This document shows, in pieces, positions 1 through 60,391 of a stretch of 60,391 nucleotides of DNA. The notes under the pieces are model-generated. The model ran no database searches and was not told the origin of the DNA. It saw nothing but the letters and a program-made list of their open reading frames with translations. Origin of the DNA: a virus. The position numbers and the translations under genes were made by a program. Location: the IMG/VR virus record IMGVR_UViG_3300015371_000036, positions 1 to 60,391 of that record; one strand, given 5' to 3'. The number at the start of each line of letters is the position of its first letter. Position 1 is the stretch's first letter.

Positions 1-123
1 ACCAATGCGAGCTCTGCCAACGCCGCGAGCACGAGGCTGTCGTGCTTTTTCGGCTGCACCTTCGGGAAGACCTTCGCGACCCTGCCGTCGGGCCCGACGA
101 TCACGGTGGTGCGCAGCACGCCC
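1..123 (-). pseudogene. bcp: C-terminal half of host bcp peroxiredoxin, cut by the prophage
   Basis: Reading the minus strand from 123 to 1 gives an open frame GVLRTTVIVGPDG-RVAKVFPKVQPKKHDSLVLAALAEL. This is the C-terminal part of Bcp/PrxQ, a thiol peroxidase that reduces hydroperoxides with thioredoxin. The frame runs off the window edge. The N-terminal half lies at 60391-60236, and joining the two at the GCCC core restores YGKKYMG-VLRTTVIV without loss. In this lysogen the half has no start codon of its own and is probably not translated. The interruption and the family are seen directly; loss of function is inferred. Confidence 0.9.
120..123. other. attL core (GCCC)
   Basis: GCCC at 120-123 is the only sequence shared at both host-phage junctions. 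Left junction: cagcac-GCCC-gtctagcg; right junction: ccccag-GCCC-atgtactt. The deduced attB is cagcac-GCCC-atgtactt inside bcp, and attP is ccccag-GCCC-gtctagcg. A very short core is normal for large serine integrases, which exchange at a central dinucleotide. The integrase gene begins 57 bases inside. Confidence 0.85.
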
Positions 124-180
124 GTCTAGCGTTCTTAGTGCCATACTAGGTAGCGGACTGGCCGGAAACGGAGCGAGCAA

Positions 181-1713
181 ATGGAGACGTTTGCGGCAGT
201 CCTGCGGGTCAGCCAGATGGGCGACCGCAAGGTCGACGACGACCGCTTTCATTCGACCGACGACCAGGTCGAAGACGTCGAAGCGTGGGCGGCCCGACGA
301 GGTGCCCGCCTCGACATCCTTGAGCCGGAGCTGAACGTCTCCGGTGGCCTGCCAATCGCCCAGCGGCCCAGCCTGCTGCAGGCGGTTGAGGGCATTGAGG
401 CCGGTCGGTATGCCGGCCTGGTTGTGGCCTACCTCAGCCGGATGGGCCGGAATATCGAGGAGCAGCTTGAGGTCTGGGCGCGGATCGAGGCCGCCGGGGG
501 CGAGGTGGTCTCGGTCCAGGAGGGCATTGACAAGACGACGATGCATTCCACCGGGAAGCTGCAGCGCAACCTGCTGATTGCGATCAACACGCACCAGCGC
601 GAACAGTCCGCCGAGGGTTGGCTGCGGCGACGGCAGCACGCCACGGAGGCAGGCATCTGGCAGGCACCCAAAGTGCCGCGCGGCTACGTCAAGGGCGACG
701 ATCGGCGACTGACGCCCGGCCCCGACGCCCCCCTGGTGCATTCTGCATTCGCGGAAATCCTGGCGGGGACGGCGACGGCCCGCCAGCTCGCGTTGGGATC
801 GCTGAAGATGTCGATTAGCGGAGTGCGGCAGATGCTGCGCAATCGGGTCTACATCGGCGAGGTCAACGTCGCGCCGTTCTCGAACCCGAACGCGCATCCG
901 GCGATCGTCGAGCGGGCGCTTTTCGATGCCGTGCAGCGGAAGCTCGACGAAGGCGTTAGGCCCGGCCGGAAAAAGACCGGCGATTCGGAGCCGCGACCCG
1001 TGGCGCTTCTCGCGGGTCTTGTCCGCTGCGCAAGCTGCGGCCATCTCATGCACCGGGGGACCGGGAATGAGCGGCAGGGGTTCAGCTACAAATGCCGCGG
1101 GCACTTCAGTGGCGGCACCTGCCCCGCTACGAGCAGCGTGACCTGCAAGACCCTTGACCGCTACGTCGAAACGATCGCGCTGAACGAGCTGGAGCGGCTC
1201 CAGGTTGAAGCCAGCGATTCGGTTAGCGAGGTCCGTGCGGCTCAGGAGACGGTTGACGCAGCGGAGTTGGAGTTGACCAGCTACCTGGAGGCGGTCAGCG
1301 CGACGGAGATAGGCGCAGAGGCATTCGCGGCCGGAGCGCGGAAGCGGCGCGAGACCATCGAGGCGGCCAAGGACAATCTGTACGCCGCCATGAATCGCCA
1401 GCCGGCCAACGCGGTCGAGGGGACCGGGGCCGAAGTTTGGGGGGCGCTGAACGATCAAGAGCGGAACTCCCTCCTACGAGGTCTCCTCGACGGGGTCGTT
1501 ATCAGGCCGGCCGGCCGCGGGCAGTTGGTCCCGATCGAGGACCGCGCCCGGGTCATCGCTCAGGGCACCGGCACCGCGATCTTCGGCGAGCGAGTCACCG
1601 CCGGAAGGGCGATGGGATGCCGGCCGATCCTCTTCCCGGACGTGGACGCCGTAGGCGTGCTCAGCGTCCCGGTTCGAGAGGATCGCCTGGAGCCGGCGGG
1701 CAGCGCTTGCTAG
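181..1713 (+). CDS. int: large serine recombinase (phage integrase)
   Basis: This 510-residue protein carries out site-specific integration and excision at attP/attB. The N-terminal resolvase domain has the catalytic serine in LRVSQMGD (S11) and the arginine motif SRMGR (R87, R90). It is followed by the recombinase domain (about 160-260: QAPKVPRGYV, RNRVYIGEV, AIVERALFD). A zinc ribbon then follows (RCASCGH at about 281 and YKCRGHFSGGTC at about 305), then a coiled coil (about 345-410) and a C-terminal tail. Length and order match phage serine integrases such as phiC31 Int. It reads away from attL, directly beside the attachment site. A separate directionality factor would be needed for excision and is not identified. 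Confidence 0.96.
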   Translation: METFAAVLRVSQMGDRKVDDDRFHSTDDQVEDVEAWAARRGARLDILEPELNVSGGLPIAQRPSLLQAVEGIEAGRYAGLVVAYLSRMGRNIEEQLEVWARIEAAGGEVVSVQEGIDKTTMHSTGKLQRNLLIAINTHQREQSAEGWLRRRQHATEAGIWQAPKVPRGYVKGDDRRLTPGPDAPLVHSAFAEILAGTATARQLALGSLKMSISGVRQMLRNRVYIGEVNVAPFSNPNAHPAIVERALFDAVQRKLDEGVRPGRKKTGDSEPRPVALLAGLVRCASCGHLMHRGTGNERQGFSYKCRGHFSGGTCPATSSVTCKTLDRYVETIALNELERLQVEASDSVSEVRAAQETVDAAELELTSYLEAVSATEIGAEAFAAGARKRRETIEAAKDNLYAAMNRQPANAVEGTGAEVWGALNDQERNSLLRGLLDGVVIRPAGRGQLVPIEDRARVIAQGTGTAIFGERVTAGRAMGCRPILFPDVDAVGVLSVPVREDRLEPAGSAC

Positions 1714-1974
1714 ATGCTCGGGGCCGTCCTCGCGGGCGCGCGGGGACGGCCGCCGGACCGGCGGGAGGCGCTTCAGGGCCAAGCCCTCGGTGATTTTGGT
1801 CTTCGTTCTGCTCATGCTGCTGGTTTGGCCTTATGGCAGGCGCACCTACAAGGCGCGCCGCAGAACTTGCAGCTTCGGCGGCATCTCTCGTGGTGGCCGT
1901 GGTGGCAGGCCGTCGATAGGTAGGCGTGGACGGGGGTGGCCTGCCGGCGATCGGCGAGACGGGGAATCGAGTCG

Positions 1975-2445
1975 TCAGGCATCGGGCCTCGCGTTGTCGA
2001 GCGTTTGGTAGTAGAAGCGATGCAAGAAGGGCAGGGCGAACGGGTCCAGGCCGTCTCGCCACATTTGCCAAGCCCACAGCGCCCGACCGGATCTCCCGTT
2101 GCCGTCGAGGAATGGATGAAGGCACTCGTACTCGACGTGCGCCTGCCAGGGCGTTCGCTCGCAGCAGTTGACCGAGATCAACAGCTCGCGCAGGCCCTCC
2201 ACTACGGCGATCCCACCCGGCGGCGGGATGCGCTGGCCGACGATCACGTCCATGCCGAACTGCCCCCGTAGCCTGCCCCGCCGGTCCGTGCAGACGGCCA
2301 CGAGGTTCTCTAGGTCGGCGACCTCGATGGCCGGAAGGTCCAGAAATGCCTCGTGCGCCGCGATCTCCCGCTCGGTTGGGGGCCTGCTGATGCCCTCGAC
2401 ACGGTTGCTTTCGGCGACGAAGCGCGAGAGGTCTCCCCTAGCCAC
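1975..2445 (-). CDS. Fic-domain protein, self-inhibited class
   Basis: This 156-residue protein contains the Fic catalytic loop HPFLDGNGRSGR (residues 110-121), a full match to HPFx[D/E]GNGRxxR. Fic enzymes transfer AMP or other phosphate-linked groups from nucleotides to target hydroxyls. An N-terminal SNRVEG at residues 13-18 fits the inhibitory motif [S/T]xxxE[G/N] that blocks the active site in class II Fic proteins, so it may need no separate antitoxin. Its start overlaps the end of the upstream 171-residue gene by 8 bases, so the two are translationally coupled. A role in host takeover, exclusion or lysogen fitness is inference. Confidence 0.9.
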   Translation of the reverse strand: MARGDLSRFVAESNRVEGISRPPTEREIAAHEAFLDLPAIEVADLENLVAVCTDRRGRLRGQFGMDVIVGQRIPPPGGIAVVEGLRELLISVNCCERTPWQAHVEYECLHPFLDGNGRSGRALWAWQMWRDGLDPFALPFLHRFYYQTLDNARPDA

Positions 2446-2953
2446 CCTCCCCTTCGTCCACCGCGGCGGCGACCGCCCGCATGACTGAGGTCAACCTGGG
2501 GCGCGCCAGCTCGCTCGCCAGGGCCGCCTCGCCGGCTTTGACCGCTCGTTTGCTAAGCAGCGCGTGCTCCCACTTCTCGCGAAACATCGGCACGGCGGAG
2601 TCGACCGTCACGGCTGCGAGCTTCGTGATGCCCGGCGCGGGCGGCGCGGTCCCGATCGCCCGCCGGTAGGCAGCCGCCACCGCCTCCTTCGCTTCATCTG
2701 CCGGTCCCTCGCCTTCCGCGACCGCCGCCGCGGCCATCTCCAAGATGCCGGAGACCGAGGTCGTAGACGAGGCGTAGGCGTCCTCTGCGACAGCGACCAC
2801 GCGAGCGCCGGTCAGCTCGCGCCCCCAACCCGCGAACAGAAGCGGGCCTGCGGTCTCGACGGCCATTTTCGCGAGCGCCCGAGAGCCTGGCGGGGGCGGC
2901 TCGGTGTCAATCTCGCGGAAGTACGCCTCTATGGCCGCTTCGATGATCTTCAT
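2438..2953 (-). CDS. hypothetical protein upstream of Fic
   Basis: This 171-residue Ala/Glu-rich, probably helical protein is not recognised. It appears to hold an internal repeat: PPPPGSRALAKMAVETAGPLLF near residue 20 resembles PAPGITKLAAVTVDSAVPMF near residue 105. Each copy is followed by a KR/Y-rich helix and an LExAAAAVAEGEG- or MRAVAAAVDEGEG-like segment. It overlaps the Fic start by 8 bases and is preceded by about 195 non-coding bases. It could be a partner of the Fic enzyme, but the Fic protein has its own inhibitory motif, so this is not required. Confidence 0.7.
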   Translation of the reverse strand: MKIIEAAIEAYFREIDTEPPPPGSRALAKMAVETAGPLLFAGWGRELTGARVVAVAEDAYASSTTSVSGILEMAAAAVAEGEGPADEAKEAVAAAYRRAIGTAPPAPGITKLAAVTVDSAVPMFREKWEHALLSKRAVKAGEAALASELARPRLTSVMRAVAAAVDEGEGG

Positions 2954-3148
2954 TTTTCACCTCGGCGCGACAACGCGCGCAGGACTAGACGCTCTCGGCG
3001 CATCTGGGGCCTTCTCTCTCCCCGCCCAGTTAGGCCGTGGCTCAGGAGTACCGCAATTGCCTCCGCTCCTCCGCGTCACCACAAGCGGATTCCCGACGTT
3101 GTATTCAAGCAGACCCGCTAGCAAAATATCCCTGCTTTTTTTAGGAAA

Positions 3149-3463
3149 TCAGCGGTCTCCCGTAGACAGATCGTCCAACGCCGCCGCGAGGACGTGCCGC
3201 TGCCGATGGGTCACTAGGCCAAGGCGTCGCTGATGGCTGACGCTGGCCAGGGCCGTCAACTGGTTGACGCGAACCTTGCCGACGCCCGGCTGTGCCTTCA
3301 GCAGCTCCTCGACGGTTATGCCCTCCAGCCAGTCGGGAAGGTCACGACGGAGAACGGTGGCGACGTCCGTGGTGCCGGCCTTGATTTCCCGCTTGAGCTG
3401 CGTGCGGGCCAAGCGGACCCGATTGGCATTCGCGAGGGCGTCGAGTGGTTGCCGGCCGGTCAT
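3149..3463 (-). CDS. actinobacterial-type integration host factor (mIHF-like)
   Basis: The 104-residue product starts at the ATG at 3463, which overlaps the upstream stop as ATGA. ALANANRVRLARTQLKREIKAG followed by LLKAQPGVGKVRVNQLTALASVS matches mIHF, with its N-terminal helix and helix-two-turn-helix DNA-binding fold. mIHF is a nucleoid protein of actinobacteria, first known as a host factor for mycobacteriophage L5 integration. A phage copy could bend DNA for integration, replication or early transcription. It is last in a compact operon with the helicase loader and replisome organiser. Longer in-frame starts are possible but lie within the upstream gene and look like antisense translation. 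Confidence 0.88.
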   Translation of the reverse strand: MTGRQPLDALANANRVRLARTQLKREIKAGTTDVATVLRRDLPDWLEGITVEELLKAQPGVGKVRVNQLTALASVSHQRRLGLVTHRQRHVLAAALDDLSTGDR

Positions 3464-4023
3464 GCCGAGGCCCTCTCGGGAAGCGCCCGCCGCAACGCCG
3501 CCTCGAGCCGGCGCGGTCCCCTCTCCAGTCCGCGAAGGCCGGCGCTGGGCAGGCCCGCGTAGGCATCGTCGTGGCGGCGCTCCCGGCAGACGGCCTTGTA
3601 AATCTCGCGGAACTGGGCGCGCACGGTGCCCTCTTCGGCGATGAGGTAGCCGCTCTGAGCCTCGAACCCGAAGCGGCGGGCCGCCTCGGCAACGGCCGGG
3701 GATCGCTCCCCCAGGTAGGCATAGAACGCCCGCGGCTCGTAGTGGATCGAGTGCTTCCAGAGCGCCTCGCGGACCAGCCGCCACGCCTCGCCGTGGTCAG
3801 GGTCGTCGCGGCTCAGCTCGGAGACCTTCGCCAAGAGCTGTGCGCCGTTCGGTGGGAACTCCCTCCCGTCCCGATAGATCGCCTCGGCCGCCACCCGAAC
3901 CTGGGGACCGGGAAGGTGTTTCACGTCCTCATACCACTTCGCGATCGACTCCCTTGGGATCGTCGCGTGCGGCCAGTTCACCCGCATGGCCTGAACGACC
4001 TCGATCCATTCCGGGCGGGTCAA
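3460..4023 (-). CDS. helicase loader, G39P-like
   Basis: The 187-residue protein has an N-terminal region (MTRPEWIEVVQAMRVNWPHATIP...WYEDVKHLPGPQVRVAAEAIYRDGREFPPNGAQLL) with the helical pattern of SPP1 G39P-type loaders, which bring the replicative helicase to the phage origin. The C-terminal half (about 110-187) is basic and may contact DNA or partners. It is coupled by 4-base overlaps to the organiser upstream and to mIHF downstream. No helicase was seen in the phage, so the client is probably host DnaB. Assignment rests on pattern and neighbours. Confidence 0.7.
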   Translation of the reverse strand: MTRPEWIEVVQAMRVNWPHATIPRESIAKWYEDVKHLPGPQVRVAAEAIYRDGREFPPNGAQLLAKVSELSRDDPDHGEAWRLVREALWKHSIHYEPRAFYAYLGERSPAVAEAARRFGFEAQSGYLIAEEGTVRAQFREIYKAVCRERRHDDAYAGLPSAGLRGLERGPRRLEAALRRALPERASA

Positions 4024-4736
4024 GTGGCACCTTCCTCGGCGAGCAAGCGCTGGCGCTCCGCCTCCAGCTCACTCAAGTCCTCGGAGAGGGCCGAAGACCC
4101 CCCGCGGCGGGGCTGCCGGGCAAGCTGGATGTAGCGCTCGACCTTCGAGGCCCGCAGGATCGTGTCGGGGACGTCGTGCCCGTGCTCTCGACAGAACTCG
4201 TCGCCGTGGCAGCCGATCGTGGCGAGCTTCAGGTCGTCCAGGCTCCGCCCTTCCTTCCGCCTCGCGGCGAAGGCTTCCCGCGATGGCTTGGAGCCGCGTA
4301 CCCCCACACGCCCCGTGCAGACCCGGTAGTGCCCTAGCCAGTCCTCGAACTCCGAGACCGACCCCGGACCCGATCCCGGCGTCACGTCCTCTGTCACGGG
4401 TGACTCACGTTCGCGGTCACGCTGGCGACGCTTGCGGTCTCGATTCCCCGACCGCCGTGCCTCGATTTCCTCTGGCGTGAGGTTGTAGTCGTGGAAGTCG
4501 TGGATCACGAAGTCCGAGCCGTCCCGCGCCCAGAGGCCGGCGTCAACGAGTTGCTGCGGTGCGGTCCCGTCGTCGCCGACGATTCGGCCGAGCACCCACT
4601 TCTCCGGGAGCCGGCCGCGCGTCCCGTTGTCTGCCGAGTAGCTGAGGCCCAGGGCAAAGAGGCCGAGTGCGGCTAGATTCACCTGCATCGGCTTCGGGTG
4701 GTGGTGGAACGTGTCGTCAAGCCTGGCCCACGTCAT
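4020..4736 (-). CDS. phage replisome organiser / DnaD-like initiation protein
   Basis: The 238-residue protein opens with MTWARLDDTFHHHPKPMQ, then AALGLFALGLSYSADNGTRGRLPEKWVLGRIVG. This is the winged-helix start typical of phage replisome organisers that bind the origin. FVIHDFHDYNLTPEEIEARR is followed by a basic linker RRSGNRDRKRRQRDRERE near residue 95. The C-terminal half contains EFEDWLGHYRVCTGRVGVRGSKP. It is followed by the loader with an ATGA overlap, a classic organiser-loader pair. Confidence 0.78.
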   Translation of the reverse strand: MTWARLDDTFHHHPKPMQVNLAALGLFALGLSYSADNGTRGRLPEKWVLGRIVGDDGTAPQQLVDAGLWARDGSDFVIHDFHDYNLTPEEIEARRSGNRDRKRRQRDRERESPVTEDVTPGSGPGSVSEFEDWLGHYRVCTGRVGVRGSKPSREAFAARRKEGRSLDDLKLATIGCHGDEFCREHGHDVPDTILRASKVERYIQLARQPRRGGSSALSEDLSELEAERQRLLAEEGAT

Positions 4737-4742
4737 TCGGCG

Positions 4743-5069
4743 TCACCTGGGCCGCCACGTCTGCCCGTGATAGGGCGAGCCGTTCGGGACCAGGCCGAGA
4801 GCGAAGATGCCTCGCTTGTCGTCCCCCAGCACCTCGTACAGAAGCTCCAGGTCGGTATCGAGGGACGCGGCAGCGTTAGCTTCGCCCGCCGATCGACGCC
4901 GCTGGCGCATCCGGGAGGTGCCCTGGATTTCCCCGGCGGTTGCGAGGGCGCGCTGAAGAGCGCGCAAGGTGCGTGCCTTTTTTCCTCGTCGTGCCCGCTT
5001 CCTGGGGGGCCGGGTCGCGCGCCGCGCGTTACCCGCAGGTTGTGCTCGTGGCCCCCTATCCGGGGGCAC
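4743..5069 (-). CDS. small basic hypothetical protein
   Basis: I choose the GTG at 5069 because a strong ribosome site GGAGGAGCC lies directly before it. This gives 108 residues. The first half is very basic (RRATRPPRKRARRGKKARTLRAL). The second half, LDTDLELLYEVLGDDKRGIFALGLVPNG, is clearly coding in character. The stop lies six bases before the organiser gene. A shorter form from the ATG at 4910 (55 residues) is possible but lacks a ribosome site. Function unknown. Confidence 0.6.
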   Translation of the reverse strand: MPPDRGPRAQPAGNARRATRPPRKRARRGKKARTLRALQRALATAGEIQGTSRMRQRRRSAGEANAAASLDTDLELLYEVLGDDKRGIFALGLVPNGSPYHGQTWRPR

Positions 5070-5313
5070 GGCTCCTCCGCTCGGGGGCGGTGTGCCCCCG
5101 CTTCTCCACGAAACGGCGGGCCTTCATCGCTGTCCGCTTGTGCGGCGCGTCCCTCGGCCCGACGCAGGCGTGGACGCCGGGCGCGTAGCCGATCGGCAGC
5201 TTCCCGACGCGGCCACAAACGTCGCAGCAGGGCAGATCCACTTCGAGGGGCGCTGCCACTTGACCGCCACCCTCGCCAGTTCTACCTCGAACACCCTCGA
5301 CACGGCGATTCAT
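5056..5313 (-). CDS. small zinc-finger protein, first gene of leftward early operon
   Basis: The 85-residue product has PCCDVCGRVGKLPIGYAPGVHACVGPRDAPHKR, a likely zinc-binding knuckle (CxxC plus downstream Cys/His), then a basic tail. It begins just left of the operator palindrome at 5339-5355, so it is probably the first gene of the repressed leftward operon. It overlaps the next gene by 14 bases. The precise function is unknown; a regulatory or DNA-binding role is inferred. Confidence 0.6.
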   Translation of the reverse strand: MNRRVEGVRGRTGEGGGQVAAPLEVDLPCCDVCGRVGKLPIGYAPGVHACVGPRDAPHKRTAMKARRFVEKRGHTAPERRSRAPG

Positions 5314-5338
5314 CGCGACGCAGGATAGCCCCGTTTTT

Positions 5339-5355
5339 ACGCAATCGGATTGCGT
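5339..5355. promoter_or_regulatory. operator palindrome O1
   Basis: ACGCAATCGGATTGCGT is a perfect inverted repeat with 7-base arms (ACGCAAT/ATTGCGT) and a 3-base centre. It is identical in its arms to the site at 5381-5397. It lies just upstream of the leftward early operon and is probably bound by the XRE regulator encoded at 5484. Confidence 0.8.
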
Positions 5356-5375
5356 CAAACGCAACGCCCTGCAAT

Positions 5376-5403
5376 TTGCGACGCAATCTAATTGCGTTAG
5401 GCT
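5376..5403 (+). promoter_or_regulatory. candidate rightward promoter with operator O2 in its spacer
   Basis: TTGCGA at 5376-5381 and TAGGCT at 5398-5403 form a -35/-10 pair with a 16-base spacer. The palindrome ACGCAAT-CTA-ATTGCGT (5381-5397) fills that spacer exactly, a classic repressor position. Centres of O1 and O2 are 42 bases apart, about four helical turns. A half-site ACGCAAC at 5359-5365 lies between them. The palindromes are plain in the sequence; the promoter call is a pattern match. Confidence 0.65.
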
Positions 5404-5483
5404 TCCGGGGAGCCGCCCGCCGCTATGGCGGGGGAGGGCGGCGTCAGATGGCAAGACCAAAACGGGGGAGGCGGAGGCGGCAC

Positions 5484-5885
5484 ATGGCCCAGACAGCGGA
5501 AAGCAAACCGGATTCGATAGTTGACCTGGAGGCAATTGCGAAACGTCTGCGCCGGCTGCGCTCGCGCACGGCGCTCTCCCAGCGCGCAACGGCGAAAGCG
5601 TCCGGCATCCCGCTGCGAACCCTCCAGACCTGGGAGGAAGCAAAGCGCCAGGCTGGCCGCAAGGGCTATGAGCGGATCGCGGCCTACTACTCCGAGACCC
5701 TCGGCGAAGTCGTCCCCTGGGAATGGATCGTCTTCAACCGGGTGCCGGGCGTCGAACTCGACCAGCTCCGAATGGAGTGGAGCGAGCAAATCAGGATCGA
5801 GGTCGCAGCGATGCGCGAGACCCTGAGGGCCGAAATCAGCAGCGAACTCAAGGCCGAGATGGGGACGGCGGGGACGGCCGCCTGA
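5484..5885 (+). CDS. XRE-family transcriptional regulator (probable switch repressor)
   Basis: The 133-residue protein has an N-terminal helix-turn-helix in IAKRLRRLRSRTALSQRATAKASGIPLRTLQTWEE (about 18-52). A middle region (YYSETLGEVVPWEWIVFNRVPG) and a C-terminal coiled coil (EWSEQIRIEVAAMRETLRAEISSELKAEM) suit dimerisation. The ATG at 5484 has GGAGGCGGAGG six bases before it. An in-frame ATG at 5448 would add an Arg-rich dozen residues. It sits directly downstream of the two identical palindromes and probably controls both divergent operons. It lacks a peptidase-like C-terminus, so LexA-type self-cleavage is not evident. Confidence 0.82.
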   Translation: MAQTAESKPDSIVDLEAIAKRLRRLRSRTALSQRATAKASGIPLRTLQTWEEAKRQAGRKGYERIAAYYSETLGEVVPWEWIVFNRVPGVELDQLRMEWSEQIRIEVAAMRETLRAEISSELKAEMGTAGTAA

Positions 5886-5886
5886 G

Positions 5887-6864
5887 ATGGCTACCGCCGC
5901 CGATAGAGCGCCCGCCCAGATCATCGAGGCGACCGTTGCGGACGTCGAACGAGGACGCGAGGAGGTGGCCGCAGAGCGCGACCGCCTCAGCAGCGAAGCG
6001 ACGGCCAAGGATCGGGAGGTTAAGACGGCTGACGCCGTGATCCAGGCCGCTCGCTCCTCCCTGAACCTCAACGGCAGCGGCGACGTGAACGCGATCGACC
6101 ACCCGTATCTGTCGGAGAAGATGATCGTGCGGGGGCGGAAGGCAATCGCGAAATTGCCGGCCGAGTTCACCATTCGGCAGCTCGCGGAAAAGATGCGGTG
6201 CTCCGAAGCGTCCGCCCGTAAGGTCATCGAGGCGTTTCTCGTGACGGGCTTCCTGGTCCTCCGCGCGAAGCGAATACCTGACGGCAATGCCAGCGCCCAG
6301 GTGGCCCAGCACTATGCGACGAAAGAGGCGGCCGGCGACCTTCCTGATCTCAACGGCGGAGCGCCACCTTCGCCCGTCGACGACGGGGCGGCTGCGATTG
6401 ACGCCTCGAAGCCCCCCTGGCTCCGCGAGCTTGTTCAACCCGTTGCGGACGAACGGCCGCGCCTTGAGGCGGAACTCAGGGAACGCGAGGCAGCGGTCCA
6501 GGAGAAGAAAAACGAGATCAAGGCCGCCGAACGCATGAGCGTCGCTGTGGGGTTTCCCCCGCGCGAGTCGACTCCCAACGGCACGTCGAAGGCCAAGGCG
6601 CAGAAAAAGGTAGTTCGGAAAGTTACCGAGCCGGTCCTTGCAAGAGCCTGGGAGGCGGTGCTGGTTGTAGCCGCAGATGGTCCCTTTACGGTCAGGCACG
6701 TCGGCGAAGCCGCCAAGCCGAAGCTCGACAACTCAACCGCGAAGGCGGCGCTGGAAATCTTCCGGTCCGAGGGCGAGGTCTTGCTCGTCGGCGAACGCAC
6801 CCCGAAAGACAGCGACCGCAAGGCCGCACACTACGAACTCGCTACGGAGGTTGATAGCCCGTGA
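5887..6864 (+). CDS. hypothetical DNA-binding protein with two winged-helix-like regions
   Basis: The 325-residue protein follows the regulator by one base. Residues about 85-125 (KLPAEFTIRQLAEKMRCSEASARKVIEAFLVTGFLVLR) and 255-300 (GPFTVRHVGEAAKPKLDNSTAKAALEIFRSEGEVLLVG) each look like a winged helix. Two Glu/Arg-rich coiled-coil stretches (about 15-55 and 190-225) separate or flank them. Such a layout suits a DNA-bridging or regulatory role. No catalytic motif is visible. Its stop overlaps the next start as GTGA. Confidence 0.65.
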   Translation: MATAADRAPAQIIEATVADVERGREEVAAERDRLSSEATAKDREVKTADAVIQAARSSLNLNGSGDVNAIDHPYLSEKMIVRGRKAIAKLPAEFTIRQLAEKMRCSEASARKVIEAFLVTGFLVLRAKRIPDGNASAQVAQHYATKEAAGDLPDLNGGAPPSPVDDGAAAIDASKPPWLRELVQPVADERPRLEAELREREAAVQEKKNEIKAAERMSVAVGFPPRESTPNGTSKAKAQKKVVRKVTEPVLARAWEAVLVVAADGPFTVRHVGEAAKPKLDNSTAKAALEIFRSEGEVLLVGERTPKDSDRKAAHYELATEVDSP

Positions 6865-7331
6865 CTTTGACGCTGGAAAACTTCTCTGACTCCGAGATTT
6901 GGGCCGCCTTCGATCGGGCCGCAGACGATGAAGGCCGAGCCGAATCTGCCGATATTGCCGGCGAGCTTCGCCTCGCCGACGACAACGCCACCGCGAGCGT
7001 CGGGCGCAAGTTCGCGTGGTACAGGAAGTACGGCTGGTTCGATCTGGAGGAGCGACGCTGGTTCTATACCGAGTGGGGGGAAATCCTCCGCAACCCCCAC
7101 AAGCTGACCACCGCCGGCCAGCGCGCCCTCGAAAACCTGGACGACAGCCAGCGGGTACTGGTCATGGACATACTCACGAAGGGCCTGGTGCATTCATCCC
7201 GCGAGGCCGCACACGCAGGACGCCGGGCATATGCGCACAATTTCGGGCTTCAGTTCCGCGATCCCACGATCAGTCGTCGTCGAAACGGAGGGAGGCGTAA
7301 GGCCGGCAGTCGGGGGCGGAGTGCGCGATGA
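6861..7331 (+). CDS. hypothetical protein
   Basis: This 156-residue product starts at a GTG overlapping the previous stop. MTLTLENFSDSEIWAAFDRAADDEGRAESADIAGELRLADD suggests a helical N-terminal domain related in feel to the winged-helix neighbour. WYRKYGWFDLEERRWFYTEWGEILRN follows, and the C-terminus is very basic (RRRNGGRRKAGSRGRSAR), suggesting nucleic-acid contact. It is not recognised. It overlaps the SLOG gene by 4 bases. Confidence 0.62.
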   Translation: MTLTLENFSDSEIWAAFDRAADDEGRAESADIAGELRLADDNATASVGRKFAWYRKYGWFDLEERRWFYTEWGEILRNPHKLTTAGQRALENLDDSQRVLVMDILTKGLVHSSREAAHAGRRAYAHNFGLQFRDPTISRRRNGGRRKAGSRGRSAR

Positions 7332-7744
7332 GGATCTTGATCTGCGGCAGCCGGAAATGGACCGACGCCGAGCACATCGCCAAGCGCGTCTCCGAGCTTC
7401 CGCACCACGCCGTCGTGATCCAGGGCGGCGCAGCCGGTGCTGACACCATCGCGATGATCGCCGCCTGTCGCCGGGGGCTGCACGTCGCCACGGTGAAGGC
7501 GCTCTGGGAGACCTACCGCAAGAGTGCCGGGCCGCGGCGGAATAGCGCCATGCTCGACCTAGAGCCGCATCTCGTCATCGCGTTCTCTGTCCATACGTTC
7601 GGCACGCCGACCGGCGGCACCGCGAACGTCATCATGCAGGCCCTAGAGCGGGGCATTCCCGTCGAGCTGCACAATGCGGCAGGATCGGTGCAGGAGCTAC
7701 GCCGCCCCGGTGACGCTGGCGGCCAGCAAATCCTCCAGGGATAG
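7328..7744 (+). CDS. SLOG-domain protein (DUF2493/YspA-like)
   Basis: The 138-residue protein starts MRILICGSRKWTDAEHI and has VIQGGAAGADTIAMIAA at about 30-46. The GSRxWTD and GGAxGAD motifs define the cpYpsA-related SLOG/DUF2493 fold, a Rossmann-like nucleotide-binding fold. Relatives are common in actinophages and near defence genes, where they bind or cleave nucleotides or ADP-ribose-type ligands. It ends the rightward operon and overlaps the convergent nuclease gene by 48 bases tail to tail. Confidence 0.82.
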   Translation: MRILICGSRKWTDAEHIAKRVSELPHHAVVIQGGAAGADTIAMIAACRRGLHVATVKALWETYRKSAGPRRNSAMLDLEPHLVIAFSVHTFGTPTGGTANVIMQALERGIPVELHNAAGSVQELRRPGDAGGQQILQG

Positions 7745-8188
7745 GCAGGCGTGCCAAGGCACGCTGGCCCCGCGGAAGACGACCGCGGGCAACTCTCCGC
7801 TTGAGCGGTCGATCGCGGCCTCGCGCAGCCAGGAGGGCAGGTCGAGCGCCGCTCGGCTGCGGACGAGGGCGCGCAAGTGGACGTCGCCAAGAAGGGCAAG
7901 GAACTGGCCCAGCGGTAGACACGCCTGCCAGGCCATACGCGACCGCCTGAAGACCAACAGGCCGACCATGTCCGGCGGGCACTTCGACGCCACTTCGCGA
8001 AGCCAGGCAGGAACCGCAAGGGTCTCCCGCCGTCGAACCTCGACGTAAAAGATGCCGACGTGGTCGAGGTCGCCGTCGCGTTGGCCGGCGTCGCCGGAGC
8101 GCTTCGCCAGGTCGAATCCGTGGCGCGCGAAGACCTCCGCCACCTCTCGCTCGGCAGCCGCGCCCTTCCTGCGCTGTGCCCTACCCAC
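7697..8188 (-). CDS. Holliday-junction-resolvase-like PD-(D/E)XK nuclease with a duplicated tail module
   Basis: The 163-residue protein begins MGRAQRRKGAAAEREVAEVFARHGFDLAKRSGDAGQRDGDLDHVGIFYVEVRRRE. The conserved E (AEREV), D (RDGDLD) and ExK-like EVR fit phage Holliday-junction resolvase relatives; note Arg where Lys is usual. The C-terminal part contains two similar units: AVPAWLREVASKCPPDMVGLLVFRRSRMAWQACLPLGQFLALL and DLPSWLREAAIDRSSGELPAVVFRGASVPWHACLSLEDLLAA. It overlaps the HNH-like gene upstream by 8 bases. A role in resolving phage DNA is likely. Confidence 0.75.
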   Translation of the reverse strand: MGRAQRRKGAAAEREVAEVFARHGFDLAKRSGDAGQRDGDLDHVGIFYVEVRRRETLAVPAWLREVASKCPPDMVGLLVFRRSRMAWQACLPLGQFLALLGDVHLRALVRSRAALDLPSWLREAAIDRSSGELPAVVFRGASVPWHACLSLEDLLAASVTGAA

Positions 8189-8498
8189 GGCCCGGCCCCA
8201 TCGTCAGCCGTTCGACCAGCTGGACCGGCGAGACGTGATGGGCCTCGATCGGGTGCGCCATCTCCCGCCAGCAACCGCGGGCGATCAGGGACGGAAGCAA
8301 TTCCAGGCGGCCAGCGTCGAACGCCTCATGCTCGGCCCGGGTCAGAGCGACGACGCAGTCGGGGCTATCACAGCCGCCCCGGCCCCGTGGCCAGATATGA
8401 GCAGGATCGCAGCCGGGCTGGCTGCTTACGACCGAGAGGGCGTCCCGCACCTTCTCTCGCTGGGCCTTCGAGGCTTCGCTGATGCCCCGGCGGCGCAT
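8181..8498 (-). CDS. HNH-like protein, small
   Basis: The 105-residue protein has GCDPAHIWPRGRGGCDSPDCVVALTRAEHEAFDAGRL. This resembles the second half of HNH endonucleases (DPAHI, CxxPxCVVxLTRxxH). The usual first CxxC knuckle before DPAH is absent, so the metal centre is reduced or different. It sits between the 105-residue hypothetical gene and the resolvase-like nuclease in the Ro60 unit. Recombination or packaging roles are possible. Confidence 0.68.
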   Translation of the reverse strand: MRRRGISEASKAQREKVRDALSVVSSQPGCDPAHIWPRGRGGCDSPDCVVALTRAEHEAFDAGRLELLPSLIARGCWREMAHPIEAHHVSPVQLVERLTMGPGRG

Positions 8499-8508
8499 CG
8501 GGGTGGCC

Positions 8509-8826
8509 TCACTCGCCGGCGGCGGTCGCGAGTTCGTCGAGCAGTTCCTCGGTGGCCGCCTCGAGCCGGGCCAGATCTTCGACGTCTGGGCCGAAGCGGT
8601 TGTCGTGCTCTAGGGCCGGGCGCTTCTCGCCCACCAGGCAGCCGTCGCTGCCGTAGGCGCGCAGGATGAACACGCGCGGAACATCCGCCCGCATCGGCTG
8701 CAGCGCGAAGAGCAGATAGCCGGCCGCCTCGATCGGCGCGCTTACCGGGCCGTAGCCGGGCGGGAACGGTCCGTCTGGAAATCCGCGCGCCATCAGGGTC
8801 CGCCGCCGGCAGATCGCGAGCGCCAT
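8509..8826 (-). CDS. hypothetical protein downstream of Ro60
   Basis: The 105-residue protein reads ARGFPDGPFPPGYGPVSAPIEAAGYLLFALQPMRADVPRVFILRAYGSDGCLVGEKRPALEHD, then a helical tail. It starts three bases after the Ro60 stop; an in-frame ATG at 8793 is an alternative start. Not recognised. Tight spacing suggests co-expression with Ro60. Confidence 0.6.
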   Translation of the reverse strand: MALAICRRRTLMARGFPDGPFPPGYGPVSAPIEAAGYLLFALQPMRADVPRVFILRAYGSDGCLVGEKRPALEHDNRFGPDVEDLARLEAATEELLDELATAAGE

Positions 8827-8829
8827 GCC

Positions 8830-10458
8830 CTAAAGGCCACCGCGGGAGAACTCCGCCATCAGCGCCGGGGCCGACGCATCGAAGCCGACGACGTCGAGCA
8901 TCCCGCTATCGGCCGGGTCCGCGATCGAGAACTCGTTAGCAGCCATGCCCACCACGATCAGCCGCGCAGCGATCCCCGAACGCTCCCGGTAACGCTGGAG
9001 GGCTTGGCTCGGGTGTTCCTCGCCGGCCCAGGTCTCGTTGTCGGTGTAGATGACGAACGTGTCGACGTCGATGTGCTCGCGCAGCGCGTACTGCATCGGA
9101 ACCGCGCAGTCGGTCCCGCCGAATGGCATTGCCTCCATCCGGGTAATCACGTCGTCCAGCCGCTCCTTGCCGGTGAGCGGGAAGGGGAGGGCCGCGTCAG
9201 GTCCGCCGCGTCCCCCCCCAAAACCCCGCTCACTGTACGGCCCGGAGAACGCCATCGCCGTGCAGTAGGGCTCAGTTGCTGCAGTAACGAGGCCCATTGC
9301 GGCAGAGGCGTCCCGGACCGAAACCCCAGCCAGCCCGAGAACATCGAAGCCGGCCATCGAGCCAGAAACGTCAAAGGCGAGGAGCGTCCGCTTCCCGGCC
9401 GGGCGCACCTCCCTGAAGCCGGCGTAGAACGCCGCGTCGAGCGCGTCGACGACCGAAGCACACGGAACCCACTCCCCAGCACCACGAGCGCCGTGCCCGG
9501 CGGCATAGACACGCAGCGCCGAGAGGATCGCGATCGGGTGGACGCGCGCAGCGTGGAGGCGCTCCTGGTCGCCGAGCTGGTCGAGGACGATGCGCTCCGC
9601 CTCGCTGAACGGGACCAGCAGGCCAACCCGCGTCAGGGTGGCCAGGTTGCGGATCAGCGCCGTCATCGGCATGTCGGTTAGGAGGGCCGCCCAGACCTCC
9701 GGCGCTTTCAGGTGATCCGTCCGCACAGCCTCTCGCGGAAGCCCGTAGTCATGGATCAGGGCGGCCGTTTCTGCCGGCGACTCGGAAGCCTGCGCTCGGA
9801 TGAAGCCGTCGACCAGCCGCTGCGGCGGCACCGGGGCGATTCCCTTCGTGACCCAGCGATATAGAGCGTCGTGCTCGGGGGTGGGCGGATGCGGGTGCGC
9901 CGTGCGCAGCGCATCGAGTTGGGACCAGCCGTCGCGCTGTCGGTACTTGATGAGCTGATACGCGAGCGCCTCCGGCTCCTTGTCGTTGAACCAACGGCTG
10001 ACGCCGATCCGGCCGCGACGACCCCAACCGCCGAAAAGCTCTCGGAAGGCGCAGAAGTGCAGAAGGTGGGTGCCGGTCCTGGCGACCGCCGGCAGAGCGT
10101 CCCATGCCGCGCGCCGAACCGCCTCGGCCTCCGCGGCGGTCGCCATTGCGAGGGCGTAGAGCGCGGGGTCGTTCTTGGGGGCCAGTCCGCCTTCACTGAC
10201 TTCGCAGATCAACCGGATTGCTTTGATGCCGTCCGCGGCGATGCAGCGGCGGACGGAGGCGGCAGCGTCTGCAGTCAAAGGCCGCTCGCCCACGTAGTAG
10301 CTGCCCCCCTCGGTGCCGAGGATCAAGAACCGCCGTGCCAGGGTCCAGTCGTCAACCGACCAGACATAGCCGCCGGCCGAGTCCTCGACCTGGTGCTCGT
10401 GAATTGGCGCAGACTGAGGCGTCGCGCGGCTGCCGTGCTCGCGCAGGTACTGGCTCAC
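8830..10458 (-). CDS. rsr: Ro60/Rsr-like RNA-binding protein (TROVE + vWA)
   Basis: The 542-residue protein has the Ro signature RRFLILGTEGGSYYVGERPLT at 42-62, an alpha-helical TROVE region to about 355, and a C-terminal von Willebrand A domain with the MIDAS motif DVSGS at 363-367. FGGTDCAVPMQ and IYTDNETW further on are metal-site segments. Ro60 proteins form a ring that holds Y RNAs and the ends of misfolded RNAs and, in bacteria, can work with PNPase in RNA decay and repair. Start is GTG at 10458 with GGAGG seven bases before it. It has its own unit: a terminator closes the lysis operon upstream, and the 244-base leader is structured. Three small genes follow. Confidence 0.95.
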   Translation of the reverse strand: MSQYLREHGSRATPQSAPIHEHQVEDSAGGYVWSVDDWTLARRFLILGTEGGSYYVGERPLTADAAASVRRCIAADGIKAIRLICEVSEGGLAPKNDPALYALAMATAAEAEAVRRAAWDALPAVARTGTHLLHFCAFRELFGGWGRRGRIGVSRWFNDKEPEALAYQLIKYRQRDGWSQLDALRTAHPHPPTPEHDALYRWVTKGIAPVPPQRLVDGFIRAQASESPAETAALIHDYGLPREAVRTDHLKAPEVWAALLTDMPMTALIRNLATLTRVGLLVPFSEAERIVLDQLGDQERLHAARVHPIAILSALRVYAAGHGARGAGEWVPCASVVDALDAAFYAGFREVRPAGKRTLLAFDVSGSMAGFDVLGLAGVSVRDASAAMGLVTAATEPYCTAMAFSGPYSERGFGGGRGGPDAALPFPLTGKERLDDVITRMEAMPFGGTDCAVPMQYALREHIDVDTFVIYTDNETWAGEEHPSQALQRYRERSGIAARLIVVGMAANEFSIADPADSGMLDVVGFDASAPALMAEFSRGGL

Positions 10459-10495
10459 TTGGGGTTCCTCCCCCCTGGTGTCGGACTATGAAAAT

Positions 10496-10556
10496 GCGGG
10501 CGAGTTAAATGCCGGTCGGGGACTGTCCGAGAGATAACCGACCAGCTCCGGCCCGC
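10496..10556 (-). ncRNA. candidate structured RNA upstream of Ro60 (possible Y RNA)
   Basis: On the same strand as Ro60, GCGGGC (10556-10551) pairs with GCCCGC (10501-10496). Inside, GCTGGTCGG (10546-10538) pairs with CCGACCGGC (10519-10511) with one G-U. The stems are separated by an asymmetric internal loop (CGGA opposite ATTTAACTC). The apical loop TTATCTCTCGGACAGTCC has a segment TCGGAC that could also pair with GTCCGA at 10486-10481. Bacterial Ro genes often sit beside their Y RNA, which has a bulged terminal stem. No convincing tRNA-like arm is visible, so this could instead be a leader structure. Confidence 0.3.
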
Positions 10557-10641
10557 CAATCGCGAACGTAGCAGCGCCACCTCGCCGCGTCACGGGGGGC
10601 CGCCGCAATCTGGATACTTTTCGCTCCCGGGGCCGAGCACC

Positions 10642-10679
10642 AAGAGAGAAAGCCGCCCCCTGGAGACCAGGGGGCGGCT
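10642..10679 (-). terminator. strong hairpin terminator after the endolysin gene
   Basis: Arms AGCCGCCCCCTGG (10651-10663) and CCAGGGGGCGGCT (10667-10679) are perfectly complementary over 13 bases with an AGA loop. On the minus strand the hairpin is followed by TTCTCTCTT. It closes the late lysis operon and isolates the Ro60 unit. Confidence 0.85.
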
Positions 10680-10687
10680 GGGAGTGC

Positions 10688-10701
10688 CGGCCGTGCGGCC
10701 G
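10688..10701. repeat. RTGC-loop hairpin
   Basis: CGGCC-GTGC-GGCCG forms a 5-bp stem with a GTGC loop (plus-strand reading). It lies directly between the endolysin stop and the terminator. One member of a family of intergenic hairpins with different stems but nearly constant loops (others at 25644, 30557, 31515, 31542, 38323, 38345 and 38372). Confidence 0.7.
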
Positions 10702-10702
10702 T

Positions 10703-11524
10703 TCAGACGAAGGAGCGGTATGCCTTCGGGCCGGGCAGGAGGTCCACGACGCCGCGATCGACCGGCGCGCTGCCGTGCCCGATCGTGGCAGTCCCGCCGT
10801 GGCCGAGCTTCATCTCGACATGGTGGAACGGGGCGGTGCCGAACAGGATCGCATCGCCGGAGTCCAGTGCCCCGCGGCTGACCGGCCGGCCGTGCGTACC
10901 GAGCGTGCCCGTGTAGCCGCCGCTGTAGTCCGCCCCGTTGGGATCGGGGAGGCCACAGGACTTGTAGACGGAGGTGAACCAGCTAGAGCAGTCCGACCGC
11001 TCGCCGGGCCGCTCGCCCGTGATGCAGTGGTCGACGTCCCAAGCCCCGGCCTGGCTATAGAAGTTCGGCCGCTTGCCTGATGCGCAGGCCGCGGCAGAGG
11101 CGAGCATTGCCGCCTGGAGCCGCTGACGCGGCGTCCCGCCCGTCACCTTGTTCCCGGTGATCGTGACGCCGTGTTCGCGTTCGAGCTTCTTGAGCTGGGC
11201 CTGTAGTTCCTCCTGGGTTTGTTCCAGGCCCTCGATCCGCTGGCAGAGCAGCTTCACTCGGCCAACCCACCACTGTGCGCGAAGGTGGGACTTGTACGCT
11301 CGGTGATGGCACCGAGCAGCGACCTTGTCCTCCTGCGCCGCGGCTACTAGATGGCCATCGGCGCGAAGGCTGTCGGCCTTCCGCTCCGCGACCTTCGCCT
11401 TGTGGTGGTTCGTGACGGCGCGCTTGTGGTTGGCGCTATACCGCCGCCTGGCTCGGGCCAGAAGGGTCTTGTTTAGGCCCAGCGCCTCGGCGATCTTGGC
11501 GAGGGCCTGTCGCAGCCGCTTCAT
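10703..11524 (-). CDS. endolysin, NlpC/P60-like (CHAP-type) peptidase
   Basis: The 273-residue protein has a long basic helical N-terminus (1-120, coiled coil around SLRADGHLV...QTQEELQAQLKKLEREHG). The C-terminal cysteine peptidase domain has C179 in RSDCSSWFTSVYKSCG and a His in FHHVEMKLGHGG. SGDAILFGTAPFHHVEMKL is typical of NlpC/P60 lysins that cut the peptide stem of peptidoglycan. No signal peptide is seen, so it needs the adjacent holin. Its start overlaps the holin stop as ATGA. The helical N-terminus probably targets or anchors it at the wall. Confidence 0.85.
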   Translation of the reverse strand: MKRLRQALAKIAEALGLNKTLLARARRRYSANHKRAVTNHHKAKVAERKADSLRADGHLVAAAQEDKVAARCHHRAYKSHLRAQWWVGRVKLLCQRIEGLEQTQEELQAQLKKLEREHGVTITGNKVTGGTPRQRLQAAMLASAAACASGKRPNFYSQAGAWDVDHCITGERPGERSDCSSWFTSVYKSCGLPDPNGADYSGGYTGTLGTHGRPVSRGALDSGDAILFGTAPFHHVEMKLGHGGTATIGHGSAPVDRGVVDLLPGPKAYRSFV

Positions 11525-11862
11525 GGCTCGTTGGGGACGCGGAAGACCGCATACGCCCCGAGTAGTGCGCCGACGACGAGGCTGATCTTGCCCGCCGTCG
11601 CCGTTGGGACCGTTACGAAGTAGCCAACGACCGTCAGGGCGTTGCCTTGGAGCTGGGCGACCGCCTTCGCGAGGTCGTCTTCCGTGGCGTTCTTCGAGGC
11701 GAAGACGCCGACCACCGCGAAGATGGAACCCGTCAGCAGCACGGCGGCCTGCTGAAAGTTCGGGTCGATCCCCGAAATGACGAGACCGGCGACTGCACAG
11801 CCGAGGACCACCAGTGAAATGGCGGCCTTGCGCGCCTGCGCTAGTGAGTAACCGAACAGCAT
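11521..11862 (-). CDS. holin
   Basis: The 113-residue protein has three hydrophobic segments at about 12-31, 38-57 and 88-107 and a short polar tail. Its size, membrane topology and 4-base overlap with the endolysin make a holin the best call. It would form lesions in the cytoplasmic membrane that release the lysin. Confidence 0.82.
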   Translation of the reverse strand: MLFGYSLAQARKAAISLVVLGCAVAGLVISGIDPNFQQAAVLLTGSIFAVVGVFASKNATEDDLAKAVAQLQGNALTVVGYFVTVPTATAGKISLVVGALLGAYAVFRVPNEP

Positions 11863-11940
11863 GATTTCTCCCTCCGTTCTGGGGGTTTGGGGGTTGCGTG
11901 GGGGTAGAGCTGGGAGAGGGGGCCGGCGGACCCTGGGGCG

Positions 11941-12327
11941 CTAGTCGTTCGGGTAGAGCGCGGCGCAGTCGACCGGCGCAATGCGGCGAATCGCTGCTCG
12001 GGTTGCCTCTACCTGTTCACGGACAAGGCGGTGGAACACCGCTGGGGGGACGTCGGGGAAGTAGCGGGCCGGGGTTGATTCGGCTTGCTTGATCTGTTCG
12101 CGCAGCATCATCTGCACGGCGGTTCGCAGGGGGTTGCCGCTCTGTTCGCAGTTCGTAACCAGGCCGTCGCGCAGTTCCGTGGCGAAGGTGTTGGTTTCGT
12201 CGACGCGGATAAGGCCGAGAATGAGCAGGATGCTCATGCCGGCCACCAGGTAGGGCGTCACGAACCGGCCGACATTCTTCGGGCGGTGGCGGTCGAACCA
12301 TGCGACGGCCCCACGCAGGGCGGCCAT
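11941..12327 (-). CDS. membrane-anchored protein of the lysis cassette
   Basis: The 128-residue protein starts at the ATG at 12327, three bases before the upstream stop region ends. A basic N-terminus (FDRHRPKNVGRFV) precedes one membrane segment (YLVAGMSILLILGLI, about 26-40), then a soluble domain with cysteines at about 60 and 121. The inferred topology is N-in, C-out. It may regulate lysis or span the envelope (spanin-like or antiholin-like), which is inference. Longer N-terminal extensions in this frame overlap the next two small genes and are unlikely. Confidence 0.68.
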   Translation of the reverse strand: MAALRGAVAWFDRHRPKNVGRFVTPYLVAGMSILLILGLIRVDETNTFATELRDGLVTNCEQSGNPLRTAVQMMLREQIKQAESTPARYFPDVPPAVFHRLVREQVEATRAAIRRIAPVDCAALYPND

Positions 12328-12329
12328 CT

Positions 12330-12446
12330 TCAGACCACCCCGAGGGCTTCGAGAATCTGGAGGACGAGCGACAGCGTCACCACGATCGCGATGTAGGTCG
12401 AGGTCGTGGGATGCGCCGACAGCCAGTCCGTTAGTGGCTCGGTCAT
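12330..12446 (-). CDS. 38-residue single-pass membrane peptide
   Basis: Reading from the ATG at 12446, the product is MTEPLTDWLSAHPTTSTY followed by the hydrophobic IAIVVTLSLVLQILEALGVV. GGGAG-type ribosome site (GGGAGACAAATA) lies before the start. The start shares one base with the stop of the upstream membrane protein (TAATG). A small second holin or holin modulator is plausible given its place in the lysis cassette. Confidence 0.6.
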   Translation of the reverse strand: MTEPLTDWLSAHPTTSTYIAIVVTLSLVLQILEALGVV

Positions 12447-12643
12447 TATTTGTCTCCCTTTCGATCGACGCCGAGGGCAAGTGGCAGGCCCATGAAGGCC
12501 GCGAAGATCAGGAGGAGGGTTGGGCGTTCCGGGCCGCTGGTCAGCAGCGTCTCGTGGACGATCCCGAGAAGCCCGATCAAGAACAGCAAGGTGTCTCGGC
12601 TCAGCCGCCCCCAGCGGCGCGTGCCATTCGCTCGGCGCTTCAT
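12446..12643 (-). CDS. 65-residue two-pass membrane protein
   Basis: The ATG at 12643 gives a basic N-terminus (MKRRANGTRRWGRLSR) and two hydrophobic segments (DTLLFLIGLLGIVHETLL and PTLLLIFAAFMGLPLALGV) with a basic end (DRKGDK). It is the first of four small membrane proteins between the tail hub gene and the endolysin. A holin-like or antiholin role is inferred. Confidence 0.65.
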   Translation of the reverse strand: MKRRANGTRRWGRLSRDTLLFLIGLLGIVHETLLTSGPERPTLLLIFAAFMGLPLALGVDRKGDK

Positions 12644-12650
12644 GTTGGGT

Positions 12651-15600
12651 TTACCCTCCGATCGGGACGAGAACGACGTCCAGACGCTCCAGCAGCGCCG
12701 CCAGGGAGTCCGGCGGCGCGTCGAGGTCAACGTCAACCGACCGGGTGGCGCGCGTCCGCTGGGCGCTGACGATGTACCGCCAGCCCGGCTCGTTGGCGTC
12801 GACGAACCGAATGAGATCCCCGGCGTGGACGCAGTAGTAAGGCCAAAGCTGGCCGTTGTCATCTTCGACGTATCCGGTCAGCGTGGCGCTGCCCGATCCG
12901 TCCAGTTCCTTCGTCTGTTCCAGGAACAACTGCCCGATGCGAATCGCACCCTCGGGCGTGGACGCGCCGTTGGCGGCGATCTTGGTCCAGCGCCGTAGGC
13001 CCTCGATTTGGTTCGCGGGGTTTAGTGGGTCAGGGTCGAGCAGCCGGTCATCCGTGTAGGTCGCGCTGGATTCCGGCGGCCCTACCGTGCGGCTTCCCCC
13101 GCCAACGTCCTGGTATTCGACGACGACGCCGTTCCATACCCGTTCCATCTGCTGGCCGGTCTCCTGCAGATGCGACGGAGACACCCGCGCGACCCAGCGT
13201 TTCCGCCCTTCGCGGCTCCCTCGGGGGTTCAGGAAGAACGTCCGGTCGTTCCAAACCGCCCACTCGTTCAGCTCGAACCGATTGGCCTGGGTGATCCATT
13301 CGGCGATTGGCCCCGCCTCCTTGAATGCGAGGTGGGGGATCGAGAACGCAGTGGGGCGAATCGTCCCCATCTCGCCAGTGGTGAAGCGGAGCAGCGGTGC
13401 CCAGCGTTCCAGCGCGTAGGCGATTACGTCGGAGGCCAGCAGGCCGATTTCCGGCCAGACCCCCACGGGGTCGATCCCGTGCCGCCCAAAAACCTTGAGG
13501 TACTGCCAGGCCGTTACATCGCCAAGCTGCCCGGTGTATCCCGAGTTATTGATCTTGTCGCGGAGCCGCGCCCACTTCATGCCCGCGGCCGTGGCGACAA
13601 CGCTCTGTACCAACGCGGTGGACCGCTGGTGGTTCGCTCCTACCTGGAAGGTGACGAACGTGTCGAGCGCGCTAAGGGCGACGTTCGTTTCCCACGTTGC
13701 ATCGGCGGCATAGCTGCTTAGCTGCCGGTAGTCGTACTTGACCTCCCCAATGTCCACCCCGCCGCCGTAGTAGTCCGCCTCACCGGCCGATTGGTTGAAG
13801 TTGGTGGTCCCGGTGAAGTCGTTAATCACGCCGGCCGGCGTGTCGGCCGGCTGGAGCGGCGAGCGGCCGACCGAGGTCGCGGCGACTATGTGAATGCCGT
13901 TGTTGTAGAGGTACAACCTCCGGGCCGCCGTAGGCTCGATCCACGCGGACAGATCGCTGTCGACAAAGATCTCCTGCGCCGAGGCATCGTCGGAGAGGTG
14001 GCCCTGGTAGCCATACGCCGCCGGGTCCATGCTGATCTGGTCGCCAGAGGTCCGGGGTGCCCGCTCGAGCCGGTACTCCCCAACCTTCTGCTGGCCCGCG
14101 CCGAAAAGCTCCAGCTCGGTCCCCATCGCCATATCGCCGTAATCCACCTCTGGCTTCCGAGGCAGGCTGCAGGCGAGTTCCTTGTAGCCGCCAGGTACAG
14201 CGTCGGAGTCCACGAGGTCGGCGAACACGCTGTCTGCGCCACGCTCGTCCTCACCCCATCGGTACACCTTCCCCGAGGGTGCGGTGGCCAGGAGGTACAA
14301 ACGCATCGGTGGGCCGCGACGCACCCGTAGACGCTGCGCCTTCAATTTGACCCTCATCGTGAGGGTGGTGCTGCTTCCGCCCGTCGTGGGGAGGAGCGGC
14401 ACTTGTGTTTTCGCTTTGACCGCGAGCGTGGTCGACGATCCGCCCGAGGTGGGTTCGAGCACGACAGTGGTCGGCGCTCGCAAGGCGAGCGTGGTCGACG
14501 ACGTCCCGGATGAGGCTTCGAGGGGCACCGTCTGGGCGGTGACAAGAGCGCCGACCTGGAGGTTGACTAGGCGCGGGTTTGAGCCGTTGCCGCCGAAGCC
14601 AACATAGCCTTCGGTGAAGGTCGCATCTTCGGCTTCGCCGATCAGTTCAGGCAGCGCTTCACCCGACCGGCGGTAGACAAGCAGCGTGTTACCGATGCGG
14701 GCGAGATAGAAGGTGTCGTTTTCATTGAACGGCAGACCTTCGGCCGTTGCCAGGAGGCTGGTTTCCACCCCTTCAACGAACTTCTTGAGCGTGTATTTGA
14801 CTTTGCCGTCGTTATTTTTGTCGGTGACTACGGCGAGCTGGTAGCCGCTGGCTTTTTCGCCGCCCTGGTAGTGGAGCCAGACCTCAAACTGGCGTCCTTC
14901 AACGGCCAGCGAGCCGGTCGTCTTCTTGAGGCCGATCGCGAGCTTCCCGGACTGTTTTCCGGTGTTGACGTAGAAGCCGCTCCGCGTGCCCGTGGGTGGG
15001 TTGGCGCTAAATGACGAGGGCGACCAACCCGACGCTTCCGACCAGGAGCCTTCGGTCAGCGCCCAGGGCAGTTTGGTCATCGACGCCGGCTTCGCCGCTT
15101 TTTTCAGCGTGTCGACGATCGGAAGGCCGAGCAATTGTTCGGGGACCGACCCGGTGATTTCCCCGGTGCAGAAGTTCTCGACCGCGGGGTAGTAGTTGAC
15201 TTCGGTCGCCGCCTGGCCGCCGATCCCGGCGTATTCGCCGGCTGGCACCGCGGTCGTCGCTTTCAGGCGTTCGACAAAGCTCGCGGCGGATTCTTCGCGG
15301 GTGAACACGTAGACGTTCCCGCTCAGGTAGACGAGCGCCAGGCAGCCGCCAGCGAGGCTGCCGGTGCCTTTAATGGTGATGCCGGTGACTTCGCCAAGGG
15401 CTTCTTTCACCCCGGCGTTCCACTTCTCTAGGACGATTTTGTATTTCGTCCCGCCGGCTTCTTCTTGGTAGGCGGCAGCCCGCAGGCCCGTCTTCGCACC
15501 TTTGGCGAGGTAAAGCCAAACCTCCCAATACGGGGAGCCTGCGACGGACGAACTCTTTTGGCGGATTTCCGTGGAAACCGCCCAGCCTTTTGCCCCACCC

Positions 15601-15803
15601 GCTGGGAGAGTGAGCGCGCTGTAGAGGGCGGCGCAGCTGGTCCCGCCGTTGTGCGGGTAGTAGCCCCAGCCTGCTTCGAGATAGCCGATTTCCGTGGGGA
15701 AGGAGGCTTTTTCCCACGGTGCAGCAGCGGGCGCTTCGGGACTGTTGCGGTTGAGGTTGTCAACTAGCGGCAGCGCCGCAAGCTGTTCGGCGATGCTGGG
15801 CAC
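12651..15803 (-). CDS. tail hub/minor tail protein fused to two LamG-like adhesin domains
   Basis: The 1050-residue protein has three parts. Residues 1-215 and 220-420 are two similar jelly-roll (LamG/concanavalin-like) domains, each starting with a LPxVDxL motif (LAALPLVDNLNR, LLGLPIVDTLKK) and containing EVWLYLAKG or EVWLHYQGG. Residues about 421-484 are three 21-residue repeats ending STTLxxRx. The rest (from MRLYLLATAPSGKVYRWGEDERGADSVF) resembles siphophage hub/minor tail proteins, ending in TRSVDVDLDAPPDSLAALLERLD. It probably binds a cell-surface glycan and links the tail tip. An internal ATG at the repeat-hub border could give a shorter hub-only form. Confidence 0.8.
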   Translation of the reverse strand: MPSIAEQLAALPLVDNLNRNSPEAPAAAPWEKASFPTEIGYLEAGWGYYPHNGGTSCAALYSALTLPAGGAKGWAVSTEIRQKSSSVAGSPYWEVWLYLAKGAKTGLRAAAYQEEAGGTKYKIVLEKWNAGVKEALGEVTGITIKGTGSLAGGCLALVYLSGNVYVFTREESAASFVERLKATTAVPAGEYAGIGGQAATEVNYYPAVENFCTGEITGSVPEQLLGLPIVDTLKKAAKPASMTKLPWALTEGSWSEASGWSPSSFSANPPTGTRSGFYVNTGKQSGKLAIGLKKTTGSLAVEGRQFEVWLHYQGGEKASGYQLAVVTDKNNDGKVKYTLKKFVEGVETSLLATAEGLPFNENDTFYLARIGNTLLVYRRSGEALPELIGEAEDATFTEGYVGFGGNGSNPRLVNLQVGALVTAQTVPLEASSGTSSTTLALRAPTTVVLEPTSGGSSTTLAVKAKTQVPLLPTTGGSSTTLTMRVKLKAQRLRVRRGPPMRLYLLATAPSGKVYRWGEDERGADSVFADLVDSDAVPGGYKELACSLPRKPEVDYGDMAMGTELELFGAGQQKVGEYRLERAPRTSGDQISMDPAAYGYQGHLSDDASAQEIFVDSDLSAWIEPTAARRLYLYNNGIHIVAATSVGRSPLQPADTPAGVINDFTGTTNFNQSAGEADYYGGGVDIGEVKYDYRQLSSYAADATWETNVALSALDTFVTFQVGANHQRSTALVQSVVATAAGMKWARLRDKINNSGYTGQLGDVTAWQYLKVFGRHGIDPVGVWPEIGLLASDVIAYALERWAPLLRFTTGEMGTIRPTAFSIPHLAFKEAGPIAEWITQANRFELNEWAVWNDRTFFLNPRGSREGRKRWVARVSPSHLQETGQQMERVWNGVVVEYQDVGGGSRTVGPPESSATYTDDRLLDPDPLNPANQIEGLRRWTKIAANGASTPEGAIRIGQLFLEQTKELDGSGSATLTGYVEDDNGQLWPYYCVHAGDLIRFVDANEPGWRYIVSAQRTRATRSVDVDLDAPPDSLAALLERLDVVLVPIGG
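14348..14540 (-). repeat. three tandem 21-residue linker repeats in the tail hub
   Basis: The encoded units are QTVPLEASSGTSSTTLALRAP, then TTVVLEPTSGG-SSTTLAVKAK and TQVPLLPTTGG-SSTTLTMRVK. They share the pattern [T]xVxLxxxxGxSSTTLxxRx. They separate the LamG-like domains from the hub and probably act as a spacer. Repeat number may vary between related phages by slippage. Confidence 0.8.
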
Positions 15804-15806
15804 CGC

Positions 15807-16361
15807 TCAGTCCTCATTTACAACAAGCCCCGCCGCGGCGATCGTGGCTGGCGTCTGCGTCGTGGATATGACGGTCGACGTCGCGGTGCCCCAGTAGAGG
15901 ACGTTGCCCGCGCCTTTCGTCGAGCTGTCGCAGATGGCGTAGCCGATCACCGTCGACGAGCCGGCGGTGCATTCGGCGAAGGTGAGGGCTTCTTTGGTGG
16001 TGCTCTGGCCCGCGGCAGCGGCGTTGAGTGCCGACGCGGCGATCACCCGCCGGGCATAGCCGGTGTATGACGGCTCGGAGATCGTCGCGCCCGTCGACGC
16101 ATCGGTAGGGAACGCGGTGCATAGCGCCAGGGCGACGGTGGTCGGCATGGTGAACGCCAGCCGGCCGAGGTTGTGATCGAGGTTCTTGTTCTCCAGGTAG
16201 TCGGACTTGGAGGCCAGGCGAAGGCCCAGCAGCCAGCGCGTTGCCGCGGCTATCCCGTCCGCCGGCATCTCCGCGAACAGAACTCGTCGGGCGTACTCCG
16301 ACAACCGAGCCGGTTGCAAATCGACCAGGACCAAGCCCTCCCGTGCGGGCATCTCACGCAT
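15807..16361 (-). CDS. tail fibre-like protein
   Basis: The 184-residue protein contains DYLENKNLDHNLGRLAFTMPTTVALALCTAFPTDASTGATISEPSYTGYARRVI, a pattern seen in small phage tail-fibre/virion proteins (xxxYxExKLLDHxLGxxxFTxPxTxYVALCTAxP). An N-terminal extension of about 50 residues precedes it and could be dispensable; internal starts exist. The C-terminal half is Ser/Thr/Ala-rich and beta-like. It overlaps the upstream gene by 8 bases. Confidence 0.7.
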   Translation of the reverse strand: MREMPAREGLVLVDLQPARLSEYARRVLFAEMPADGIAAATRWLLGLRLASKSDYLENKNLDHNLGRLAFTMPTTVALALCTAFPTDASTGATISEPSYTGYARRVIAASALNAAAAGQSTTKEALTFAECTAGSSTVIGYAICDSSTKGAGNVLYWGTATSTVISTTQTPATIAAAGLVVNED

Positions 16362-16866
16362 CGGCTTTCGCCTCCTCCGGTCCGGCGTCTTCCGCCGGCT
16401 TGGGTTCCGCTTCGACTTCGACCTCGATCGGTTCCGCGGCCTCGGCTTCGGCCTCCTTCAGCTCGGTCTTCAGCCGAGTGACTCGTTCTGCCTTCGCCGT
16501 CGCGATCACTTCCCGCTCTTCCTCGTGGAGTGCGACATCGGCCGCCTGCGCGTCTTCGAGCGCCTTGCCTTCGAGTGGCGGCGGCTCGTTGGCGATCGGC
16601 CCCTGGAGCCGGTCCGCCCCTTCGGCTGACAGTCGCCAGCGTTCGGGCCGCCCGCCATCGCCAGCAGCCAAGCCATCGGCGACGAGGCTTTCCACTACTT
16701 CGATTAGTTCCCCTTCGATCGCGAAGGGGATGAACCGATCAGCTTCCATCCGCCGGAACAGCGCCGCCGCCGAGGCGGGTTCTTCGTCGACTGCCGGCAT
16801 GTATCCGGCGACCCGACGATGTACGTCCGAGCGAAACTGACCCCCAGGGTCGGGTGAGAATGGCAT
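16354..16866 (-). CDS. hypothetical tail-region protein
   Basis: The 170-residue protein has an N-terminal part that resembles a winged helix (SAAALFRRMEADRFIPFAIEGELIEVVESLVADGLAAG...WRLSAEGADRL), then an acidic coiled coil (LHEEEREVIATAKAERVTRLKTELKEAEAEAAE) and a Pro/Glu tail. Placed between two tail genes, it may be a minor virion part or assembly factor. Not recognised. Confidence 0.55.
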   Translation of the reverse strand: MPFSPDPGGQFRSDVHRRVAGYMPAVDEEPASAAALFRRMEADRFIPFAIEGELIEVVESLVADGLAAGDGGRPERWRLSAEGADRLQGPIANEPPPLEGKALEDAQAADVALHEEEREVIATAKAERVTRLKTELKEAEAEAAEPIEVEVEAEPKPAEDAGPEEAKADA

Positions 16867-16893
16867 CAGTACCTCCTGGCTGCGCGCGCCCCC

Positions 16894-17715
16894 TTACTCG
16901 GGGATGAAGGACCAACAGGGCCGGTAGGCCAACTGCGCGCTGACTTTGTCGAGGCCGTTGTCGGCGAACATCCCGAACTCACCTCGGCTGGGCTTCAATG
17001 CGATCTCCACGGGGCGGGCCTCGGGGCCAGACACCGGGATGCGCGGCAGATCAGAACCCGGATAGGCCACCGGGCCATATGCGGCGTTATCTGAGGTGCG
17101 GCGGAAATGGCCCGCCGTGGTAAGGCGGGCGTCACGGTTGGCGAAGATCACCGCGTCATACAGCGACGTTGAGGAGGCGGGGATCGTCGCTTCGAAATCG
17201 TCGTAGTAGCGGGTTATTGCTTCAGCCCCGGTATAGGCGTCATAGATTCCGAACCCGCCGCCTTCGATGGCTTTCCCACTCCCAGAGGCAAGTTCCGGGT
17301 CCGGGGGCGCAACGATGATTGACCCGCCCGAAGCACCCGGTACTTCGGCGATACACGACCCGTCGGAGTTTGCGACCAGGCGGAAGGTCGAGTAACTGCC
17401 CGTGCCCCCGGTGGTGATTTTGCCGCTGAGGAGGGTGGTTTCTACGCCGGCTGACCGCTTGATGAGCGCCCAGGTCGGACTGTGGCCTACCACTGCAATC
17501 CAGCCCGTGCAGACCAGCATCAACCAGTTGTTGGTGTCCGTGTACCTGCAGAACACCCCCATGCGCATCGGCGTTCCGGCCGTGTAGGGGACGATCTTCA
17601 CCGACACCGCAATGGCTTTTGCCGTCAGCACTCCAAGCCGGGCAAACCGACCATTGTTGAGCGCGCTATCAGATACCGCGGTGCGCTTTAGGTAGTGCCC
17701 ACCTTTCGAGGCCAT
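16894..17715 (-). CDS. minor tail protein with LamG-like fold
   Basis: The 273-residue protein begins MASKGGHYLKRTAVSDSALNNGRFARLGVLTAKAIAVSVKIVPYTAG. FCRYTDTNNWLMLVC and STFRLVANSDGSCIAEV are typical of a jelly-roll carbohydrate-binding domain. It follows the Dit-like gene directly (one base between). It likely decorates the tail tip. Confidence 0.65.
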   Translation of the reverse strand: MASKGGHYLKRTAVSDSALNNGRFARLGVLTAKAIAVSVKIVPYTAGTPMRMGVFCRYTDTNNWLMLVCTGWIAVVGHSPTWALIKRSAGVETTLLSGKITTGGTGSYSTFRLVANSDGSCIAEVPGASGGSIIVAPPDPELASGSGKAIEGGGFGIYDAYTGAEAITRYYDDFEATIPASSTSLYDAVIFANRDARLTTAGHFRRTSDNAAYGPVAYPGSDLPRIPVSGPEARPVEIALKPSRGEFGMFADNGLDKVSAQLAYRPCWSFIPE

Positions 17716-18948
17716 CTATTCCGTCACCACCACGAAGTCGTCGGCGTCGCCCGCACCGCTCCAGGTGCCCCCTACTTCGGCGATCTTTCCCGCGAGCGCA
17801 CCAGCGGCCTGGTTAAAACTGTCTCGGCCGGTTTGGCTCGTGCCGGAGGAGGTGATCGTGGAGCCTTTGAGAATCCCCGACCCCTCGTCGGCGCAGAGGA
17901 ACCACAGGCGATCAACGTGTACGTTCTCGCCCCCTTCCTCACCTCGGCCTTGGATTTCTGCCGCCCAACGATGTGCCCCGAGGCCGGTGGGTTGGATACT
18001 TACCTGGCCGAGATTCACCAGGTAAAAACCCCCTGCCTGTGGGATTTGGACCTGCTCGTTTTCGGCCGGCGCGATCAGGTCGCCGACGTCGTAGACGAGG
18101 CGCAACCACGGCAGCGTGGCGCTGGTCGTGTAGACGCGCGCCCACACGTCGTAGACGCCGACGTGCGTCAGGTAGGTGACGCCGCCGATGAGCGTGGCGA
18201 GGATGGGCGTCCAGTCGGTGCCGAGGCTGGGGTAGCGCACGGTTTTCCCCCCGGAGGCTCCTTCGATGGACGCTTCTTCGGCTGCGCCAAGGAGGTCGAG
18301 GGCCTCGGCTTGGAAGACCCAGCCGCCGGACGCGGCACTGGAGTAATTGCGGCAGCGGAAGGCCCAGCCGAGGGCGAACTGGTTCCAGCCGCTCAGGTCG
18401 ACGATTTCGAGGTCGACCCGGCCCGGAAGGTTCCCCTCGATCTGCTCCGTCCACGCGAGATCTCCGGTCCCTTCGTGTATCCCCAGCGTGACGACGTCGC
18501 CGTAGAAATCCGGGAGCGCTTCGAGCACAAGCTCGACGTCGGGGTCGAAGCCACCTTCGCGGGCCTGCCAGGAGCTACCGCCATATTTCAAGGTGGCCTT
18601 GACCAGGTCGAAGAAGCCGTGTTTGCCGCCGGGCACTTCCCGCTTTAGCCAGCCGCCCTCCTCGTTGATTCGGGAGACCTTCGCCTGCAGGAGAAGGCGG
18701 GCTTCGTCGAACGACCCGGACGCCCCGAGGGTGAGCGGGATCGTGATCGTCCGGTTTGGGAGGCGGTAGTCGATCATCGCCTCGCCAACCTGCTGCTGGG
18801 CCATGAACGCCTCGATCTCGGCGGTGCCCCAGTCGATCCCCTCCTCGCGGACCTGGAACGGGCCGGCGTGGAGGTCAAGCTCGTCCCGGTCGGGGAGGGC
18901 CACCTCGGCGGGGTCAAGAATGACGCGCTCGTTAGCCACCGAAGACAC
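17716..18948 (-). CDS. distal tail protein (Dit-like)
   Basis: The 410-residue protein starts at GTG (18948), overlapping the tape measure end by 17 bases. RLPNRTITIPLTLGASGSFDEARLLLQAKVSRINEEGGWLKREVPGG and FYGDVVTLG fit the N-terminal ring domain of actinophage distal tail proteins. The C-terminal part (YLTHVGVYDVWARVYTTSATLPWLRL) is beta-rich and likely a carbohydrate-binding extension. It would cap the tail tube and anchor the hub. Its place directly after the tape measure supports this. Confidence 0.7.
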   Translation of the reverse strand: MSSVANERVILDPAEVALPDRDELDLHAGPFQVREEGIDWGTAEIEAFMAQQQVGEAMIDYRLPNRTITIPLTLGASGSFDEARLLLQAKVSRINEEGGWLKREVPGGKHGFFDLVKATLKYGGSSWQAREGGFDPDVELVLEALPDFYGDVVTLGIHEGTGDLAWTEQIEGNLPGRVDLEIVDLSGWNQFALGWAFRCRNYSSAASGGWVFQAEALDLLGAAEEASIEGASGGKTVRYPSLGTDWTPILATLIGGVTYLTHVGVYDVWARVYTTSATLPWLRLVYDVGDLIAPAENEQVQIPQAGGFYLVNLGQVSIQPTGLGAHRWAAEIQGRGEEGGENVHVDRLWFLCADEGSGILKGSTITSSGTSQTGRDSFNQAAGALAGKIAEVGGTWSGAGDADDFVVVTE

Positions 18949-21900
18949 CCGCCTTGCTGGGCATCCGGCGACTCACGACTCGGGCGGTCCGCCGGTCGCC
19001 TGCGCCCGTGACCTTCTCGACGGCGGCGGGGAAGCGCTTGTCGCCGATCAGCAGCTCGACCGGGTCGGGGTGGGAGGAGACGATGTCGCCGTGGACCAGG
19101 ACGGTGGGCCGCTCCGCGCCGGTCACGCCGATCGCCGCCATCTGGTCGGGCGTGAACACGCCCTCGCCGCCGTGGGTGATCGTGACTCGCGGCTCGCCTG
19201 CGCGGCCGGGCACGATCCCGCCCTTGGCGAAGCTGCCGCCGAAGTTCGGGACTTTCGTGAAGCCTTCGAAGGCGCGGTATTGGGCCTGGGAGATTGCGAG
19301 GCGTTCGGCTTCTTCGCGCCAGAGCTGTTCAAGAAGCGAGTCCCGTTCGGAGGTATCCGGGCCGGCGCTGCTCGCGCTTTCCAGTGCCTGCGTGATCTTC
19401 AGGCCGAGTTCGCTAATCGCCGTCTGCGTGTCCCAGATGGCCCCGCCGAACATCCCGGCCTGTGGCACCGCCGGCAGGACTGCCAGGAGTTCATGTTGGG
19501 CCGGCCAATGCAGGCCCTGTACCTGCACCATCGAGTCCTCGAAGCTCCCGGTGCCCTGCCAGGGGTTCCAGCTCGTCTTCGCTTCGGCCAACGATTCGAC
19601 AAACTGCTTACGGCGGCCCCGCGCAGCGTCGAGGAACTGGTGCAGTCCGGGGAGGGCGTTGACGAGGCGGTCGCGCTCGCCTTCCCAAGCGGGCCGATCT
19701 TTCGCGTTCGGGTGTTCGCGAATCAGATCGCGTAGCCGGCCTATCCGCCGGTTGTCTTTGTCGATCTGGTCGCCGAGGGCGGTAATGCGTTCGCCCAGCT
19801 CGCCGATCCGATCGCCCCAAGCGTGCTCCTGGTTCCCGACCGCCGTCTGCGCGCGGATGATCGTGTTGCGCCACGCCGCCTCCCGCGCCAGTACCTCGCC
19901 ATATGCAGGTTCCTCGGTGCCGCGGACATACGGCGCGAAGACGTTTTCGACCCAATCCTTCCCTACCTCGCCGCTGGAGACCGGCTCCAACCCGACGACC
20001 TGCTCGGCGTACTGGCTCGCCGTTTCGTATGCGCGCTGGGCCGTTTCGATTGCCTCCTCCCAGCCGGTGATCCGGCGCAGCGCCTTCTGGAGCCGTTTGG
20101 TCAGCCGCTTCTTCGCCTTCGCGATGCGGAGAGTGCGGAGCTGGCCGCGAACCTCGTGGATTCGTTTTTCGATCCGCTTCTGATTTGCCAGCAGCGCCTG
20201 GCTGGTCGCTTTGTCCGGGTGCTGCTTGACGGCCGCGCGGTATTCCGGCAGCAGGACTTTTTCGAGGTGGTACAGCTCCTTTAGGCAGCCCTCCTCCGAT
20301 TTCGGGAGCGCGCCGAAGGTCAGCTCCTTCGTCTGAGCCTCGTATTTCTTCGTGACCGGCTTGGCTTCGAGGCCGCCAGAGGGCTTCCCCACGGCTTTGA
20401 TCGACGGGTATTTCCCGTGGACCGTGGTGGGGACCGCGCTGCTGCCTCCCCCGCCGCTACCACCGGCCGAGACCTCAATGTCCTCGTTCGGGTGCCAACC
20501 CAGGGCGTTCGCAATGCCGGAGTGGAGGTCGACCTTGTAGTGGGGGTCGCCCCCCTGGCCGGAGCCGACGTCGTTCTTGTAGAACGTGAACGACCGCTGG
20601 CCTCCGGGCATCCGAACCTGCAGCGCGGTGCCCATCGCCATGCCGTAGTCCTGGCCGGCGGCCTTATAGCCCTCGGCGAGTCCCAGGATCGCCGTCAGGG
20701 CCTTGTCGCGGAGGCCGCGATTCGCACCGGCCTGCAGCAGCTCGGCGAAGCTCATCCCGCCGTGGAAGAAGCGCGAGAAGGCGGGGTTGCCCTGGCTCGG
20801 GTCGATCGTCGCCCCAACCCGGACCCAGCCGCCGCGGGCGAATCCGTGCTTGGGCGGTTGCCCGCGACCGCGGCGTCCTGACAGCAGCTTCCCCGGTTCG
20901 ACTAGGTCGGGATGGCGGATGGTGAACCCGCCGCGGTAGGTATAGCCGTCGATCCAACCAGCGCCACCTCCGGGGTTCTCCTCGCTCGTCCCCCAGGCCC
21001 GGCCGCCGAGCACCGAGTAGACGTGCTCGGGGTTCGCAAGGACCGAGACCTTCCCCTTGCCGGCCAGGCCGAAGCTCTCGAACCCGGAGGAGACCATCGT
21101 GGGGATCTGGAATCCCGCGCCCTGGAACAAGGCGGAGATCGCGCCCGAGCAGTCGAACGGACCATCGGGCGGTGCCGGCGTTGACTGGTGGCCGCCCCCC
21201 CAGACGTAGGGGAGGTGCAGGGCATCGATGCGGTTGGCTTCCTTGAGGATGGCGGCGTAGGTCCGGTTGCCACCGGCTCGCTGCAGGGCCTTCACCGCGG
21301 CCTCAAAGACCTTGTTGACCGCGCGCTGGCCAACGCTTCGGAGTGGCTCGCGGCCGGTGATGACCGGCGGCTGGAAGCCGCTCAGTTCGCCGCCGGGGCG
21401 TTGCACCTCGCCGCCCTGCTGGAAGCGCGGCACGGCGCGATTCAGGCGGTCGAGGTTGTGCGACCCGACGCGCCGCACCTCGTCGGGGTGGAACCAGCGC
21501 TCGCCCGGCTCGAGGCGGACGGGGACAAGGCCCCCGGCGCGGAAACCGAATGCGGCGGTCGCGCGCTTGTTGAGCACGAACGCCCCCCAGGGCAAGGCGG
21601 CGTCGACGGTGTCGCCATCGCCTTGGCCGGGGACGACGCCCCCGCCCTGACGACGGCGGACGGGACCGCCTCGCTGCCGGCCGGTCCCGGTCATCACGCC
21701 CCATTGCGCCTTCGAGATTCCGAGCCGCTGAGCGAACTGGCTCATGCTCGTTTCGACGACGTTGATTCCGCCCGTAGAGGCTTCGCTCCAGGAACGAATG
21801 TCCCCAGACGCCTGGCCCAGCTTCTCGTGCGTCTGGCTGCGGAACGGCCCGAGGACGCCCTTCAGGCGTTCATAGCCGCCCTTGGCGCGGCTCGTGGCCG

Positions 21901-24238
21901 TGACCGCCTTGCGGCTGAACCCGAAGACGGCTTCGGCCATTTCTTCGTTCGCCTGCTTGAGCGTGCGCCCGGATTCGATAACCCGCAACTGCGAGGCCGA
22001 GAGCCGTTCGAGGCTGCGCGCGAACCGCCCGCCGATCTGGCCGGCCGCTTCGCGGATCACCTTCGTTTCGCGTTCCCGCGTGGCGGTGAGCCGCTGGCCG
22101 GTTTCGTTAAGCCGCTTCTGAAGTTTCTGTTCGCCTTCGAGGCGGGCCTTGCCGGGCGGCAGCTTCTGTTGCTCGCGCAGCAATTTGACGAGGTGCCGGT
22201 ACTGCTGGCTCAGCGCTTCGGTGCGTTCCTTGGTCGCCGCCACCGCGGCCCGGTCGCCACGGATCGCAGCCGTGCGCATAACCCCGTGGAGCCGTTCGGC
22301 GCTGGCGGCGCGACGATCGGCAGCGATGCTGAGGGCTTTCTGATTGCGGAGCCGCGCCTCGGCCCTTGCCGCCTGGGCCGAGTTCTCGCCATAGCGCTTC
22401 CGCGCCGCGGCGAGGGCTTCGGTGGCCCTCTTGACGCCAGCATTGACCTCGCGCTGGTGGGCCTGCGCGGCGTTGAGCCGCTGGTTGGCCTGGACGAGGT
22501 TTTGGCTGGCCTGGGCCTGGGTGCGGAAGGCTTCGGTGACACGTTCCGCCGTCTGTGCAAGCCGCTGCTGGAGGGGCGACAGCGACTCGCCCGAGTCGAA
22601 GATCGCGCCGAAGAGATCGCTCCCGAGTTCGCCGCCGAGCGACCCGAGGCCGACGCCGAGCATGGCCCCGAAGGGGCCGCCGAGCATGAAACCAGCCACG
22701 CCGCCGGCGAGTGCGCCGCCGGCCTCGAACCCGGCGTCTCGCCAGTCGCCCGACGTGGCGGAGGTGACGATGTTGCCGATGCCGTAGGCGGCGACTGCCG
22801 GCCCGATCGTCCGCGCCAACCCTGCTGCGAGGTTCCTGGCGGCGCTGCCGCCGGCCGCTTTCGCCGCCGCCGCGTTGATCCCGAACATATCCGCGCCCGT
22901 ACCGACGCGAGCGGCCCCACCGGCACCGGCCGCGGTTGCCTCCGCAGCGTTCATCAGGCCGAAGGCGACGGCCGCGCGCCGGATGACGTAAGCGACCTTC
23001 GCGTAGGTCGAGACCAGCTTCCCGCCGATGAAGAGAACCGGGCCGAGCGCCGCCGCGACGAGGCCAACCTCGACGATCAGCTTTTTCGTCCCCTCCGGGA
23101 GACGGTTGAACCAGCGCCCGAGCCGGGAAATAACGCCAACGAGATCCTGGAAGGCGGGGACGATCACCGGCAGGAGCTCGTCGCCCAGGTGGATCAGCGC
23201 CGCCTGTAGTTGAGACCAGGCGACGTCCAGTTTGAAGCCGGACGCTTCCTTGACTTCCTTCAGCTTTTCGCCGAAGTTGCCGGCGCTCGCGCCGATCCGC
23301 TGGAACCGCTCGCGGACGTCGTCGAGGTTCTGGAGCAGCAGCATCATCGTCGTGCCGCTGCGCGCGCCGCCGAACGCTTCCGAGAGGAGCTGCGTCTGCT
23401 CCACTTTCGAGAGTCCGGCGAGGTGATCTTTCAGCAGGGACAGCGCCCGCAGGAGGCCGGCCGGCTTCTGCATTTGCTCCGCGAGGGAGGTGGAGCTAAG
23501 GCCGATGCTCTCCAGGGCAGACTTCGCCTTGGTCGTCGGCGCTGCCATGAGCGAGAACGTCATCCGCAGCCGCGTCGCCGAAACCTGCGCCGGCATCCCG
23601 CGCGCCGTCATCGTGTCCAAGGCCGCGCCGACGTCGCGGAGGGAGAGGCCGACCTGGTTGGCCGAGACGAGGACTCCCGAACTCAGCGAGTTCGTCAAAT
23701 CCTCCATCCGCATATCGCCGGTCCCGACGATCGCGTTCAGCGTCCCGATCGTCTTGTGGAGGTTCTCCGTGCCCTTGATCCCGGTCTCAAGCGACGAAAC
23801 GAGGGCGTAGGTGGTCTCCTCCAGGTCCGACTGACCGACCGCCGCCAGGTCGGCGCTCGATTTGAGGACGCCGAGGGCCTTGCTGCCGCGATACCCGACG
23901 CTCTCGACGTGGAAGAGGGCGTCGGCGAGTTCTTTCGGCGACTGCTTGACCGCGCCGCTTTCGGTCAGGCCGAGAACGGCCTTTTTCATCCGTTCCATCT
24001 CGCCCCGCGAGGCCCCCGCTTGGGTCGAGATGAGCCGCATCGAGCCGCCGAAATCGCGGCTCAACTTGATGGCCGCGGCACCAAGGCCGACGAGCGGCAG
24101 GGTCACTCCGGCGGTGAGCGACTTGCCGACCCGCTGCATCGACTTCCCGACGCGGGAGGCGGCGAGTCCCTCGATCTCTTTGGCGAATGGTGCGAAATTG
24201 CCGTGGACGTCGATCCAGGCGTCGCCAGCCTTAGCCAT
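18932..24238 (-). CDS. tail tape measure protein with embedded NlpC/P60 peptidase
   Basis: The 1768-residue protein is the largest in the window. The N-terminus (MAKAGDAWIDVHGNFAPFAKEIEGLAASRVGKSMQRVGKSLTAGVTLPLVGLGAAAIKLSRDFG) is a TP901-type tape measure domain. Gly/Ala-rich membrane segments follow (about 440-540), then long coiled coils (about 545-780). A peptidase domain has YVWGGGHQSTPA and FDCSGAISALFQ with catalytic C1030, and His in PEHVY. More coiled coil (about 1360-1600) precedes a basic end. It sets tail length and probably cuts peptidoglycan during DNA entry. Confidence 0.93.
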   Translation of the reverse strand: MAKAGDAWIDVHGNFAPFAKEIEGLAASRVGKSMQRVGKSLTAGVTLPLVGLGAAAIKLSRDFGGSMRLISTQAGASRGEMERMKKAVLGLTESGAVKQSPKELADALFHVESVGYRGSKALGVLKSSADLAAVGQSDLEETTYALVSSLETGIKGTENLHKTIGTLNAIVGTGDMRMEDLTNSLSSGVLVSANQVGLSLRDVGAALDTMTARGMPAQVSATRLRMTFSLMAAPTTKAKSALESIGLSSTSLAEQMQKPAGLLRALSLLKDHLAGLSKVEQTQLLSEAFGGARSGTTMMLLLQNLDDVRERFQRIGASAGNFGEKLKEVKEASGFKLDVAWSQLQAALIHLGDELLPVIVPAFQDLVGVISRLGRWFNRLPEGTKKLIVEVGLVAAALGPVLFIGGKLVSTYAKVAYVIRRAAVAFGLMNAAEATAAGAGGAARVGTGADMFGINAAAAKAAGGSAARNLAAGLARTIGPAVAAYGIGNIVTSATSGDWRDAGFEAGGALAGGVAGFMLGGPFGAMLGVGLGSLGGELGSDLFGAIFDSGESLSPLQQRLAQTAERVTEAFRTQAQASQNLVQANQRLNAAQAHQREVNAGVKRATEALAAARKRYGENSAQAARAEARLRNQKALSIAADRRAASAERLHGVMRTAAIRGDRAAVAATKERTEALSQQYRHLVKLLREQQKLPPGKARLEGEQKLQKRLNETGQRLTATRERETKVIREAAGQIGGRFARSLERLSASQLRVIESGRTLKQANEEMAEAVFGFSRKAVTATSRAKGGYERLKGVLGPFRSQTHEKLGQASGDIRSWSEASTGGINVVETSMSQFAQRLGISKAQWGVMTGTGRQRGGPVRRRQGGGVVPGQGDGDTVDAALPWGAFVLNKRATAAFGFRAGGLVPVRLEPGERWFHPDEVRRVGSHNLDRLNRAVPRFQQGGEVQRPGGELSGFQPPVITGREPLRSVGQRAVNKVFEAAVKALQRAGGNRTYAAILKEANRIDALHLPYVWGGGHQSTPAPPDGPFDCSGAISALFQGAGFQIPTMVSSGFESFGLAGKGKVSVLANPEHVYSVLGGRAWGTSEENPGGGAGWIDGYTYRGGFTIRHPDLVEPGKLLSGRRGRGQPPKHGFARGGWVRVGATIDPSQGNPAFSRFFHGGMSFAELLQAGANRGLRDKALTAILGLAEGYKAAGQDYGMAMGTALQVRMPGGQRSFTFYKNDVGSGQGGDPHYKVDLHSGIANALGWHPNEDIEVSAGGSGGGGSSAVPTTVHGKYPSIKAVGKPSGGLEAKPVTKKYEAQTKELTFGALPKSEEGCLKELYHLEKVLLPEYRAAVKQHPDKATSQALLANQKRIEKRIHEVRGQLRTLRIAKAKKRLTKRLQKALRRITGWEEAIETAQRAYETASQYAEQVVGLEPVSSGEVGKDWVENVFAPYVRGTEEPAYGEVLAREAAWRNTIIRAQTAVGNQEHAWGDRIGELGERITALGDQIDKDNRRIGRLRDLIREHPNAKDRPAWEGERDRLVNALPGLHQFLDAARGRRKQFVESLAEAKTSWNPWQGTGSFEDSMVQVQGLHWPAQHELLAVLPAVPQAGMFGGAIWDTQTAISELGLKITQALESASSAGPDTSERDSLLEQLWREEAERLAISQAQYRAFEGFTKVPNFGGSFAKGGIVPGRAGEPRVTITHGGEGVFTPDQMAAIGVTGAERPTVLVHGDIVSSHPDPVELLIGDKRFPAAVEKVTGAGDRRTARVVSRRMPSKAGVFGG

Positions 24239-24256
24239 GCTTCACCTCCCCCGGCG

Positions 24257-24990
24257 TCAGCCGACGCGGGTGCGGAAGAAGGCGGCGATCTCCGCCGCAT
24301 CAGTGGTGATTTGCCGCTGGGGCGGCTCGGGGTCGGGCCGATCGGGATGCCGAACCCGCATCGGGTCCGGGAACCTGACCTTCCCGCCGTGCAGCGCCAC
24401 CAGGGTTGCCACGATCTGCCGGCCCCAGGCATCGCTGACTTCGATCAGCGTCGCCAGCAGCTCGTCCTGTTGGGTCCAGCCCGGCTGGTCCTCCCGGAAT
24501 GCCGCGGCGTCTGGCGGCAAACCGCGGATCAGGGCGAGCAGACGTCGCGGACCCTCGGTAGCGGCAGCCTCGCGGAGATCGAGCCGGTAGTAGTGCTGGA
24601 AATCGGCCTCTAGGAGAGGCCACTTCTCGGCTAGGAGGTCCGCGAGGCCGAGCGTTCCCCCGGCGTCACCCCATACTTGGCGAAGACGCCCTCGATGAAG
24701 CGGTCGAGTTCTTCAGCCGGGATGGCCTCCGTTTCGACGGCTTCCCGGAGCGTTCCAAACTGTTCCTGCCCGAGAATCGAGCGCAACATCCTGAACATCG
24801 GGAGCGGGCTGGCCCCCTGCGCTTCGACTTCGACCATGTCGAACAAGATCGTGTCCGGCAGGGTGGGCGGCAGCTTGAAGCGCACTCCGTTGAAGGTGAG
24901 CGTCTTCTCCTTCGGGGTTTTCTCGGCGCGAGCGGCGGCGGTCGCCTGCCGGCGACCGCCTTTGCTCCCGCTTCCGTTCGAGGCGCTCAC
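24257..24990 (-). CDS. tail assembly chaperone, long form by -1 frameshift (GT-type)
   Basis: The long form uses codons 1-112 of the short chaperone, then slips back one base at the minus-strand heptamer GGGGGAA (24661-24655). It continues TLGLADLLAEKWPLLEADFQHYYRLDLREAAATEGPRRLLALIRGLP, ending at 24257. That downstream frame is the classic siphophage T-region and has no ribosome site of its own near the junction. The fused product would have 244 residues. Such chaperones coat the tape measure and recruit tail-tube subunits. The tape measure follows within 20 bases. Confidence 0.82.
24631..24990 (-). CDS. tail assembly chaperone, short form (G-type)
   Basis: The 119-residue product starts at the GTG at 24990, overlapping the major tail protein stop. 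TLTFNGVRFKLPPTLPDTILFDMVEVEAQGASPLPMFRMLRSILGQEQFGTLREAV is typical of siphophage G-type chaperones. It ends in ERSASRTS shortly after the slippery site. The N-terminus is basic and Ala-rich. The short form is usually made in excess over the frameshifted form. Confidence 0.85.
   Translation of the reverse strand: MSASNGSGSKGGRRQATAAARAEKTPKEKTLTFNGVRFKLPPTLPDTILFDMVEVEAQGASPLPMFRMLRSILGQEQFGTLREAVETEAIPAEELDRFIEGVFAKYGVTPGERSASRTS
24655..24661 (-). other. programmed -1 ribosomal frameshift site GGGGGAA
   Basis: In the zero frame the codons are CCG GGG GAA; slipping back one base re-pairs as GGG GGA and leads to ACG CTC GGC. GGGGGAA is a heptamer used by many actinophage chaperone genes. The two frames overlap for about 30 bases around it. 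Confidence 0.82.
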
Positions 24991-25568
24991 GATCCCACCG
25001 CGAAGCCCGGCGAGTCGGTGTTGAACCAGGCGGGCGGCCCGCCTTCTGCCGGCTCCAGGACTTTGAAGGTGATCGGGAGCTGCGCCGACTCCGTCCGTTT
25101 GAAGCTCGCCTCGACCGCCTCCGTCACGTTCCCACGGGGGAACACGTAACGGAAGTGGACGTCGCCATCCTCGGCGTCGACCACGAGGCTCCGCTCGTCG
25201 AGCGGGTCGTCGGCTTCCGGGAACGTGTAGCTGAAGACCCCGCCCCCGTGCGCTTCGACGGTGCCGCCACCGAAGGCAAACGCCACGTTTTCCTCGTTCC
25301 ACTGCTGGAACGCGAACGTGAACTGGAGGTTCTGGGTCTGCTTGTCCCGGCGGATCGGCTGCCGCGACTGCCAGGCCATGAAGTCAGTGACCTCGGACCC
25401 AACAGAGAGCGTCGCGCCGTCCTCGGTGATATAGCCGGCCCCGACAAAGGCTTTGTTCAGGGCCGCCGTGGGGTCGTCCCCCACTTTGGGGAGCGGCGTC
25501 CCGACGGGTGCGAAATTAACCGCACCGTTGGCCGCGACGACCAGCTCGTCTGCGTCGTTCCACGCCAT
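24987..25568 (-). CDS. major tail protein
   Basis: The ATG at 25568 (ribosome site AAGGAA) gives 193 residues: MAWNDADELVVAANGAVNFAPVGTPLP, then VGAGYITEDGATLSVGSEVTDFMAWQSRQPIRRDKQTQNLQFTF. This is the tube-protein pattern of siphophages, with a beta-sandwich core that stacks as hexamers. It lies just before the chaperones as expected. A Gly-rich hairpin cluster precedes it. Confidence 0.88.
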   Translation of the reverse strand: MAWNDADELVVAANGAVNFAPVGTPLPKVGDDPTAALNKAFVGAGYITEDGATLSVGSEVTDFMAWQSRQPIRRDKQTQNLQFTFAFQQWNEENVAFAFGGGTVEAHGGGVFSYTFPEADDPLDERSLVVDAEDGDVHFRYVFPRGNVTEAVEASFKRTESAQLPITFKVLEPAEGGPPAWFNTDSPGFAVGS

Positions 25569-25615
25569 TGTGGATTCCTTTCGTTCAGCCCCGCAGGGGC
25601 CGGTGTTTCGAGGGA

Positions 25616-25661
25616 GAAGCCCCTGCGGGCTTCGGCGGGGGGCCGGGGCCATGCGGCCCCG
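25616..25661. repeat. two RTGC/NTGC-loop hairpins between tail genes
   Basis: GAAGCCC-CTGC-GGGCTTC at 25616-25633 and CGGGGCC-ATGC-GGCCCCG at 25644-25661 are perfect stems of 7 bp with 4-base loops. A related GCCCC-GCA-GGGGC lies at 25588-25600. They fill the gap between the head-tail connector stop and the major tail protein start, so late mRNA would fold here. Confidence 0.75.
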
Positions 25662-25662
25662 C

Positions 25663-25968
25663 TCAGGGCTTCGGTGCCTCCCGGAGATGCAGGCCCGTGG
25701 CCTGCACGGCGCGGCGAAGGGGGGCGTAGGGCGGGTTATTCACCGATCCCCACTCGACCCAATGCGCCGCGAAGTCTGTATTCCCGAGCGCCCAACCAGC
25801 GTCGCTCTTCGTCACCACGAAGCTGTCGGTATAGCGGCCGGTCTCCCCGCGGGGAGCGATGGCTTCCGCTTCCTCCTTCGCAGCTTCGGCCGCGGAATGC
25901 GCGAGCGCGTCGACGACTCCCTCGGCCTCTAGCTCCGCGATGAGGGCGGGATTGGGCCGGAAGATCAT
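25663..25968 (-). CDS. head-tail joining protein, HK97 gp10-like
   Basis: The ATG at 25968 gives 101 residues. The N-terminal helices (ALIAELEAEGVVDALAHSAAEAAKEEAEAIAPRGETGRYTDSF) and the C-terminal AHWVEWGSVNNPPYAPLRRAV match HK97-gp10-like neck/tail completion proteins. It overlaps the upstream gene by four bases and precedes the major tail protein. Longer reading of this frame overlaps the neighbour and is antisense-like. Confidence 0.8.
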   Translation of the reverse strand: MIFRPNPALIAELEAEGVVDALAHSAAEAAKEEAEAIAPRGETGRYTDSFVVTKSDAGWALGNTDFAAHWVEWGSVNNPPYAPLRRAVQATGLHLREAPKP

Positions 25969-26360
25969 CCGACGCCATGCATGTAGACGTGAGCGGTCAG
26001 GATGTAGCGCTGCCGCGCCGGCTCCAGCGCGACGTCCGGGACGCGAGCCATCCCGGCGAATCGAACCGCGGTGACGACGGCGTCGTCCACGGGGCCGCTT
26101 AGATCGGCGAGCGCGCCGCGGATACTCACCGCGAGTTCCCGTGCCTCCTCCTGCCCATCCGGGCCGCTGCCGGCGTAGCACTCAAGCTGCAGCAGGTTGT
26201 CGATCAAATGCTCGGGGCGCGAGTGGGCCTCGTTCGAGGCATCGAGCAGCGTCAGGCGCACCCAGGCGGCTCCGAGGTCGCGGGGCGTATCACCGACGAT
26301 GCGCTCGCCAGTCTGCGCTGCCAAGTACGCGGTCAGGATGCTCTCGGCGTCGGGGATCAC
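25965..26360 (-). CDS. tail completion/terminator-like protein
   Basis: The GTG at 26360 has GGAGGGATC before it and overlaps the upstream stop as GTGA, giving 131 residues. IPDAESILTAYLAAQTGERIVGDTPRDLGAAWVRLTLLD and YILTAHVYMHG fit the small alpha/beta tail-terminator family (GpU/gp17-like). Position between stopper, gp10-like and tube genes supports it. It would cap the tail tube before joining to the head. Confidence 0.65.
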   Translation of the reverse strand: MIPDAESILTAYLAAQTGERIVGDTPRDLGAAWVRLTLLDASNEAHSRPEHLIDNLLQLECYAGSGPDGQEEARELAVSIRGALADLSGPVDDAVVTAVRFAGMARVPDVALEPARQRYILTAHVYMHGVG

Positions 26361-26710
26361 GATCCCTCCTCCGCGCCGGCCGTCCGGCGCAGCGTCGCCT
26401 CTACGTGATGGGCAGGACCAGCCGGCGAGCGCACAGTCCACGGCTCCCCGACGACCTCCAACGTGCCGATCCCCTCAACGCGGATGGCGTCGGCGGTCGT
26501 GAGGGCGGTGCCGGCCGGGAAATAGCCGGCCCAGAGCACGTCCGAGACCTCACCCTCGGCCCCCGGCTCGCGGCGCTGGGTTTGCTGGACCTCGCAGACG
26601 GTGGTCGCCTCGGTCTCGTCGGGGATCTCGTTCCCGTATCTGTCGGTCTGGCCAGACTCGGTGCGATGCACCACCGTGCAGGGCCGGGTCAGTAGCGCCG
26701 AGATGCTCAT
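26357..26710 (-). CDS. head closure (stopper) protein
   Basis: The 117-residue protein starts at the ATG at 26710 with GGAGAG before it. VVHRTESGQTDRYGNEIPDETEATTVCEVQQTQRREPG and AIRVEGIGTLEVVGEPWTVRSPAGPAHHVEATLRR fit the beta-barrel stopper/head completion family. It lies within the end of a glycosyltransferase frame by 161 bases, unusual for this genome. Confidence 0.68.
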   Translation of the reverse strand: MSISALLTRPCTVVHRTESGQTDRYGNEIPDETEATTVCEVQQTQRREPGAEGEVSDVLWAGYFPAGTALTTADAIRVEGIGTLEVVGEPWTVRSPAGPAHHVEATLRRTAGAEEGS

Positions 26711-27371
26711 GGGCCTCTCCGATCAGCGCCGTCATGGCGCGAGGGTCTCGTCGAGCGCGGAGATAGCGCCGCCGGAGCGCCCAGTTCGCCTGCGAACCGT
26801 GCCGGCGGGATGCCCGCTGCTGCGGGGGGTGCCACAGGTGGAACAAGGCGTCGTCGCCGCGCCAGGCCGGCCCCAGAAGGGTCCATAGGGCCGCAGCCCA
26901 CGATTCGTCCTCCTGGCCCCAGCTGATGAACCGCGGGTCGATCGGGACCGCTGCGAAGACCTCGCTGCTTAGGACGACGACGCCACCGCCGTCGAGGCCG
27001 CGATACGCAGGCTGGTCAAGGGACTCGGCGTCAATCGGCCCGCCGCTGAGAAGGGTCTGCGTGCCCGATCGGCTGAGGCGGTGGAGGAGGCGGTGCGGCA
27101 TCGCCCACGGTGCGCCACGAGCAACCTCCAGTGCTGCGCGGCCGATTCCCGCGGACCAGACGTCGGCGTCGGCGACGACGAGAATGTCAGCGGCGCTCGT
27201 CGCCGCGCCGTGGGCGACGGCGTATCCCTTGCACCACGGTCCGGGCGGCGCTGTAGAGGGCCGCAGACGCCAGCCTGGGAATGTCTCGCGGTAACGAGCG
27301 CGCACCCACGCCCAGGCGGCCTCGCGGTGCGGGCAGCCCCCCCGCCAGGGCACGATCACGTCGACCGTCAC
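26550..27371 (-). CDS. glycosyltransferase (galactosyltransferase C-terminal-like)
   Basis: The GTG at 27371 overlaps the methyltransferase stop. VTVDVIVPWRGGCPHREAAWAWVRARYRETFPGWRL, the DAD motif in ILVVADADVW and the WGQEDESWAAALWTLLG segment are typical of GT-A enzymes with a Glyco_transf_7C end (GxEDE). The frame runs 161 bases into the stopper gene, and its last 50 residues (RVWPDRQIRERDPRRDRGD) look like out-of-frame sequence, so the functional end may be near 26700. It would add a sugar to a virion protein or host glycan. Confidence 0.75.
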   Translation of the reverse strand: MTVDVIVPWRGGCPHREAAWAWVRARYRETFPGWRLRPSTAPPGPWCKGYAVAHGAATSAADILVVADADVWSAGIGRAALEVARGAPWAMPHRLLHRLSRSGTQTLLSGGPIDAESLDQPAYRGLDGGGVVVLSSEVFAAVPIDPRFISWGQEDESWAAALWTLLGPAWRGDDALFHLWHPPQQRASRRHGSQANWALRRRYLRARRDPRAMTALIGEAHEHLGATDPALHGGASHRVWPDRQIRERDPRRDRGDHRLRGPANPAPRAGGRG

Positions 27372-27952
27372 GGCAGCGCAACGAGATCGCCCCACGGCTC
27401 CTCCGGCCATGAGACCGCCGCAAACCCGGCGAAGCACTCCCGCGGCACGAACTCGCCGTGGAACGAAACCTGAAGCGGGACGCCGAGGCGGGCCAGGAAG
27501 GGGCCAACCTGCGGGCACAGCTCTACCTCGTGGCCCTCGACGTCGATCTTCACCAGGGCCGGGACGCGGTCGCCGAGCACTTCCTGGAGGGTCCAGGTCT
27601 CGACCGGCGTGCCGTGGTCAGATAGCCGGGCCATCGAGTCGCCGAATCCAGCGCCCTCCCGTGGGGCGATGAACGAGCGCCCGCGAAAAGTGCTGAGCGC
27701 TCCCTCCCATAGCTCGGCATCGGGGACGTTTCGGCGATACTCCTCCGCGGCGACCGGGTCCGGCTCGATGGCGACGACCCGCGCGCCCAGGTCGAGCGCC
27801 CACAGGGAGACGGGGCCGATCCAGCCGCCGACGTCGACGAAGAGGTCGCCGGGGCGCAGAATCCGTTCCAAGAGGGCACGGGTCTGCGGCTCCCAGATGC
27901 CGGCGACGTAGACCTTCCAGAACTCCGCCCAGAAGTCATACGGTTCGCTCAT
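27368..27952 (-). CDS. FkbM-family methyltransferase
   Basis: The 194-residue protein has the SAM motif PGDLFVDVGGWIGPVSLWALDLGARVVAIEPDP (about 34-67) and VKIDVEGHEVELCPQVGPFLA, the FkbM signature. FkbM enzymes methylate hydroxyls, often of sugars. It overlaps glycosyltransferase genes on both sides by four bases, so it is part of the same modification set. Methylation of a transferred sugar is the simplest model. Confidence 0.88.
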   Translation of the reverse strand: MSEPYDFWAEFWKVYVAGIWEPQTRALLERILRPGDLFVDVGGWIGPVSLWALDLGARVVAIEPDPVAAEEYRRNVPDAELWEGALSTFRGRSFIAPREGAGFGDSMARLSDHGTPVETWTLQEVLGDRVPALVKIDVEGHEVELCPQVGPFLARLGVPLQVSFHGEFVPRECFAGFAAVSWPEEPWGDLVALP

Positions 27953-28584
27953 AGATTCGCTGCCACAATTTCGCGGTGAACACGGTCCTTGTCCGCCATC
28001 GGCGGAGCGTGGTTACGGCTGTCGGGACGCCAATACATTCGGTAGATCGCCTCGGGGACCGGCTGGACAGTGGCCCCCGAGAGCCAGCACCGCTGGAAGA
28101 AGTCCCAATCCTCATAAACCGAGAACTCCCGCCATCGGATCGCCCGCGCCATCTCAGATCGCACGGCCGTTCCGATTAGCAACCAGTTCCCGTCCCGAAG
28201 GCACTCGGCGGTGCACTCGTGGTGGTGTCCCCAAACCCTCGGCATGTACGGCCGCAAGCGGCGGCGGCCCCTGATGCATTCGACGGCCGGCGCACGGAGG
28301 TCAGTGTGGGCCGCGGCCATCGCCTCGAGGTATCCGGGCCGAAGCTCGTCGTCGGCGTCCAGGTAGACGAGCCACTCCGTCTCGACGAGGTTGGTGCAGG
28401 CGTTGCGGGCCTTCGCAAGCGTCCGTCCGTGGCGGTGGACTACCCTCGCCGCGCCGGCCCGGTGGGCGGACGCGAGCGCCCGCTCGGCCGTCTTGATCCA
28501 GGCGCGGTCGCCGAAGGTGGCGACACAGACAGTGGCCTCCAGAGCCGGCGGCGCTTCTGGAACAGCTTGCGGTCCTCTCGCCAT
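27949..28584 (-). CDS. family 2 glycosyltransferase
   Basis: The 211-residue protein has ATVCVATFGDRAWIKTAERALASA, the DADD motif in WLVYLDADDELRPGYLEAMAAAH, and FSVYEDWDFFQRCWLSG. These are the nucleotide-sugar and acceptor segments of GT2 enzymes. The N-terminal 16 residues overlap the previous gene by over 130 bases; an internal start is possible. Second of three glycosyltransferases in the block. Confidence 0.85.
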   Translation of the reverse strand: MARGPQAVPEAPPALEATVCVATFGDRAWIKTAERALASAHRAGAARVVHRHGRTLAKARNACTNLVETEWLVYLDADDELRPGYLEAMAAAHTDLRAPAVECIRGRRRLRPYMPRVWGHHHECTAECLRDGNWLLIGTAVRSEMARAIRWREFSVYEDWDFFQRCWLSGATVQPVPEAIYRMYWRPDSRNHAPPMADKDRVHREIVAANL

Positions 28585-29165
28585 CGCAGCCTCCCGCGTC
28601 GGTACGTGTCGTCGTCATCTGCCAGCCCCGCGAGCGGGTGGAGGTGGCGGACCTTGGCCTCGGGGGCGTAGGCGTAGACGCCGCGGAAGCGCGCAGTCGC
28701 GATCAGCTCGTCGTCGCAGCACCAGTGCCAATAGCCAGCGAAGAAGGGACCGGGCTGCCCGTCGATCGTCGGCTCTTCGGCATAGGCGCGGGACAGGAGA
28801 AAGTGGGTGGCGTGGACCCGGCCGCGTTGGATCAGGTCGTTAACACCGACCGCCTGGGCACCGTGCTCGTGCATGGCAGCGAGGGCCGCCTCGAACCAGC
28901 CCTCCAGCGGCTCCAGGTCATCTGCGGCGGTGAAGACATAAGGCTCATCGGTCGCGGCGATGCCGGCGGCGATCTTCTGCGCATAGTTCCCGCCGGGCGC
29001 GAGGTGCTCGGCCCCAGCCCCTCGGAGCGCACGCAGCTCGCGGCGATCGTCAGGCTCGGCGACGAACAGGACCCTGGCGGGCGCGGTCGCGTTGAAGGCG
29101 TGCAGGGTGGGCCGGACCCGGCGGGGCCGATCGAGTACCGGCACGATCACCGCGACCGCGGTCAC
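28440..29165 (-). CDS. family 2-like glycosyltransferase
   Basis: The GTG at 29165 overlaps the adaptor stop. VTAVAVIVPVLDRPRRVRPTLHAFNATAPARVLFVAEPDD and PYVFTAADDLEPLEGWFEAALAAMHEHGAQAVGVND show a GT-A fold with a DD metal motif. HWCCDDELIATARFRGVYAYAPEAKVRHLHPLAG resembles acceptor-binding regions of phage glycosyltransferases. The C-terminal 45 residues (SVSPPSATAPGSRRPSG) are low in structure and overlap the next gene by 145 bases. Confidence 0.82.
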   Translation of the reverse strand: MTAVAVIVPVLDRPRRVRPTLHAFNATAPARVLFVAEPDDRRELRALRGAGAEHLAPGGNYAQKIAAGIAATDEPYVFTAADDLEPLEGWFEAALAAMHEHGAQAVGVNDLIQRGRVHATHFLLSRAYAEEPTIDGQPGPFFAGYWHWCCDDELIATARFRGVYAYAPEAKVRHLHPLAGLADDDDTYRRGRLRWREDRKLFQKRRRLWRPLSVSPPSATAPGSRRPSGRSRPPTGPARRG

Positions 29166-29554
29166 GATCCAACGAGCGCGTCGAAGATGTCATCGACGTG
29201 GGAGGGGATGGCAACGGACCCGGCCACGGCACCCAGGGCCGCCCGGCGGACCATCAGTTCCTCCGTCTTTGTGAGCATGAGGCCCGCGCCGCTGAGGAAA
29301 GCCTCAGAGTGGGAGTACGCGCCGAGAGTCTCCGACCGCGAAGCCAGACCGTTCGGATTTGCGAGCGCCCGCACGACTACCTCGACGGCGACGAACCGAA
29401 GGACCGGCGGTGCTGGGTCGTCGGCTGGCCCTTCGATGGCCTCCTCGACGACCGCGGTCGCTGCGTCCAGGAGAAATCCAACAGCGGTGGTCTCTTCGTC
29501 GTCTAGCTCGCGTCCGAGCCGAGCGGCTACGTCCTCGGGTTTTGCCAGGGCCAT
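29162..29554 (-). CDS. head-tail adaptor
   Basis: The 130-residue protein reads MALAKPEDVAARLGRELDDEETTAVGFLLDAATAVVEEAIEG and VLRFVAVEVVVRALANPNGLASRSETLGAYSHSEAFLSGAGLMLT. This is the all-helical adaptor (HK97 gp6/SPP1 gp15-type) that binds the portal. It follows the major capsid gene across a terminator, the usual order. Confidence 0.83.
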   Translation of the reverse strand: MALAKPEDVAARLGRELDDEETTAVGFLLDAATAVVEEAIEGPADDPAPPVLRFVAVEVVVRALANPNGLASRSETLGAYSHSEAFLSGAGLMLTKTEELMVRRAALGAVAGSVAIPSHVDDIFDALVGS

Positions 29555-29574
29555 CGCACACCTCCACCCCTACG

Positions 29575-29611
29575 CAAAAGGCCCCCGGGGCGGTTGGGCC
29601 GCCCCGGGGGC
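29575..29611 (-). terminator. terminator after the major capsid gene
   Basis: GCCCCCGGGGCGG (29581-29593) and CCGCCCCGGGGGC (29599-29611) form a 13-bp perfect stem with a TTGGG loop. On the minus strand it is followed by CCTTTTGC. It lies eight bases after the capsid stop and would reduce transcription into the glycosylation and tail genes, keeping capsid mRNA in excess. Confidence 0.85.
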
Positions 29612-29619
29612 TACGTGGG

Positions 29620-30522
29620 TTAGGAACCCTCGCCGAAGTCAAGCTCGACAGCGCCCTCCGGCCGCGTCGCCGCGGTCCCGTAGAGCATGTCGATCGACAC
29701 TTCGTCTTTCTTGTAGGTGTTGTTGTAGGCGTAGACCACCCGGAGCGAGAGGCCCCGGTAGTTGCTGATCTCCACCTGGTTCGCGGCCACGCCGCGAGGC
29801 TGCTGGAGCGGCCGGGTCGCCAGCGTCACGGCCGTTTTGTGGAACGCGACGCCGTCCGCCTGGCCCTTGTCACCGGGGCCGGCCCCGAACACCTGCGACT
29901 CGTAGGTGTCGATGCCGAGCAGTCGGCCGATATTCGCCTCGCGGAGAGCGTCGGTGGACCCGGACTGGTTCGCCGTAATCAGCAGGTCGTCGCCGAGGCA
30001 GACCGAGATCGCCTCGGGCGACAGCACCGCCAGCCGGGACATCGACGGCAACTTGTTCCGCGACAGGATCGTGCGAGCGCCGCGGAAGACGAAGTTGGCC
30101 TCTTCGCTGCCGAGGGCGGCGAGCTGCCCGCCTTCGGCGGCTGCGCCGACAAGCGCTTCCGCGAGGTCTCCGTCCACCTTCTGCGCGATGGCTTCCATCG
30201 CGGGGTTGAGCACCTGGCCCTGGAAATCCTCGATCTCCAGCGTCATCTGCTCGTCCGTGACCGGGAAGGACACGTTCGCGATCGTGTCCAGCGTGACAGG
30301 CATGGAGTCCTCCTCCACGTCCTGGAGCTGGATGCCTTTTTCGCGGTCGAACTCTTCGGCCTCGAAGACGGCGGGCTTGCGGATGGTGATCGTGTCACCC
30401 TGCTTGCCCGCGAAATCGGAGTCGAAGTCGCGCCAGACCAGTCCGGCCAGAACGATCGTGTTGTAGAGCGTCGCCAGGCCAGTACGGGCAATGACGCTAG
30501 GCGTAATAAATACGTTCGCCAT
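29620..30522 (-). CDS. major capsid protein (P22 gp5-like / HK97 fold)
   Basis: The 300-residue protein starts MANVFITPSVIARTGLATLYNTIVLAGLVWRDFDSDFAGKQGDTITIRKPAVFEAEEF. GDTITIRKP, DSMPVTLDTIANVSFPVTDEQMTLEIEDF and EISNYRGLSLRVVYAYNNTYKKDEVSIDMLYG are typical of P22-coat-like major capsid proteins in siphophages. It has a GGGAGCC ribosome site. It follows the scaffold gene and is closed by a strong terminator. Confidence 0.9.
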   Translation of the reverse strand: MANVFITPSVIARTGLATLYNTIVLAGLVWRDFDSDFAGKQGDTITIRKPAVFEAEEFDREKGIQLQDVEEDSMPVTLDTIANVSFPVTDEQMTLEIEDFQGQVLNPAMEAIAQKVDGDLAEALVGAAAEGGQLAALGSEEANFVFRGARTILSRNKLPSMSRLAVLSPEAISVCLGDDLLITANQSGSTDALREANIGRLLGIDTYESQVFGAGPGDKGQADGVAFHKTAVTLATRPLQQPRGVAANQVEISNYRGLSLRVVYAYNNTYKKDEVSIDMLYGTAATRPEGAVELDFGEGS

Positions 30523-30556
30523 AGCGGCTCCCTTACTCGTGGGTTGGTTATGTCCA

Positions 30557-30627
30557 ACCGCTGTGCAGCGGTGCGTGAGGGGGCGCTATGCAGTACCCCG
30601 GTGGTGCTGGCCCGGCCGGAGCCGGGC
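30557..30627. repeat. intergenic hairpins between scaffold and capsid genes
   Basis: ACCGCT-GTGC-AGCGGT (30557-30572) is perfect with a GTGC loop. GGGGCGCT-ATGC-AGTACCCC (30580-30599) has one mismatch and an ATGC loop. GCCCGGC-CGGA-GCCGGGC (30610-30627) is a further stem with a different loop, just after the scaffold stop. Nearly all of the 110-base gap is therefore hairpins in the late mRNA. Confidence 0.75.
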
Positions 30628-30632
30628 GCAAG

Positions 30633-31514
30633 TTACTTGTCGCGCCGAATGCGCTGGAAGTGCTCCTCGACGGACATATCCTCCAGCCCCTTGTCGGCAC
30701 CCTTCCCCTTGCCGCCGTCCGCGCTGCCGGACGGTTTCGACGGGCGGGCGTCCTCGGCCAGCCGCGGCCGATCTTCGAGGATCTCGGCTAGTGCCTGACC
30801 AAGTGCCTCCGTCTGCACTTTGCCGTCGTCGTCGAAGATGTCCTCCTCGTCGACGTCACCGAGCGAGAGCTTCCGGTCGAGGAAGACCTGGGCATCTTCA
30901 GGATCGGCGAAGCGGACGGTCTTCGCGTCGTCGCCTTCGCCCACTTTCACGCCGCGGCTGGCGAGACGCGCGACAGCGGCCTCCAAGCGGTCCTTGCGGC
31001 GCTCCTTCTGCGCCTTGGTCAGCGCCGCCTGCTCGCCTTCCTCGCGGGCCTTCTCGACCGCTTTCTCGTGCTCGGTCTTCTCGGCGTCCGCGCGTTTTTT
31101 GGCGTCTTCCTCCAGCTTCTTCCGTTCGCGTTGCTCCCGTTTGAGCTTTCGCTCGGCGGCCTTCCGACCCGACTCATGCTTTCGGGCCATCTTCTTCCAG
31201 TCGATGGTCCCGCCGCCCTCGTCCTCGCCGTCGCCGTCGCCCTCGTCGCCCTCGCCTTCGCCCTCGCCTTCGCCCTCTTTTTCTTCCTCGCCTTCTTCAC
31301 CGTCACCATTCCCTTTGTCGTCGCCGTCACCGTCAGGCTCGCCGTCGCCGCCGCCCTCGTCCTCGCCCTCCTCGGGCGCACCTCCCTGAATGACCGGGAG
31401 CACGAGGCGGTCGGCAAGGAACAGATGGAAGCGCCAGCCTTGCGGCGAGCGAACCTCGACCGAGCGGTGGAACAGGACAGCGAGCAGCGCCCGCAGGCGC
31501 GGTAGAAACGTCAT
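30633..31514 (-). CDS. capsid scaffolding protein
   Basis: The 293-residue protein has a hydrophobic N-terminus, then an extreme acidic, Gly-rich run (about 45-105: EEGEDEGGG..., GEGEGEGEG). A long charged coiled coil follows (about 108-190: KKMARKHESGRKAAERKLKREQRERKKLEEDAKKRA), then a C-terminal SADGGKGKGADKGLEDMSVEEHFQRIRRDK. Helical charged proteins directly before the capsid gene are scaffolds; the basic C-terminal tail would bind coat protein. The acidic run comes from near-repetitive DNA at 31210-31380, prone to slippage. Confidence 0.83.
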   Translation of the reverse strand: MTFLPRLRALLAVLFHRSVEVRSPQGWRFHLFLADRLVLPVIQGGAPEEGEDEGGGDGEPDGDGDDKGNGDGEEGEEEKEGEGEGEGEGDEGDGDGEDEGGGTIDWKKMARKHESGRKAAERKLKREQRERKKLEEDAKKRADAEKTEHEKAVEKAREEGEQAALTKAQKERRKDRLEAAVARLASRGVKVGEGDDAKTVRFADPEDAQVFLDRKLSLGDVDEEDIFDDDGKVQTEALGQALAEILEDRPRLAEDARPSKPSGSADGGKGKGADKGLEDMSVEEHFQRIRRDK

Positions 31515-31557
31515 GGCCGTGCGGCCTCCTTCGGGGGTTCGGGCACCATGCGGTGCC
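31515..31557. repeat. RTGC-loop hairpins at the scaffold gene start
   Basis: GGCC-GTGC-GGCC (31515-31526) touches the scaffold start codon: on the minus strand the order is AAGGAGG, the hairpin, then ATG, so the stem overlaps the ribosome site spacer. GGCACC-ATGC-GGTGCC (31542-31557) is a second perfect stem upstream. Folding could expose or hide the start. Confidence 0.75.
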
Positions 31558-31653
31558 GGTTGAGCCTTTGCAGGCGAACAGGGGACGAGCGATCAGCCGA
31601 CAGCGCGTGTCACAATGCGGCGCGTCCCATCAGTTGGAAAGGGGTGGTTGAGG

Positions 31654-32070
31654 ATGCCGTCAGAGGGAATTGAGACGGCCAAGGGCCTGATTCGCCAGGA
31701 GATCGAGCACCTGGAAGGTGTGCTCGCGATCCTCGATGGCAAGGAGCCGGCGGAGCCGACGCCACGCCGTAGGCGGCGACAGAAACGTGGTCCAGGCCGA
31801 CGTCCAAAAGCGGCGGAGGCCCCGGCGTCCCCGCCCGCGGCCAAACCGAAACGTCGGCGACGTCGGCGTTCGGGGGGCGGGACGCTGAAGGAACGTGTCC
31901 TCACCGTGATCCGCCAAAGTCCGGGCATCACCACTAAGCAGCTAGGCGAAGCGGTGGGGCAGAAAGACCCGAAGAAGACCTACCTCTACACCGTGATCGG
32001 CGAACTCAAAAAAGAGAAGCTGATATTCAACGACGGCAACGGTTACTGCCCGGTCGCCGGGACGTTCTAG
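31654..32070 (+). CDS. DNA-binding protein with Arg-rich linker and winged helix
   Basis: The ATG at 31654 gives 138 residues. An N-terminal coiled coil (ETAKGLIRQEIEHLEGVLAILDGK) is followed by a very basic linker (PRRRRRQKRGPGRRPKAAE) with an AT-hook-like GPGRRPK. The C-terminal winged helix is LKERVLTVIRQSPGITTKQLGEAVGQKDPKKTYLYTVIGELKKEKLIF. The layout (oligomerising end, basic linker, DNA-binding domain) resembles nucleoid or silencing proteins. It is on the strand opposite to the late genes and overlaps the next gene tail to tail by four bases, as the first gene of a moron-like insert. Confidence 0.75.
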   Translation: MPSEGIETAKGLIRQEIEHLEGVLAILDGKEPAEPTPRRRRRQKRGPGRRPKAAEAPASPPAAKPKRRRRRRSGGGTLKERVLTVIRQSPGITTKQLGEAVGQKDPKKTYLYTVIGELKKEKLIFNDGNGYCPVAGTF

Positions 32071-32414
32071 GGGCCGTCGTCCTCCATCAGGCGCGCAAGC
32101 TCAGGCTCGCTCTCTTCCAGCCTGCCCTTTAGTTCTGCCCGGAACGTAGGGTCCGCCCGTAGGTCGGCGATTTCTTTTTCTGTCTCCTGGCGTTGCTCGT
32201 CGGTCAGGTGCGAGAAATCAGTCTTCACAAACCCGGTCCAGTCGATCTGCATTTCCGGTTCCCCGGCCTCTGCGCGTTCCCTATTTCGCTGCCGCCCCAG
32301 CTTTAGGTAGAGGGCGTGGAGTTCCGTGATCTCTGCCACCCCCCGAACGTCTAATTCGGCCTGCTCGATCATGCTGAAGCCGAGCCTTGGCGCGTTGCTC
32401 CCGTCGCCACCCAT
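32067..32414 (-). CDS. hypothetical protein in the moron insert
   Basis: The 115-residue protein (RLGFSMIEQAELDVRGVAEITELHALYLKLGRQRNRERAEAGEPEMQIDWTGFVKTDFSHLTDEQRQETEKEIADLRADP) is rich in charged helices. GAGGAAGGGG lies before the ATG at 32414. It is divergent from the regulator-MFS pair and shares their control region. Not recognised. Confidence 0.62.
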   Translation of the reverse strand: MGGDGSNAPRLGFSMIEQAELDVRGVAEITELHALYLKLGRQRNRERAEAGEPEMQIDWTGFVKTDFSHLTDEQRQETEKEIADLRADPTFRAELKGRLEESEPELARLMEDDGP

Positions 32415-32440
32415 CCGACACCCCTTCCTCCGAACCGCGG

Positions 32441-32533
32441 CCGTTTCTGAAAGAGACCGTTTCTGAAAGCGGAGCGTAGCCGGTCAGCCATCGCCCGGTC
32501 CGGGCAGTTATGCCCGTTCGGGCAGTTTTGCCC
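32441..32533. promoter_or_regulatory. paired palindromic operators in the divergent moron control region
   Basis: Two direct copies of CCGTTTCTGAAAG lie at 32441-32453 and 32457-32469, each centred on TTTC-T-GAAA. Two palindromes, CGGGCA-GTTA-TGCCCG (32501-32516) and GGGCA-GTTT-TGCCC (32520-32533), follow with centres 18 bases apart. This 218-base gap separates divergent genes. Binding by the small winged-helix protein at 32633 is plausible. Confidence 0.65.
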
Positions 32534-32632
32534 TTACCTGATTTGAGCAGCGAGCATATCCTTGAGCAAAGGGGTAGGCTTTTCTGAGCCATACCTGAGA
32601 CGTACCGAGAGATTGCTAGGAGGGGACCGGAG

Positions 32633-32851
32633 ATGGCCGAAGGCGAGGAGCACCGCTGGAAGGCGCGCGAGGACGATCGTGCCGGCGCGGGCGGCCTTCG
32701 GCTCGCGTCGACCCCGATGATCCGCCAATGCCTCCAAGCCCTCCAAGAGAAGCCCGACACGACCGAGGGCCTCATGGAGCGCCTCGGTTGGGACCGCGCC
32801 AAGGTCCATTACGCCCTTTCGGTGTTGAGGGACAGGGGATTCGTCGAGTAG
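32633..32851 (+). CDS. small winged-helix protein, probable local regulator
   Basis: The 72-residue protein ends in STPMIRQCLQALQEKPDTTEGLMERLGWDRAKVHYALSVLRDRGFVE, a compact winged-helix pattern. GGAGGGGACCGGAG precedes its ATG. Its stop is directly followed by the ATG of the MFS gene, so the two are co-transcribed. It probably controls the transporter through the palindromes upstream. Confidence 0.68.
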   Translation: MAEGEEHRWKAREDDRAGAGGLRLASTPMIRQCLQALQEKPDTTEGLMERLGWDRAKVHYALSVLRDRGFVE

Positions 32852-34141
32852 ATGGAGGCGGCGAGCGTTCGGGCAATACCGTCGAGGATCGCCGCGGGGT
32901 TGACCCGGCGACTGGTCCGGGGCGGCGCGGCGCTCGGGATTGATCTGCGCGTCCTTGAGGACGGGCAGTTTTCGCGCCTGCTCGCGGCCGAATGGGCGTC
33001 GCTGATCGGCGACTTTGCCTTGCTGCCGGTGATCCCCTTCGCGGTGTTCGAGTTGGGCGGATCGGCCACCCAGACCGCGCTGGTGTTCGGCGTCGAGTTT
33101 CTGGCCGGCTCGCTTCTCGTCCTGTTCGGTGGGATAGCGGGGGATCGCTACGCGCGAAGGTCGGTAATGATCGGCGCGGATTTGGTCAGGTTCGCCGCTC
33201 AGATCTTGCTGGCGGCTCTGTTCCTGGCCGGTGTCGCCTCGATCTGGTGGCTTGTGCTGGTCCAGGTCGTGCTCGGTTGCGGCTCGGCGTTCTTCCGGCC
33301 GGCCCTCCAGGGCCTCATCCCCCAAACCGTTGATGCCGGGGTGCTGCGGGCCGCTAACGCGCTCCGAGGAGTCGCCATTTGGCTAGGGGCCACGATCGGC
33401 CCGGCGGTAGGAGGCGCATTTCTGCTGCTCGGCGATCCTGGCTGGGCGTTCGCGTTGAACGGCCTCACCTTCGGCGTCAGCGCTCTGTTCCTCGGAAGCC
33501 TGCGCCCGCTGCCGGGTGGGAAGGCCGAGGAGCCGACACCCGTTTTGGACGACCTGCGCGAAGGATGGGGAGCGTTCCGAAGCCGGGCTTGGCTGTGGGG
33601 CGTCGTAGTGGCATTCGCGGTTATCAACGCCCTCGTTTTCGCGCCCTATTTCACCCTCGGGCCGGAACGGATCGACAGCGAGTCCGCGTGGACCGCGATC
33701 CTGGCCGCAAGGGGGGTGGGGGCTGTCCTGGGATGCGTCTGGGTGCTCCGGTGGCATCCCCAGCGCCCCCTCCTGGTCGGGTGCTGGGCCGTCGCCCTGT
33801 GGATTCCAATCAACGTGGCGACCGCGCTGGCCGGCCCGATGGCCCTGCTGCTTCCGGCCGCGTTGCTATCGGGCCTCGGGCTGGCGGTGTTCGGCGCGTT
33901 CTGGGAGACGTCGCTGCAGGGTCATCCCCCGCCCGACCAGGTCTCGCGGCTGGCCTCGTATGACTGGCTCGGCGGGATGGGCCTGTTGCCGATCGGCTAC
34001 GCCTGCGCCGCCGCGGCTGCAGCGACGATGGGAGCCGGCACGGGTCTGATGGTTGGCGCGGTCATCCTGGCGGTCGTCACGGCGCGACTCGTGACCGCGA
34101 AAAGCATCCGCGAGCTGCCGCCGCCGCCGGCCGCGACCTAG
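32852..34141 (+). CDS. MFS transporter (drug/siderophore exporter-like)
   Basis: The 429-residue protein has about 12 hydrophobic segments after a 45-residue cytoplasmic N-terminus. GDRYARRSVMIGADLVRF (loop 2-3 motif GDRxxRRxxM) and FRPALQGLIPQTVDAGVLRAANALRGVAIWLGATIGPAVGG are typical of the MFS_3/EntS-like exporter family. Such genes are rare in phages and look like a lysogenic-conversion moron. It overlaps the MuF-like gene tail to tail by four bases. The substrate cannot be told from sequence. Confidence 0.9.
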   Translation: MEAASVRAIPSRIAAGLTRRLVRGGAALGIDLRVLEDGQFSRLLAAEWASLIGDFALLPVIPFAVFELGGSATQTALVFGVEFLAGSLLVLFGGIAGDRYARRSVMIGADLVRFAAQILLAALFLAGVASIWWLVLVQVVLGCGSAFFRPALQGLIPQTVDAGVLRAANALRGVAIWLGATIGPAVGGAFLLLGDPGWAFALNGLTFGVSALFLGSLRPLPGGKAEEPTPVLDDLREGWGAFRSRAWLWGVVVAFAVINALVFAPYFTLGPERIDSESAWTAILAARGVGAVLGCVWVLRWHPQRPLLVGCWAVALWIPINVATALAGPMALLLPAALLSGLGLAVFGAFWETSLQGHPPPDQVSRLASYDWLGGMGLLPIGYACAAAAAATMGAGTGLMVGAVILAVVTARLVTAKSIRELPPPPAAT

Positions 34142-34836
34142 CGGGCATAGGCCGCCGGCTCGTCGAGGAAGTGGCCGCCGGCAGCGCCGAGGACCGGCCC
34201 CAGCTCACCATGCTCGGACACCGCCACGCCGGCCGGGATCGGAGTCGGCCGACCTCGCGTGTAGGGGACGGGTTCGACGCCGCAACCGCAGTGCGGATGC
34301 ATCGGCATGGGTTCCTCCGTGAGGAACTGAGCGCCATCAAGCTCCTGGCAGAACTCACAGGCCCCCGAGTCCGCGACCCGCTGATAGCCCCAGAGTTCTT
34401 CGGCCGCGCCTACGGCCGTGAGCGTCCCCCGCATCGCCATCTGGACGTCGACCGCCCCGGCCCCCTCCGCGCGGGCGAGGGCCGCCGTGGTCGCGTCCTG
34501 CCAGGGCTTTCCTTCGCCTAGCTCGGACCAAAGCTGGACGAAGGGCCGCGTGTAGACGGTAGACGGCGAAACGCCGCCGCGGAGATCGGCGAGCAGCCGC
34601 TCGACGTCGATCTGGGCCGGCGGACGCTCGAGCGAACGTGCCAAATAGGCGCGCGTCAGCGCCACCGACGACCGCTGCCCTCCTTGAACAAGTGGCAGCG
34701 CATAGCGCAGCCAGTCGCTGAGGTTGCCTTCGTCGTAGCTCGGCAGGCTTCGCCAAACGCGCTGCAGGCCCTGCGTGACGGCGACGCGAATGCGCCGCTG
34801 GCCCTCGATATGCGCGAGGGCCTCGGCCGTCGCCAT
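34138..34836 (-). CDS. MuF-like head morphogenesis protein
   Basis: The 232-residue protein has GYQRVADSGACEFCQELDGAQFLTEEPMPMHPHCGCGVEPV, the Cys/His signature of the phage Mu F/SPP1 gp7 family. The N-terminal half is helical (AHIEGQRRIRVAVTQGLQRVWRSLPSYDEGNLSDW). These minor capsid proteins bind the portal and enter the prohead in small numbers. It follows the portal gene directly. Confidence 0.87.
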   Translation of the reverse strand: MATAEALAHIEGQRRIRVAVTQGLQRVWRSLPSYDEGNLSDWLRYALPLVQGGQRSSVALTRAYLARSLERPPAQIDVERLLADLRGGVSPSTVYTRPFVQLWSELGEGKPWQDATTAALARAEGAGAVDVQMAMRGTLTAVGAAEELWGYQRVADSGACEFCQELDGAQFLTEEPMPMHPHCGCGVEPVPYTRGRPTPIPAGVAVSEHGELGPVLGAAGGHFLDEPAAYAR

Positions 34837-36333
34837 CTAGACCACCGCCGCCGCCCGATCGGGAACCCCGTTGCCGGCGGGCGGGCCGCCCCTTGTCACC
34901 TCGGCGACCAGGGATGCCAGGCCGTCCCCGGCGCGCTGCGCTTCCCACCGCGCGATTTCGTTCTGCGAGGCCCCGAGCACCTTCTCGGCGAGGGCCTGCC
35001 ACGGCATGATGTCTTTCAGCTTCAGGGCGGCGTCCGCCCGCTCGGCCATCGACCGCGACTCGTGGTCGGCCCACAGCACCTCCGCCCGCGGCGACAGAAG
35101 CACGGTCGGCTCCGCAATTTGGCCGAGGAGGCGCAAAACCTCCTCCCAGCCCTCGCCGAGCGACGCCTTGTGATTCGTAACCTTCGCCGCGAGCGCAGCC
35201 TCCGCCGCTCGGATCGCGTCCGCCGAGAGGTTGACCATCTCGGCCAGGAGATAGTGGGCCGGGGTCTTCGTGATCGCGGCGAGGTGCTTGACGTGTTCCT
35301 CGACGGAGAGGTTCTTCAGGTCGGCGGCCGGGTACTGCTCCAGTTTCACCTCGGTGTTCTCGAACTGGGCGACGGTGTCGGCCATCGCGACGAAGGGGGC
35401 AATCGGCTTGCCCTCGTCGTCCTTCAGGATGCGTTCGCCGATCAGCGCCCGAAGCGGGAAGCCCATCCAGAACGCGACGACCAGGCCAAGGAAGGTGAGG
35501 ATGTTGATCCGGTCGAGATGGCCGGTCGTGTGCTCGAACTCGCCGCGGGCGTATCCGAATCCTCCGGGTTTGAGCCTGCGGTTCACCGCCACCTCGACGA
35601 CGGGCACCACGTTCAGCGGGTTTGGCAGCGGCCACGGCTCGCCGGCGACCTCCCGTGGAACCCACTTGCCGGGTTCCACGTTGATGACCATCTCGGTGCT
35701 CCTGCCGATCGTCCCCGGCCCCGCACCTCCGAGCGTCAGCGGCCCGATCGCCGAGGAGGTCTTCTCCTCAACGGCGGACTTGGGGCCGCTGAACTTGTAG
35801 ATGCCGTCGGGCCGGTAGAGGGTGGCGTGCGGCACGCCCGTGTCGTCGATCCAGCGGCGCATCGCGGCCTTCCGAACCCGCCGCGAGCCGTCCCGGTAGG
35901 AGACGATCATCTGTGACTGGTCGTCGAGGCTGATGCACGGTTTCCCGGTCTCCTCGTCCGGCCAGACCAGCGCGAAGCTCCTGCCGTCCACCAGCGAGGC
36001 GTTGTGCGCCAGCTTCGACTCGGAGTCCATCTGGTTGTCCTGCCAGGCCCCCCATACCGCTTCATCAGCAGCCTTGTCTTCGGAGCGGAGGCCGGTCAGC
36101 TCCAGGCGGTCCTGCACGGAGTCCACGATCAAGCCCGCCCAGTTCGACGAGGCGAACGGCATGAGGATCTGATACGCCGCGGTGATCTTGGCCTTGACGA
36201 CCGCGGTCGGCAGCGGCGCGTCGCCCTCGTAGTAGGCGCTGAGGATCGAGTGCCAGCGCGTGCGGCGGTCTAGCTCGTTCCCGAGAGTTTTGAGCTGCTT
36301 CGTCAGTTCCTGTTCAAGCGCAGAGTCGGCCAT
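34837..36333 (-). CDS. portal protein
   Basis: The ATG at 36333 (GAGGTGG before it) gives 498 residues. The helical N-terminus (ALEQELTKQLKTLGNELDRRTRWHSILSAYYEGDAPLP) and PFASSNWAGLIVDSVQDRLELTGLR are typical of actinophage SPP1-type portals, as are NPLNVVPVVEVAVNRRL and GRGEF...DRINILTFLGLVVAFWMGFPLRALIG. It forms the dodecameric DNA gate. A longer N-terminal frame exists but overlaps the terminase gene. Confidence 0.92.
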   Translation of the reverse strand: MADSALEQELTKQLKTLGNELDRRTRWHSILSAYYEGDAPLPTAVVKAKITAAYQILMPFASSNWAGLIVDSVQDRLELTGLRSEDKAADEAVWGAWQDNQMDSESKLAHNASLVDGRSFALVWPDEETGKPCISLDDQSQMIVSYRDGSRRVRKAAMRRWIDDTGVPHATLYRPDGIYKFSGPKSAVEEKTSSAIGPLTLGGAGPGTIGRSTEMVINVEPGKWVPREVAGEPWPLPNPLNVVPVVEVAVNRRLKPGGFGYARGEFEHTTGHLDRINILTFLGLVVAFWMGFPLRALIGERILKDDEGKPIAPFVAMADTVAQFENTEVKLEQYPAADLKNLSVEEHVKHLAAITKTPAHYLLAEMVNLSADAIRAAEAALAAKVTNHKASLGEGWEEVLRLLGQIAEPTVLLSPRAEVLWADHESRSMAERADAALKLKDIMPWQALAEKVLGASQNEIARWEAQRAGDGLASLVAEVTRGGPPAGNGVPDRAAAVV

Positions 36334-36341
36334 CGGCCACC

Positions 36342-37898
36342 TCACCAGGTCGCGCGCCCGTAGTCGGGCTTGTTCAGCACCCCGGCCTCGATGGCGTCGC
36401 CGCGCGCCGCCCAGGCGAGCACGGCCGCCATAGCCAGGTCGATCTTGCGCGGGCTTTTCGCGCCGTCCTTTCGGATGACCCAGAGGAACGTGTCGTCGTC
36501 TGGGTCGCGCATCTTCGTCGCCCGCTTCACGCAGTTGCCGACGTGGCGGACGAACGCCTCGTTGCCGTCGTGCGAAAGCCGGCCGGCCGTCCAGTCCGTA
36601 TGCCAGGCACGGATCGCGTAGGCAATCCGTTTGAGGTTGTTGGTCCAGAACTGGACGACGCGCTCCGTGCCGAACCGCCCCGCCCACTCGTCCATCTCGG
36701 TCTGCCAGTACGGGGGGTCGCCGTAAAGCCGCCAGACGTCGTAAGTCTCGAAGAGCGCCTCGACCGCTTCGTGAACCTCCGGGGCCGGCACTTCCCACGG
36801 GTCGTCCCACCGCAGCGCCACCGGCCGCTCCCAGAGGCCCAGGACGAACTGATGGCCAGTCTCGACCTCGGTGCCGATCAGCGCCGTGGCATCGTGGTGC
36901 TTCGATCCGTCGAAGCCGGCGACGACCGTGGCCCCGGGCGAGACCTTGTGCTCGCTGGCCAGCCCGGAGAAGACCTCGACGTCGAACGCCTTATCCATGC
37001 CGGCGACGACCCGGTTGGCGAAGAATCGCTCCGCCTGGTTGGGATCGCGCGGCACCAGCTCCTCGATCTCGGCCTCGATCCTGTCGAGGTCGACCCACCA
37101 GGAACCGGCGTAGACCTTCCGAAGCACCCGTCGCCGCTCGGCCTTGTTGCGGAGCGACCCCTTCGGTGGCGTCGGGTAGTCAACGAGGACGTCGGCAAGG
37201 TCGGCCTCGTAGGTGGTCTGCGCAACCGATAGCTCGGACGGCTCCCAGGCGTTGGTCGTTTCCAGCGCCCGGCCCTGCATACCGGCTAGGTTCCGGCGCT
37301 GGGTGTCCGCCAGCTTGACGCCGCCATTGTGGGCGGTCCAGGAGTGGGTCTCGTCGTGGACGGCGAAGGTGAGGCGCTGCCCGAGGCGCGAGACGTGAGC
37401 GCTCGTCACCGGCTCGATCAGGCCAGCGCTGCCGTAGGCCCCCTGGACGTTGATTCGCGTCTTCCCGGTGTCCGGGATTTCAGCCTTCAGCGCCCCCAGC
37501 TCGATCATGGGGACGAGGGCCGTCCAGACGTTGTCGGTCTGATCTTCCGAGACCGCAACGACCTGAATCCAGGGCGTCGCCCACGGCCGCCCGACCGGCT
37601 CGCCGGCCTCATCCCAGCCGTCGAAGCAGACGGGGCCGGCCGCCTCGGCGCAGATGATCGCCGCGCTGAGTGGCCCCTTGCCCCACTTCTGCGGGCGCAC
37701 CATCAAGGCCCGGCGGAAGAGGAAGCGCCCGTCCTCGTCGATCGCGTAGAACCAAACGACGAAACGCAGCTGGTCGAGCGTCAGCTCGAACGGTAGGCCG
37801 GCCCGCTCGCCGTCAGGGATCGCGCAGTTTGCCTCGATCCACTTCGCCACCCCGTATCCGAGGCTGCGCTCAGGAATCCCCTTCGGCGGCAGCAGCAC
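36342..37898 (-). CDS. terL: terminase large subunit
   Basis: The 518-residue packaging motor starts at GTG. Residues 68-78 (VRPQKWGKGPL) form a variant Walker A, and FAVHDETHSW (178-187) is Walker B with the catalytic Glu. The C-terminal nuclease has GFDGSKHHDATAL (D330) and LYGDPPYWQTEMDEWAGRFG. It overlaps the small subunit by 29 bases and is followed by the portal. The nuclease-first Asp and layout match other actinophage TerL proteins. Confidence 0.95.
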   Translation of the reverse strand: MLLPPKGIPERSLGYGVAKWIEANCAIPDGERAGLPFELTLDQLRFVVWFYAIDEDGRFLFRRALMVRPQKWGKGPLSAAIICAEAAGPVCFDGWDEAGEPVGRPWATPWIQVVAVSEDQTDNVWTALVPMIELGALKAEIPDTGKTRINVQGAYGSAGLIEPVTSAHVSRLGQRLTFAVHDETHSWTAHNGGVKLADTQRRNLAGMQGRALETTNAWEPSELSVAQTTYEADLADVLVDYPTPPKGSLRNKAERRRVLRKVYAGSWWVDLDRIEAEIEELVPRDPNQAERFFANRVVAGMDKAFDVEVFSGLASEHKVSPGATVVAGFDGSKHHDATALIGTEVETGHQFVLGLWERPVALRWDDPWEVPAPEVHEAVEALFETYDVWRLYGDPPYWQTEMDEWAGRFGTERVVQFWTNNLKRIAYAIRAWHTDWTAGRLSHDGNEAFVRHVGNCVKRATKMRDPDDDTFLWVIRKDGAKSPRKIDLAMAAVLAWAARGDAIEAGVLNKPDYGRATW

Positions 37899-38328
37899 GC
37901 TTCCGCAGCTCCCTGGTCTTCTCCGCGTCCGCTCGCTGCACGTCGAGGTCGACGACCTCGGCGGGCGGGGCGACCCGCCAGCGCCGGTCCTGCTTCCCCT
38001 TCGGCGTGAGGCCGAGCGCCTCGCGGACCTGGCGAAGCTCGGAGAGCACCGAGCCGGTGCCCTTGCGGACCCAGGACTCGTGCATGTAGCAGAGGTGTTC
38101 GACTAGATCGACGTCCGCCGCGCCCCACATCTGCGCTGCCGGGTCCGCCCACCAGGCGGCCCACGACCGAGCAGTCCGCGTCGACCAGCCGGCCTCGTCC
38201 GGTGGTTCCGGCAGATCGGGGATGGGTGGATCAGTCAGCGGGCGCAGCTCCACCCACTCGCCATGTAGCGGCACGTTTCGCCTGCGCCGGTTCTCGCGGA
38301 ACTTGGGCGCTGGCCCTCGTCCGGCCAT
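37870..38328 (-). CDS. terS: terminase small subunit
   Basis: The ATG at 38328 has AAAGGAGG six bases before it and gives 152 residues. MAGRGPAPKFRENRRRRN is the start seen in many actinophage small terminases. STRTARSWAAWWADPAAQMWGAADVDLVEHLCYMHESW and LRQVREALGLTPKGKQDRRWR follow. The start codon is inside an RTGC-loop hairpin. It is the first gene of the leftward late operon. Confidence 0.85.
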   Translation of the reverse strand: MAGRGPAPKFRENRRRRNVPLHGEWVELRPLTDPPIPDLPEPPDEAGWSTRTARSWAAWWADPAAQMWGAADVDLVEHLCYMHESWVRKGTGSVLSELRQVREALGLTPKGKQDRRWRVAPPAEVVDLDVQRADAEKTRELRKRAAAAEGDS

Positions 38329-38383
38329 GCGGCCTCCTTTCTGGGCGAAGCCGTGCGGCTTCGCAAGCGGCGGCCATGCGGCC
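38323..38383. repeat. three RTGC-loop hairpins at the head of the late operon
   Basis: GGCC-ATGC-GGCC (38323-38334), GCGAAGCC-GTGC-GGCTTCGC (38345-38364) and GGCC-ATGC-GGCC (38372-38383) lie in tandem. Stems differ but the loop is always A/G-TGC on the plus strand. The first includes the terS start codon. They would form the 5' leader of the late transcript. Confidence 0.8.
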
Positions 38384-38390
38384 CCGCGGT

Positions 38391-38435
38391 GCCCCGGCAA
38401 ATTGTCAGGAGTACCCCTTGACAAATTGCCGGGGC
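38391..38435 (+). promoter_or_regulatory. palindromic promoter/operator, copy 1
   Basis: GCCCCGGCAAATTGTCAG and TTGACAAATTGCCGGGGC are 18-base inverted arms (16 matching) around GAGTACCCC or a close variant. The right arm begins with a consensus -35, TTGACA (38418-38423). No clear -10 follows, though AATGGT is 17 bases on. About 75 bases from the right arm to the start of the next gene are repeated at copy 2. Confidence 0.75.
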
Positions 38436-38483
38436 AGAGCAATGGTGGTCGTGCAACGCAACCCGGACGAAAGGCAGGAAGAA

Positions 38484-38894
38484 ATGAGCGCCACCGCCAA
38501 GCGCCCCACGACCAAGAGCGAGCGTCATGTACGAATCGGCCGCCTCATCCACAACGACGAGACGAACGCCGCCCAGAGCCTCGTTGAATTGGGGGCGCGC
38601 GTCGCCCTGGCAACCGAGCTGGAGCCGGAACTCACCCAGCTTCTGGAAGAGTTCGGCGAGGCGGACGAAGAGACGGTGAACCTCGCCGCGAAGATCGCCG
38701 CCCTCGTGACCGAGATGCCGGAGCCGGCCTTCAGCATCGGCGACGAGGTGATCTACAAGGAGGACGGCCGGCCGCTCGGCAAAGTCGCGGATCGCTACAT
38801 CGGGGAGCGTGGCGACGAGTGGGAGTACGAGGTCCGCAGCCGGACGTATGGCTCAAACCCCTACGGCGAGCGCGAACTCGCGGCCAAAGCCTGA
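38484..38894 (+). CDS. paralog family protein 1, first gene of rightward accessory operon
   Basis: The 136-residue protein has an N-terminal helical half (SERHVRIGRLIHNDETNAAQSLVELGARVALA) and a C-terminal region FSIGDEVIYKEDGRPLGKVADRYIGERGDEWEYEVRSRTYGSNPYGERELA that looks like a small SH3-like barrel. Two further paralogs (39655, 40035) share this layout. AGGAAG precedes the ATG. Function unknown; expression from a strong repressed promoter suggests an early host-takeover role. Confidence 0.68.
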   Translation: MSATAKRPTTKSERHVRIGRLIHNDETNAAQSLVELGARVALATELEPELTQLLEEFGEADEETVNLAAKIAALVTEMPEPAFSIGDEVIYKEDGRPLGKVADRYIGERGDEWEYEVRSRTYGSNPYGERELAAKA

Positions 38895-38917
38895 GGCGGC
38901 CGGGACAACCCAGGGGA

Positions 38918-39529
38918 ATGAGCACCGCACTCGACAACCTGGCCCGCCTGCGGCCGGCAGAGGTAGACGCCCGCCTGTTCAATGCGCTTGGCCCGGCGCA
39001 GACCACCGAGGCGAGCCTCATCGCCGCCCGCCGGGATTTGCGGCGCTACGAAAGAGCGGGACGCGCCCCCGGCTACCTAACCAAGCGGATCGCCGATCTG
39101 GAGGCGCGCTTGGAGGAGCAGATGGCCGTTGCCCGTCCCTACGAAGACGAGTACGCGCGGCGGCCGTGGGTCCGCTACCTGGTGGTCGAAGGCGGCCATC
39201 TCCATAAGCGCGGCTGCCATACGTTGACGCCGGGCCGGACGATGGTCGGCCTCGTCCCCGAGGCCAGCGGCCTCGCGGACAGCGAGGTCGTCGGAAAGTT
39301 CGGCGAGGGGGCCTGTACGCATTGCTTCTCCGACGCGCCGGTCTCCCGCCCCAGGACGCTGGCCGAGCAAGGTCTATGTGAGCACTCCGGCCAGTACGTC
39401 CCCGAGGGGCGGCTCCCGGCCGGCTGGCACCGCTTCGCCGTTGCCCCGAGCGTCCGTTGCGACTGCGGCTATCGAGGCGCTGTTACGGCCTCCGGCAAGT
39501 ATCGGAAGCACAAAGCGGGCGGGTCCTGA
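38918..39529 (+). CDS. hypothetical zinc-binding protein
   Basis: The 203-residue protein has a helical N-terminus (LIAARRDLRRYERAGRAPGYLTKRIADLEARLEEQ) and GGHLHKRGCHTLTPGRTMVGLVPEASGL...GEGACTHCF, which suggests a CHC2-type metal site. A second cluster VRCDCGYRGAVTASGKYRKHK closes it. It lies between copies 1 and 2 of the duplicated promoter. Not recognised by name. Confidence 0.65.
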   Translation: MSTALDNLARLRPAEVDARLFNALGPAQTTEASLIAARRDLRRYERAGRAPGYLTKRIADLEARLEEQMAVARPYEDEYARRPWVRYLVVEGGHLHKRGCHTLTPGRTMVGLVPEASGLADSEVVGKFGEGACTHCFSDAPVSRPRTLAEQGLCEHSGQYVPEGRLPAGWHRFAVAPSVRCDCGYRGAVTASGKYRKHKAGGS

Positions 39530-39557
39530 ACGGGGCAAACCCCGGCGGAATCCACCC

Positions 39558-39602
39558 GCCCCAGCAATTTGTCAAGAGTACCCCTTGACAAATTGCCGGG
39601 GC
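39558..39602 (+). promoter_or_regulatory. palindromic promoter/operator, copy 2
   Basis: GCCCCAGCAATTTGTCAA and TTGACAAATTGCCGGGGC are 18-base arms with one mismatch around GAGTACCCC. The following bases (agagcaatggtggtcgtg and on to the ribosome site) repeat copy 1 with a small GCAAA insertion. It directly precedes paralog 2. Confidence 0.78.
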
Positions 39603-39654
39603 AGAGCAATGGTGGTCGTGCAACGCAACGCAAACCCGGACGAAAGGCAGGACG

Positions 39655-40038
39655 ATGGACCCTAGAACCGAAGCACCGACCACCGAAGCCGAGCGTTCCG
39701 TGCGAATCAGCACGCTCGCCTATGAGGGCGACCGCGAGGCGGTCCAGGCGCTGTTGGAACTCGGCGCGCAGGAGGCCCTCGCACAGGAAGGCGAGATCAA
39801 GGTGCCAACCGCGACCTACGACCTCGCCCGCAAGATCTTCGAGACGTTCGAGCCGGAGGTTCCCGAGTTCGAGTACGGCGAGGAGGTGGCCCGCGAGGGC
39901 GTGCCCATCGGGAAGGTCCAGAATCGCTACCTCGACGAGAGGGGGGATTGGGTCTACGAGGTCGGCCAGACCCCGATCTCGGCGAACCCGTACTCCGCCA
40001 GTGACCTCGCCCCGGTGGGGCAGGGTGCGGCCCGATGA
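39655..40038 (+). CDS. paralog family protein 2
   Basis: The 127-residue protein aligns with paralogs 1 and 3: SVRISTLAYEGDREAVQALLELGAQEAL, then FEYGEEVAREGVPIGKVQNRYLDERGDWVYEVGQTPISANPYSASDLAPV. The same G-x-x-x-x-R-Y-L-x-E-R-G-x-W-x-Y-E-V core is shared with paralog 1. It overlaps paralog 3 by four bases. Confidence 0.68.
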   Translation: MDPRTEAPTTEAERSVRISTLAYEGDREAVQALLELGAQEALAQEGEIKVPTATYDLARKIFETFEPEVPEFEYGEEVAREGVPIGKVQNRYLDERGDWVYEVGQTPISANPYSASDLAPVGQGAAR

Positions 40039-40421
40039 GCGCCACCGTCCAAACCCGCCCGGAGGAACGGGCACCCCGCATCCGTGCGATTGCCGAGGCC
40101 CTTTTGGACGCCGCCCCCGAAGCCCTACAGGAGCTCCTCGAAGAGGCTGTCCGCGGCCCGGACGCCATCGAAGAGGGCGACGTATCGGCCACCGCTTACG
40201 TTGCGGCGCAAGACGTTCTCAGGACGTTCGCACCGCCCGCCCCCGAATATGACGTCGGCACCCAGGTCGTAGTCCGCGGGTTGCCACTGACCGGCGAGGT
40301 GATGGCGCATTTCCTCAACGAGCAGGGCGAGTGGGAGTATTCGGTCCGTTACAACGGGACGGGCGACGAACAGCCCCACTCGCGCTCAGAACTCGAGCCG
40401 GTGTCTAGGGCGGGGGCCTGA
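40035..40421 (+). CDS. paralog family protein 3
   Basis: The 128-residue protein keeps the fold plan: APRIRAIAEALLDAAPEALQELLEEAV, then YDVGTQVVVRGLPLTGEVMAHFLNEQGEWEYSVRYNGTGDEQPHSRSELEPV. It is the most diverged of the three in the barrel (GEVMAHFLNEQGEWEYSV). It starts at an ATGA overlap and shares one base with the next gene. Confidence 0.67.
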   Translation: MSATVQTRPEERAPRIRAIAEALLDAAPEALQELLEEAVRGPDAIEEGDVSATAYVAAQDVLRTFAPPAPEYDVGTQVVVRGLPLTGEVMAHFLNEQGEWEYSVRYNGTGDEQPHSRSELEPVSRAGA

Positions 40422-40948
40422 TGGCCGAGAACCCGATGTGGCTAACCGTATTCGGCCCCGGCCTGCCGGCGGTGGACAGGAAGCGCGGCGAGTATCACGT
40501 CCACGCGGCCGACTGCGACGAGTGCCGGCGGTACGACCCGGCCAAGGCGTACACGGGCTGGTTTGTGGACGAGGCGTCGGTGGTCGAGACCATCGCCCCC
40601 GACAGACTTGTCGAAGCCGGTGACTACCAGGCCGCCTTGGCGGGGTTTTGGTTCGCGCCGTGCTGCCGAGACCTACCGGAAGCCTCGGCCCTCGCAAGCG
40701 CGCTGGAGGACGCTGAGCAGGCGAGGGCCGGTGGGCCACCGCCCGATCTCTACTACCTAACCTGCGATCAGACGCGGGCGATTGCCGAGCTAGGGAACGA
40801 CGTCGCCGTCCGCGGCTTCGATGGGCAGGCGGAGGGGACCGTGGAGGTGCTCCTGTTCCTGCCGAGTGAAGAGACCTGGGACCACGAATCCCTCGTAATT
40901 GACGCGGCCGGTTCAGTCGTCAGCCGCACGAAGATTGAAGAAAGGTGA
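40421..40948 (+). CDS. hypothetical protein with possible metal site
   Basis: The 175-residue protein has RGEYHVHAADCDECRRYDPAKAYTGW (HxH...CxxC), WFAPCCRDLPEAS, and a C-terminal part AIAELGNDVAVRGFDGQAEGTVEVLLFLPSEETWDHESLVID that is beta-rich. It follows paralog 3 with a one-base overlap. Not recognised. Confidence 0.62.
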   Translation: MAENPMWLTVFGPGLPAVDRKRGEYHVHAADCDECRRYDPAKAYTGWFVDEASVVETIAPDRLVEAGDYQAALAGFWFAPCCRDLPEASALASALEDAEQARAGGPPPDLYYLTCDQTRAIAELGNDVAVRGFDGQAEGTVEVLLFLPSEETWDHESLVIDAAGSVVSRTKIEER

Positions 40949-41268
40949 CCCGAGCGATGAAGACCCTGACGGTAGACGGCGGCCTGGTGCTCAAGAACGA
41001 GCTAGGCGGAAAGAACGGGAAGCCGGGCGGTGTCCTGAAGGTGTCCCGCCAGCGGGCCGACGAACTGCGCGATATGCCGGACTTCCCGGAGCCTGCGATC
41101 ACCACGTCCATCCTCGGCCAGGAGATTTGGCGGGTCCGCGAGGTTCAGCGCTGGAACGAGGCCCGGCTCGCACGGAACGCCGCGCGTATCGAGCAGGCGA
41201 AACGCGACGCTGCGCGCCGCCGCCGATCGAGACCAGCGGGACGTAAGGCCCCGAAGGCGAGGGCATAA
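40945..41268 (+). CDS. AlpA/excisionase-like DNA-binding protein
   Basis: The GTG at 40945 overlaps the previous stop; the ATG at 40957 is an alternative. LKVSRQRADELRDMPDFPEPAITTSILGQEIWRVREVQRWNEARL is the winged helix of AlpA/MerR-type excisionases (xxSRQRxxxL...FPxP...GxxIWRxxDVxxW). The C-terminus is basic. It could regulate the operon. A role in excision with the serine integrase is possible but unproven, since known directionality factors for such integrases are diverse. Confidence 0.75.
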   Translation: MTRAMKTLTVDGGLVLKNELGGKNGKPGGVLKVSRQRADELRDMPDFPEPAITTSILGQEIWRVREVQRWNEARLARNAARIEQAKRDAARRRRSRPAGRKAPKARA

Positions 41269-41271
41269 ACG

Positions 41272-41901
41272 ATGGTCCGACTAGAACCGAGAGAGCTTGT
41301 TGTCTACGTGCCGGCCGCGGACGGCCCTGGGGTGCCGAACATTAGGCGCGGCTCGGGCATCGTAGGGATACCCGAGCCGGACGAGTCCGACGTGCTGGTC
41401 TATTTCGAGGGCAACGTCTACGGCAGCACCGGCATGGAGCGCCTCGCTGACCGGGCCTACCACGCCTTCGATCGCCTGCGCAGTCAGTACCCGACCGTCG
41501 CGTTCGCCCGCCTGCCGAAGACGGCCCTCGTCGACGTCGGGACGTTTGACCCATGGCAAGGCCAGATCACGCCACGAAGCGAGGAGGCGGAGCGCGAAAT
41601 CGCTGACTGGCTCGACTCCCCCGATTCGCTGGACCCGGCCGAGCTGCGGAAAACGGGATCACCGGCCCGGTGGCTGCCGACTGTCGGCGACCGCTACCGG
41701 CTCGCCCGCGACGTCGATCGCTACCCGCACTTCATCGCGCCCAGCGGAGCGGCGGGAACGATCACGCAGGCTGACGCCCACGGGATCGCGCTGAAACTGG
41801 ACGAGCCCCTTCCGGGAGCGGAGGAGTGGGACAACGAGGTGGTTTGGGCCGAAGACCAGGTCGATTCTTTCGGCGAGGACTGCAAGAGGGAGGACAAATG
41901 A
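41272..41901 (+). CDS. hypothetical protein with C-terminal SH3-like barrel
   Basis: The 209-residue protein has an N-terminal part LVVYVPAADGPGVPNIRRGSGIVGIPEPDESDVLVYFEGN. The C-terminal part GDRYRLARDVDRYPHFIAPSGAAGTITQADAHGIALKLDEPLPGAEEWDNEVVW looks like a barrel that may bind DNA or protein. It overlaps the next start as ATGA. Not recognised. Confidence 0.62.
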   Translation: MVRLEPRELVVYVPAADGPGVPNIRRGSGIVGIPEPDESDVLVYFEGNVYGSTGMERLADRAYHAFDRLRSQYPTVAFARLPKTALVDVGTFDPWQGQITPRSEEAEREIADWLDSPDSLDPAELRKTGSPARWLPTVGDRYRLARDVDRYPHFIAPSGAAGTITQADAHGIALKLDEPLPGAEEWDNEVVWAEDQVDSFGEDCKREDK

Positions 41902-42170
41902 GGACGCCAAGACAGATGCAGGCCACGCTGGCGGATTACCCGGCCGTCAGAACGAGCCTCGACGAGTTGGCCGAGGAACATGGAGATCTGGACGTGATGA
42001 CCCTCGACGATTTTTGCGAGGGCAACCCGGCTGGGTCGCCGCTGTTGCGGGCTGCGGTGCGCCACAACGGTTCGTCGGCGGGGTGGTTCCTTGCCAACCG
42101 CGGCGAGGAGCACGTTTGGATGATCCGCCCCGAGGGGGAGGCAGTCGAGATCACGGACCTGCTGCCATGA
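41898..42170 (+). CDS. hypothetical protein
   Basis: The 90-residue protein is MRTPRQMQATLADYPAVRTSLDELAEEHGDLDVMTLDDFCEGN, then SSAGWFLANRGEEHVWMIRPEGEAVEITDLLP. Both ends overlap neighbours by four bases. No motif recognised. Confidence 0.6.
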   Translation: MRTPRQMQATLADYPAVRTSLDELAEEHGDLDVMTLDDFCEGNPAGSPLLRAAVRHNGSSAGWFLANRGEEHVWMIRPEGEAVEITDLLP

Positions 42171-42391
42171 ATAGCTGCTGCGAAATGTGCAATGGCACGG
42201 GCGAAGGATCGGGCGGCTGGCGGGGCATCTGCGGCTATTGCGAAGGGACCGGCGAGGGCACCTGCCAGGAGTGCCGCTACCCGGCGACCCAGGACTCGCC
42301 GGCCGGGTGCATCAACCACGGCGTCACCGCCGCTGGGCGCGAACAGGCGGCGAACCTTCGGAGCGACCGGCTCGCCCGGAGTGGCGGGTAG
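42167..42391 (+). CDS. DnaJ-type zinc-knuckle protein
   Basis: The 74-residue protein opens MNSCCEMCNGTGEGSGGWRGICGYCEGTGEGTCQEC, with two CxxCxGxG motifs and a third CxxC, the zinc-finger pattern of DnaJ without its other domains. Such stand-alone knuckles occur in phages and may act in chaperone or transcription-related contacts. Starts at an ATGA overlap. Confidence 0.7.
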   Translation: MNSCCEMCNGTGEGSGGWRGICGYCEGTGEGTCQECRYPATQDSPAGCINHGVTAAGREQAANLRSDRLARSGG

Positions 42392-42397
42392 GCCCCC

Positions 42398-42670
42398 GTG
42401 GCGGAGAAGCGACAGGCGGTTCGGATGCCCGGCAAGGTCTACGAGCGTTTCAACCTGCTCGCCCAGGGCCGATCGGCGGCCGAGGAAGATCTCGACCTTT
42501 GCGATGCGCTGGCGGACCCCCGGCTTCGCCGGCATGGCCGCGGGTTCGTCGTCGACGTCGTGCTGGAGATCGCGGACATCGAACGCCTGATGGACTGGAT
42601 CGGGGACGACCAGCCCAAGTTCCTGCGTGACTACCGCGACCGAGTGCGGGCGGCGATACGGGCGCGTTGA
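42398..42670 (+). CDS. hypothetical protein
   Basis: The 90-residue product starts at GTG six bases after the knuckle gene: VRMPGKVYERFNLLAQGRSAAEEDLDLCDALADPRLRRHGRGFVVDVVLEIADIERLMDWIGDD. Helical and charged. Not recognised. Confidence 0.58.
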   Translation: MAEKRQAVRMPGKVYERFNLLAQGRSAAEEDLDLCDALADPRLRRHGRGFVVDVVLEIADIERLMDWIGDDQPKFLRDYRDRVRAAIRAR

Positions 42671-42673
42671 CAA

Positions 42674-43075
42674 ATGGCGGCCTGGGAACACCTCCCCTGC
42701 GGCACGGTTGTCGCCGGGGGCAAGAACCCCCCGCCTGACTGCCGCTTCTGCGTCACGTTGCTCGTCCGCGTCACGAAGGGCAAGCGGCAGGGGTGGCGAC
42801 GGGTCGATTTCCCGGCGGGGCATCTGCCGGCGGCAGAACCCCGGAAACGCCGACCCGTCAGCCGGACGCCCCGGAATCGAAACATCTCCCCCGCGAAGCG
42901 GGCGCGCATCTACGAGCGCGATCAGCACCGCTGCGTCGAATGCGGGTGCGACGACCCGGAGCTGCTGACGATCGACCACCGAGTGCCGATCACGAAGGGG
43001 GGGACGAACAAGGACGACAACCTTCAGACGATGTGTCGGCCCTGCAACCAGCAGAAGGCAGACAGCCTGCCATGA
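42674..43075 (+). CDS. HNH endonuclease
   Basis: The 133-residue protein has an N-terminal Cys-rich part (LPCGTVVAGGKNPPPDCRFC), then RARIYERDQHRCVECGCDDPELLTIDHRVPITKGGTNKDDNLQTMCRPCNQQKAD. The HNH core is complete: CxxC, DH, N, H-substituting Cys and CxxC. It nicks or cuts DNA and may serve packaging or mobility. It ends the rightward operon. Confidence 0.85.
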   Translation: MAAWEHLPCGTVVAGGKNPPPDCRFCVTLLVRVTKGKRQGWRRVDFPAGHLPAAEPRKRRPVSRTPRNRNISPAKRARIYERDQHRCVECGCDDPELLTIDHRVPITKGGTNKDDNLQTMCRPCNQQKADSLP

Positions 43076-43084
43076 CCGCGGCCT

Positions 43085-43771
43085 TCACTCGGCCAGGACG
43101 TGGTAGCCGACCGAGGTGTCCGGGTAGAGAATCGGCATCTGCTCGGGGCAGCCCAGGCCGGTCAGAATCTTGTCGATCACCCGGAGGGTCACAGTCGGAT
43201 GCTCGCAACGGAGCACCGAGGACAGTCGGCGGGCGTGCAGGCCCGTAGCGGCCTCGATCGCCGGATAGCCCCGATCCTGGACCGCCCCGGCGAGCAGCCC
43301 GGCAAGTGGCGCGGTCGGCAGCCGCACCTTCTTCGCATCATCGCGGGCGTCCTTGCCGCCGTCCTTGCGACGATACGGGCCGCGTTCGGGCCGGCCTTCC
43401 TCCCGCCGCTTCGCGCGTCCCCACTCTCGGGCATAGGCCCGGACCTTCGTCCTGTCCCGCGTCGCGTAGTAGCGGCGCTGCCTGGCGGCGACGTCGATCC
43501 CTTCCTCGCGTTCCCGCTGCCGGCGGGCGGCCACTTCGTCGGCCTTGCATCGCTTGCAGCTCGGCAGCGGCCGGACCACGGTGAGGCCGCATTTCAGCTT
43601 GCGCCTGACCGTCGTGAATGCCGCCACCGGCTTGACCGTCCGGCACTTGCTGCAGCGCTTGAACTCCGGCTCGCTCGTGCGCTCTTCGAGCACGCGGCGA
43701 TGCCGCGCTCGCTGCGCGGTGCTGATCTTCGCCCGGACCTCCGGGGACAGGCGTTCGCCCCGTTTCGCCAT
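43085..43771 (-). CDS. zinc-ribbon protein with C-terminal helix-turn-helix
   Basis: The 228-residue protein has FKRCSKCRTVKPVAAFTTVRRKLKCGLTVVRPLPSCKRCKAD, as in recombination endonuclease VII-like phage proteins. A very basic middle follows (REWGRAKRREEGRPERGPYRRKDGG). The C-terminal APLAGLLAGAVQDRGYPAIEAATGLHARRLSSVLRCEHPTVTLRVIDKILTGLG is a helix-turn-helix repeatedly seen in actinophage regulators. It may be an additional immunity-type or nuclease-linked regulator. It faces the HNH gene tail to tail. Confidence 0.68.
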   Translation of the reverse strand: MAKRGERLSPEVRAKISTAQRARHRRVLEERTSEPEFKRCSKCRTVKPVAAFTTVRRKLKCGLTVVRPLPSCKRCKADEVAARRQREREEGIDVAARQRRYYATRDRTKVRAYAREWGRAKRREEGRPERGPYRRKDGGKDARDDAKKVRLPTAPLAGLLAGAVQDRGYPAIEAATGLHARRLSSVLRCEHPTVTLRVIDKILTGLGCPEQMPILYPDTSVGYHVLAE

Positions 43772-43830
43772 CCTGAAACCTCCGCGGGGAATCCCTGGCG
43801 GGGCGGGGGCAGAGCGGGTACGCTGCTGCC

Positions 43831-44139
43831 ATGCCAACTTCATCCGCCGCACCTAACAAGGTCAGCCTCACGTTCGGGCGGCCGTGGCTCCGCGTCGCCA
43901 TCAGCTTCGTCACGGTCGGCCTCGTGCCCGCACTCGTCCTGGTCTCCGCGCTTGCCGGGGGGGCCTCGGTTCCGATCTGGATCTTCCCGGTCGTCGTCCT
44001 CGGCGTGCTCGCCATAGCGCTCGGCGTCTGCAGCGTCTACACCGAACCCGAGCAGTTCGCCGCTGCCCGCGAAATGAAGCGCTACCGCCAGCGGCACGGC
44101 ATCCCGCGCGGCGGCACCCCGGCTGACGCCACCCGCTAA
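43831..44139 (+). CDS. two-pass membrane protein
   Basis: The 102-residue protein has hydrophobic segments at about 22-42 (VAISFVTVGLVPALVLVSALA) and 48-68 (PIWIFPVVVLGVLAIALGVCS), then a basic cytoplasmic tail. It is divergent from the zinc-ribbon/HTH gene. A superinfection-exclusion role is a guess based on size and topology. Confidence 0.65.
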   Translation: MPTSSAAPNKVSLTFGRPWLRVAISFVTVGLVPALVLVSALAGGASVPIWIFPVVVLGVLAIALGVCSVYTEPEQFAAAREMKRYRQRHGIPRGGTPADATR

Positions 44140-44257
44140 ACGCGCGCCCCGCCGCTTCTCCGGCCCCCTGCGCCGGCTTTAGGACTGGCCGGTTCCCCTT
44201 TGCCCAGACTCGTACGGAGGCCCTCGCCGTGCGGTCTCCGGTCCCGCTAATGCGCGC

Positions 44258-44962
44258 TTGGGGGGTTCCCCCCTCCCCCGTTTGTTGGGTACGCTCTCGG
44301 TATCCGTGGCGGGGAGGGCCGGTAGTCCGAGACGAAGACGGGACCGCAACGCGGGCCGGCGGCAGCGCCGTCGTTGCCGCGGTTGCGGCTGCACCCTCCC
44401 GGACTACGAGGGCCGGGGCAATCGGCCCGGCCGCTGCGACGAATGCAAAGCGAGGCGGAAGGCCCTACGCCTAGCGATCATGCGCCCCGTCCGGCGCTGT
44501 AGGGATTGCGGCTGCGATCTCCCGGACTACCCCGGCAAAGGGAACCGCCCGCAACGATGCCCCAGGTGCCGGCGGGGACGAGATCGGCGTCGGCAGGCCA
44601 CTTGCGAGGGGTGCGGCCGTGCGTTTCGCTACACGCCGAAGCGGATCAACAGCAGGCCCCGGACCCGGTGCGATGTCTGCGCCGGCCGCCATCGTGAATG
44701 CCACGGCTGCGGCCTAGCCCTGGAGGGCCGGGCGCTCAAGTGGTGCGACGGCTGCCGGCCGACCAGCGCCAAACGGAACCGCGCCTACTACGAACGGAAC
44801 AAAGAGAAAGTCAAGCGGCGGGTTGCCCGCAACCGGCTGAAGTGCGGCGGCTGCGGCGCGAGGCTGCTGCGAGCGGCGGCGCGCTGTGGGTTCTGCGAAG
44901 CCGAAGACCCTACGCGCCCCCCGCCCGTGCTGACCCAACGGCCGGCATTCGTCGGCGGTTGA
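44258..44962 (+). CDS. protein with five tandem zinc ribbons
   Basis: The frame gives 234 residues from a TTG; a GTG at 44306 is another start. Five CxxC pairs follow in series: CRGCGCTLPDYEGRGNRP-GRCDEC, CRDCGCDLPDYPGKGNRP-QRCPRC, CEGCGRAF...RCDVC, CHGCGLALEGRALKWCDGC and CGGCGARLLRAAARCGFC. The first two are near copies, so the gene grew by duplication. High Arg content suits nucleic-acid binding. No known family recognised. Confidence 0.65.
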   Translation: MGGSPLPRLLGTLSVSVAGRAGSPRRRRDRNAGRRQRRRCRGCGCTLPDYEGRGNRPGRCDECKARRKALRLAIMRPVRRCRDCGCDLPDYPGKGNRPQRCPRCRRGRDRRRQATCEGCGRAFRYTPKRINSRPRTRCDVCAGRHRECHGCGLALEGRALKWCDGCRPTSAKRNRAYYERNKEKVKRRVARNRLKCGGCGARLLRAAARCGFCEAEDPTRPPPVLTQRPAFVGG

Positions 44963-44973
44963 TCCGGGCCGGG

Positions 44974-45234
44974 TTACGCCTTCGCCTCGGCCTCGGCTCG
45001 CCGCCGCTCCGCCCAGCGTTCGGCTGACGTGTTCGCGATCCGTAGCCCCTTCTCGCCGTCCAGGAGGCTCAGGTAGGAGCCGCAGCGCGGACAGTGGTCG
45101 GGTATCGGGTCGCCCTCCGGCACCATCAGCACGTAGGGCTTGTCGTGCTCGCTGTCCTCGTCGGGGTCGCCGAGCGTTGGGTCGCAATCCGAGCAGTGGT
45201 ATTCCTGCCAGTCCTCGTCGAAGCGATCAGCCAT
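44974..45234 (-). CDS. small zinc-ribbon protein
   Basis: The 86-residue protein has YHCSDCDPTLGDPDEDSEHDKPYVLMVPEGDPIPDHCPRCGSYLSLLDGEKG, with paired CxxC knuckles and an acidic insert. The C-terminus is helical. It is convergent with the five-ribbon gene and divergent from the exported protein. Unknown role. Confidence 0.65.
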   Translation of the reverse strand: MADRFDEDWQEYHCSDCDPTLGDPDEDSEHDKPYVLMVPEGDPIPDHCPRCGSYLSLLDGEKGLRIANTSAERWAERRRAEAEAKA

Positions 45235-45277
45235 AGCGGCCAGCCTAGCGTCGGCGGCGCTAGTCTTCCAGCCGGGG

Positions 45278-45817
45278 ATGAGGGGACGGCGCGCATACCT
45301 AGCAGGAGTGGCCCTGGCGCTGCTGTTCGGCCTGCTGTGGCCTTCTGCCGTTGGCTATGCCGACGAACCCGTGTCGGTGCATCCCGGCTTCCCCGAATCA
45401 ACCCCCAGGATGATCGCGGGCCTCTGGGTCTTCTACATGCGGGGCGGGCACACGCCAGCCGCCTGCCGGCTGCAGCTGGTCCAGGAAGTTGAAGGGCAGC
45501 CCTGTGGGTCGTTGCCGCCAATCGCCTATGCCTGCCCGTCCATGCCGCGGGGGCCGCGCACGATCGCCGCTCGCAGCGCCGCCCGGCAGGTTGGTGCCGT
45601 CCACGAGATCGGAGGCGGCGCAGCGGTGGCTTGGATCAGGGCCGCGCCAATCCGCAGCCGCTACTCGGTGGCGCTAACGCTTCAATATTCCGAAGGGTGG
45701 CGAATCGACTCGGTGCTGCGCGGGTCGCGGGTTGTGACGCCCGCCGGGGCGATTGTCTCGACGCCGGTCGTCCCCAGGCTGTGGCCGGGATGCGACCGGC
45801 TCGTGGTCCACGGATAG
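45278..45817 (+). CDS. predicted exported protein (possible lysogenic-conversion factor)
   Basis: The 179-residue protein starts MRGRRAYLAGVALALLFGLLWPSAVGYADEP, a clear signal peptide with a likely cut after GYA. The mature part has cysteines near residues 63, 76 and 86 and again near the end, suggesting disulfides outside the cell. ARSAARQVGAVHEIGGGAAVAWIRAAPIRSRYSVALTLQYSEGWRIDSVLRG is beta-like. A secreted, non-virion protein in a prophage suggests a change in the lysogen's surface or environment. Family not recognised. Confidence 0.68.
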   Translation: MRGRRAYLAGVALALLFGLLWPSAVGYADEPVSVHPGFPESTPRMIAGLWVFYMRGGHTPAACRLQLVQEVEGQPCGSLPPIAYACPSMPRGPRTIAARSAARQVGAVHEIGGGAAVAWIRAAPIRSRYSVALTLQYSEGWRIDSVLRGSRVVTPAGAIVSTPVVPRLWPGCDRLVVHG

Positions 45818-45822
45818 CGACG

Positions 45823-46119
45823 GTGGCCGACGTCGATATATCCGGGCTGCCGAAGGGCGAAGTGCTCGCCGCGCTCTACAACGCGATGCCTCAGATGGGC
45901 ATGGGAATTATGGGGGGGCAGGTGTTCGGCTCCGGCCCTATCTCGGTCGAGCACGCAGCGCGGCTGTACCGGGAACGAGGCCCCCGCATTGGCTCGATCG
46001 GCCTGCGAACCCTCGGCGTCGACCTCGGTGGGGACAGGTTCGACGGCGAGCGGTACGACCTTATGGCCCGCCGGCCGGGTGCGGCCGAGGCCGCGGTCGC
46101 GCCCCTCCGTCGCTCTTGA
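45823..46119 (+). CDS. conserved phage hypothetical protein
   Basis: The GTG at 45823 gives 98 residues: VADVDISGLPKGEVLAALYNAMPQMGMGIMGGQVFG, then IGSIGLRTLGVDLGGDRFDGERYDLMARRPGAAEAAV. The LPKxEVLAALYNA and VDLxGDxFDxxxYD...G-AAE pattern is common in phages and prophages of many hosts; its function is not known to me. It starts five bases after the exported protein. Confidence 0.7.
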   Translation: MADVDISGLPKGEVLAALYNAMPQMGMGIMGGQVFGSGPISVEHAARLYRERGPRIGSIGLRTLGVDLGGDRFDGERYDLMARRPGAAEAAVAPLRRS

Positions 46120-46128
46120 CTGACAGCG

Positions 46129-46160
46129 GCGTGACGGCGGGCGTGACGGCGGGCGTGACC
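46129..46160. repeat. 12-bp tandem repeat
   Basis: GCGTGACGGCGG occurs at 46129-46140 and 46141-46152, followed by a partial third unit GCGTGACC. It fills part of the gap between two genes and places TGA stops every 12 bases in one frame. Possibly slippage-derived. Confidence 0.7.
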
Positions 46161-46207
46161 ACTGCGCGCCTTGCCTGCTGGCCCGACGCTCAGGTAGATT
46201 TCCGGCA

Positions 46208-46489
46208 ATGTCCGAGGCCCTACTTCTCGCGGGAATGCAGGTGCGACTGACGGGCGTCGACGAACGATCGGCGGCCCGGCTCGGCCCAGATGGCGAGGTT
46301 GCGGGTGCGGAGCGCGGCGTGATCCAGGCGGGTGAGGTTGGCACCTACCTCGCGCCGGCCGCTGACTTCCTGGAACGCGACGACGACAATCCCGCGGACA
46401 TCCATTGCGTGATCTTCGAACGCGGTGCCGAGCGGTTCCTAGCCTGCCTCGGCGGCGACGAAATCGAGCGAGTCGGCGGGGCGTCGTAA
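46208..46489 (+). CDS. hypothetical protein
   Basis: The 93-residue protein reads MSEALLLAGMQVRLTGVDERSAARLGPDGEVAGAERGVIQAGEVGTYLAPAADFLERDDDN, then DIHCVIFERGAERFLACLGGDEIERVGGAS. Beta-rich, small-barrel-like. It directly precedes the resolvase-domain gene. Not recognised. Confidence 0.58.
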   Translation: MSEALLLAGMQVRLTGVDERSAARLGPDGEVAGAERGVIQAGEVGTYLAPAADFLERDDDNPADIHCVIFERGAERFLACLGGDEIERVGGAS

Positions 46490-46490
46490 G

Positions 46491-46814
46491 TTGCGGGCGC
46501 AGCGCGCTGTTGGCCTCATTCGGATCAGCACCCCGCGGCCGGTGGACGCCCAGGAAGCCGAGATTCGGCGCATCGCCAACCGGCGCAACGCGACCGTGGT
46601 CCAGATCTTCATCGACATAGGGCCGGAGAACGTGCCGCTCGAGGAGCTGCACGGGATGGACAACGCGGTCGAGGCCGTCAAAAAAGGTGAAGCCTCCCTG
46701 GTGATCGCGGCCGAACCGTCGCGCCTCGCCCGATCAGCGCCCACGCTGGCGCGGTTCGTAACCCGCGTCGAGAAGGCTGGCGGCGAGGTTGCTGCGGAGG
46801 TCGAGATCGGCTAG
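46491..46814 (+). CDS. orphan serine-recombinase catalytic domain
   Basis: The 107-residue product starts at a TTG one base after the upstream stop. AVGLIRISTPRPVDAQEAEIRRIANRRNATVVQIFIDIG and VIAAEPSRLARSAPTLARFVTRVEKAGGEVAAEV match a resolvase N-terminal domain. R11, S13, R78 and R81 fit the catalytic set. There is no DNA-binding or recombinase domain after it. It may be a degraded recombinase, or a partner that modulates the integrase. Sequence similarity to the integrase is limited. Confidence 0.75.
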   Translation: MRAQRAVGLIRISTPRPVDAQEAEIRRIANRRNATVVQIFIDIGPENVPLEELHGMDNAVEAVKKGEASLVIAAEPSRLARSAPTLARFVTRVEKAGGEVAAEVEIG

Positions 46815-47239
46815 GCCGCTGCGCGCTCAATGATTGCGTGACCGTCCGGCTTGTAGAGCACGCCGAGCGTCTCGGTCTTGGCAATCACCGCCAGCAGCCC
46901 CTGGAGCGGAACCCGAACGCCGAAATAACTCGCGCCAACCGGGTCCGCCAACGTCGGCTCGACGACCTGGCCGTCGCCATTTACGCACCAGGCGTGATGG
47001 ATCAGCAACGGCACCACGGTCACGACGAAGCCCTCGCAATAGGTCAGATCGCCCGAGCGCCGAAGCGCCAGCTCGTAGCTATTCCGAAAGCACGCCTTTG
47101 GCTGCTTCCTGCGAAGCCACGACGGGCGGGCCACGCCCTCGAACTCCTCCCCCCGTTCGAGGAGCCAGCCCTCGATCGCATGGCGGCTGCCCTCTGTCAG
47201 GCGCGCGTACTTTTCGCAGAGTTCCTTGGCCGTCCCCAC
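46811..47239 (-). CDS. conserved phage hypothetical protein
   Basis: The 142-residue protein starts at GTG and contains PKACFRNSYELALRRSGDLTYCEGFVV...LIHHAWCVNGDGQVVEPTLADPVGASYFGVRVPLQGL. The CFxNS...YCEGYxx...HAWCVxxxGxVVEPT pattern recurs in actinophages and bacteria; the Cys/His/Asp spacing could suit a papain-like fold, which is speculation. It overlaps the resolvase-domain gene by four bases. Confidence 0.7.
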   Translation of the reverse strand: MGTAKELCEKYARLTEGSRHAIEGWLLERGEEFEGVARPSWLRRKQPKACFRNSYELALRRSGDLTYCEGFVVTVVPLLIHHAWCVNGDGQVVEPTLADPVGASYFGVRVPLQGLLAVIAKTETLGVLYKPDGHAIIERAAA

Positions 47240-47280
47240 CGTGCGACCAGGGTAGCTTGAGATTGGCCCGCCGATCGGCC

Positions 47281-47952
47281 TCAGCGCCGCTCGGTCTCGG
47301 TGCGGCGCGAGAGCGTCAACTCAAGGAGCCGGAAACGTCTGCCGCGGAGGTTTTCCACCTCCTGGCGGACGGCTGCGATGCCCTTGCCGGTGATCCGTGC
47401 CCGCTGGTCGGCCGAGCACCGTTCCCGGTGGGTCGCCCTGGCGAAGACGTCCTTGTCGCCGTGCCAGACGCCCGTGCCATCGGTGAGGAACTGCGGGTCG
47501 GTTCGCCAGCGATGGGTTCCGCCCGAGCGCCATTCGGGCTTTATCGCCAGCCGCCCTCGCTCGCCGGGTTCAAGCCGCCCCTGCTCGCCGGGTTTAAGGC
47601 GGACGAGGTGTTCGCCTGGGTTCGTCGTGAGTCCGGCAAACGTCGCGACGAAGCCGTCCACCGCTATGCAGACGAACCAGCCCGCCCGCTTGACCGGCGG
47701 CTCGACGGTGAACATCATGCGCCCGCTGCCGATAAGGATCGCGGGATCAAGCCAGGCCACAAGGCCGGGCCGAATCTCGTCGGCCTCTACCGGACAGGGA
47801 GGGACTCGGCGCGAGGCATAACCAGGTGGACGCTTGCGGCGCTCCGCCTTCTCCAGCGTCCACCCAGGGTCGGGCCGCTCCTCCGGTTTCCCATCCTTCG
47901 ACGGCGGTGCGATGCCCGCCTCGGCGAAAGCGTCAAGCAGATTGTCCGCCAC
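47281..47952 (-). CDS. hypothetical protein
   Basis: The 223-residue protein starts at GTG with GGGAAAC nearby. PGLVAWLDPAILIGSGRMMFTVEPPVKRAGWFVCIAVDG has a beta-rich look; RLKPGEQGRLEPGERGRLAIKPEWRSGGTHRW has a short repeat; the C-terminal helix is basic. Not recognised. Confidence 0.58.
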   Translation of the reverse strand: MADNLLDAFAEAGIAPPSKDGKPEERPDPGWTLEKAERRKRPPGYASRRVPPCPVEADEIRPGLVAWLDPAILIGSGRMMFTVEPPVKRAGWFVCIAVDGFVATFAGLTTNPGEHLVRLKPGEQGRLEPGERGRLAIKPEWRSGGTHRWRTDPQFLTDGTGVWHGDKDVFARATHRERCSADQRARITGKGIAAVRQEVENLRGRRFRLLELTLSRRTETERR

Positions 47953-47996
47953 GTTTCCCGTCAGCTCCCCGCGCCTGATAGTACCCCGTGCGTACC

Positions 47997-48012
47997 GAAG
48001 CCGCTAGGCTTC
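47997..48012. repeat. hairpin in a 272-base gene-free gap
   Basis: GAAGCC-GCTA-GGCTTC is a perfect 6-bp stem resembling the stem of the hairpin at 38345 but with another loop. It lies upstream of the 47952 gene. A TACTAT (minus strand, 47983-47978) just downstream could be a -10. The rest of 47953-48224 is G+C-rich without a credible gene. Confidence 0.5.
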
Positions 48013-48224
48013 TGGCTTCCACTGAAAATCGGTGGCTTAACCTGCGCGGCCCCCCTCCTTGCATGACGGGGGGGGTCGCGCGGCTTCACTTCGGGACCGC
48101 CCCCACGTCGGCGAGCGGCCTGCCCTCGCCCCGGAAGGCGGGGTCGCGGCCGGCCGGATTCGAGGGGGCGGCCCTGGGCCTGCCCGCCCGCTCCCGCTAA
48201 CGGTCCCCCGTCCGTTCCCACGAT

Positions 48225-48857
48225 TCAGGCCGGACGCGATTCCGCGCTGATCGCTTCGAGGGCCTCCGGTGCCCGGCGATTCACCATCGCCTTCAAGTCG
48301 GGCGGTAGGGCCAGCACGGCGGCAACCTGGTCCTGGAGCGCGCCGTGCCCTGCTGGGTCGAACCCGTCGTCGCTGATCTGCTCCAGCGTCCGCCACAGCC
48401 CCGCGAAACGATCGGCGAGTCGATCCAATTCCTCCAGATTGCCGTCCTGCAGGGCCGCGTCGATGATCGCCCGGAAGCGGTCGGCGAGGTGGTCGCCGAG
48501 TTCGAGCGGTCCCTGTTCGGCAATCAGCAGCCGGAGAACAAGAAGACCCTCCCGGCCGGATCGAGGGATGAGGTCGGAATCCATGCCGATACCTATACCG
48601 CAAACGCGCCGTTCCGAGGCCGGGCGAGGGGATCGCGGGCTGGACGTTTCGTCGGCGTCCGCGACGTCCAGATCAGTCCGAGCCGCCGGCTGCACTTCCG
48701 CCTGGTCGTAGTGCCAGACCCGGCCGCGCTGATCCCGAAGGCCCACCCGCCGCTGCCCGCGCAGGCCCGTGTATAGATCGACCACGGCGAGGCGCTCCGG
48801 CTTCGGGTGGTCAGGGGTCGTGAACTCGATTTCTGGGTACACGCCGTTCTCGTTCAA
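48225..48857 (-). CDS. hypothetical protein
   Basis: The 210-residue frame starts at a TTG with GGGAAGG nearby. Residues 1-65 (ERLAVVDLYTGLRGQRRVGLRDQRGRVWHYDQAEVQ) suggest a small beta domain. The C-terminal part from MDSDLIPRSGREGLLVLRLLIAEQGPLELGDHLADRFRAIIDAAL is helical and could be a separate gene starting at about 48584. Not recognised. Confidence 0.52.
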   Translation of the reverse strand: MNENGVYPEIEFTTPDHPKPERLAVVDLYTGLRGQRRVGLRDQRGRVWHYDQAEVQPAARTDLDVADADETSSPRSPRPASERRVCGIGIGMDSDLIPRSGREGLLVLRLLIAEQGPLELGDHLADRFRAIIDAALQDGNLEELDRLADRFAGLWRTLEQISDDGFDPAGHGALQDQVAAVLALPPDLKAMVNRRAPEALEAISAESRPA

Positions 48858-48963
48858 GTAGCCTTCCCGGCTTCCCCGCGGACGGGCCAGGGAGAAGGGG
48901 ACTGGTTGAGGGGGGCGAGGGCCGTCAGCAGGGGCGGTGCCTCGCCCCCCCGCAGCCGGCCCA

Positions 48964-49152
48964 TTAGGTGAAGCCGTCGCCGACGTTCCAGGTCAGTTTT
49001 TTCTTGCCGCAGCGGGAGCATTTCTCGCGTTTCAACGCCGTGCGCACTCCCGCAGGATCATCGGGCGTCGGCTGAAGCTCGACCGATGGCCTGGCCGTCT
49101 CACCACAACCTTGGCAGACGGCGCGAACCTCCATCGGATTTCCCGTTCCCAA
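48964..49152 (-). CDS. small zinc-ribbon protein
   Basis: The 62-residue protein reads RAVCQGCGETARPSVELQ...ALKREKCSRCGKKKLTWNVGDGFT, a four-cysteine ribbon. A TTG start at 49152 has GGGAGG before it; the ATG at 49134 is the alternative. It is downstream of the tRNA on the same strand. Confidence 0.65.
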   Translation of the reverse strand: MGTGNPMEVRAVCQGCGETARPSVELQPTPDDPAGVRTALKREKCSRCGKKKLTWNVGDGFT

Positions 49153-49171
49153 GCCGGCCTCCCTTTGGCGC

Positions 49172-49189
49172 GAACGCTCTTTAGCGTTC
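49172..49189. other. leader hairpin between tRNA and zinc-ribbon gene
   Basis: GAACGCT-CTTT-AGCGTTC is a perfect 7-bp stem in the 299-base gap 49153-49451. On the minus strand it lies between the tRNA and the small gene and has no T tract. I see no other gene in this gap. Confidence 0.55.
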
Positions 49190-49451
49190 AGGCCAGTCTA
49201 CACACGCGGGGGGGAGCGGCAGCGACCCGGCAGGGGGGAGGCCGACCGCCGCTCCGCCGCTCCTCGCGCTCCTCGCGCGCCTGGTGGCCAGACCGGGCAC
49301 GGGAGATTGGCGGCGTTGGCGCAGGATGCCCTCTATGGCGAGCGGGCCAATCACCTGGGCTCTTTCGTCGAAGGGGCACGCCGGGCCGGACACCCTCGAC
49401 CTCCAACTAGACGGACCTCTCGCCTTCGCACCGGGACCGTCAGAGCCGCAA

Positions 49452-49524
49452 TGGCGGGGGCGGGACTCGAACCCGCGACCTCCAGGTTATGAGCCTGGCG
49501 AGCTACCAACTGCTCCACCCCGCT
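49452..49524 (-). tRNA. tRNA-Met (CAT) with initiator-like features
   Basis: A 73-base cloverleaf folds on the minus strand: acceptor 49518-49524 with 49453-49459, D arm GAGC/GCTC, anticodon stem CCAGG/CCTGG around CTCATAA (anticodon at 49491-49489), and T arm GCGGG-TTCGAGT-CCCGC. Position 1 is A opposite C72, so the end pair is mismatched as in bacterial initiators (usually C1-A72). A11-U24 in the D stem is also an initiator mark. The anticodon stem has two of the three G-C pairs expected. CCA is not encoded. An initiator-like tRNA is the best reading; an elongator Met tRNA is possible. Confidence 0.88.
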
Positions 49525-49664
49525 AAGAAAAAGTTGCGCACTACCCCGAGCGTCGGCTAGGGTGGCGGTGCGTAGCCTCCCGGTTCCGATTCTTGGCCGA
49601 GACCGGACGAACGGCCCCGCCCCCGATGAGGGATCGTTCGCCACCGCCGGGGGGCTACGTCCAC

Positions 49665-49937
49665 TTAGCCTCGAAGGCGCTCGACGGTCGGTGGTACGAC
49701 GCCATACTGGCCGAATCCCGCCGCCATCGCGATGGCCTCCTCGGGCCGGTCACAGATCACGATCAGCGGCTCCCCGGCGCTGGCCGCCTCGGCGGCCTTC
49801 TCGAACAGCGAGACCGCGCCAAACGCGAGTTCCCGCGCCTTCGCTCGATCGGCGAGATAGCGAAGCAGACGCGCCTGTGATTTCCGAAACCGCAGGCCCA
49901 TCATCAGGTTCGCGGTAAGCGGTTTAGTGACGGGCAT
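49665..49937 (-). CDS. hypothetical protein
   Basis: The 90-residue protein reads NLMMGLRFRKSQARLLRYLADRAKARELAFGAVSLFEKAAEAASAGEPLIVICDRPEEAIAMAAGFGQYG. The PLIVICDRPEEAIAMA segment looks like a small alpha/beta fold. It starts 14 bases inside the HNH gene end. Not recognised. Confidence 0.55.
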   Translation of the reverse strand: MPVTKPLTANLMMGLRFRKSQARLLRYLADRAKARELAFGAVSLFEKAAEAASAGEPLIVICDRPEEAIAMAAGFGQYGVVPPTVERLRG

Positions 49938-50226
49938 CGGCGGCCTCCCGTTGGGTCTTTTCCTTGTGGCACGGGCCGCAGACCCCGCGAAGGTTGCCGA
50001 GGCTGTGGTCGTCCCCGCGGCGTATGTGATCGACCTCGGTCGACGGAGCGAGGCCGCAAATCCGGCAGACGGGATCACGTCGAAGCACCAGTCGGCGAAG
50101 ACGCCCCCAACCGCGCGGCAGCCGTTGCCTCCGGGTGCTGCCTTCCCAGGGCTTCCGTTTGTGGACCGGGCAGGGTTGGAGGTTCGGACAGCCGGGGTGC
50201 GGGCAGATGCGGCTCGCCCGGCTCAT
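49924..50226 (-). CDS. HNH endonuclease
   Basis: The ATG at 50226 gives 100 residues. An N-terminal Cys cluster (ICPHPGCPNLQPCPVH) precedes RRLVLRRDPVCRICGLAPSTEVDHIRRGDDHSLGNLRGVCGPCHKEKTQREA, a full HNH core. This small type often aids terminase in cos-phage packaging; here it is far from terL. The alternative is a recombination or mobile nuclease. Confidence 0.87.
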   Translation of the reverse strand: MSRASRICPHPGCPNLQPCPVHKRKPWEGSTRRQRLPRGWGRLRRLVLRRDPVCRICGLAPSTEVDHIRRGDDHSLGNLRGVCGPCHKEKTQREAADARH

Positions 50227-50345
50227 GCCGCCCCCCGTGGAAGGGCAGAGCTTGGGTCGCGGGCCTGTGAGGGTGGGGCCGCGAGTATTAGGCGACCAGC
50301 CCGGAAGCCGGGGCGCATTATGGCTCTGCCTGGCACGCTGGAGCG

Positions 50346-51041
50346 TTATGCGGCGCGCTGGCCCGCCGCTATTTGGGCGTTCTTGATTTCCCGCTCGATC
50401 GCCGCGAGCAACGAGACCTGGCCCTCGGCGGGGAGATCCTTCAGCGTCTCCCGGAGGCGATCTCGAATCGCGCGCTCTTTCTTTCGCCTTGCTTCTTCTT
50501 CCATCTCCTCGCTCTCTTCCGCCAGCTCGCGCTCGAACTCGGCGCGGTCGTGTCGTGCCCTTGCGACGAAACCGCGCAAGGTCTCGTCGTCTACTGCCTC
50601 CGCCGAGTCGATCGCGGCCCGGCCGCCGGCCACGTAGCCTCGCTCGGTCTCCGGGGTCCACGGCTCATGGTGCTCGCCTCGGGGCGGGACGTCGTCGGCG
50701 TCCCGCCAGCGGGTCTTTAGGCCGGGGGCGCTACGGGGGCTGGGTGCCGCGCCCAGGAGGCGAAGCGGCTGCCGGGAGTCGCGGACGACGAACCGGATCA
50801 GCCAGGTGCCCTCGCGCAGCTCTGGCTCGCGGAACTCGATCCAAACGGTCGGCTCCCGAGGAATCTCCACGACCGCGCCGGTTTCCCGATCGACAACCTG
50901 CCGGCTCCGTCTCGTCCATGCGAGGACCAGCGTGTCGCCGCCCTTCACGGCCGGCCGGCGGTCGCGACGAAGTGCCCGGTGGTCGCCATCGAAGATCGCG
51001 CGCCGCTCTGCCCGCGTGAGGGCGAAGGAGACCTGGGTCAC
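50346..51041 (-). CDS. ASCH/PUA-like domain protein
   Basis: The 231-residue protein starts at a GTG overlapping the upstream stop. ALTRAERRAIFDGDHRALRRDRRPAVKGGDTLVLAWTRR and TVWIEFREPELREGTWLIRFVVRDSR fit an ASCH/PUA-like beta-barrel that binds RNA or modified bases. The C-terminal half is coiled coil (EFERELAEESEEMEEEARRKKERAIRDRLRETL). A link to the methyltransferases in the same operon is possible. Confidence 0.65.
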   Translation of the reverse strand: MTQVSFALTRAERRAIFDGDHRALRRDRRPAVKGGDTLVLAWTRRSRQVVDRETGAVVEIPREPTVWIEFREPELREGTWLIRFVVRDSRQPLRLLGAAPSPRSAPGLKTRWRDADDVPPRGEHHEPWTPETERGYVAGGRAAIDSAEAVDDETLRGFVARARHDRAEFERELAEESEEMEEEARRKKERAIRDRLRETLKDLPAEGQVSLLAAIEREIKNAQIAAGQRAA

Positions 51042-51403
51042 TGGTCCTCCTCGCCTGGGAGCGCCGCCTCAAACCGTTTCAAGAGCGCCAGGTCGCTCTC
51101 AAGTGCGGCGGCGGCGATCATCTTCGCCTTGTCGAGAGGCGCGGCCTCCCTGACGCTGCCTTCCAACGAACGCTGCGGAACCCGCCCGATCAGCCGGCAC
51201 GCGAGGGTGCAAGGCTCCTCGTCGTACCCGGCCCGGAGATCGCGAACCGCGTCGACGGCCTCCTCCGGGTCGAAGACAAGATGCTCGGGACCGTCGATGC
51301 CGCTCAGGTCCGCACCCCCCAACCGTGCGCAATCCCAAGCGACCCGGCGGAGCCGAGCGATCTCGGCGCGGGCGTGAGTCAGCTCCGCACCCTCGGCGTT
51401 CAT
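51038..51403 (-). CDS. hypothetical protein
   Basis: The 121-residue protein is mostly helical: HARAEIARLRRVAWDCARLGGADLSGIDGPEHLVFDPEEAVDAVRDLRAGY, then LDKAKMIAAAALESDLALLKRFEAALP. Four-base overlaps at both ends place it in the ParB-like operon. Not recognised. Confidence 0.57.
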   Translation of the reverse strand: MNAEGAELTHARAEIARLRRVAWDCARLGGADLSGIDGPEHLVFDPEEAVDAVRDLRAGYDEEPCTLACRLIGRVPQRSLEGSVREAAPLDKAKMIAAAALESDLALLKRFEAALPGEEDQ

Positions 51404-52215
51404 AGGGACGCCAACTTCCCGCCACGGCGGCTGCGGTTGTAAACCTCGACGATCACGGCCGCCACCAAGCGCTCGACCGACGTCGAACGGATCTCCTTCA
51501 GCATCCGCGCCTTTCCGAGGAGGCCGGAGGCACCGCCTGGGAACTTCGCCAGCTTCTCGATCAGCTTGGCCCGGTCGACCTCGTCCCCGTAGGTGCCGAG
51601 AACGATCGCCACCCCGCCGAGGACGTTTTTCTCGAAGGCGGCGTAGCGGAGGCCCCAGGTGGCAACCGCGAGGTCGAGCGTCGCGTCGAGGAGCGCACCG
51701 TCAGGCGTGCCGTTGCTGCCGGCGTAGAGCTGCAGGAGCTTCTTGACGCAGGTGATCGCGCCGTCCCGGCCGGCCCCGGCAACGTGGAGACCGTGCCCCT
51801 CGACGATGGCGTTGACCTCGCAGCAGACCTCGTCGCCCTCGACCAAGCCCTTCGAGAAGTCGTCGTAGGGAGTGATCGGGCGCTGGTTATTGTGCCGCCG
51901 GAAGAACGCCGCCTCCTGCGCCAGCGTGAGGCCGCGGTAGACGTGGCACGTCACCTCCCACTCGCCCATATCGTGTTGGAGGAGGGCGGCAACCCGATGC
52001 TGGCCGTCAAGGACCACGAGGTCGCCGTTCGCCCGCTCGGAGACGGTCAGGATTCCCAGGCCATCCAGGTCTAGTTTGTCCGCGAGTGCCTTGACGCGGG
52101 CAGGGATCAGCCGGCGCTGGACCTGCTGGTCGATCTTCAGCTTCTCGGCCGGAACCTCGACAATGCGAGGTTTGCGGCGGGAGCCTTTGGTGATGGCGGT
52201 AACTGCTGCTGGCAT
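51400..52215 (-). CDS. ParB-like nuclease-domain protein (DUF6551-type)
   Basis: The ATG at 52215 gives 271 residues. IVEVPAEKLKIDQQVQRRLIPARVKALADKLDLDGLGILTVSERANGDLVVLDGQHRVAALLQHDMGEWEVTCHVYRGLTLAQEAAFFRRHNNQRP matches the ParB/Srx N-terminal fold with the VLDGQHRVAAL motif. The rest is helical. Phage members are usually not partition proteins, as no ParA is present. Nucleotide-dependent DNA binding or nuclease activity is possible. Confidence 0.8.
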   Translation of the reverse strand: MPAAVTAITKGSRRKPRIVEVPAEKLKIDQQVQRRLIPARVKALADKLDLDGLGILTVSERANGDLVVLDGQHRVAALLQHDMGEWEVTCHVYRGLTLAQEAAFFRRHNNQRPITPYDDFSKGLVEGDEVCCEVNAIVEGHGLHVAGAGRDGAITCVKKLLQLYAGSNGTPDGALLDATLDLAVATWGLRYAAFEKNVLGGVAIVLGTYGDEVDRAKLIEKLAKFPGGASGLLGKARMLKEIRSTSVERLVAAVIVEVYNRSRRGGKLASL

Positions 52216-52222
52216 CGTGGGA

Positions 52223-53029
52223 TCACCCCCCTGTTTCGAGCCGGCCACAAAGCCGGCGCAGAGTTTTGGCTGAACTGCGGAGCATCCGAATCCACTGCTC
52301 CACTTCCTCCGGGTCGGCGACAGCCAGCGCGCGTCGCACGTCGAAGTCCTCTAGTCCTTCGCGGTAGCCGTCGAGGCCCGCAACGGCCGTCGCGAGGCGC
52401 TCCCGCGCCTTGTTCGCAACCAGGCGATTCCGCGGCGAGGTGACGTCGAATGGCCGGGGGGAACCCAACGGCTTCCCGTCCCGGAGGCGGCGGCCGGTGG
52501 TTTCCTCGAATGCCCGGTTGACGCTGATCTCGCCGGCGCGAACTCGCTCGTGCAGATCGGGGCGCTGGTCCGCTACGCGCTGCGCGCGCTCGACACTCGA
52601 TCGCGAAATACCCAGGCGCTCGCCCGCCCGTGCGGTGGCGCGCGCCTCATTCCCCCGAACTTTCGTCTCAATTGGGACAGAAGTTCCGGCCAGGTCGGTC
52701 CGAGCACCCTGACGCTCTCTGGCCCGCGCCCGCTCATAGTCGAGCAGGGACACCGCGACCGCCGCCCGCTGCCCGGTCGTGAGGTGCCTGCGCCGGAGAT
52801 TCAGGGAGAGGACAAACTCGGCGGGATCATCGCCCCCGTACTGGCGGGTCGCCGGCTCGAGTTCAAGTTCGGCGCAGGCGCGCGCCCGGTGCCTCCCGTC
52901 GAGCACTTTCCCCTCGAAGAGGGTGATCGGCTCGCGAAGGCCAACCGCCCGAATATCGTCCCGTAGCTCGCGGAACTCGTCCTCGGACATCGGCGGGATC
53001 AACTCGGCTAGGGGATGGGTGGGCATCAT
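52223..53029 (-). CDS. ParB N-terminal domain protein with helix-turn-helix
   Basis: The 268-residue protein has HPLAELIPPMSEDEFRELRDDIRAVGLREPITLFEGKVLDGRHRARACAELELEPATRQYGG, with VLDGRHR in the ParB catalytic/nucleotide motif. FVLSLNLRRRHLTTGQRAAVAVSLL and ARAGERLGISRSSVERAQRVADQRPDL give a helix-turn-helix. No parA lies nearby. It may regulate phage genes. It overlaps the coiled-coil gene by four bases. Confidence 0.82.
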   Translation of the reverse strand: MMPTHPLAELIPPMSEDEFRELRDDIRAVGLREPITLFEGKVLDGRHRARACAELELEPATRQYGGDDPAEFVLSLNLRRRHLTTGQRAAVAVSLLDYERARARERQGARTDLAGTSVPIETKVRGNEARATARAGERLGISRSSVERAQRVADQRPDLHERVRAGEISVNRAFEETTGRRLRDGKPLGSPRPFDVTSPRNRLVANKARERLATAVAGLDGYREGLEDFDVRRALAVADPEEVEQWIRMLRSSAKTLRRLCGRLETGG

Positions 53030-53451
53030 TGCCGCGCCCCGAAGACCTCCCCGGTGCGGGGATCGAAGGTGGGCACCTTTGCCTCTTCCTGCAGTCCCTT
53101 CAGGGTGGACTGGCGAGCGCTAATCGCCGTCTCCATCTTCCGGGCGTGCTTTTCGAGCGCTTCGACCCGACGCTTGGCCCGGCGATACTCGGCGTATACC
53201 CCGAAGCCCGTTCGCTTGCGCGCCATCGCCAGCCGCACGTCTTCGCCGGGCAGCCGCTCGCCGCGTGCCTCGTATTCCTCCACCAGCTCCAAGAGCGCCT
53301 CGTCGAGGGCCTCCTCCCATTCGGCCTCGCGGTCGCCAAGGGCGAGATGGGCCTCCTCGATCAGCTTCCCCAGCTGGTCGATCTCGACGGCCTTTTCGTC
53401 GAGAAACGCCATCACGGCCGCGGGCGTTGGTAGGGGTGCGCCTTCGGTCAT
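53026..53451 (-). CDS. coiled-coil hypothetical protein
   Basis: The 141-residue protein begins TEGAPLPTPAAVMAFLDEKAVEIDQLGKLIEEAHLALGDREAEWEEALDEALLELVEEYEARGERLPGEDVRLAMARKR and is predicted to be one long helical hairpin. Phage proteins of this type often sit beside recombination genes. The ATG overlaps the small membrane gene's stop. Confidence 0.63.
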   Translation of the reverse strand: MTEGAPLPTPAAVMAFLDEKAVEIDQLGKLIEEAHLALGDREAEWEEALDEALLELVEEYEARGERLPGEDVRLAMARKRTGFGVYAEYRRAKRRVEALEKHARKMETAISARQSTLKGLQEEAKVPTFDPRTGEVFGARQ

Positions 53452-53591
53452 TCGGTCTCCTTTCCTTGCCGCCAGGCCAGGAGGCCCGAGCACGCCGCGA
53501 CCAGGCCCCAAATGCAGGCGGCGGCCGGCTGGCCCACCAAGACCGCCAGCACCGCGGCGGCGGCGAAGACCACCGCCAGGCGGACGGTCAC
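53448..53591 (-). CDS. 47-residue membrane peptide
   Basis: A GTG at 53591 overlaps the exonuclease stop (GTGA) and the stop overlaps the next ATG. The product is TVRLAVVFAAAAVLAVLV, a Gln-Pro turn, then AAACIWGLVAACSGLLAW with a charged end RQGKETE, so two membrane segments. Precise overlaps at both ends support it. Function unknown. Confidence 0.58.
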   Translation of the reverse strand: MTVRLAVVFAAAAVLAVLVGQPAAACIWGLVAACSGLLAWRQGKETE

Positions 53592-54472
53592 GCTCGTGCT
53601 TTCCGCTCCTTCCCGGCGCGGTTGCGGATCATCGCCCGGTGCCGGTAGAGGCCAACGGCCGCGAGCGCCGCCGTGGTGTCGGCCTGCCCCTCCCAGAGCC
53701 GGTAGCGCCCATCGCCGCCGACGTGGAGGATGCCGGTCCAATCCGTGTGCCCGAACCCGCAGCCCTCGGCCAGGTGCGAGTAGAGGGCCGTCTGGACGTG
53801 ATCCTTCTCGGACACCCAGGTGCCGGTCTTGCAATCAATCAGGCCGATCCCGAGCTTGTGGCAGGGGCAGAGCGGATCGGCGCAACCCTCGAACCGTGCG
53901 CGAAGGTCGAACCGTCCCGCAACGCCCAGCTCCTCGTCCGCAACGATTTGCTCTGCCTGCAGTGGTTCCGGGTTGTGATCTAGCCAGAAATCGACGACGG
54001 CCTGGGCGTATCCCTTCTCCTCCTCGGTCAGCGCCTCGTAATCGGGCACAGGCTGGCCGGCGGCAAGCGCCCGGAGAACTTGCTCATGGACACTCGTTCC
54101 GACGAGGCCCTTCGCCTCGCGAATGTCCTCGTAGGTGAGCTTGGCGGCGAGCAGGGCATCCCAGATCCGTTCGGGGTCTTCCGGGTCGAGCCACATCAGC
54201 TCGGAGCGGATCGTGGCCGCGTCGTCGTGTTCGAGGGCCTCGGCAGCGAGGCGAGCAACGCCAACCGAATTGAGCCTGGCCGCCCAGCGCATGAGCCGGT
54301 CAGGTTCGAAGTCAATTGGCTTGATCGCCGTCGTCACGCCCGTATATCGCCGACCGCGGCTCCCGTCCTCGTGGCAGCGGTAGTAGGCGTGGTCCTTGTC
54401 CACGTAGTAGAGCCGCCCGCCGTTCGGTAGCTCGATCAGTTCCCCCCGCTCCGCCTCGGTGAGCGAGGGCAT
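53588..54472 (-). CDS. PD-(D/E)XK exonuclease (Cas4/RecB-like)
   Basis: The ATG at 54472 gives 294 residues. GTSVHEQVLRALAAGQPVPDYEALTEEEKGYAQAVVDFWLDHNPEPLQAEQIVADEELGVAGRFDLRARF and GIGLIDCKTGTWVSEKDHVQTALYSHLA carry the RecB-family motifs: H in SVHEQ, GRFD, the D-x-K in LIDCKTG, and QxxxY. An insert ADPLCPCHKLG may bind metal. It likely resects phage DNA for the Rad52-like annealing protein in this operon. Confidence 0.85.
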   Translation of the reverse strand: MPSLTEAERGELIELPNGGRLYYVDKDHAYYRCHEDGSRGRRYTGVTTAIKPIDFEPDRLMRWAARLNSVGVARLAAEALEHDDAATIRSELMWLDPEDPERIWDALLAAKLTYEDIREAKGLVGTSVHEQVLRALAAGQPVPDYEALTEEEKGYAQAVVDFWLDHNPEPLQAEQIVADEELGVAGRFDLRARFEGCADPLCPCHKLGIGLIDCKTGTWVSEKDHVQTALYSHLAEGCGFGHTDWTGILHVGGDGRYRLWEGQADTTAALAAVGLYRHRAMIRNRAGKERKARA

Positions 54473-54474
54473 GG

Positions 54475-54930
54475 TCAACCCCCCGCGATCCGAGCCAGCG
54501 CTGCCTGGGCGTGCCGCTCGGCCACCGGCCCGATCGCTGGCAACGCCACCGCCGTGCCGGCCGCCGCGGCGGCCTTCGTTTCGCGGATTGCCTGGCGGAA
54601 GATGACCCGGACGTGATCGAATGCCGCGCCCTCCGCGACTGCACCAGCGCCGTCGTTCACTTCTTCGACGTCGCCACCGAAGTCGTCCAACGCGAGGGCG
54701 TCGAGGGTGGCCGTGCAGGCTTCCTGCAGATCCTCGTTGCCGCCGCACGCGACTCCGATCGCGCCGAGTGCGCAGTAGGCGTTCGCCGCGGTGTCCCAGA
54801 AGCCGGGTTCGTCCGCCGTGAACACGGACTGCGCGCCGAGCCGCTGCCGGCAAAACGCCTTCTGGGTCCATCCGCCCGGCCGCTCGATTAGGGCCAAGGC
54901 CCGCTCCAGCGCCTCGTATTGCTCCATCAT
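54475..54930 (-). CDS. DUF6197-like hypothetical protein
   Basis: The 151-residue protein has ALALIERPGGWTQKAFCRQRLGAQSVFTADEPGFWDTAANAYCALGAIGVACGG, the W-x-Q...G...W...A-x-GAIG pattern of the DUF6197 family, common in actinophages. The rest is Ala-rich helix. Two ATGs are in tandem at the start. Role unknown. Confidence 0.68.
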   Translation of the reverse strand: MMEQYEALERALALIERPGGWTQKAFCRQRLGAQSVFTADEPGFWDTAANAYCALGAIGVACGGNEDLQEACTATLDALALDDFGGDVEEVNDGAGAVAEGAAFDHVRVIFRQAIRETKAAAAAGTAVALPAIGPVAERHAQAALARIAGG

Positions 54931-54965
54931 GCTCCTCCTTTGTCTGAGTGGTTGCGCAGCCGCTC

Positions 54966-55136
54966 CTAGCGGCGAAGCGCGGTTTCGACGTCTCCCTTGG
55001 CCTCTTCGATTTGCCCGGCAAGATCGGGGGCGCGCTCCTGGGCCTCGACGAGCAGCTCGTCGAAGCGCTCGGCGGCGGCGTGTAGGCCGGCGCGCAGGGC
55101 ACTAATCCGCCGGCCGACGTGCTCACGCGGCTCCAT
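54966..55136 (-). CDS. small helical protein
   Basis: The ATG at 55136 gives 56 residues (MEPREHVGRRISALRAGLHAAAERFDELLVEAQERAPDLAGQIEEAKGDVETALRR), one amphipathic coil. It overlaps the annealing-protein gene by 14 bases. Could be a small partner of the recombination proteins. An earlier start at 55160 is possible. Confidence 0.55.
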   Translation of the reverse strand: MEPREHVGRRISALRAGLHAAAERFDELLVEAQERAPDLAGQIEEAKGDVETALRR

Positions 55137-55920
55137 CGCCGGCCCCCTTCCTTTCGGCAAGCCACTTGTCCAGGCGCTCGGCCTGCGCGAAGGTGAGCGC
55201 GCCGGTCAGGGCCTCGGTCGCCTTCGCCTTGGTTGAGCAGTCGCCGACGTCCCGCTCTGCCAATCGCGAGGCCGCGAGACGGAGGCGATCCTTCTCTCCG
55301 GCCTGCCAGGCGTGGTCGACGATCTTGCTGGCGAGCTCTTTGCCGATCGCGCCGGAGACCTCCGGGGCGTCCGCCGCCGCGGCGACCTCCTGGGACACGT
55401 CCGGGTCGAGGTCAGTCGCGCCGATATAGACCTCGTGACCCACCCCGAGCCGCGCGAACGCGAGCTTGGCGGCGTTCGTAAAGCTGCCCTTGTGAATGTT
55501 GCCCATCGAGGAGCCCTGCTGGACGCCTCCGCGGCTGCTGCGCGCGAGGAGGTAGCCCTTCGGCCCGTCCCCTGCGACGTAGACGGTGACGGTGCAGAGC
55601 TTCCCCTCCAGCGCGTACTCGTCCTCGTACCACCACCAGACCGGCGTCAGGACGTTGTTCATGCGGTCGATCTGGACCTGCACCGAGCGGATGCCCGTCG
55701 AGGGGTAGGGCTTCCCCTTGGTGGCCGCCACCGATTGAATGAACGCCGGCTGGATCGGGCGGCAAAGCAGGGGCCAGAGATCGAGGAACAGATCGAAGTC
55801 GAGCAGCTTCCGGTCGTCGGAAAACGTGTGCTGGCTGCGGATTGCAGCCGCTTCGTCGGCGATCTTCGCCTCGGCGTCGAGCGCCTCGGCGAAGGTTTGC
55901 GGTCCCGCGTCGTCAGGCAT
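55123..55920 (-). CDS. Rad52/Sak-like single-strand annealing protein
   Basis: The 265-residue protein has FIQSVAATKGKPYPSTGIRSVQVQIDRMNNVLTPVWWWYEDEYALEGKLCTVTVYVAG and NIHKGSFTNAAKLAFARLGVGHEVYIGATDLDPD. The strand-rich core and the KGSFTNAAKLAFARLG-type segment resemble Rad52-group annealing proteins. The C-terminal part has a second helical domain (EALTGALTFAQAERLDKWLAERK). With the exonuclease it would form a two-component recombination system. Confidence 0.68.
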   Translation of the reverse strand: MPDDAGPQTFAEALDAEAKIADEAAAIRSQHTFSDDRKLLDFDLFLDLWPLLCRPIQPAFIQSVAATKGKPYPSTGIRSVQVQIDRMNNVLTPVWWWYEDEYALEGKLCTVTVYVAGDGPKGYLLARSSRGGVQQGSSMGNIHKGSFTNAAKLAFARLGVGHEVYIGATDLDPDVSQEVAAAADAPEVSGAIGKELASKIVDHAWQAGEKDRLRLAASRLAERDVGDCSTKAKATEALTGALTFAQAERLDKWLAERKGAGDGAA

Positions 55921-56206
55921 CGTGACCTCCGTTGAAGGCCGGCGGCGGGAGCGGCAGGCGCTCGTCGGCGCATGGATGCTCGGCCAGGAACTGGGCGGCG
56001 AGGCGCTCCGCCTCGTCCCGGCCGTAGACGGCGAGGAGCTGCGCTATCCGCTCCATGCTGGCCGCGACGAACTTCTCGCTCACGCCGGCAGCGATCTCCT
56101 GCTGTTCCTGGTTCAGATACGGCTGGACGGCGACGAGGACCGCGGCAAGCATCCGCGACTCCGCCTCCTCGAACTCGATCGAGATGACGCCCACGTCGAG
56201 GGTCAT
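55913..56206 (-). CDS. hypothetical protein
   Basis: The 97-residue protein reads TLDVGVISIEFEEAESRMLAAVLVAVQPYLNQEQQEIAAGVSEKFVAASMERIAQLLAVYGRDEAERLAAQFLAEHP. Helical. It overlaps both the methyltransferase and the annealing-protein genes by a few bases. Not recognised. Confidence 0.55.
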   Translation of the reverse strand: MTLDVGVISIEFEEAESRMLAAVLVAVQPYLNQEQQEIAAGVSEKFVAASMERIAQLLAVYGRDEAERLAAQFLAEHPCADERLPLPPPAFNGGHDA

Positions 56207-57450
56207 TCCGACTCCCTCCTCTCGTTGATTTGCAGCTCCAGCCCGAGCTGGCCCGCGATCGGCTCCGGGTCGCCGGTCAATGAGCCGGTCGGGTTCGCCT
56301 CCCAGCGGCGAATCCGCCGCCGCGCGATGTCCGCGTACTCCGGGTTCAGCTCGACCCCAATGAAGTCGCGGCCAAGCTGGGCAGCGACCAGGCCGGTGGT
56401 CCCGGCCCCGGCGAACGGATCGAGCACGACGGCCCTACCGCCCTCGTTAGCGTGGTCGCAGGCGGCCTGCCAGCCGAGGGTGCGAACCACCGACGTGCCG
56501 GCTCGGCCCGTGCCGTTCCGGGTCATCGCGTCGGGGCTGCCGACCCCCTGGTGACGGTTCTTTTTCGCTGCCCCCCAGCCCTCGGTGTCCTGCAATTCGC
56601 GCTCGACGACCCGGCCCCACGGGGCCGCGCACTCCCCGCAGCAAATCGGGGGGCTGCCCGCCAAGATGCACGGCTCAACCAACTGCGGCGGGAAGGTCGC
56701 GAAATGCGCCTCGGGGAACGGCCGCGTCGCGACCTCCCAGACCGACCGCTTGTTCCGCCCGGACACGACGGTGTCGCGTTCGGTGAAGCCCTTGACGAGC
56801 CGCCGATCGTTTACCGCGTCGCCGACCTGGCCGTTGCGGGAGGCCGCTCCGGTTGCCTTGACGATGCGCCCCTCGTGGATCGCGTTCTCGCGGATCGCCT
56901 CGGCGTCGTAGAAGTAGCGCGGGCGCTTCGAGAGCAGGAAGAGGTACTCGTGGGCCTTGGTCGGGCGGTCCCCGACACTCTCGGGCATCGGGTTCGGCTT
57001 CGCCCAGATGACGTCGCTCCGGAGATACCAGCCATCGGCACGAAGGGCGAAGGCCACCAGCCAGGGGATGCCGACCAAGTCCTTGGGCTTCAGGCCGGCT
57101 TCGCGGATCGTGCCCGTGTGCGACGCCCGCTTCGGGTGGTTGCGAATCTGCCCGCGGCTGACAGTGGCAGGCGAATCGCGGTGTCCCTGGGCACCCCAGG
57201 AGCCGGCGTAGCTATCGCCGAGATTGAGCCAGAGCGTCCCGTCGTCCCGCAGAACGCGACGAACCTCGGCGAAGACCGCGACGAGGTTGGCGACATACTC
57301 CTCCGGCGTCCGCTCTAGGCCGAGCTGCGAATCGACCCGGTAGTCCCGAAGTCCCCAATACGGCGGTGAGGTCATGCACGTCTGCGCTGACCCGTCGGGG
57401 AGCTGGGCCAGAACCTCCCGGCAGTCGCCGACAAGGATTTCCCAGCTCAG
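56203..57450 (-). CDS. DNA methyltransferase 1 (TSPPY; N4-cytosine/N6-adenine type)
   Basis: The 415-residue protein has WEILVGDCREVLAQLPDGSAQTCMTSPPYWGLRDYR (motif IV TSPPY near residue 30) and VVLDPFAGAGTTGLVAAQLGRDFIGVELNPEYADIARRRI (motif I) near the C-terminus, the beta-class order. PICCGECAAPWGRVVE suggests a zinc knuckle in the target-recognition part. I place the start at the CTG at 57450, which overlaps the previous stop as CTGA; no ATG/GTG/TTG lies near. TSPPY is frequent in N4-cytosine enzymes. No cognate restriction enzyme is adjacent, so a role against host restriction is likely. Confidence 0.9.
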   Translation of the reverse strand: MSWEILVGDCREVLAQLPDGSAQTCMTSPPYWGLRDYRVDSQLGLERTPEEYVANLVAVFAEVRRVLRDDGTLWLNLGDSYAGSWGAQGHRDSPATVSRGQIRNHPKRASHTGTIREAGLKPKDLVGIPWLVAFALRADGWYLRSDVIWAKPNPMPESVGDRPTKAHEYLFLLSKRPRYFYDAEAIRENAIHEGRIVKATGAASRNGQVGDAVNDRRLVKGFTERDTVVSGRNKRSVWEVATRPFPEAHFATFPPQLVEPCILAGSPPICCGECAAPWGRVVERELQDTEGWGAAKKNRHQGVGSPDAMTRNGTGRAGTSVVRTLGWQAACDHANEGGRAVVLDPFAGAGTTGLVAAQLGRDFIGVELNPEYADIARRRIRRWEANPTGSLTGDPEPIAGQLGLELQINERRESE

Positions 57451-59162
57451 GGGATCTCCAATCCGAGCTGCCCGCTCTCTCGGTGCCGAGCCGCCTCGCG
57501 CTCGCTCCGTGCGCTGATCGCCAAGACCTCGTCGGCCTCCTTGCCCCGGTGCTGCTCCCACCAGCCGATGCGGGCCTCGGCGAGATCGGCGTACTCCTGC
57601 TCGCGCTCGACCCCGGTGAAGTTGAAGCCTTCGAGCACGGCAGCGCAGCCCGTCGAGCCGGAGCCGACGAACGGATCGAGCAGCAGCCCGCCCGGCGGCG
57701 TGACCAACCGGCAGAGCCAGCGCATGAGGTTGATCGGCTTCACGGTCGGATGGACGTTTTGCCGCCCGCCGCCATCGCCGTCCCCCGAGGTTCCGGCGTA
57801 TGGGTTCGCCTTTCCGCCCCCCATGACCAGGCCGGGGCTGCCCTCCTGGCGGCCGGTTATTTCAGAGGCTGCGACACGCTTGAATCCGTCTAGCCCAGCG
57901 TTCCGCTCTGCCGTGCTCGTCTTGGCGCAATAGAAGAAACGAGATGCGCCGCCCGCGTCGCCGTAGCCGGTGCCGAAGCCCTCTCGGGCAACGTCCCCGC
58001 GCTCGCCCGGCCGATACCCCTCGACGCCCCCCTGCCGGACCGGGCCGGTTGGACTCCGGCTCTCGCCGCTCTGGGCGTCGAGGAGGGCAATGGGACACCC
58101 CGGGGCGCACCGCCAGACGACGACCTCCTCGTCGACGACCTGGCCAGGCTCCTCACGCTCGGTCGTGATCGTGCGGACGCCCACCGGCTCGCACTCGTCC
58201 TGGTGCGAGAGGACGACGTTGGGCGGCCATCTGCCCTTGACCGGCCGAGGATCGCCATCCTTCGCCAGCCCGCAGTTGTCCTGGTTCCACGTCCCGCCGC
58301 CCGCCGCGCCACCGCCCCAGCCGACGACGTCGGTGCCAACTCGGCAGGCGTCGATATTCAGCGCCCCGGTGCCGTGCTCCAGCACGTTGGCGGCGACGCT
58401 CCCGACCAGCGGCTTCCTGGCCGCCACGATCGGCTCGTAGCCCGGCTTGAGCGCCGTGTTCCAGCCGGCCCACCTCGCCGCCTCTGGAGTGGCCGGTGCC
58501 GTGATCCGATCGTCGCCGGAGAAAACGCCGTAGACGGCATTGCCGCCGGGGACGAATCCACTCTCGCGCCTGCCGACGACCTCCCGCTCTGCGCCCTTGG
58601 CCTTGTCGATCGCCTTCGATATGTCCAGGCCCTTCGGGAACCCGGAGCCGTAGAGCCAGAGAAGGCAGTCGCGAAGCTCGAAGCCGGCGTCCTCGATCGC
58701 GGATGCCAGCCGGTGATAGGTCCGGCTGCCGCCGAAGGCGAGCAGATGCCCGCCAGGCTTCAGAACGCGCAGCGCCTCCCTCGCCCACAGCTCGCACCAC
58801 GCCTGGAACGAGAGAGCCTCAAGCGGGCGGCTGTCGGTCCATTCGTGGACCCACTCGCCATCGCAATCGTGGGGATTTCGGAAGGCATCCCGCTTCCCGC
58901 AGCCCGTGCAGCGATAGGTGCTTCGCCGGGTGTGGAAGCTGACGCGAGACTTGCCCGCGCCCGCCTCCTCGGCGATCCCGTGGGGCGCAGCCGCCCGATC
59001 CCACCCGCTCCGCAGCCGCGGGTCGTCGGGGCTGAACCGATCCCAATCCTTCCCCATGAACTCCAGGCCGTAGGGCGGATCGGTGACGATCGCGTCGACC
59101 GACGCCTCCTCCATCGCCCCCATCGCCTCGATGCAGTCCGAGCGAATCACCCGGAAGCTCAC
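57447..59162 (-). CDS. DNA methyltransferase 2 (DPPY; N6-adenine type)
   Basis: The 571-residue protein starts at GTG. SVDAIVTDPPYGLEFMGKDW holds DPPY at 28-31, LKPGGHLLAFGGSRTYHRLASAIEDAGFELRDCLLWLYGSGFPKGLDISKAID follows, and LLLDPFVGSGSTGCAAVLEGFNFTGVEREQEYADLAEARI is motif I near the end. A zinc-like YRCTGCGKRDAFRNPHDC lies at about 83. The PKGLDISKAIDK segment is common in phage DNA methyltransferases. It overlaps methyltransferase 1 and the PP-loop gene. Confidence 0.92.
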   Translation of the reverse strand: MSFRVIRSDCIEAMGAMEEASVDAIVTDPPYGLEFMGKDWDRFSPDDPRLRSGWDRAAAPHGIAEEAGAGKSRVSFHTRRSTYRCTGCGKRDAFRNPHDCDGEWVHEWTDSRPLEALSFQAWCELWAREALRVLKPGGHLLAFGGSRTYHRLASAIEDAGFELRDCLLWLYGSGFPKGLDISKAIDKAKGAEREVVGRRESGFVPGGNAVYGVFSGDDRITAPATPEAARWAGWNTALKPGYEPIVAARKPLVGSVAANVLEHGTGALNIDACRVGTDVVGWGGGAAGGGTWNQDNCGLAKDGDPRPVKGRWPPNVVLSHQDECEPVGVRTITTEREEPGQVVDEEVVVWRCAPGCPIALLDAQSGESRSPTGPVRQGGVEGYRPGERGDVAREGFGTGYGDAGGASRFFYCAKTSTAERNAGLDGFKRVAASEITGRQEGSPGLVMGGGKANPYAGTSGDGDGGGRQNVHPTVKPINLMRWLCRLVTPPGGLLLDPFVGSGSTGCAAVLEGFNFTGVEREQEYADLAEARIGWWEQHRGKEADEVLAISARSEREAARHRESGQLGLEIP

Positions 59163-60187
59163 GCCGCGGAGGCCATCCCTTCAAGCGCGAGTTGGTTCTC
59201 GCAGGACGCGCAGAGCGGCCCGACCGGCTCGGCATCTCCTGGGTCGCCGGGCGGGCGACCTCCCCAGGTGCAGTATTTGATGCCCGCGGCTTCCGCCTCG
59301 CGCTCAAGGTTGCCGATCCGGTCCTCGAACCAGTCGGGCCAGAGCGAGCGCAGCATGGCCGCCTCGCCGGGTGCTGCGAACGAGCCGCAATTGCACTCGC
59401 CGGAGCGGTGGACCAATGCCGCAACGTCCGACTCGGGCAGGCCGTGGGCGAGGCGGTAGTCGCGCATCTCCGCGTTCGACCAGTCAATGAGTGGATTCAC
59501 GAAAACCGCGCTGCCCTTCCTGTTCACCGGCACCCGGCCGCGTCGCCGGGCGGACTCGGCGCGGCGGACTCCGGTCAGGAAGGCCACGCGGGCGGAGCGC
59601 GGGTGGCCCTCCTTGGTCTCGCGGAGCACTCGTTCGATCAGCCGCTGCTTCAGCACGTTGTAGGCACGGGCGTGCTGGGCGGGGCCGGGGAACCCCAGGG
59701 GATGCCAGCCGGGCCGGCTGCGATCCTGGCCAAGGCCAAGAACTAGCGCCCGAAATTGGTCGCCCTCATGCCGAACGATCTCCAACGGCTTCCCCAACCA
59801 AGCCGCCGTCTCCTGGACGTGAGCGACCACGCCGGGCAACGCGGTGCCGGTGTCCAGGAAGAGGAGCGTGTCGTAGCCGTCTCGGCAGCGGTGGGCGACG
59901 ACGCCGGAATCGTTCCCGCCGGAGAACAGGCAGAATCGCCGGATAGGCCGATGGTCGGCCACCGCCCGAGCGATCACGCCCTCCGGCACCTCCTCGACCC
60001 CGGTGGCCAGCTTGGTCTGCCGCGGTTCCCGTTCGGCCGGGCGCGGCGTGCGCTCGGGCGCGGGAGCGCCAAGGGTCGAAGGGCGGGGGTGGCAAATCCC
60101 GCAGATGACCCTCCCGTTTTGCCCCGTCCAATCGCTACCCCGGTGGTCCGGGTAGCGGCAGGGTGCCGGCGCGGCCGGCCTAGCCAT
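59159..60187 (-). CDS. PAPS-reductase-like PP-loop protein
   Basis: The 342-residue protein has the PP-loop SGGNDS (89-94) in RRFCLFSGGNDSGVV. TLLFLDTGTALPGVVAHVQETAAWLGKPLEIV and FLTGVRRAESARRRGRVPVNRKGSAVFVNPLIDWSNAEMRDYRLAHGLP follow the PAPS reductase/adenine nucleotide alpha-hydrolase plan. N-terminal C10...C29xxC32 and C-terminal ECNCGSF plus CASC look like added metal sites. Phage copies are widespread with uncertain roles: sulfur metabolism or DNA/tRNA modification. It leads the operon with the methyltransferases. Confidence 0.85.
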   Translation of the reverse strand: MARPAAPAPCRYPDHRGSDWTGQNGRVICGICHPRPSTLGAPAPERTPRPAEREPRQTKLATGVEEVPEGVIARAVADHRPIRRFCLFSGGNDSGVVAHRCRDGYDTLLFLDTGTALPGVVAHVQETAAWLGKPLEIVRHEGDQFRALVLGLGQDRSRPGWHPLGFPGPAQHARAYNVLKQRLIERVLRETKEGHPRSARVAFLTGVRRAESARRRGRVPVNRKGSAVFVNPLIDWSNAEMRDYRLAHGLPESDVAALVHRSGECNCGSFAAPGEAAMLRSLWPDWFEDRIGNLEREAEAAGIKYCTWGGRPPGDPGDAEPVGPLCASCENQLALEGMASAA

Positions 60188-60240
60188 GCGCCGGGATCGC
60201 CTCGCTTTCTGCCGCGTTAGCGGCTATCTTGCGCGCTAGA

Positions 60241-60251
60241 CCGTTGTACGG
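60241..60251. other. palindrome in the attR phage arm
   Basis: CCGT-TGT-ACGG is an inverted repeat about 18 bases from the attR core, in the arm that belongs to attP. Serine integrases bind arm sequences flanking the core, so this may be part of the recognition site. No clear partner is seen at attL. Confidence 0.35.
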
Positions 60252-60268
60252 TGCAAAGCCAACCCCAG

Positions 60269-60272
60269 GCCC
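60269..60272. other. attR core (GCCC)
   Basis: GCCC at 60269-60272 matches attL at 120-123. On the minus strand it encodes the Gly of YGKKYMG in bcp. Excision between the two cores would release a circle of about 60,149 bp and rebuild bcp exactly. Confidence 0.85.
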
Positions 60273-60391
60273 ATGTACTTCTTGCCGTACATCGACTTCT
60301 CGCCCCAGGCCCCGTAGGCCTCGGCGACCGCGTGGTCGGGATCGGCGAGCAGGGTGAACCCGAGGTCGTGCTTGTCCGCGAACTTCGCGAT

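Follow-up and report, generated by a model that had tools for sequence, protein, structure and literature searches.

The leader of the terminase small-subunit gene (TerS) of an uncultivated siphovirus contains three short hairpins with almost the same loop, and similar hairpins recur in other gaps of its late operon, raising the question of whether these structures have been kept by selection and, if so, what recognizes them. The original prediction counted at least eight perfect stems with a loop of ATGC or GTGC on the plus strand, and took the family for a possible phage-wide signal of post-transcriptional control or RNA processing. Here we report where the hairpins lie, how they vary among genomes, and which phage protein varies with them.

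Hairpins of the window virus

The window, i.e., the whole stretch of DNA analysed, is an uncultivated siphovirus record of 60,391 bases with 68% G+C. Its capsid and terminase proteins are closest to those of actinobacterial phages, at less than 45% identity to every isolate, and the minus strand carries its late genes (TerS, TerL, portal, protease, scaffold, capsid, major tail protein, and tape measure). Gene starts were called by a simple script of our own, and some are surely wrong. Four of the late genes are central to this analysis:

37870-38328, minus strand: terminase small subunit TerS (Pfam Terminase_7, PF25673, E 1.4e-13)
30633-31514, minus strand: head scaffolding protein, proposed here to read the hairpins (phrog_4708, E 6.7e-14)
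29620-30522, minus strand: major capsid protein (phrog_283, E 4e-60)
24987-25568, minus strand: major tail (tube) protein (Pfam PF25681, E 2e-32)

Since every gene involved lies on the minus strand, the loops carried by the mRNA are GCAY, not RTGC; they read GCAC or GCAU and are closed by a C-G pair, once by U-A. All eight predicted perfect stems were recovered in place, as were a variant (CTGC on the plus strand) and an imperfect hairpin (loops in square brackets):

38323-38334, minus strand: hairpin at the TerS start, GGCC[GCAU]GGCC, 4 bp stem
38345-38364, minus strand: TerS leader hairpin, GCGAAGCC[GCAC]GGCUUCGC, 8 bp, 16 nt 5' of the AUG
38372-38383, minus strand: TerS leader hairpin, GGCC[GCAU]GGCC, 4 bp, 43 nt 5' of the AUG
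31515-31526, minus strand: scaffold hairpin, GGCC[GCAC]GGCC, 4 bp, between SD and AUG (31514-31512)
31542-31557, minus strand: scaffold leader hairpin, GGCACC[GCAU]GGUGCC, 6 bp, 27 nt 5' of the AUG
30557-30572, minus strand: major capsid leader hairpin, ACCGCU[GCAC]AGCGGU, 6 bp, 34 nt 5' of the AUG
30580-30599, minus strand: imperfect major capsid leader hairpin, GGGGUACU[GCAU]AGCGCCCC, its stem containing a single A-C mismatch and a single G-U pair
25644-25661, minus strand: major tail protein leader hairpin, CGGGGCC[GCAU]GGCCCCG, 7 bp, 75 nt 5' of the AUG
25616-25633, minus strand: major tail protein leader hairpin with a variant loop, GAAGCCC[GCAG]GGGCUUC, 7 bp
10688-10701, minus strand: hairpin CGGCC[GCAC]GGCCG, 5 bp, immediately 3' of a gene whose end is at 10703; a Ro60-like gene follows after 229 nt

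The suggested overlap with the starts or ribosome sites of TerS and scaffold was observed at both genes. The TerS AUG (38328-38326) consists of loop bases 3-4 and the closing G of the 38323 hairpin, and the TerS SD, AGGAGG, overlaps the 5' arm of the same hairpin. The 31515 hairpin lies between the SD and the AUG of the scaffold gene, with the last bases of that SD, also AGGAGG, inside its stem. The 31542 hairpin has orthologues with different stems in relatives, the tail protein leader hairpin is present in G007 and G014 as well, and the mismatch of the imperfect capsid hairpin, at the third pair from the loop, is found in L005 and in Thermobifida phage P318 too. No start lies near the 10688 hairpin, and its membership of the family is uncertain. 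The loops were indeed as constant as proposed, but the stems were not as different: the core GCCGCAYGGC is common to six of the eight within the window, and the real stem variation is found between genomes.

Other features of the window were noted in passing. Between the divergent TerS gene and a gene at 38484 lies a long imperfect inverted repeat (38391-38434, CCCCGGCAAATTGTCA..TTGACAAATTGCCGGGG) with -35-like TTGACA/TTGTCA, possibly a divergent promoter or operator. Directly 3' of the capsid gene (29581-29611, minus strand), a strong G+C-rich hairpin with a 13 bp stem precedes a U run and is likely a partial terminator; strong hairpins stand at the equivalent place in several relatives (L005, L006, L007, L009, and L013). 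A search of the window against Rfam at the gathering score found no hairpin family, only a tRNA, namely tRNA-Met with a CAU anticodon (49451-49525, minus strand; 67.6 bits). The window also encodes a Ro60-like protein (8830-10458, minus strand; TROVE domain E 2.6e-31, Ro60 vWA domain E 1.6e-57); no match to a Y RNA family was obtained at the gathering threshold. This protein was considered as the hairpin reader and set aside, as nothing ties it to the hairpins.

Enrichment and stem covariation

The late-operon gaps (2.6 kb) contained eight GCAY hairpins with stems of at least 4 bp, compared to a mean of 0.16 and a maximum of 2 in 2000 dinucleotide shuffles, and the antisense strand of the same gaps contained none. 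Sense coding sequence of the window yielded two in 40.7 kb, i.e., 0.05 per kb versus 3.1 per kb in the gaps. Equal frequency in shuffled or coding sequence, which would have refuted the family, was therefore not what we observed. Among the 26 tetraloop hairpins in these gaps, GCAT and GCAC occurred four times each and every other loop once. Stem pairing was then compared at 155 sites anchored on the loop and closing pair only, where pairs 2, 3, 4, and 5 form in 82, 81, 62, and 53% of sites, as opposed to 67, 45, 36, and 40% with permuted partners. Stems thus covary while loops stay conserved, in agreement with the proposed selection on structure, and an operator hairpin's expected property, a stem kept by pairing around a loop of conserved identity, is present (81% vs. 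45% at pair 3, with loop enrichment). Two trivial origins were rejected. Intrinsic terminators do not fit, as the hairpins lack U runs and are followed by an SD or leader sequence. A loop favoured in general does not fit either: a scan of viral contigs for CGAAGCC-N4-GGCTTCG returned 80 loci, none with a GCAY loop.

Hairpins in relatives of the window

Relatives comprised about 22 metagenomic genomes at 49-77% identity, obtained by capsid-protein searches, and a set of TerL relatives. Like hairpins with other stems were found before the same four genes: at TerS and the major tail protein gene, immediately 5' of the SD at scaffold, and some 30-130 nt ahead of the start at capsid. A second copy often covers the start codon, e.g., AGGAGGCC[GCAU]GGCC, with the AUG in the loop. 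In the window's clade, G[AC]A[CT] (GMAY) loops made up 45 of 204 leader hairpins versus 39 of 1925 coding ones (Fisher 8e-26); out of 256 leader loops, GCAT, GCAC, GAAT, and GCAG were the most frequent. GMAY enrichment was absent from distant MCP relatives (Streptomyces and Nonomuraea prophages). Within any one genome the second loop base tended to be the same: most genomes use C, five (L007, L013, L176, L178, and L180) use A, and L010 and L011 mix the two. This pointed to a trans-acting factor.

In the capsid leaders of L010, L011, L012, and L174, the hairpin loop and 3' arm are complementary to the capsid start region, the loop matching the start itself (GCAC with GUG in L010 and L011, GCAU with AUG in L012 and L174). 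Anti-start-codon pairing, GCAY being the complement of RUGC, was an attractive explanation for some capsid leaders but was rejected, as genomes with GAAY loops do not fit it.

A conserved scaffold motif and phages selected by it

Comparison of the scaffolds revealed one conserved segment, W-K-x-x-[AS]-R-[KR]-x-E, in which W106, R111, E114, and K118 (window numbering) are invariant:

31161-31202, minus strand: scaffold motif DWKKMARKHESGRK, codons 105-118, including His113 (31176-31178), whose identity varies with the loop base

In an AlphaFold2 model of one chain without RNA, the motif opens a long, confidently predicted helix (106-144) that follows a disordered acidic segment. A profile search of the PDB with the scaffold alignment returned no relative, and tblastn of the full-length scaffold against isolated phages gave no match. 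Since scaffolds diverge fast, the short motif was searched as a DNA pattern instead: viral contigs were scanned for DNA encoding WKxx[AS]RKxExxAK only, with no RNA information, to give an independent set. After removal of near-duplicates, 59 of 67 motif-selected scaffold leaders held at least one G-X-A-Y or G-N-X-A-Y hairpin, compared to 11.3 in shuffles, and the leaders held 125 such hairpins in all versus about 12.5. As many as four copies are present in one scaffold leader, and the final one frequently covers the SD, e.g., CCC[GCAC]GGGAG. Such overlap, expected of an operator hairpin of the MS2 kind and present at TerS and scaffold in the window, was seen in 32 of 68 motif-selected leaders. 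Since the nearest copy leaves the SD free in about half of the leaders, not all sites need block the ribosome.

One scaffold residue and one loop base

Genomes with A in the loop have scaffolds reading SR(K/R)NE, and those with C read ARKHE or similar. Scored over 82 leaders (the motif-selected set plus the window's clade; 14 of 96 leaders gave no call), base X of the loop (N)XAY was A with all 23 Asn scaffolds and C with all 59 His or Trp scaffolds, and no discordant case was observed. Two isolates agree, as Thermobifida phage P318 and Streptomyces phage Ibantik combine CC[GAAAU]GG elements with SRKNE or SRTNE. On a tree built without the motif, residue and loop base changed 12 times each; well-supported branches hold four independent residue switches, all four concordant, which are too few for a sign test or for significance alone. 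Leader and hairpin sequence counts are likewise not independent. When each of 149 scaffold alignment columns was tested singly, only that of window His113 explained 100% of the loop base, the next best reaching 58%. Loop length followed the residue before Trp less perfectly, with Asp accompanying tetraloops in 48 of 50 cases and other residues accompanying pentaloops in 32 of 36. An operator hairpin would also be expected to have a cognate protein of matched specificity; for this there is strong co-variation with one scaffold residue and no binding data.

Matching hairpins at other genes

Matching hairpins occurred in 76 of 91 scaffold leaders, in 17 of the 66 leaders belonging to the following gene (almost all of them from the window's clade), and in 22 of 381 other leaders, mostly of TerS. 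In non-scaffold leaders of the same contigs, those of the Asn type had 26 A and 5 C, and those of the His/Trp type 4 A and 34 C (p 6e-10); in coding sequence the rule appeared only as a weak trend (29 and 30 vs. 44 and 106). The TerS leader of the Mycobacterium smegmatis phage Shauna1, of the Asn type, contains CCCC[GAAAU]GGGG and UUCCC[GAAAU]GGGAGGAAUGUC-AUG. Since matching sites lie kilobases from the scaffold gene, a linked module of leader and scaffold is not easily the explanation.

The annotated Shauna1 scaffold start (L508, NC_041989, 4393 onward) lies upstream of the hairpin CCC[GUAAC]GGG. A conserved start farther downstream, ATGTCTGATGAT, is the more likely one, in which case the operator has been annotated as coding sequence.

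Other scaffold classes

In 53 leaders of a second scaffold class (protein pattern LGDAGKxALDxMK; L388-L467), GCAAC pentaloops were found in 26 versus 0.2 in shuffles, GCAAU in 20 versus 0.1, and GCAAG in 14 versus 0.1. A third lineage, from Streptomyces/Nonomuraea prophages (L014-L041, L186-L218), has one or two hairpins with CAGGN pentaloops before the scaffold gene, and the copy closest to the start often holds the SD, e.g., CGCTC[CAGGA]GGGCG; these look like a parallel operator system. Both the GCAAN and the CAGGN classes were tested less strictly than GMAY/GNXAY.

Proposed mechanism and alternatives

We consider it probable, with good though not full confidence, that the hairpins are translational operators to which the scaffold binds through the start of its long helix (105-118), repressing initiation; both binding and repression are inferred. 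The basic start of this helix would contact the hairpin and recognise a loop of the form G-(N)-X-A-Y, in which residue 113 is predicted to read base X, His or Trp going with C and Asn with A. Scaffold in excess, not yet assembled with capsid protein into procapsids, would bind the copy overlapping the SD or AUG, and copies upstream may help by raising occupancy, although cooperation between copies is inferred, as is the coupling of this feedback to assembly. Binding would block initiation on the scaffold and TerS mRNAs, joined in the window's clade by those of the capsid and major tail proteins; repression as the sign of the control is likewise an inference. It also seems likely to us, if a little less firmly, that in many actinobacterial dsDNA phages scaffolds act as sequence-specific RNA-binding repressors with a one-residue code, each class having its own loop (GMAY/GNXAY, GCAAN, and perhaps CAGGN), so that a single assembly protein would keep packaging and scaffold synthesis in step, along with capsid and tail synthesis in some clades.

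The alternative that survives best, though we think it unlikely, is that the operators are bound by another phage or host protein and that the scaffold residue follows the loop through co-inheritance with the leader. The leader does adjoin the scaffold gene, modules may travel together, and no biochemical proof makes the scaffold the reader. However, linkage should render many alignment columns informative, yet only one is perfect; leaders of genes other than scaffold obey the rule as well, and another scaffold class comes with another loop.

Far less credible to us is a role in RNA processing or mRNA stability, with the hairpins placed at the 5' ends of late transcripts and needing no dedicated protein. 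Phage T4 and others do use intergenic hairpins, and those described here stand in leaders of highly made proteins, but such a role leaves unexplained a strict loop on free stems, start codons inside hairpins, and a loop base that changes jointly at several genes of a genome and in step with one scaffold residue. Of the two functions originally suggested, post-transcriptional control is thus supported by covarying stems, conserved loops, overlap with SD or start, and co-variation with the scaffold, while RNA processing has no support of its own.

Slighter still is the case for a protein-free RNA switch, in which the capsid leader hairpin would use its 3' arm for alternative pairing with the spacer between SD and AUG. 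This arm does match the capsid start region (AGCGG with CCGCU-AUG in the window, GCAUAGCGG with CCGCUAUGC in L012, and GGCGGC with GCCGCC-AUG in L013, L175, L178, and L180), and alternative pairing of this kind remains possible for the window's capsid leader in addition. However, the match concerns only the capsid gene of the window's clade, any hairpin that looks like the start region will trivially pair with it, the match to AUG is lost with GAAY loops, and the scaffold residue is left unexplained. DNA-level sites for packaging or as operator or promoter elements, palindromic by chance, are the least credible of all: the TerS and scaffold genes do lie near packaging functions and the core is nearly palindromic, but orientation is fixed relative to transcription (8 vs. 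0 in the window), stems vary yet stay paired, the SD and AUG dictate where the hairpins stand, and the GCAY loop lacks self-complementarity.

Relation to known systems

Translational operators read by the scaffold would have partial counterparts elsewhere. Wyckoff and Casjens (1985; cited in PMC5744158) reportedly established that the scaffolding protein gene of phage P22 is autoregulated, and this scaffold is said to control its own synthesis post-transcriptionally in a manner tied to capsid assembly; to our knowledge, no RNA site has been defined. The likeness lies in a capsid scaffolding protein proposed to control its own synthesis, autoregulation being inferred in the window, and a P22-kind system would require a site within the scaffold gene's own leader, which is present here (76/91 vs. 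22/381). Unlike P22, the sites of the window are mapped, occur in arrays, and are found at TerS too and, in its clade, at capsid and tail genes. The MS2/R17 coat protein blocks translation by binding a small hairpin whose loop is conserved and which covers a start site; it is a beta-sheet dimer from an RNA phage that represses the replicase gene at one site. Small conserved-loop hairpins over start sites and a capsid-building protein as their proposed reader are shared features, whereas the phages described here are dsDNA phages with a helical scaffold and several hairpin copies, at its own gene and at others. In lambdoid phages, the basic helical peptide of N reads the loop of the short boxB hairpin, peptide and loop being matched and differing among related phages. 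That system serves antitermination near promoters, whereas the present hairpins stand at translation starts, and no sequence relation has been shown.

T4 RegA, gp32, and gp43 repress translation at initiation regions of several or of their own mRNAs, RegA at unstructured, A+U-rich sites, while gp32 and gp43 are replication proteins (PMC3014915). Start-associated repeats of actinophages (SAS-like in clusters K and EF, 17-bp in cluster O, and 18-bp inverted repeats in EG) are short, often just upstream of start codons, and of unknown function (PMC7302621, PMC4351075). These have a fixed sequence including the arms, in contrast to the present hairpins, whose arms vary with pairing around a fixed loop at head and tail genes. 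Membership of such repeat families was therefore rejected, as the arms differ between copies and genomes. No earlier description of the hairpins was found in the open-access literature, subscription papers being mostly outside the scope of the search.

Implications

The hairpins were mapped also in laboratory-grown M. smegmatis phages (268 close records). Because the proposed operators are short and mapped in these phages too, the coupling of scaffold synthesis to assembly, a question that goes back to P22 in 1985, becomes directly testable. If our reading is true, head assembly in a large group of phages is under the control of a scaffold that binds RNA, and proteins so far annotated only as scaffolds gain that role. 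It would also provide a compact peptide-hairpin recognition code, as well as new modular tools for RNA binding.
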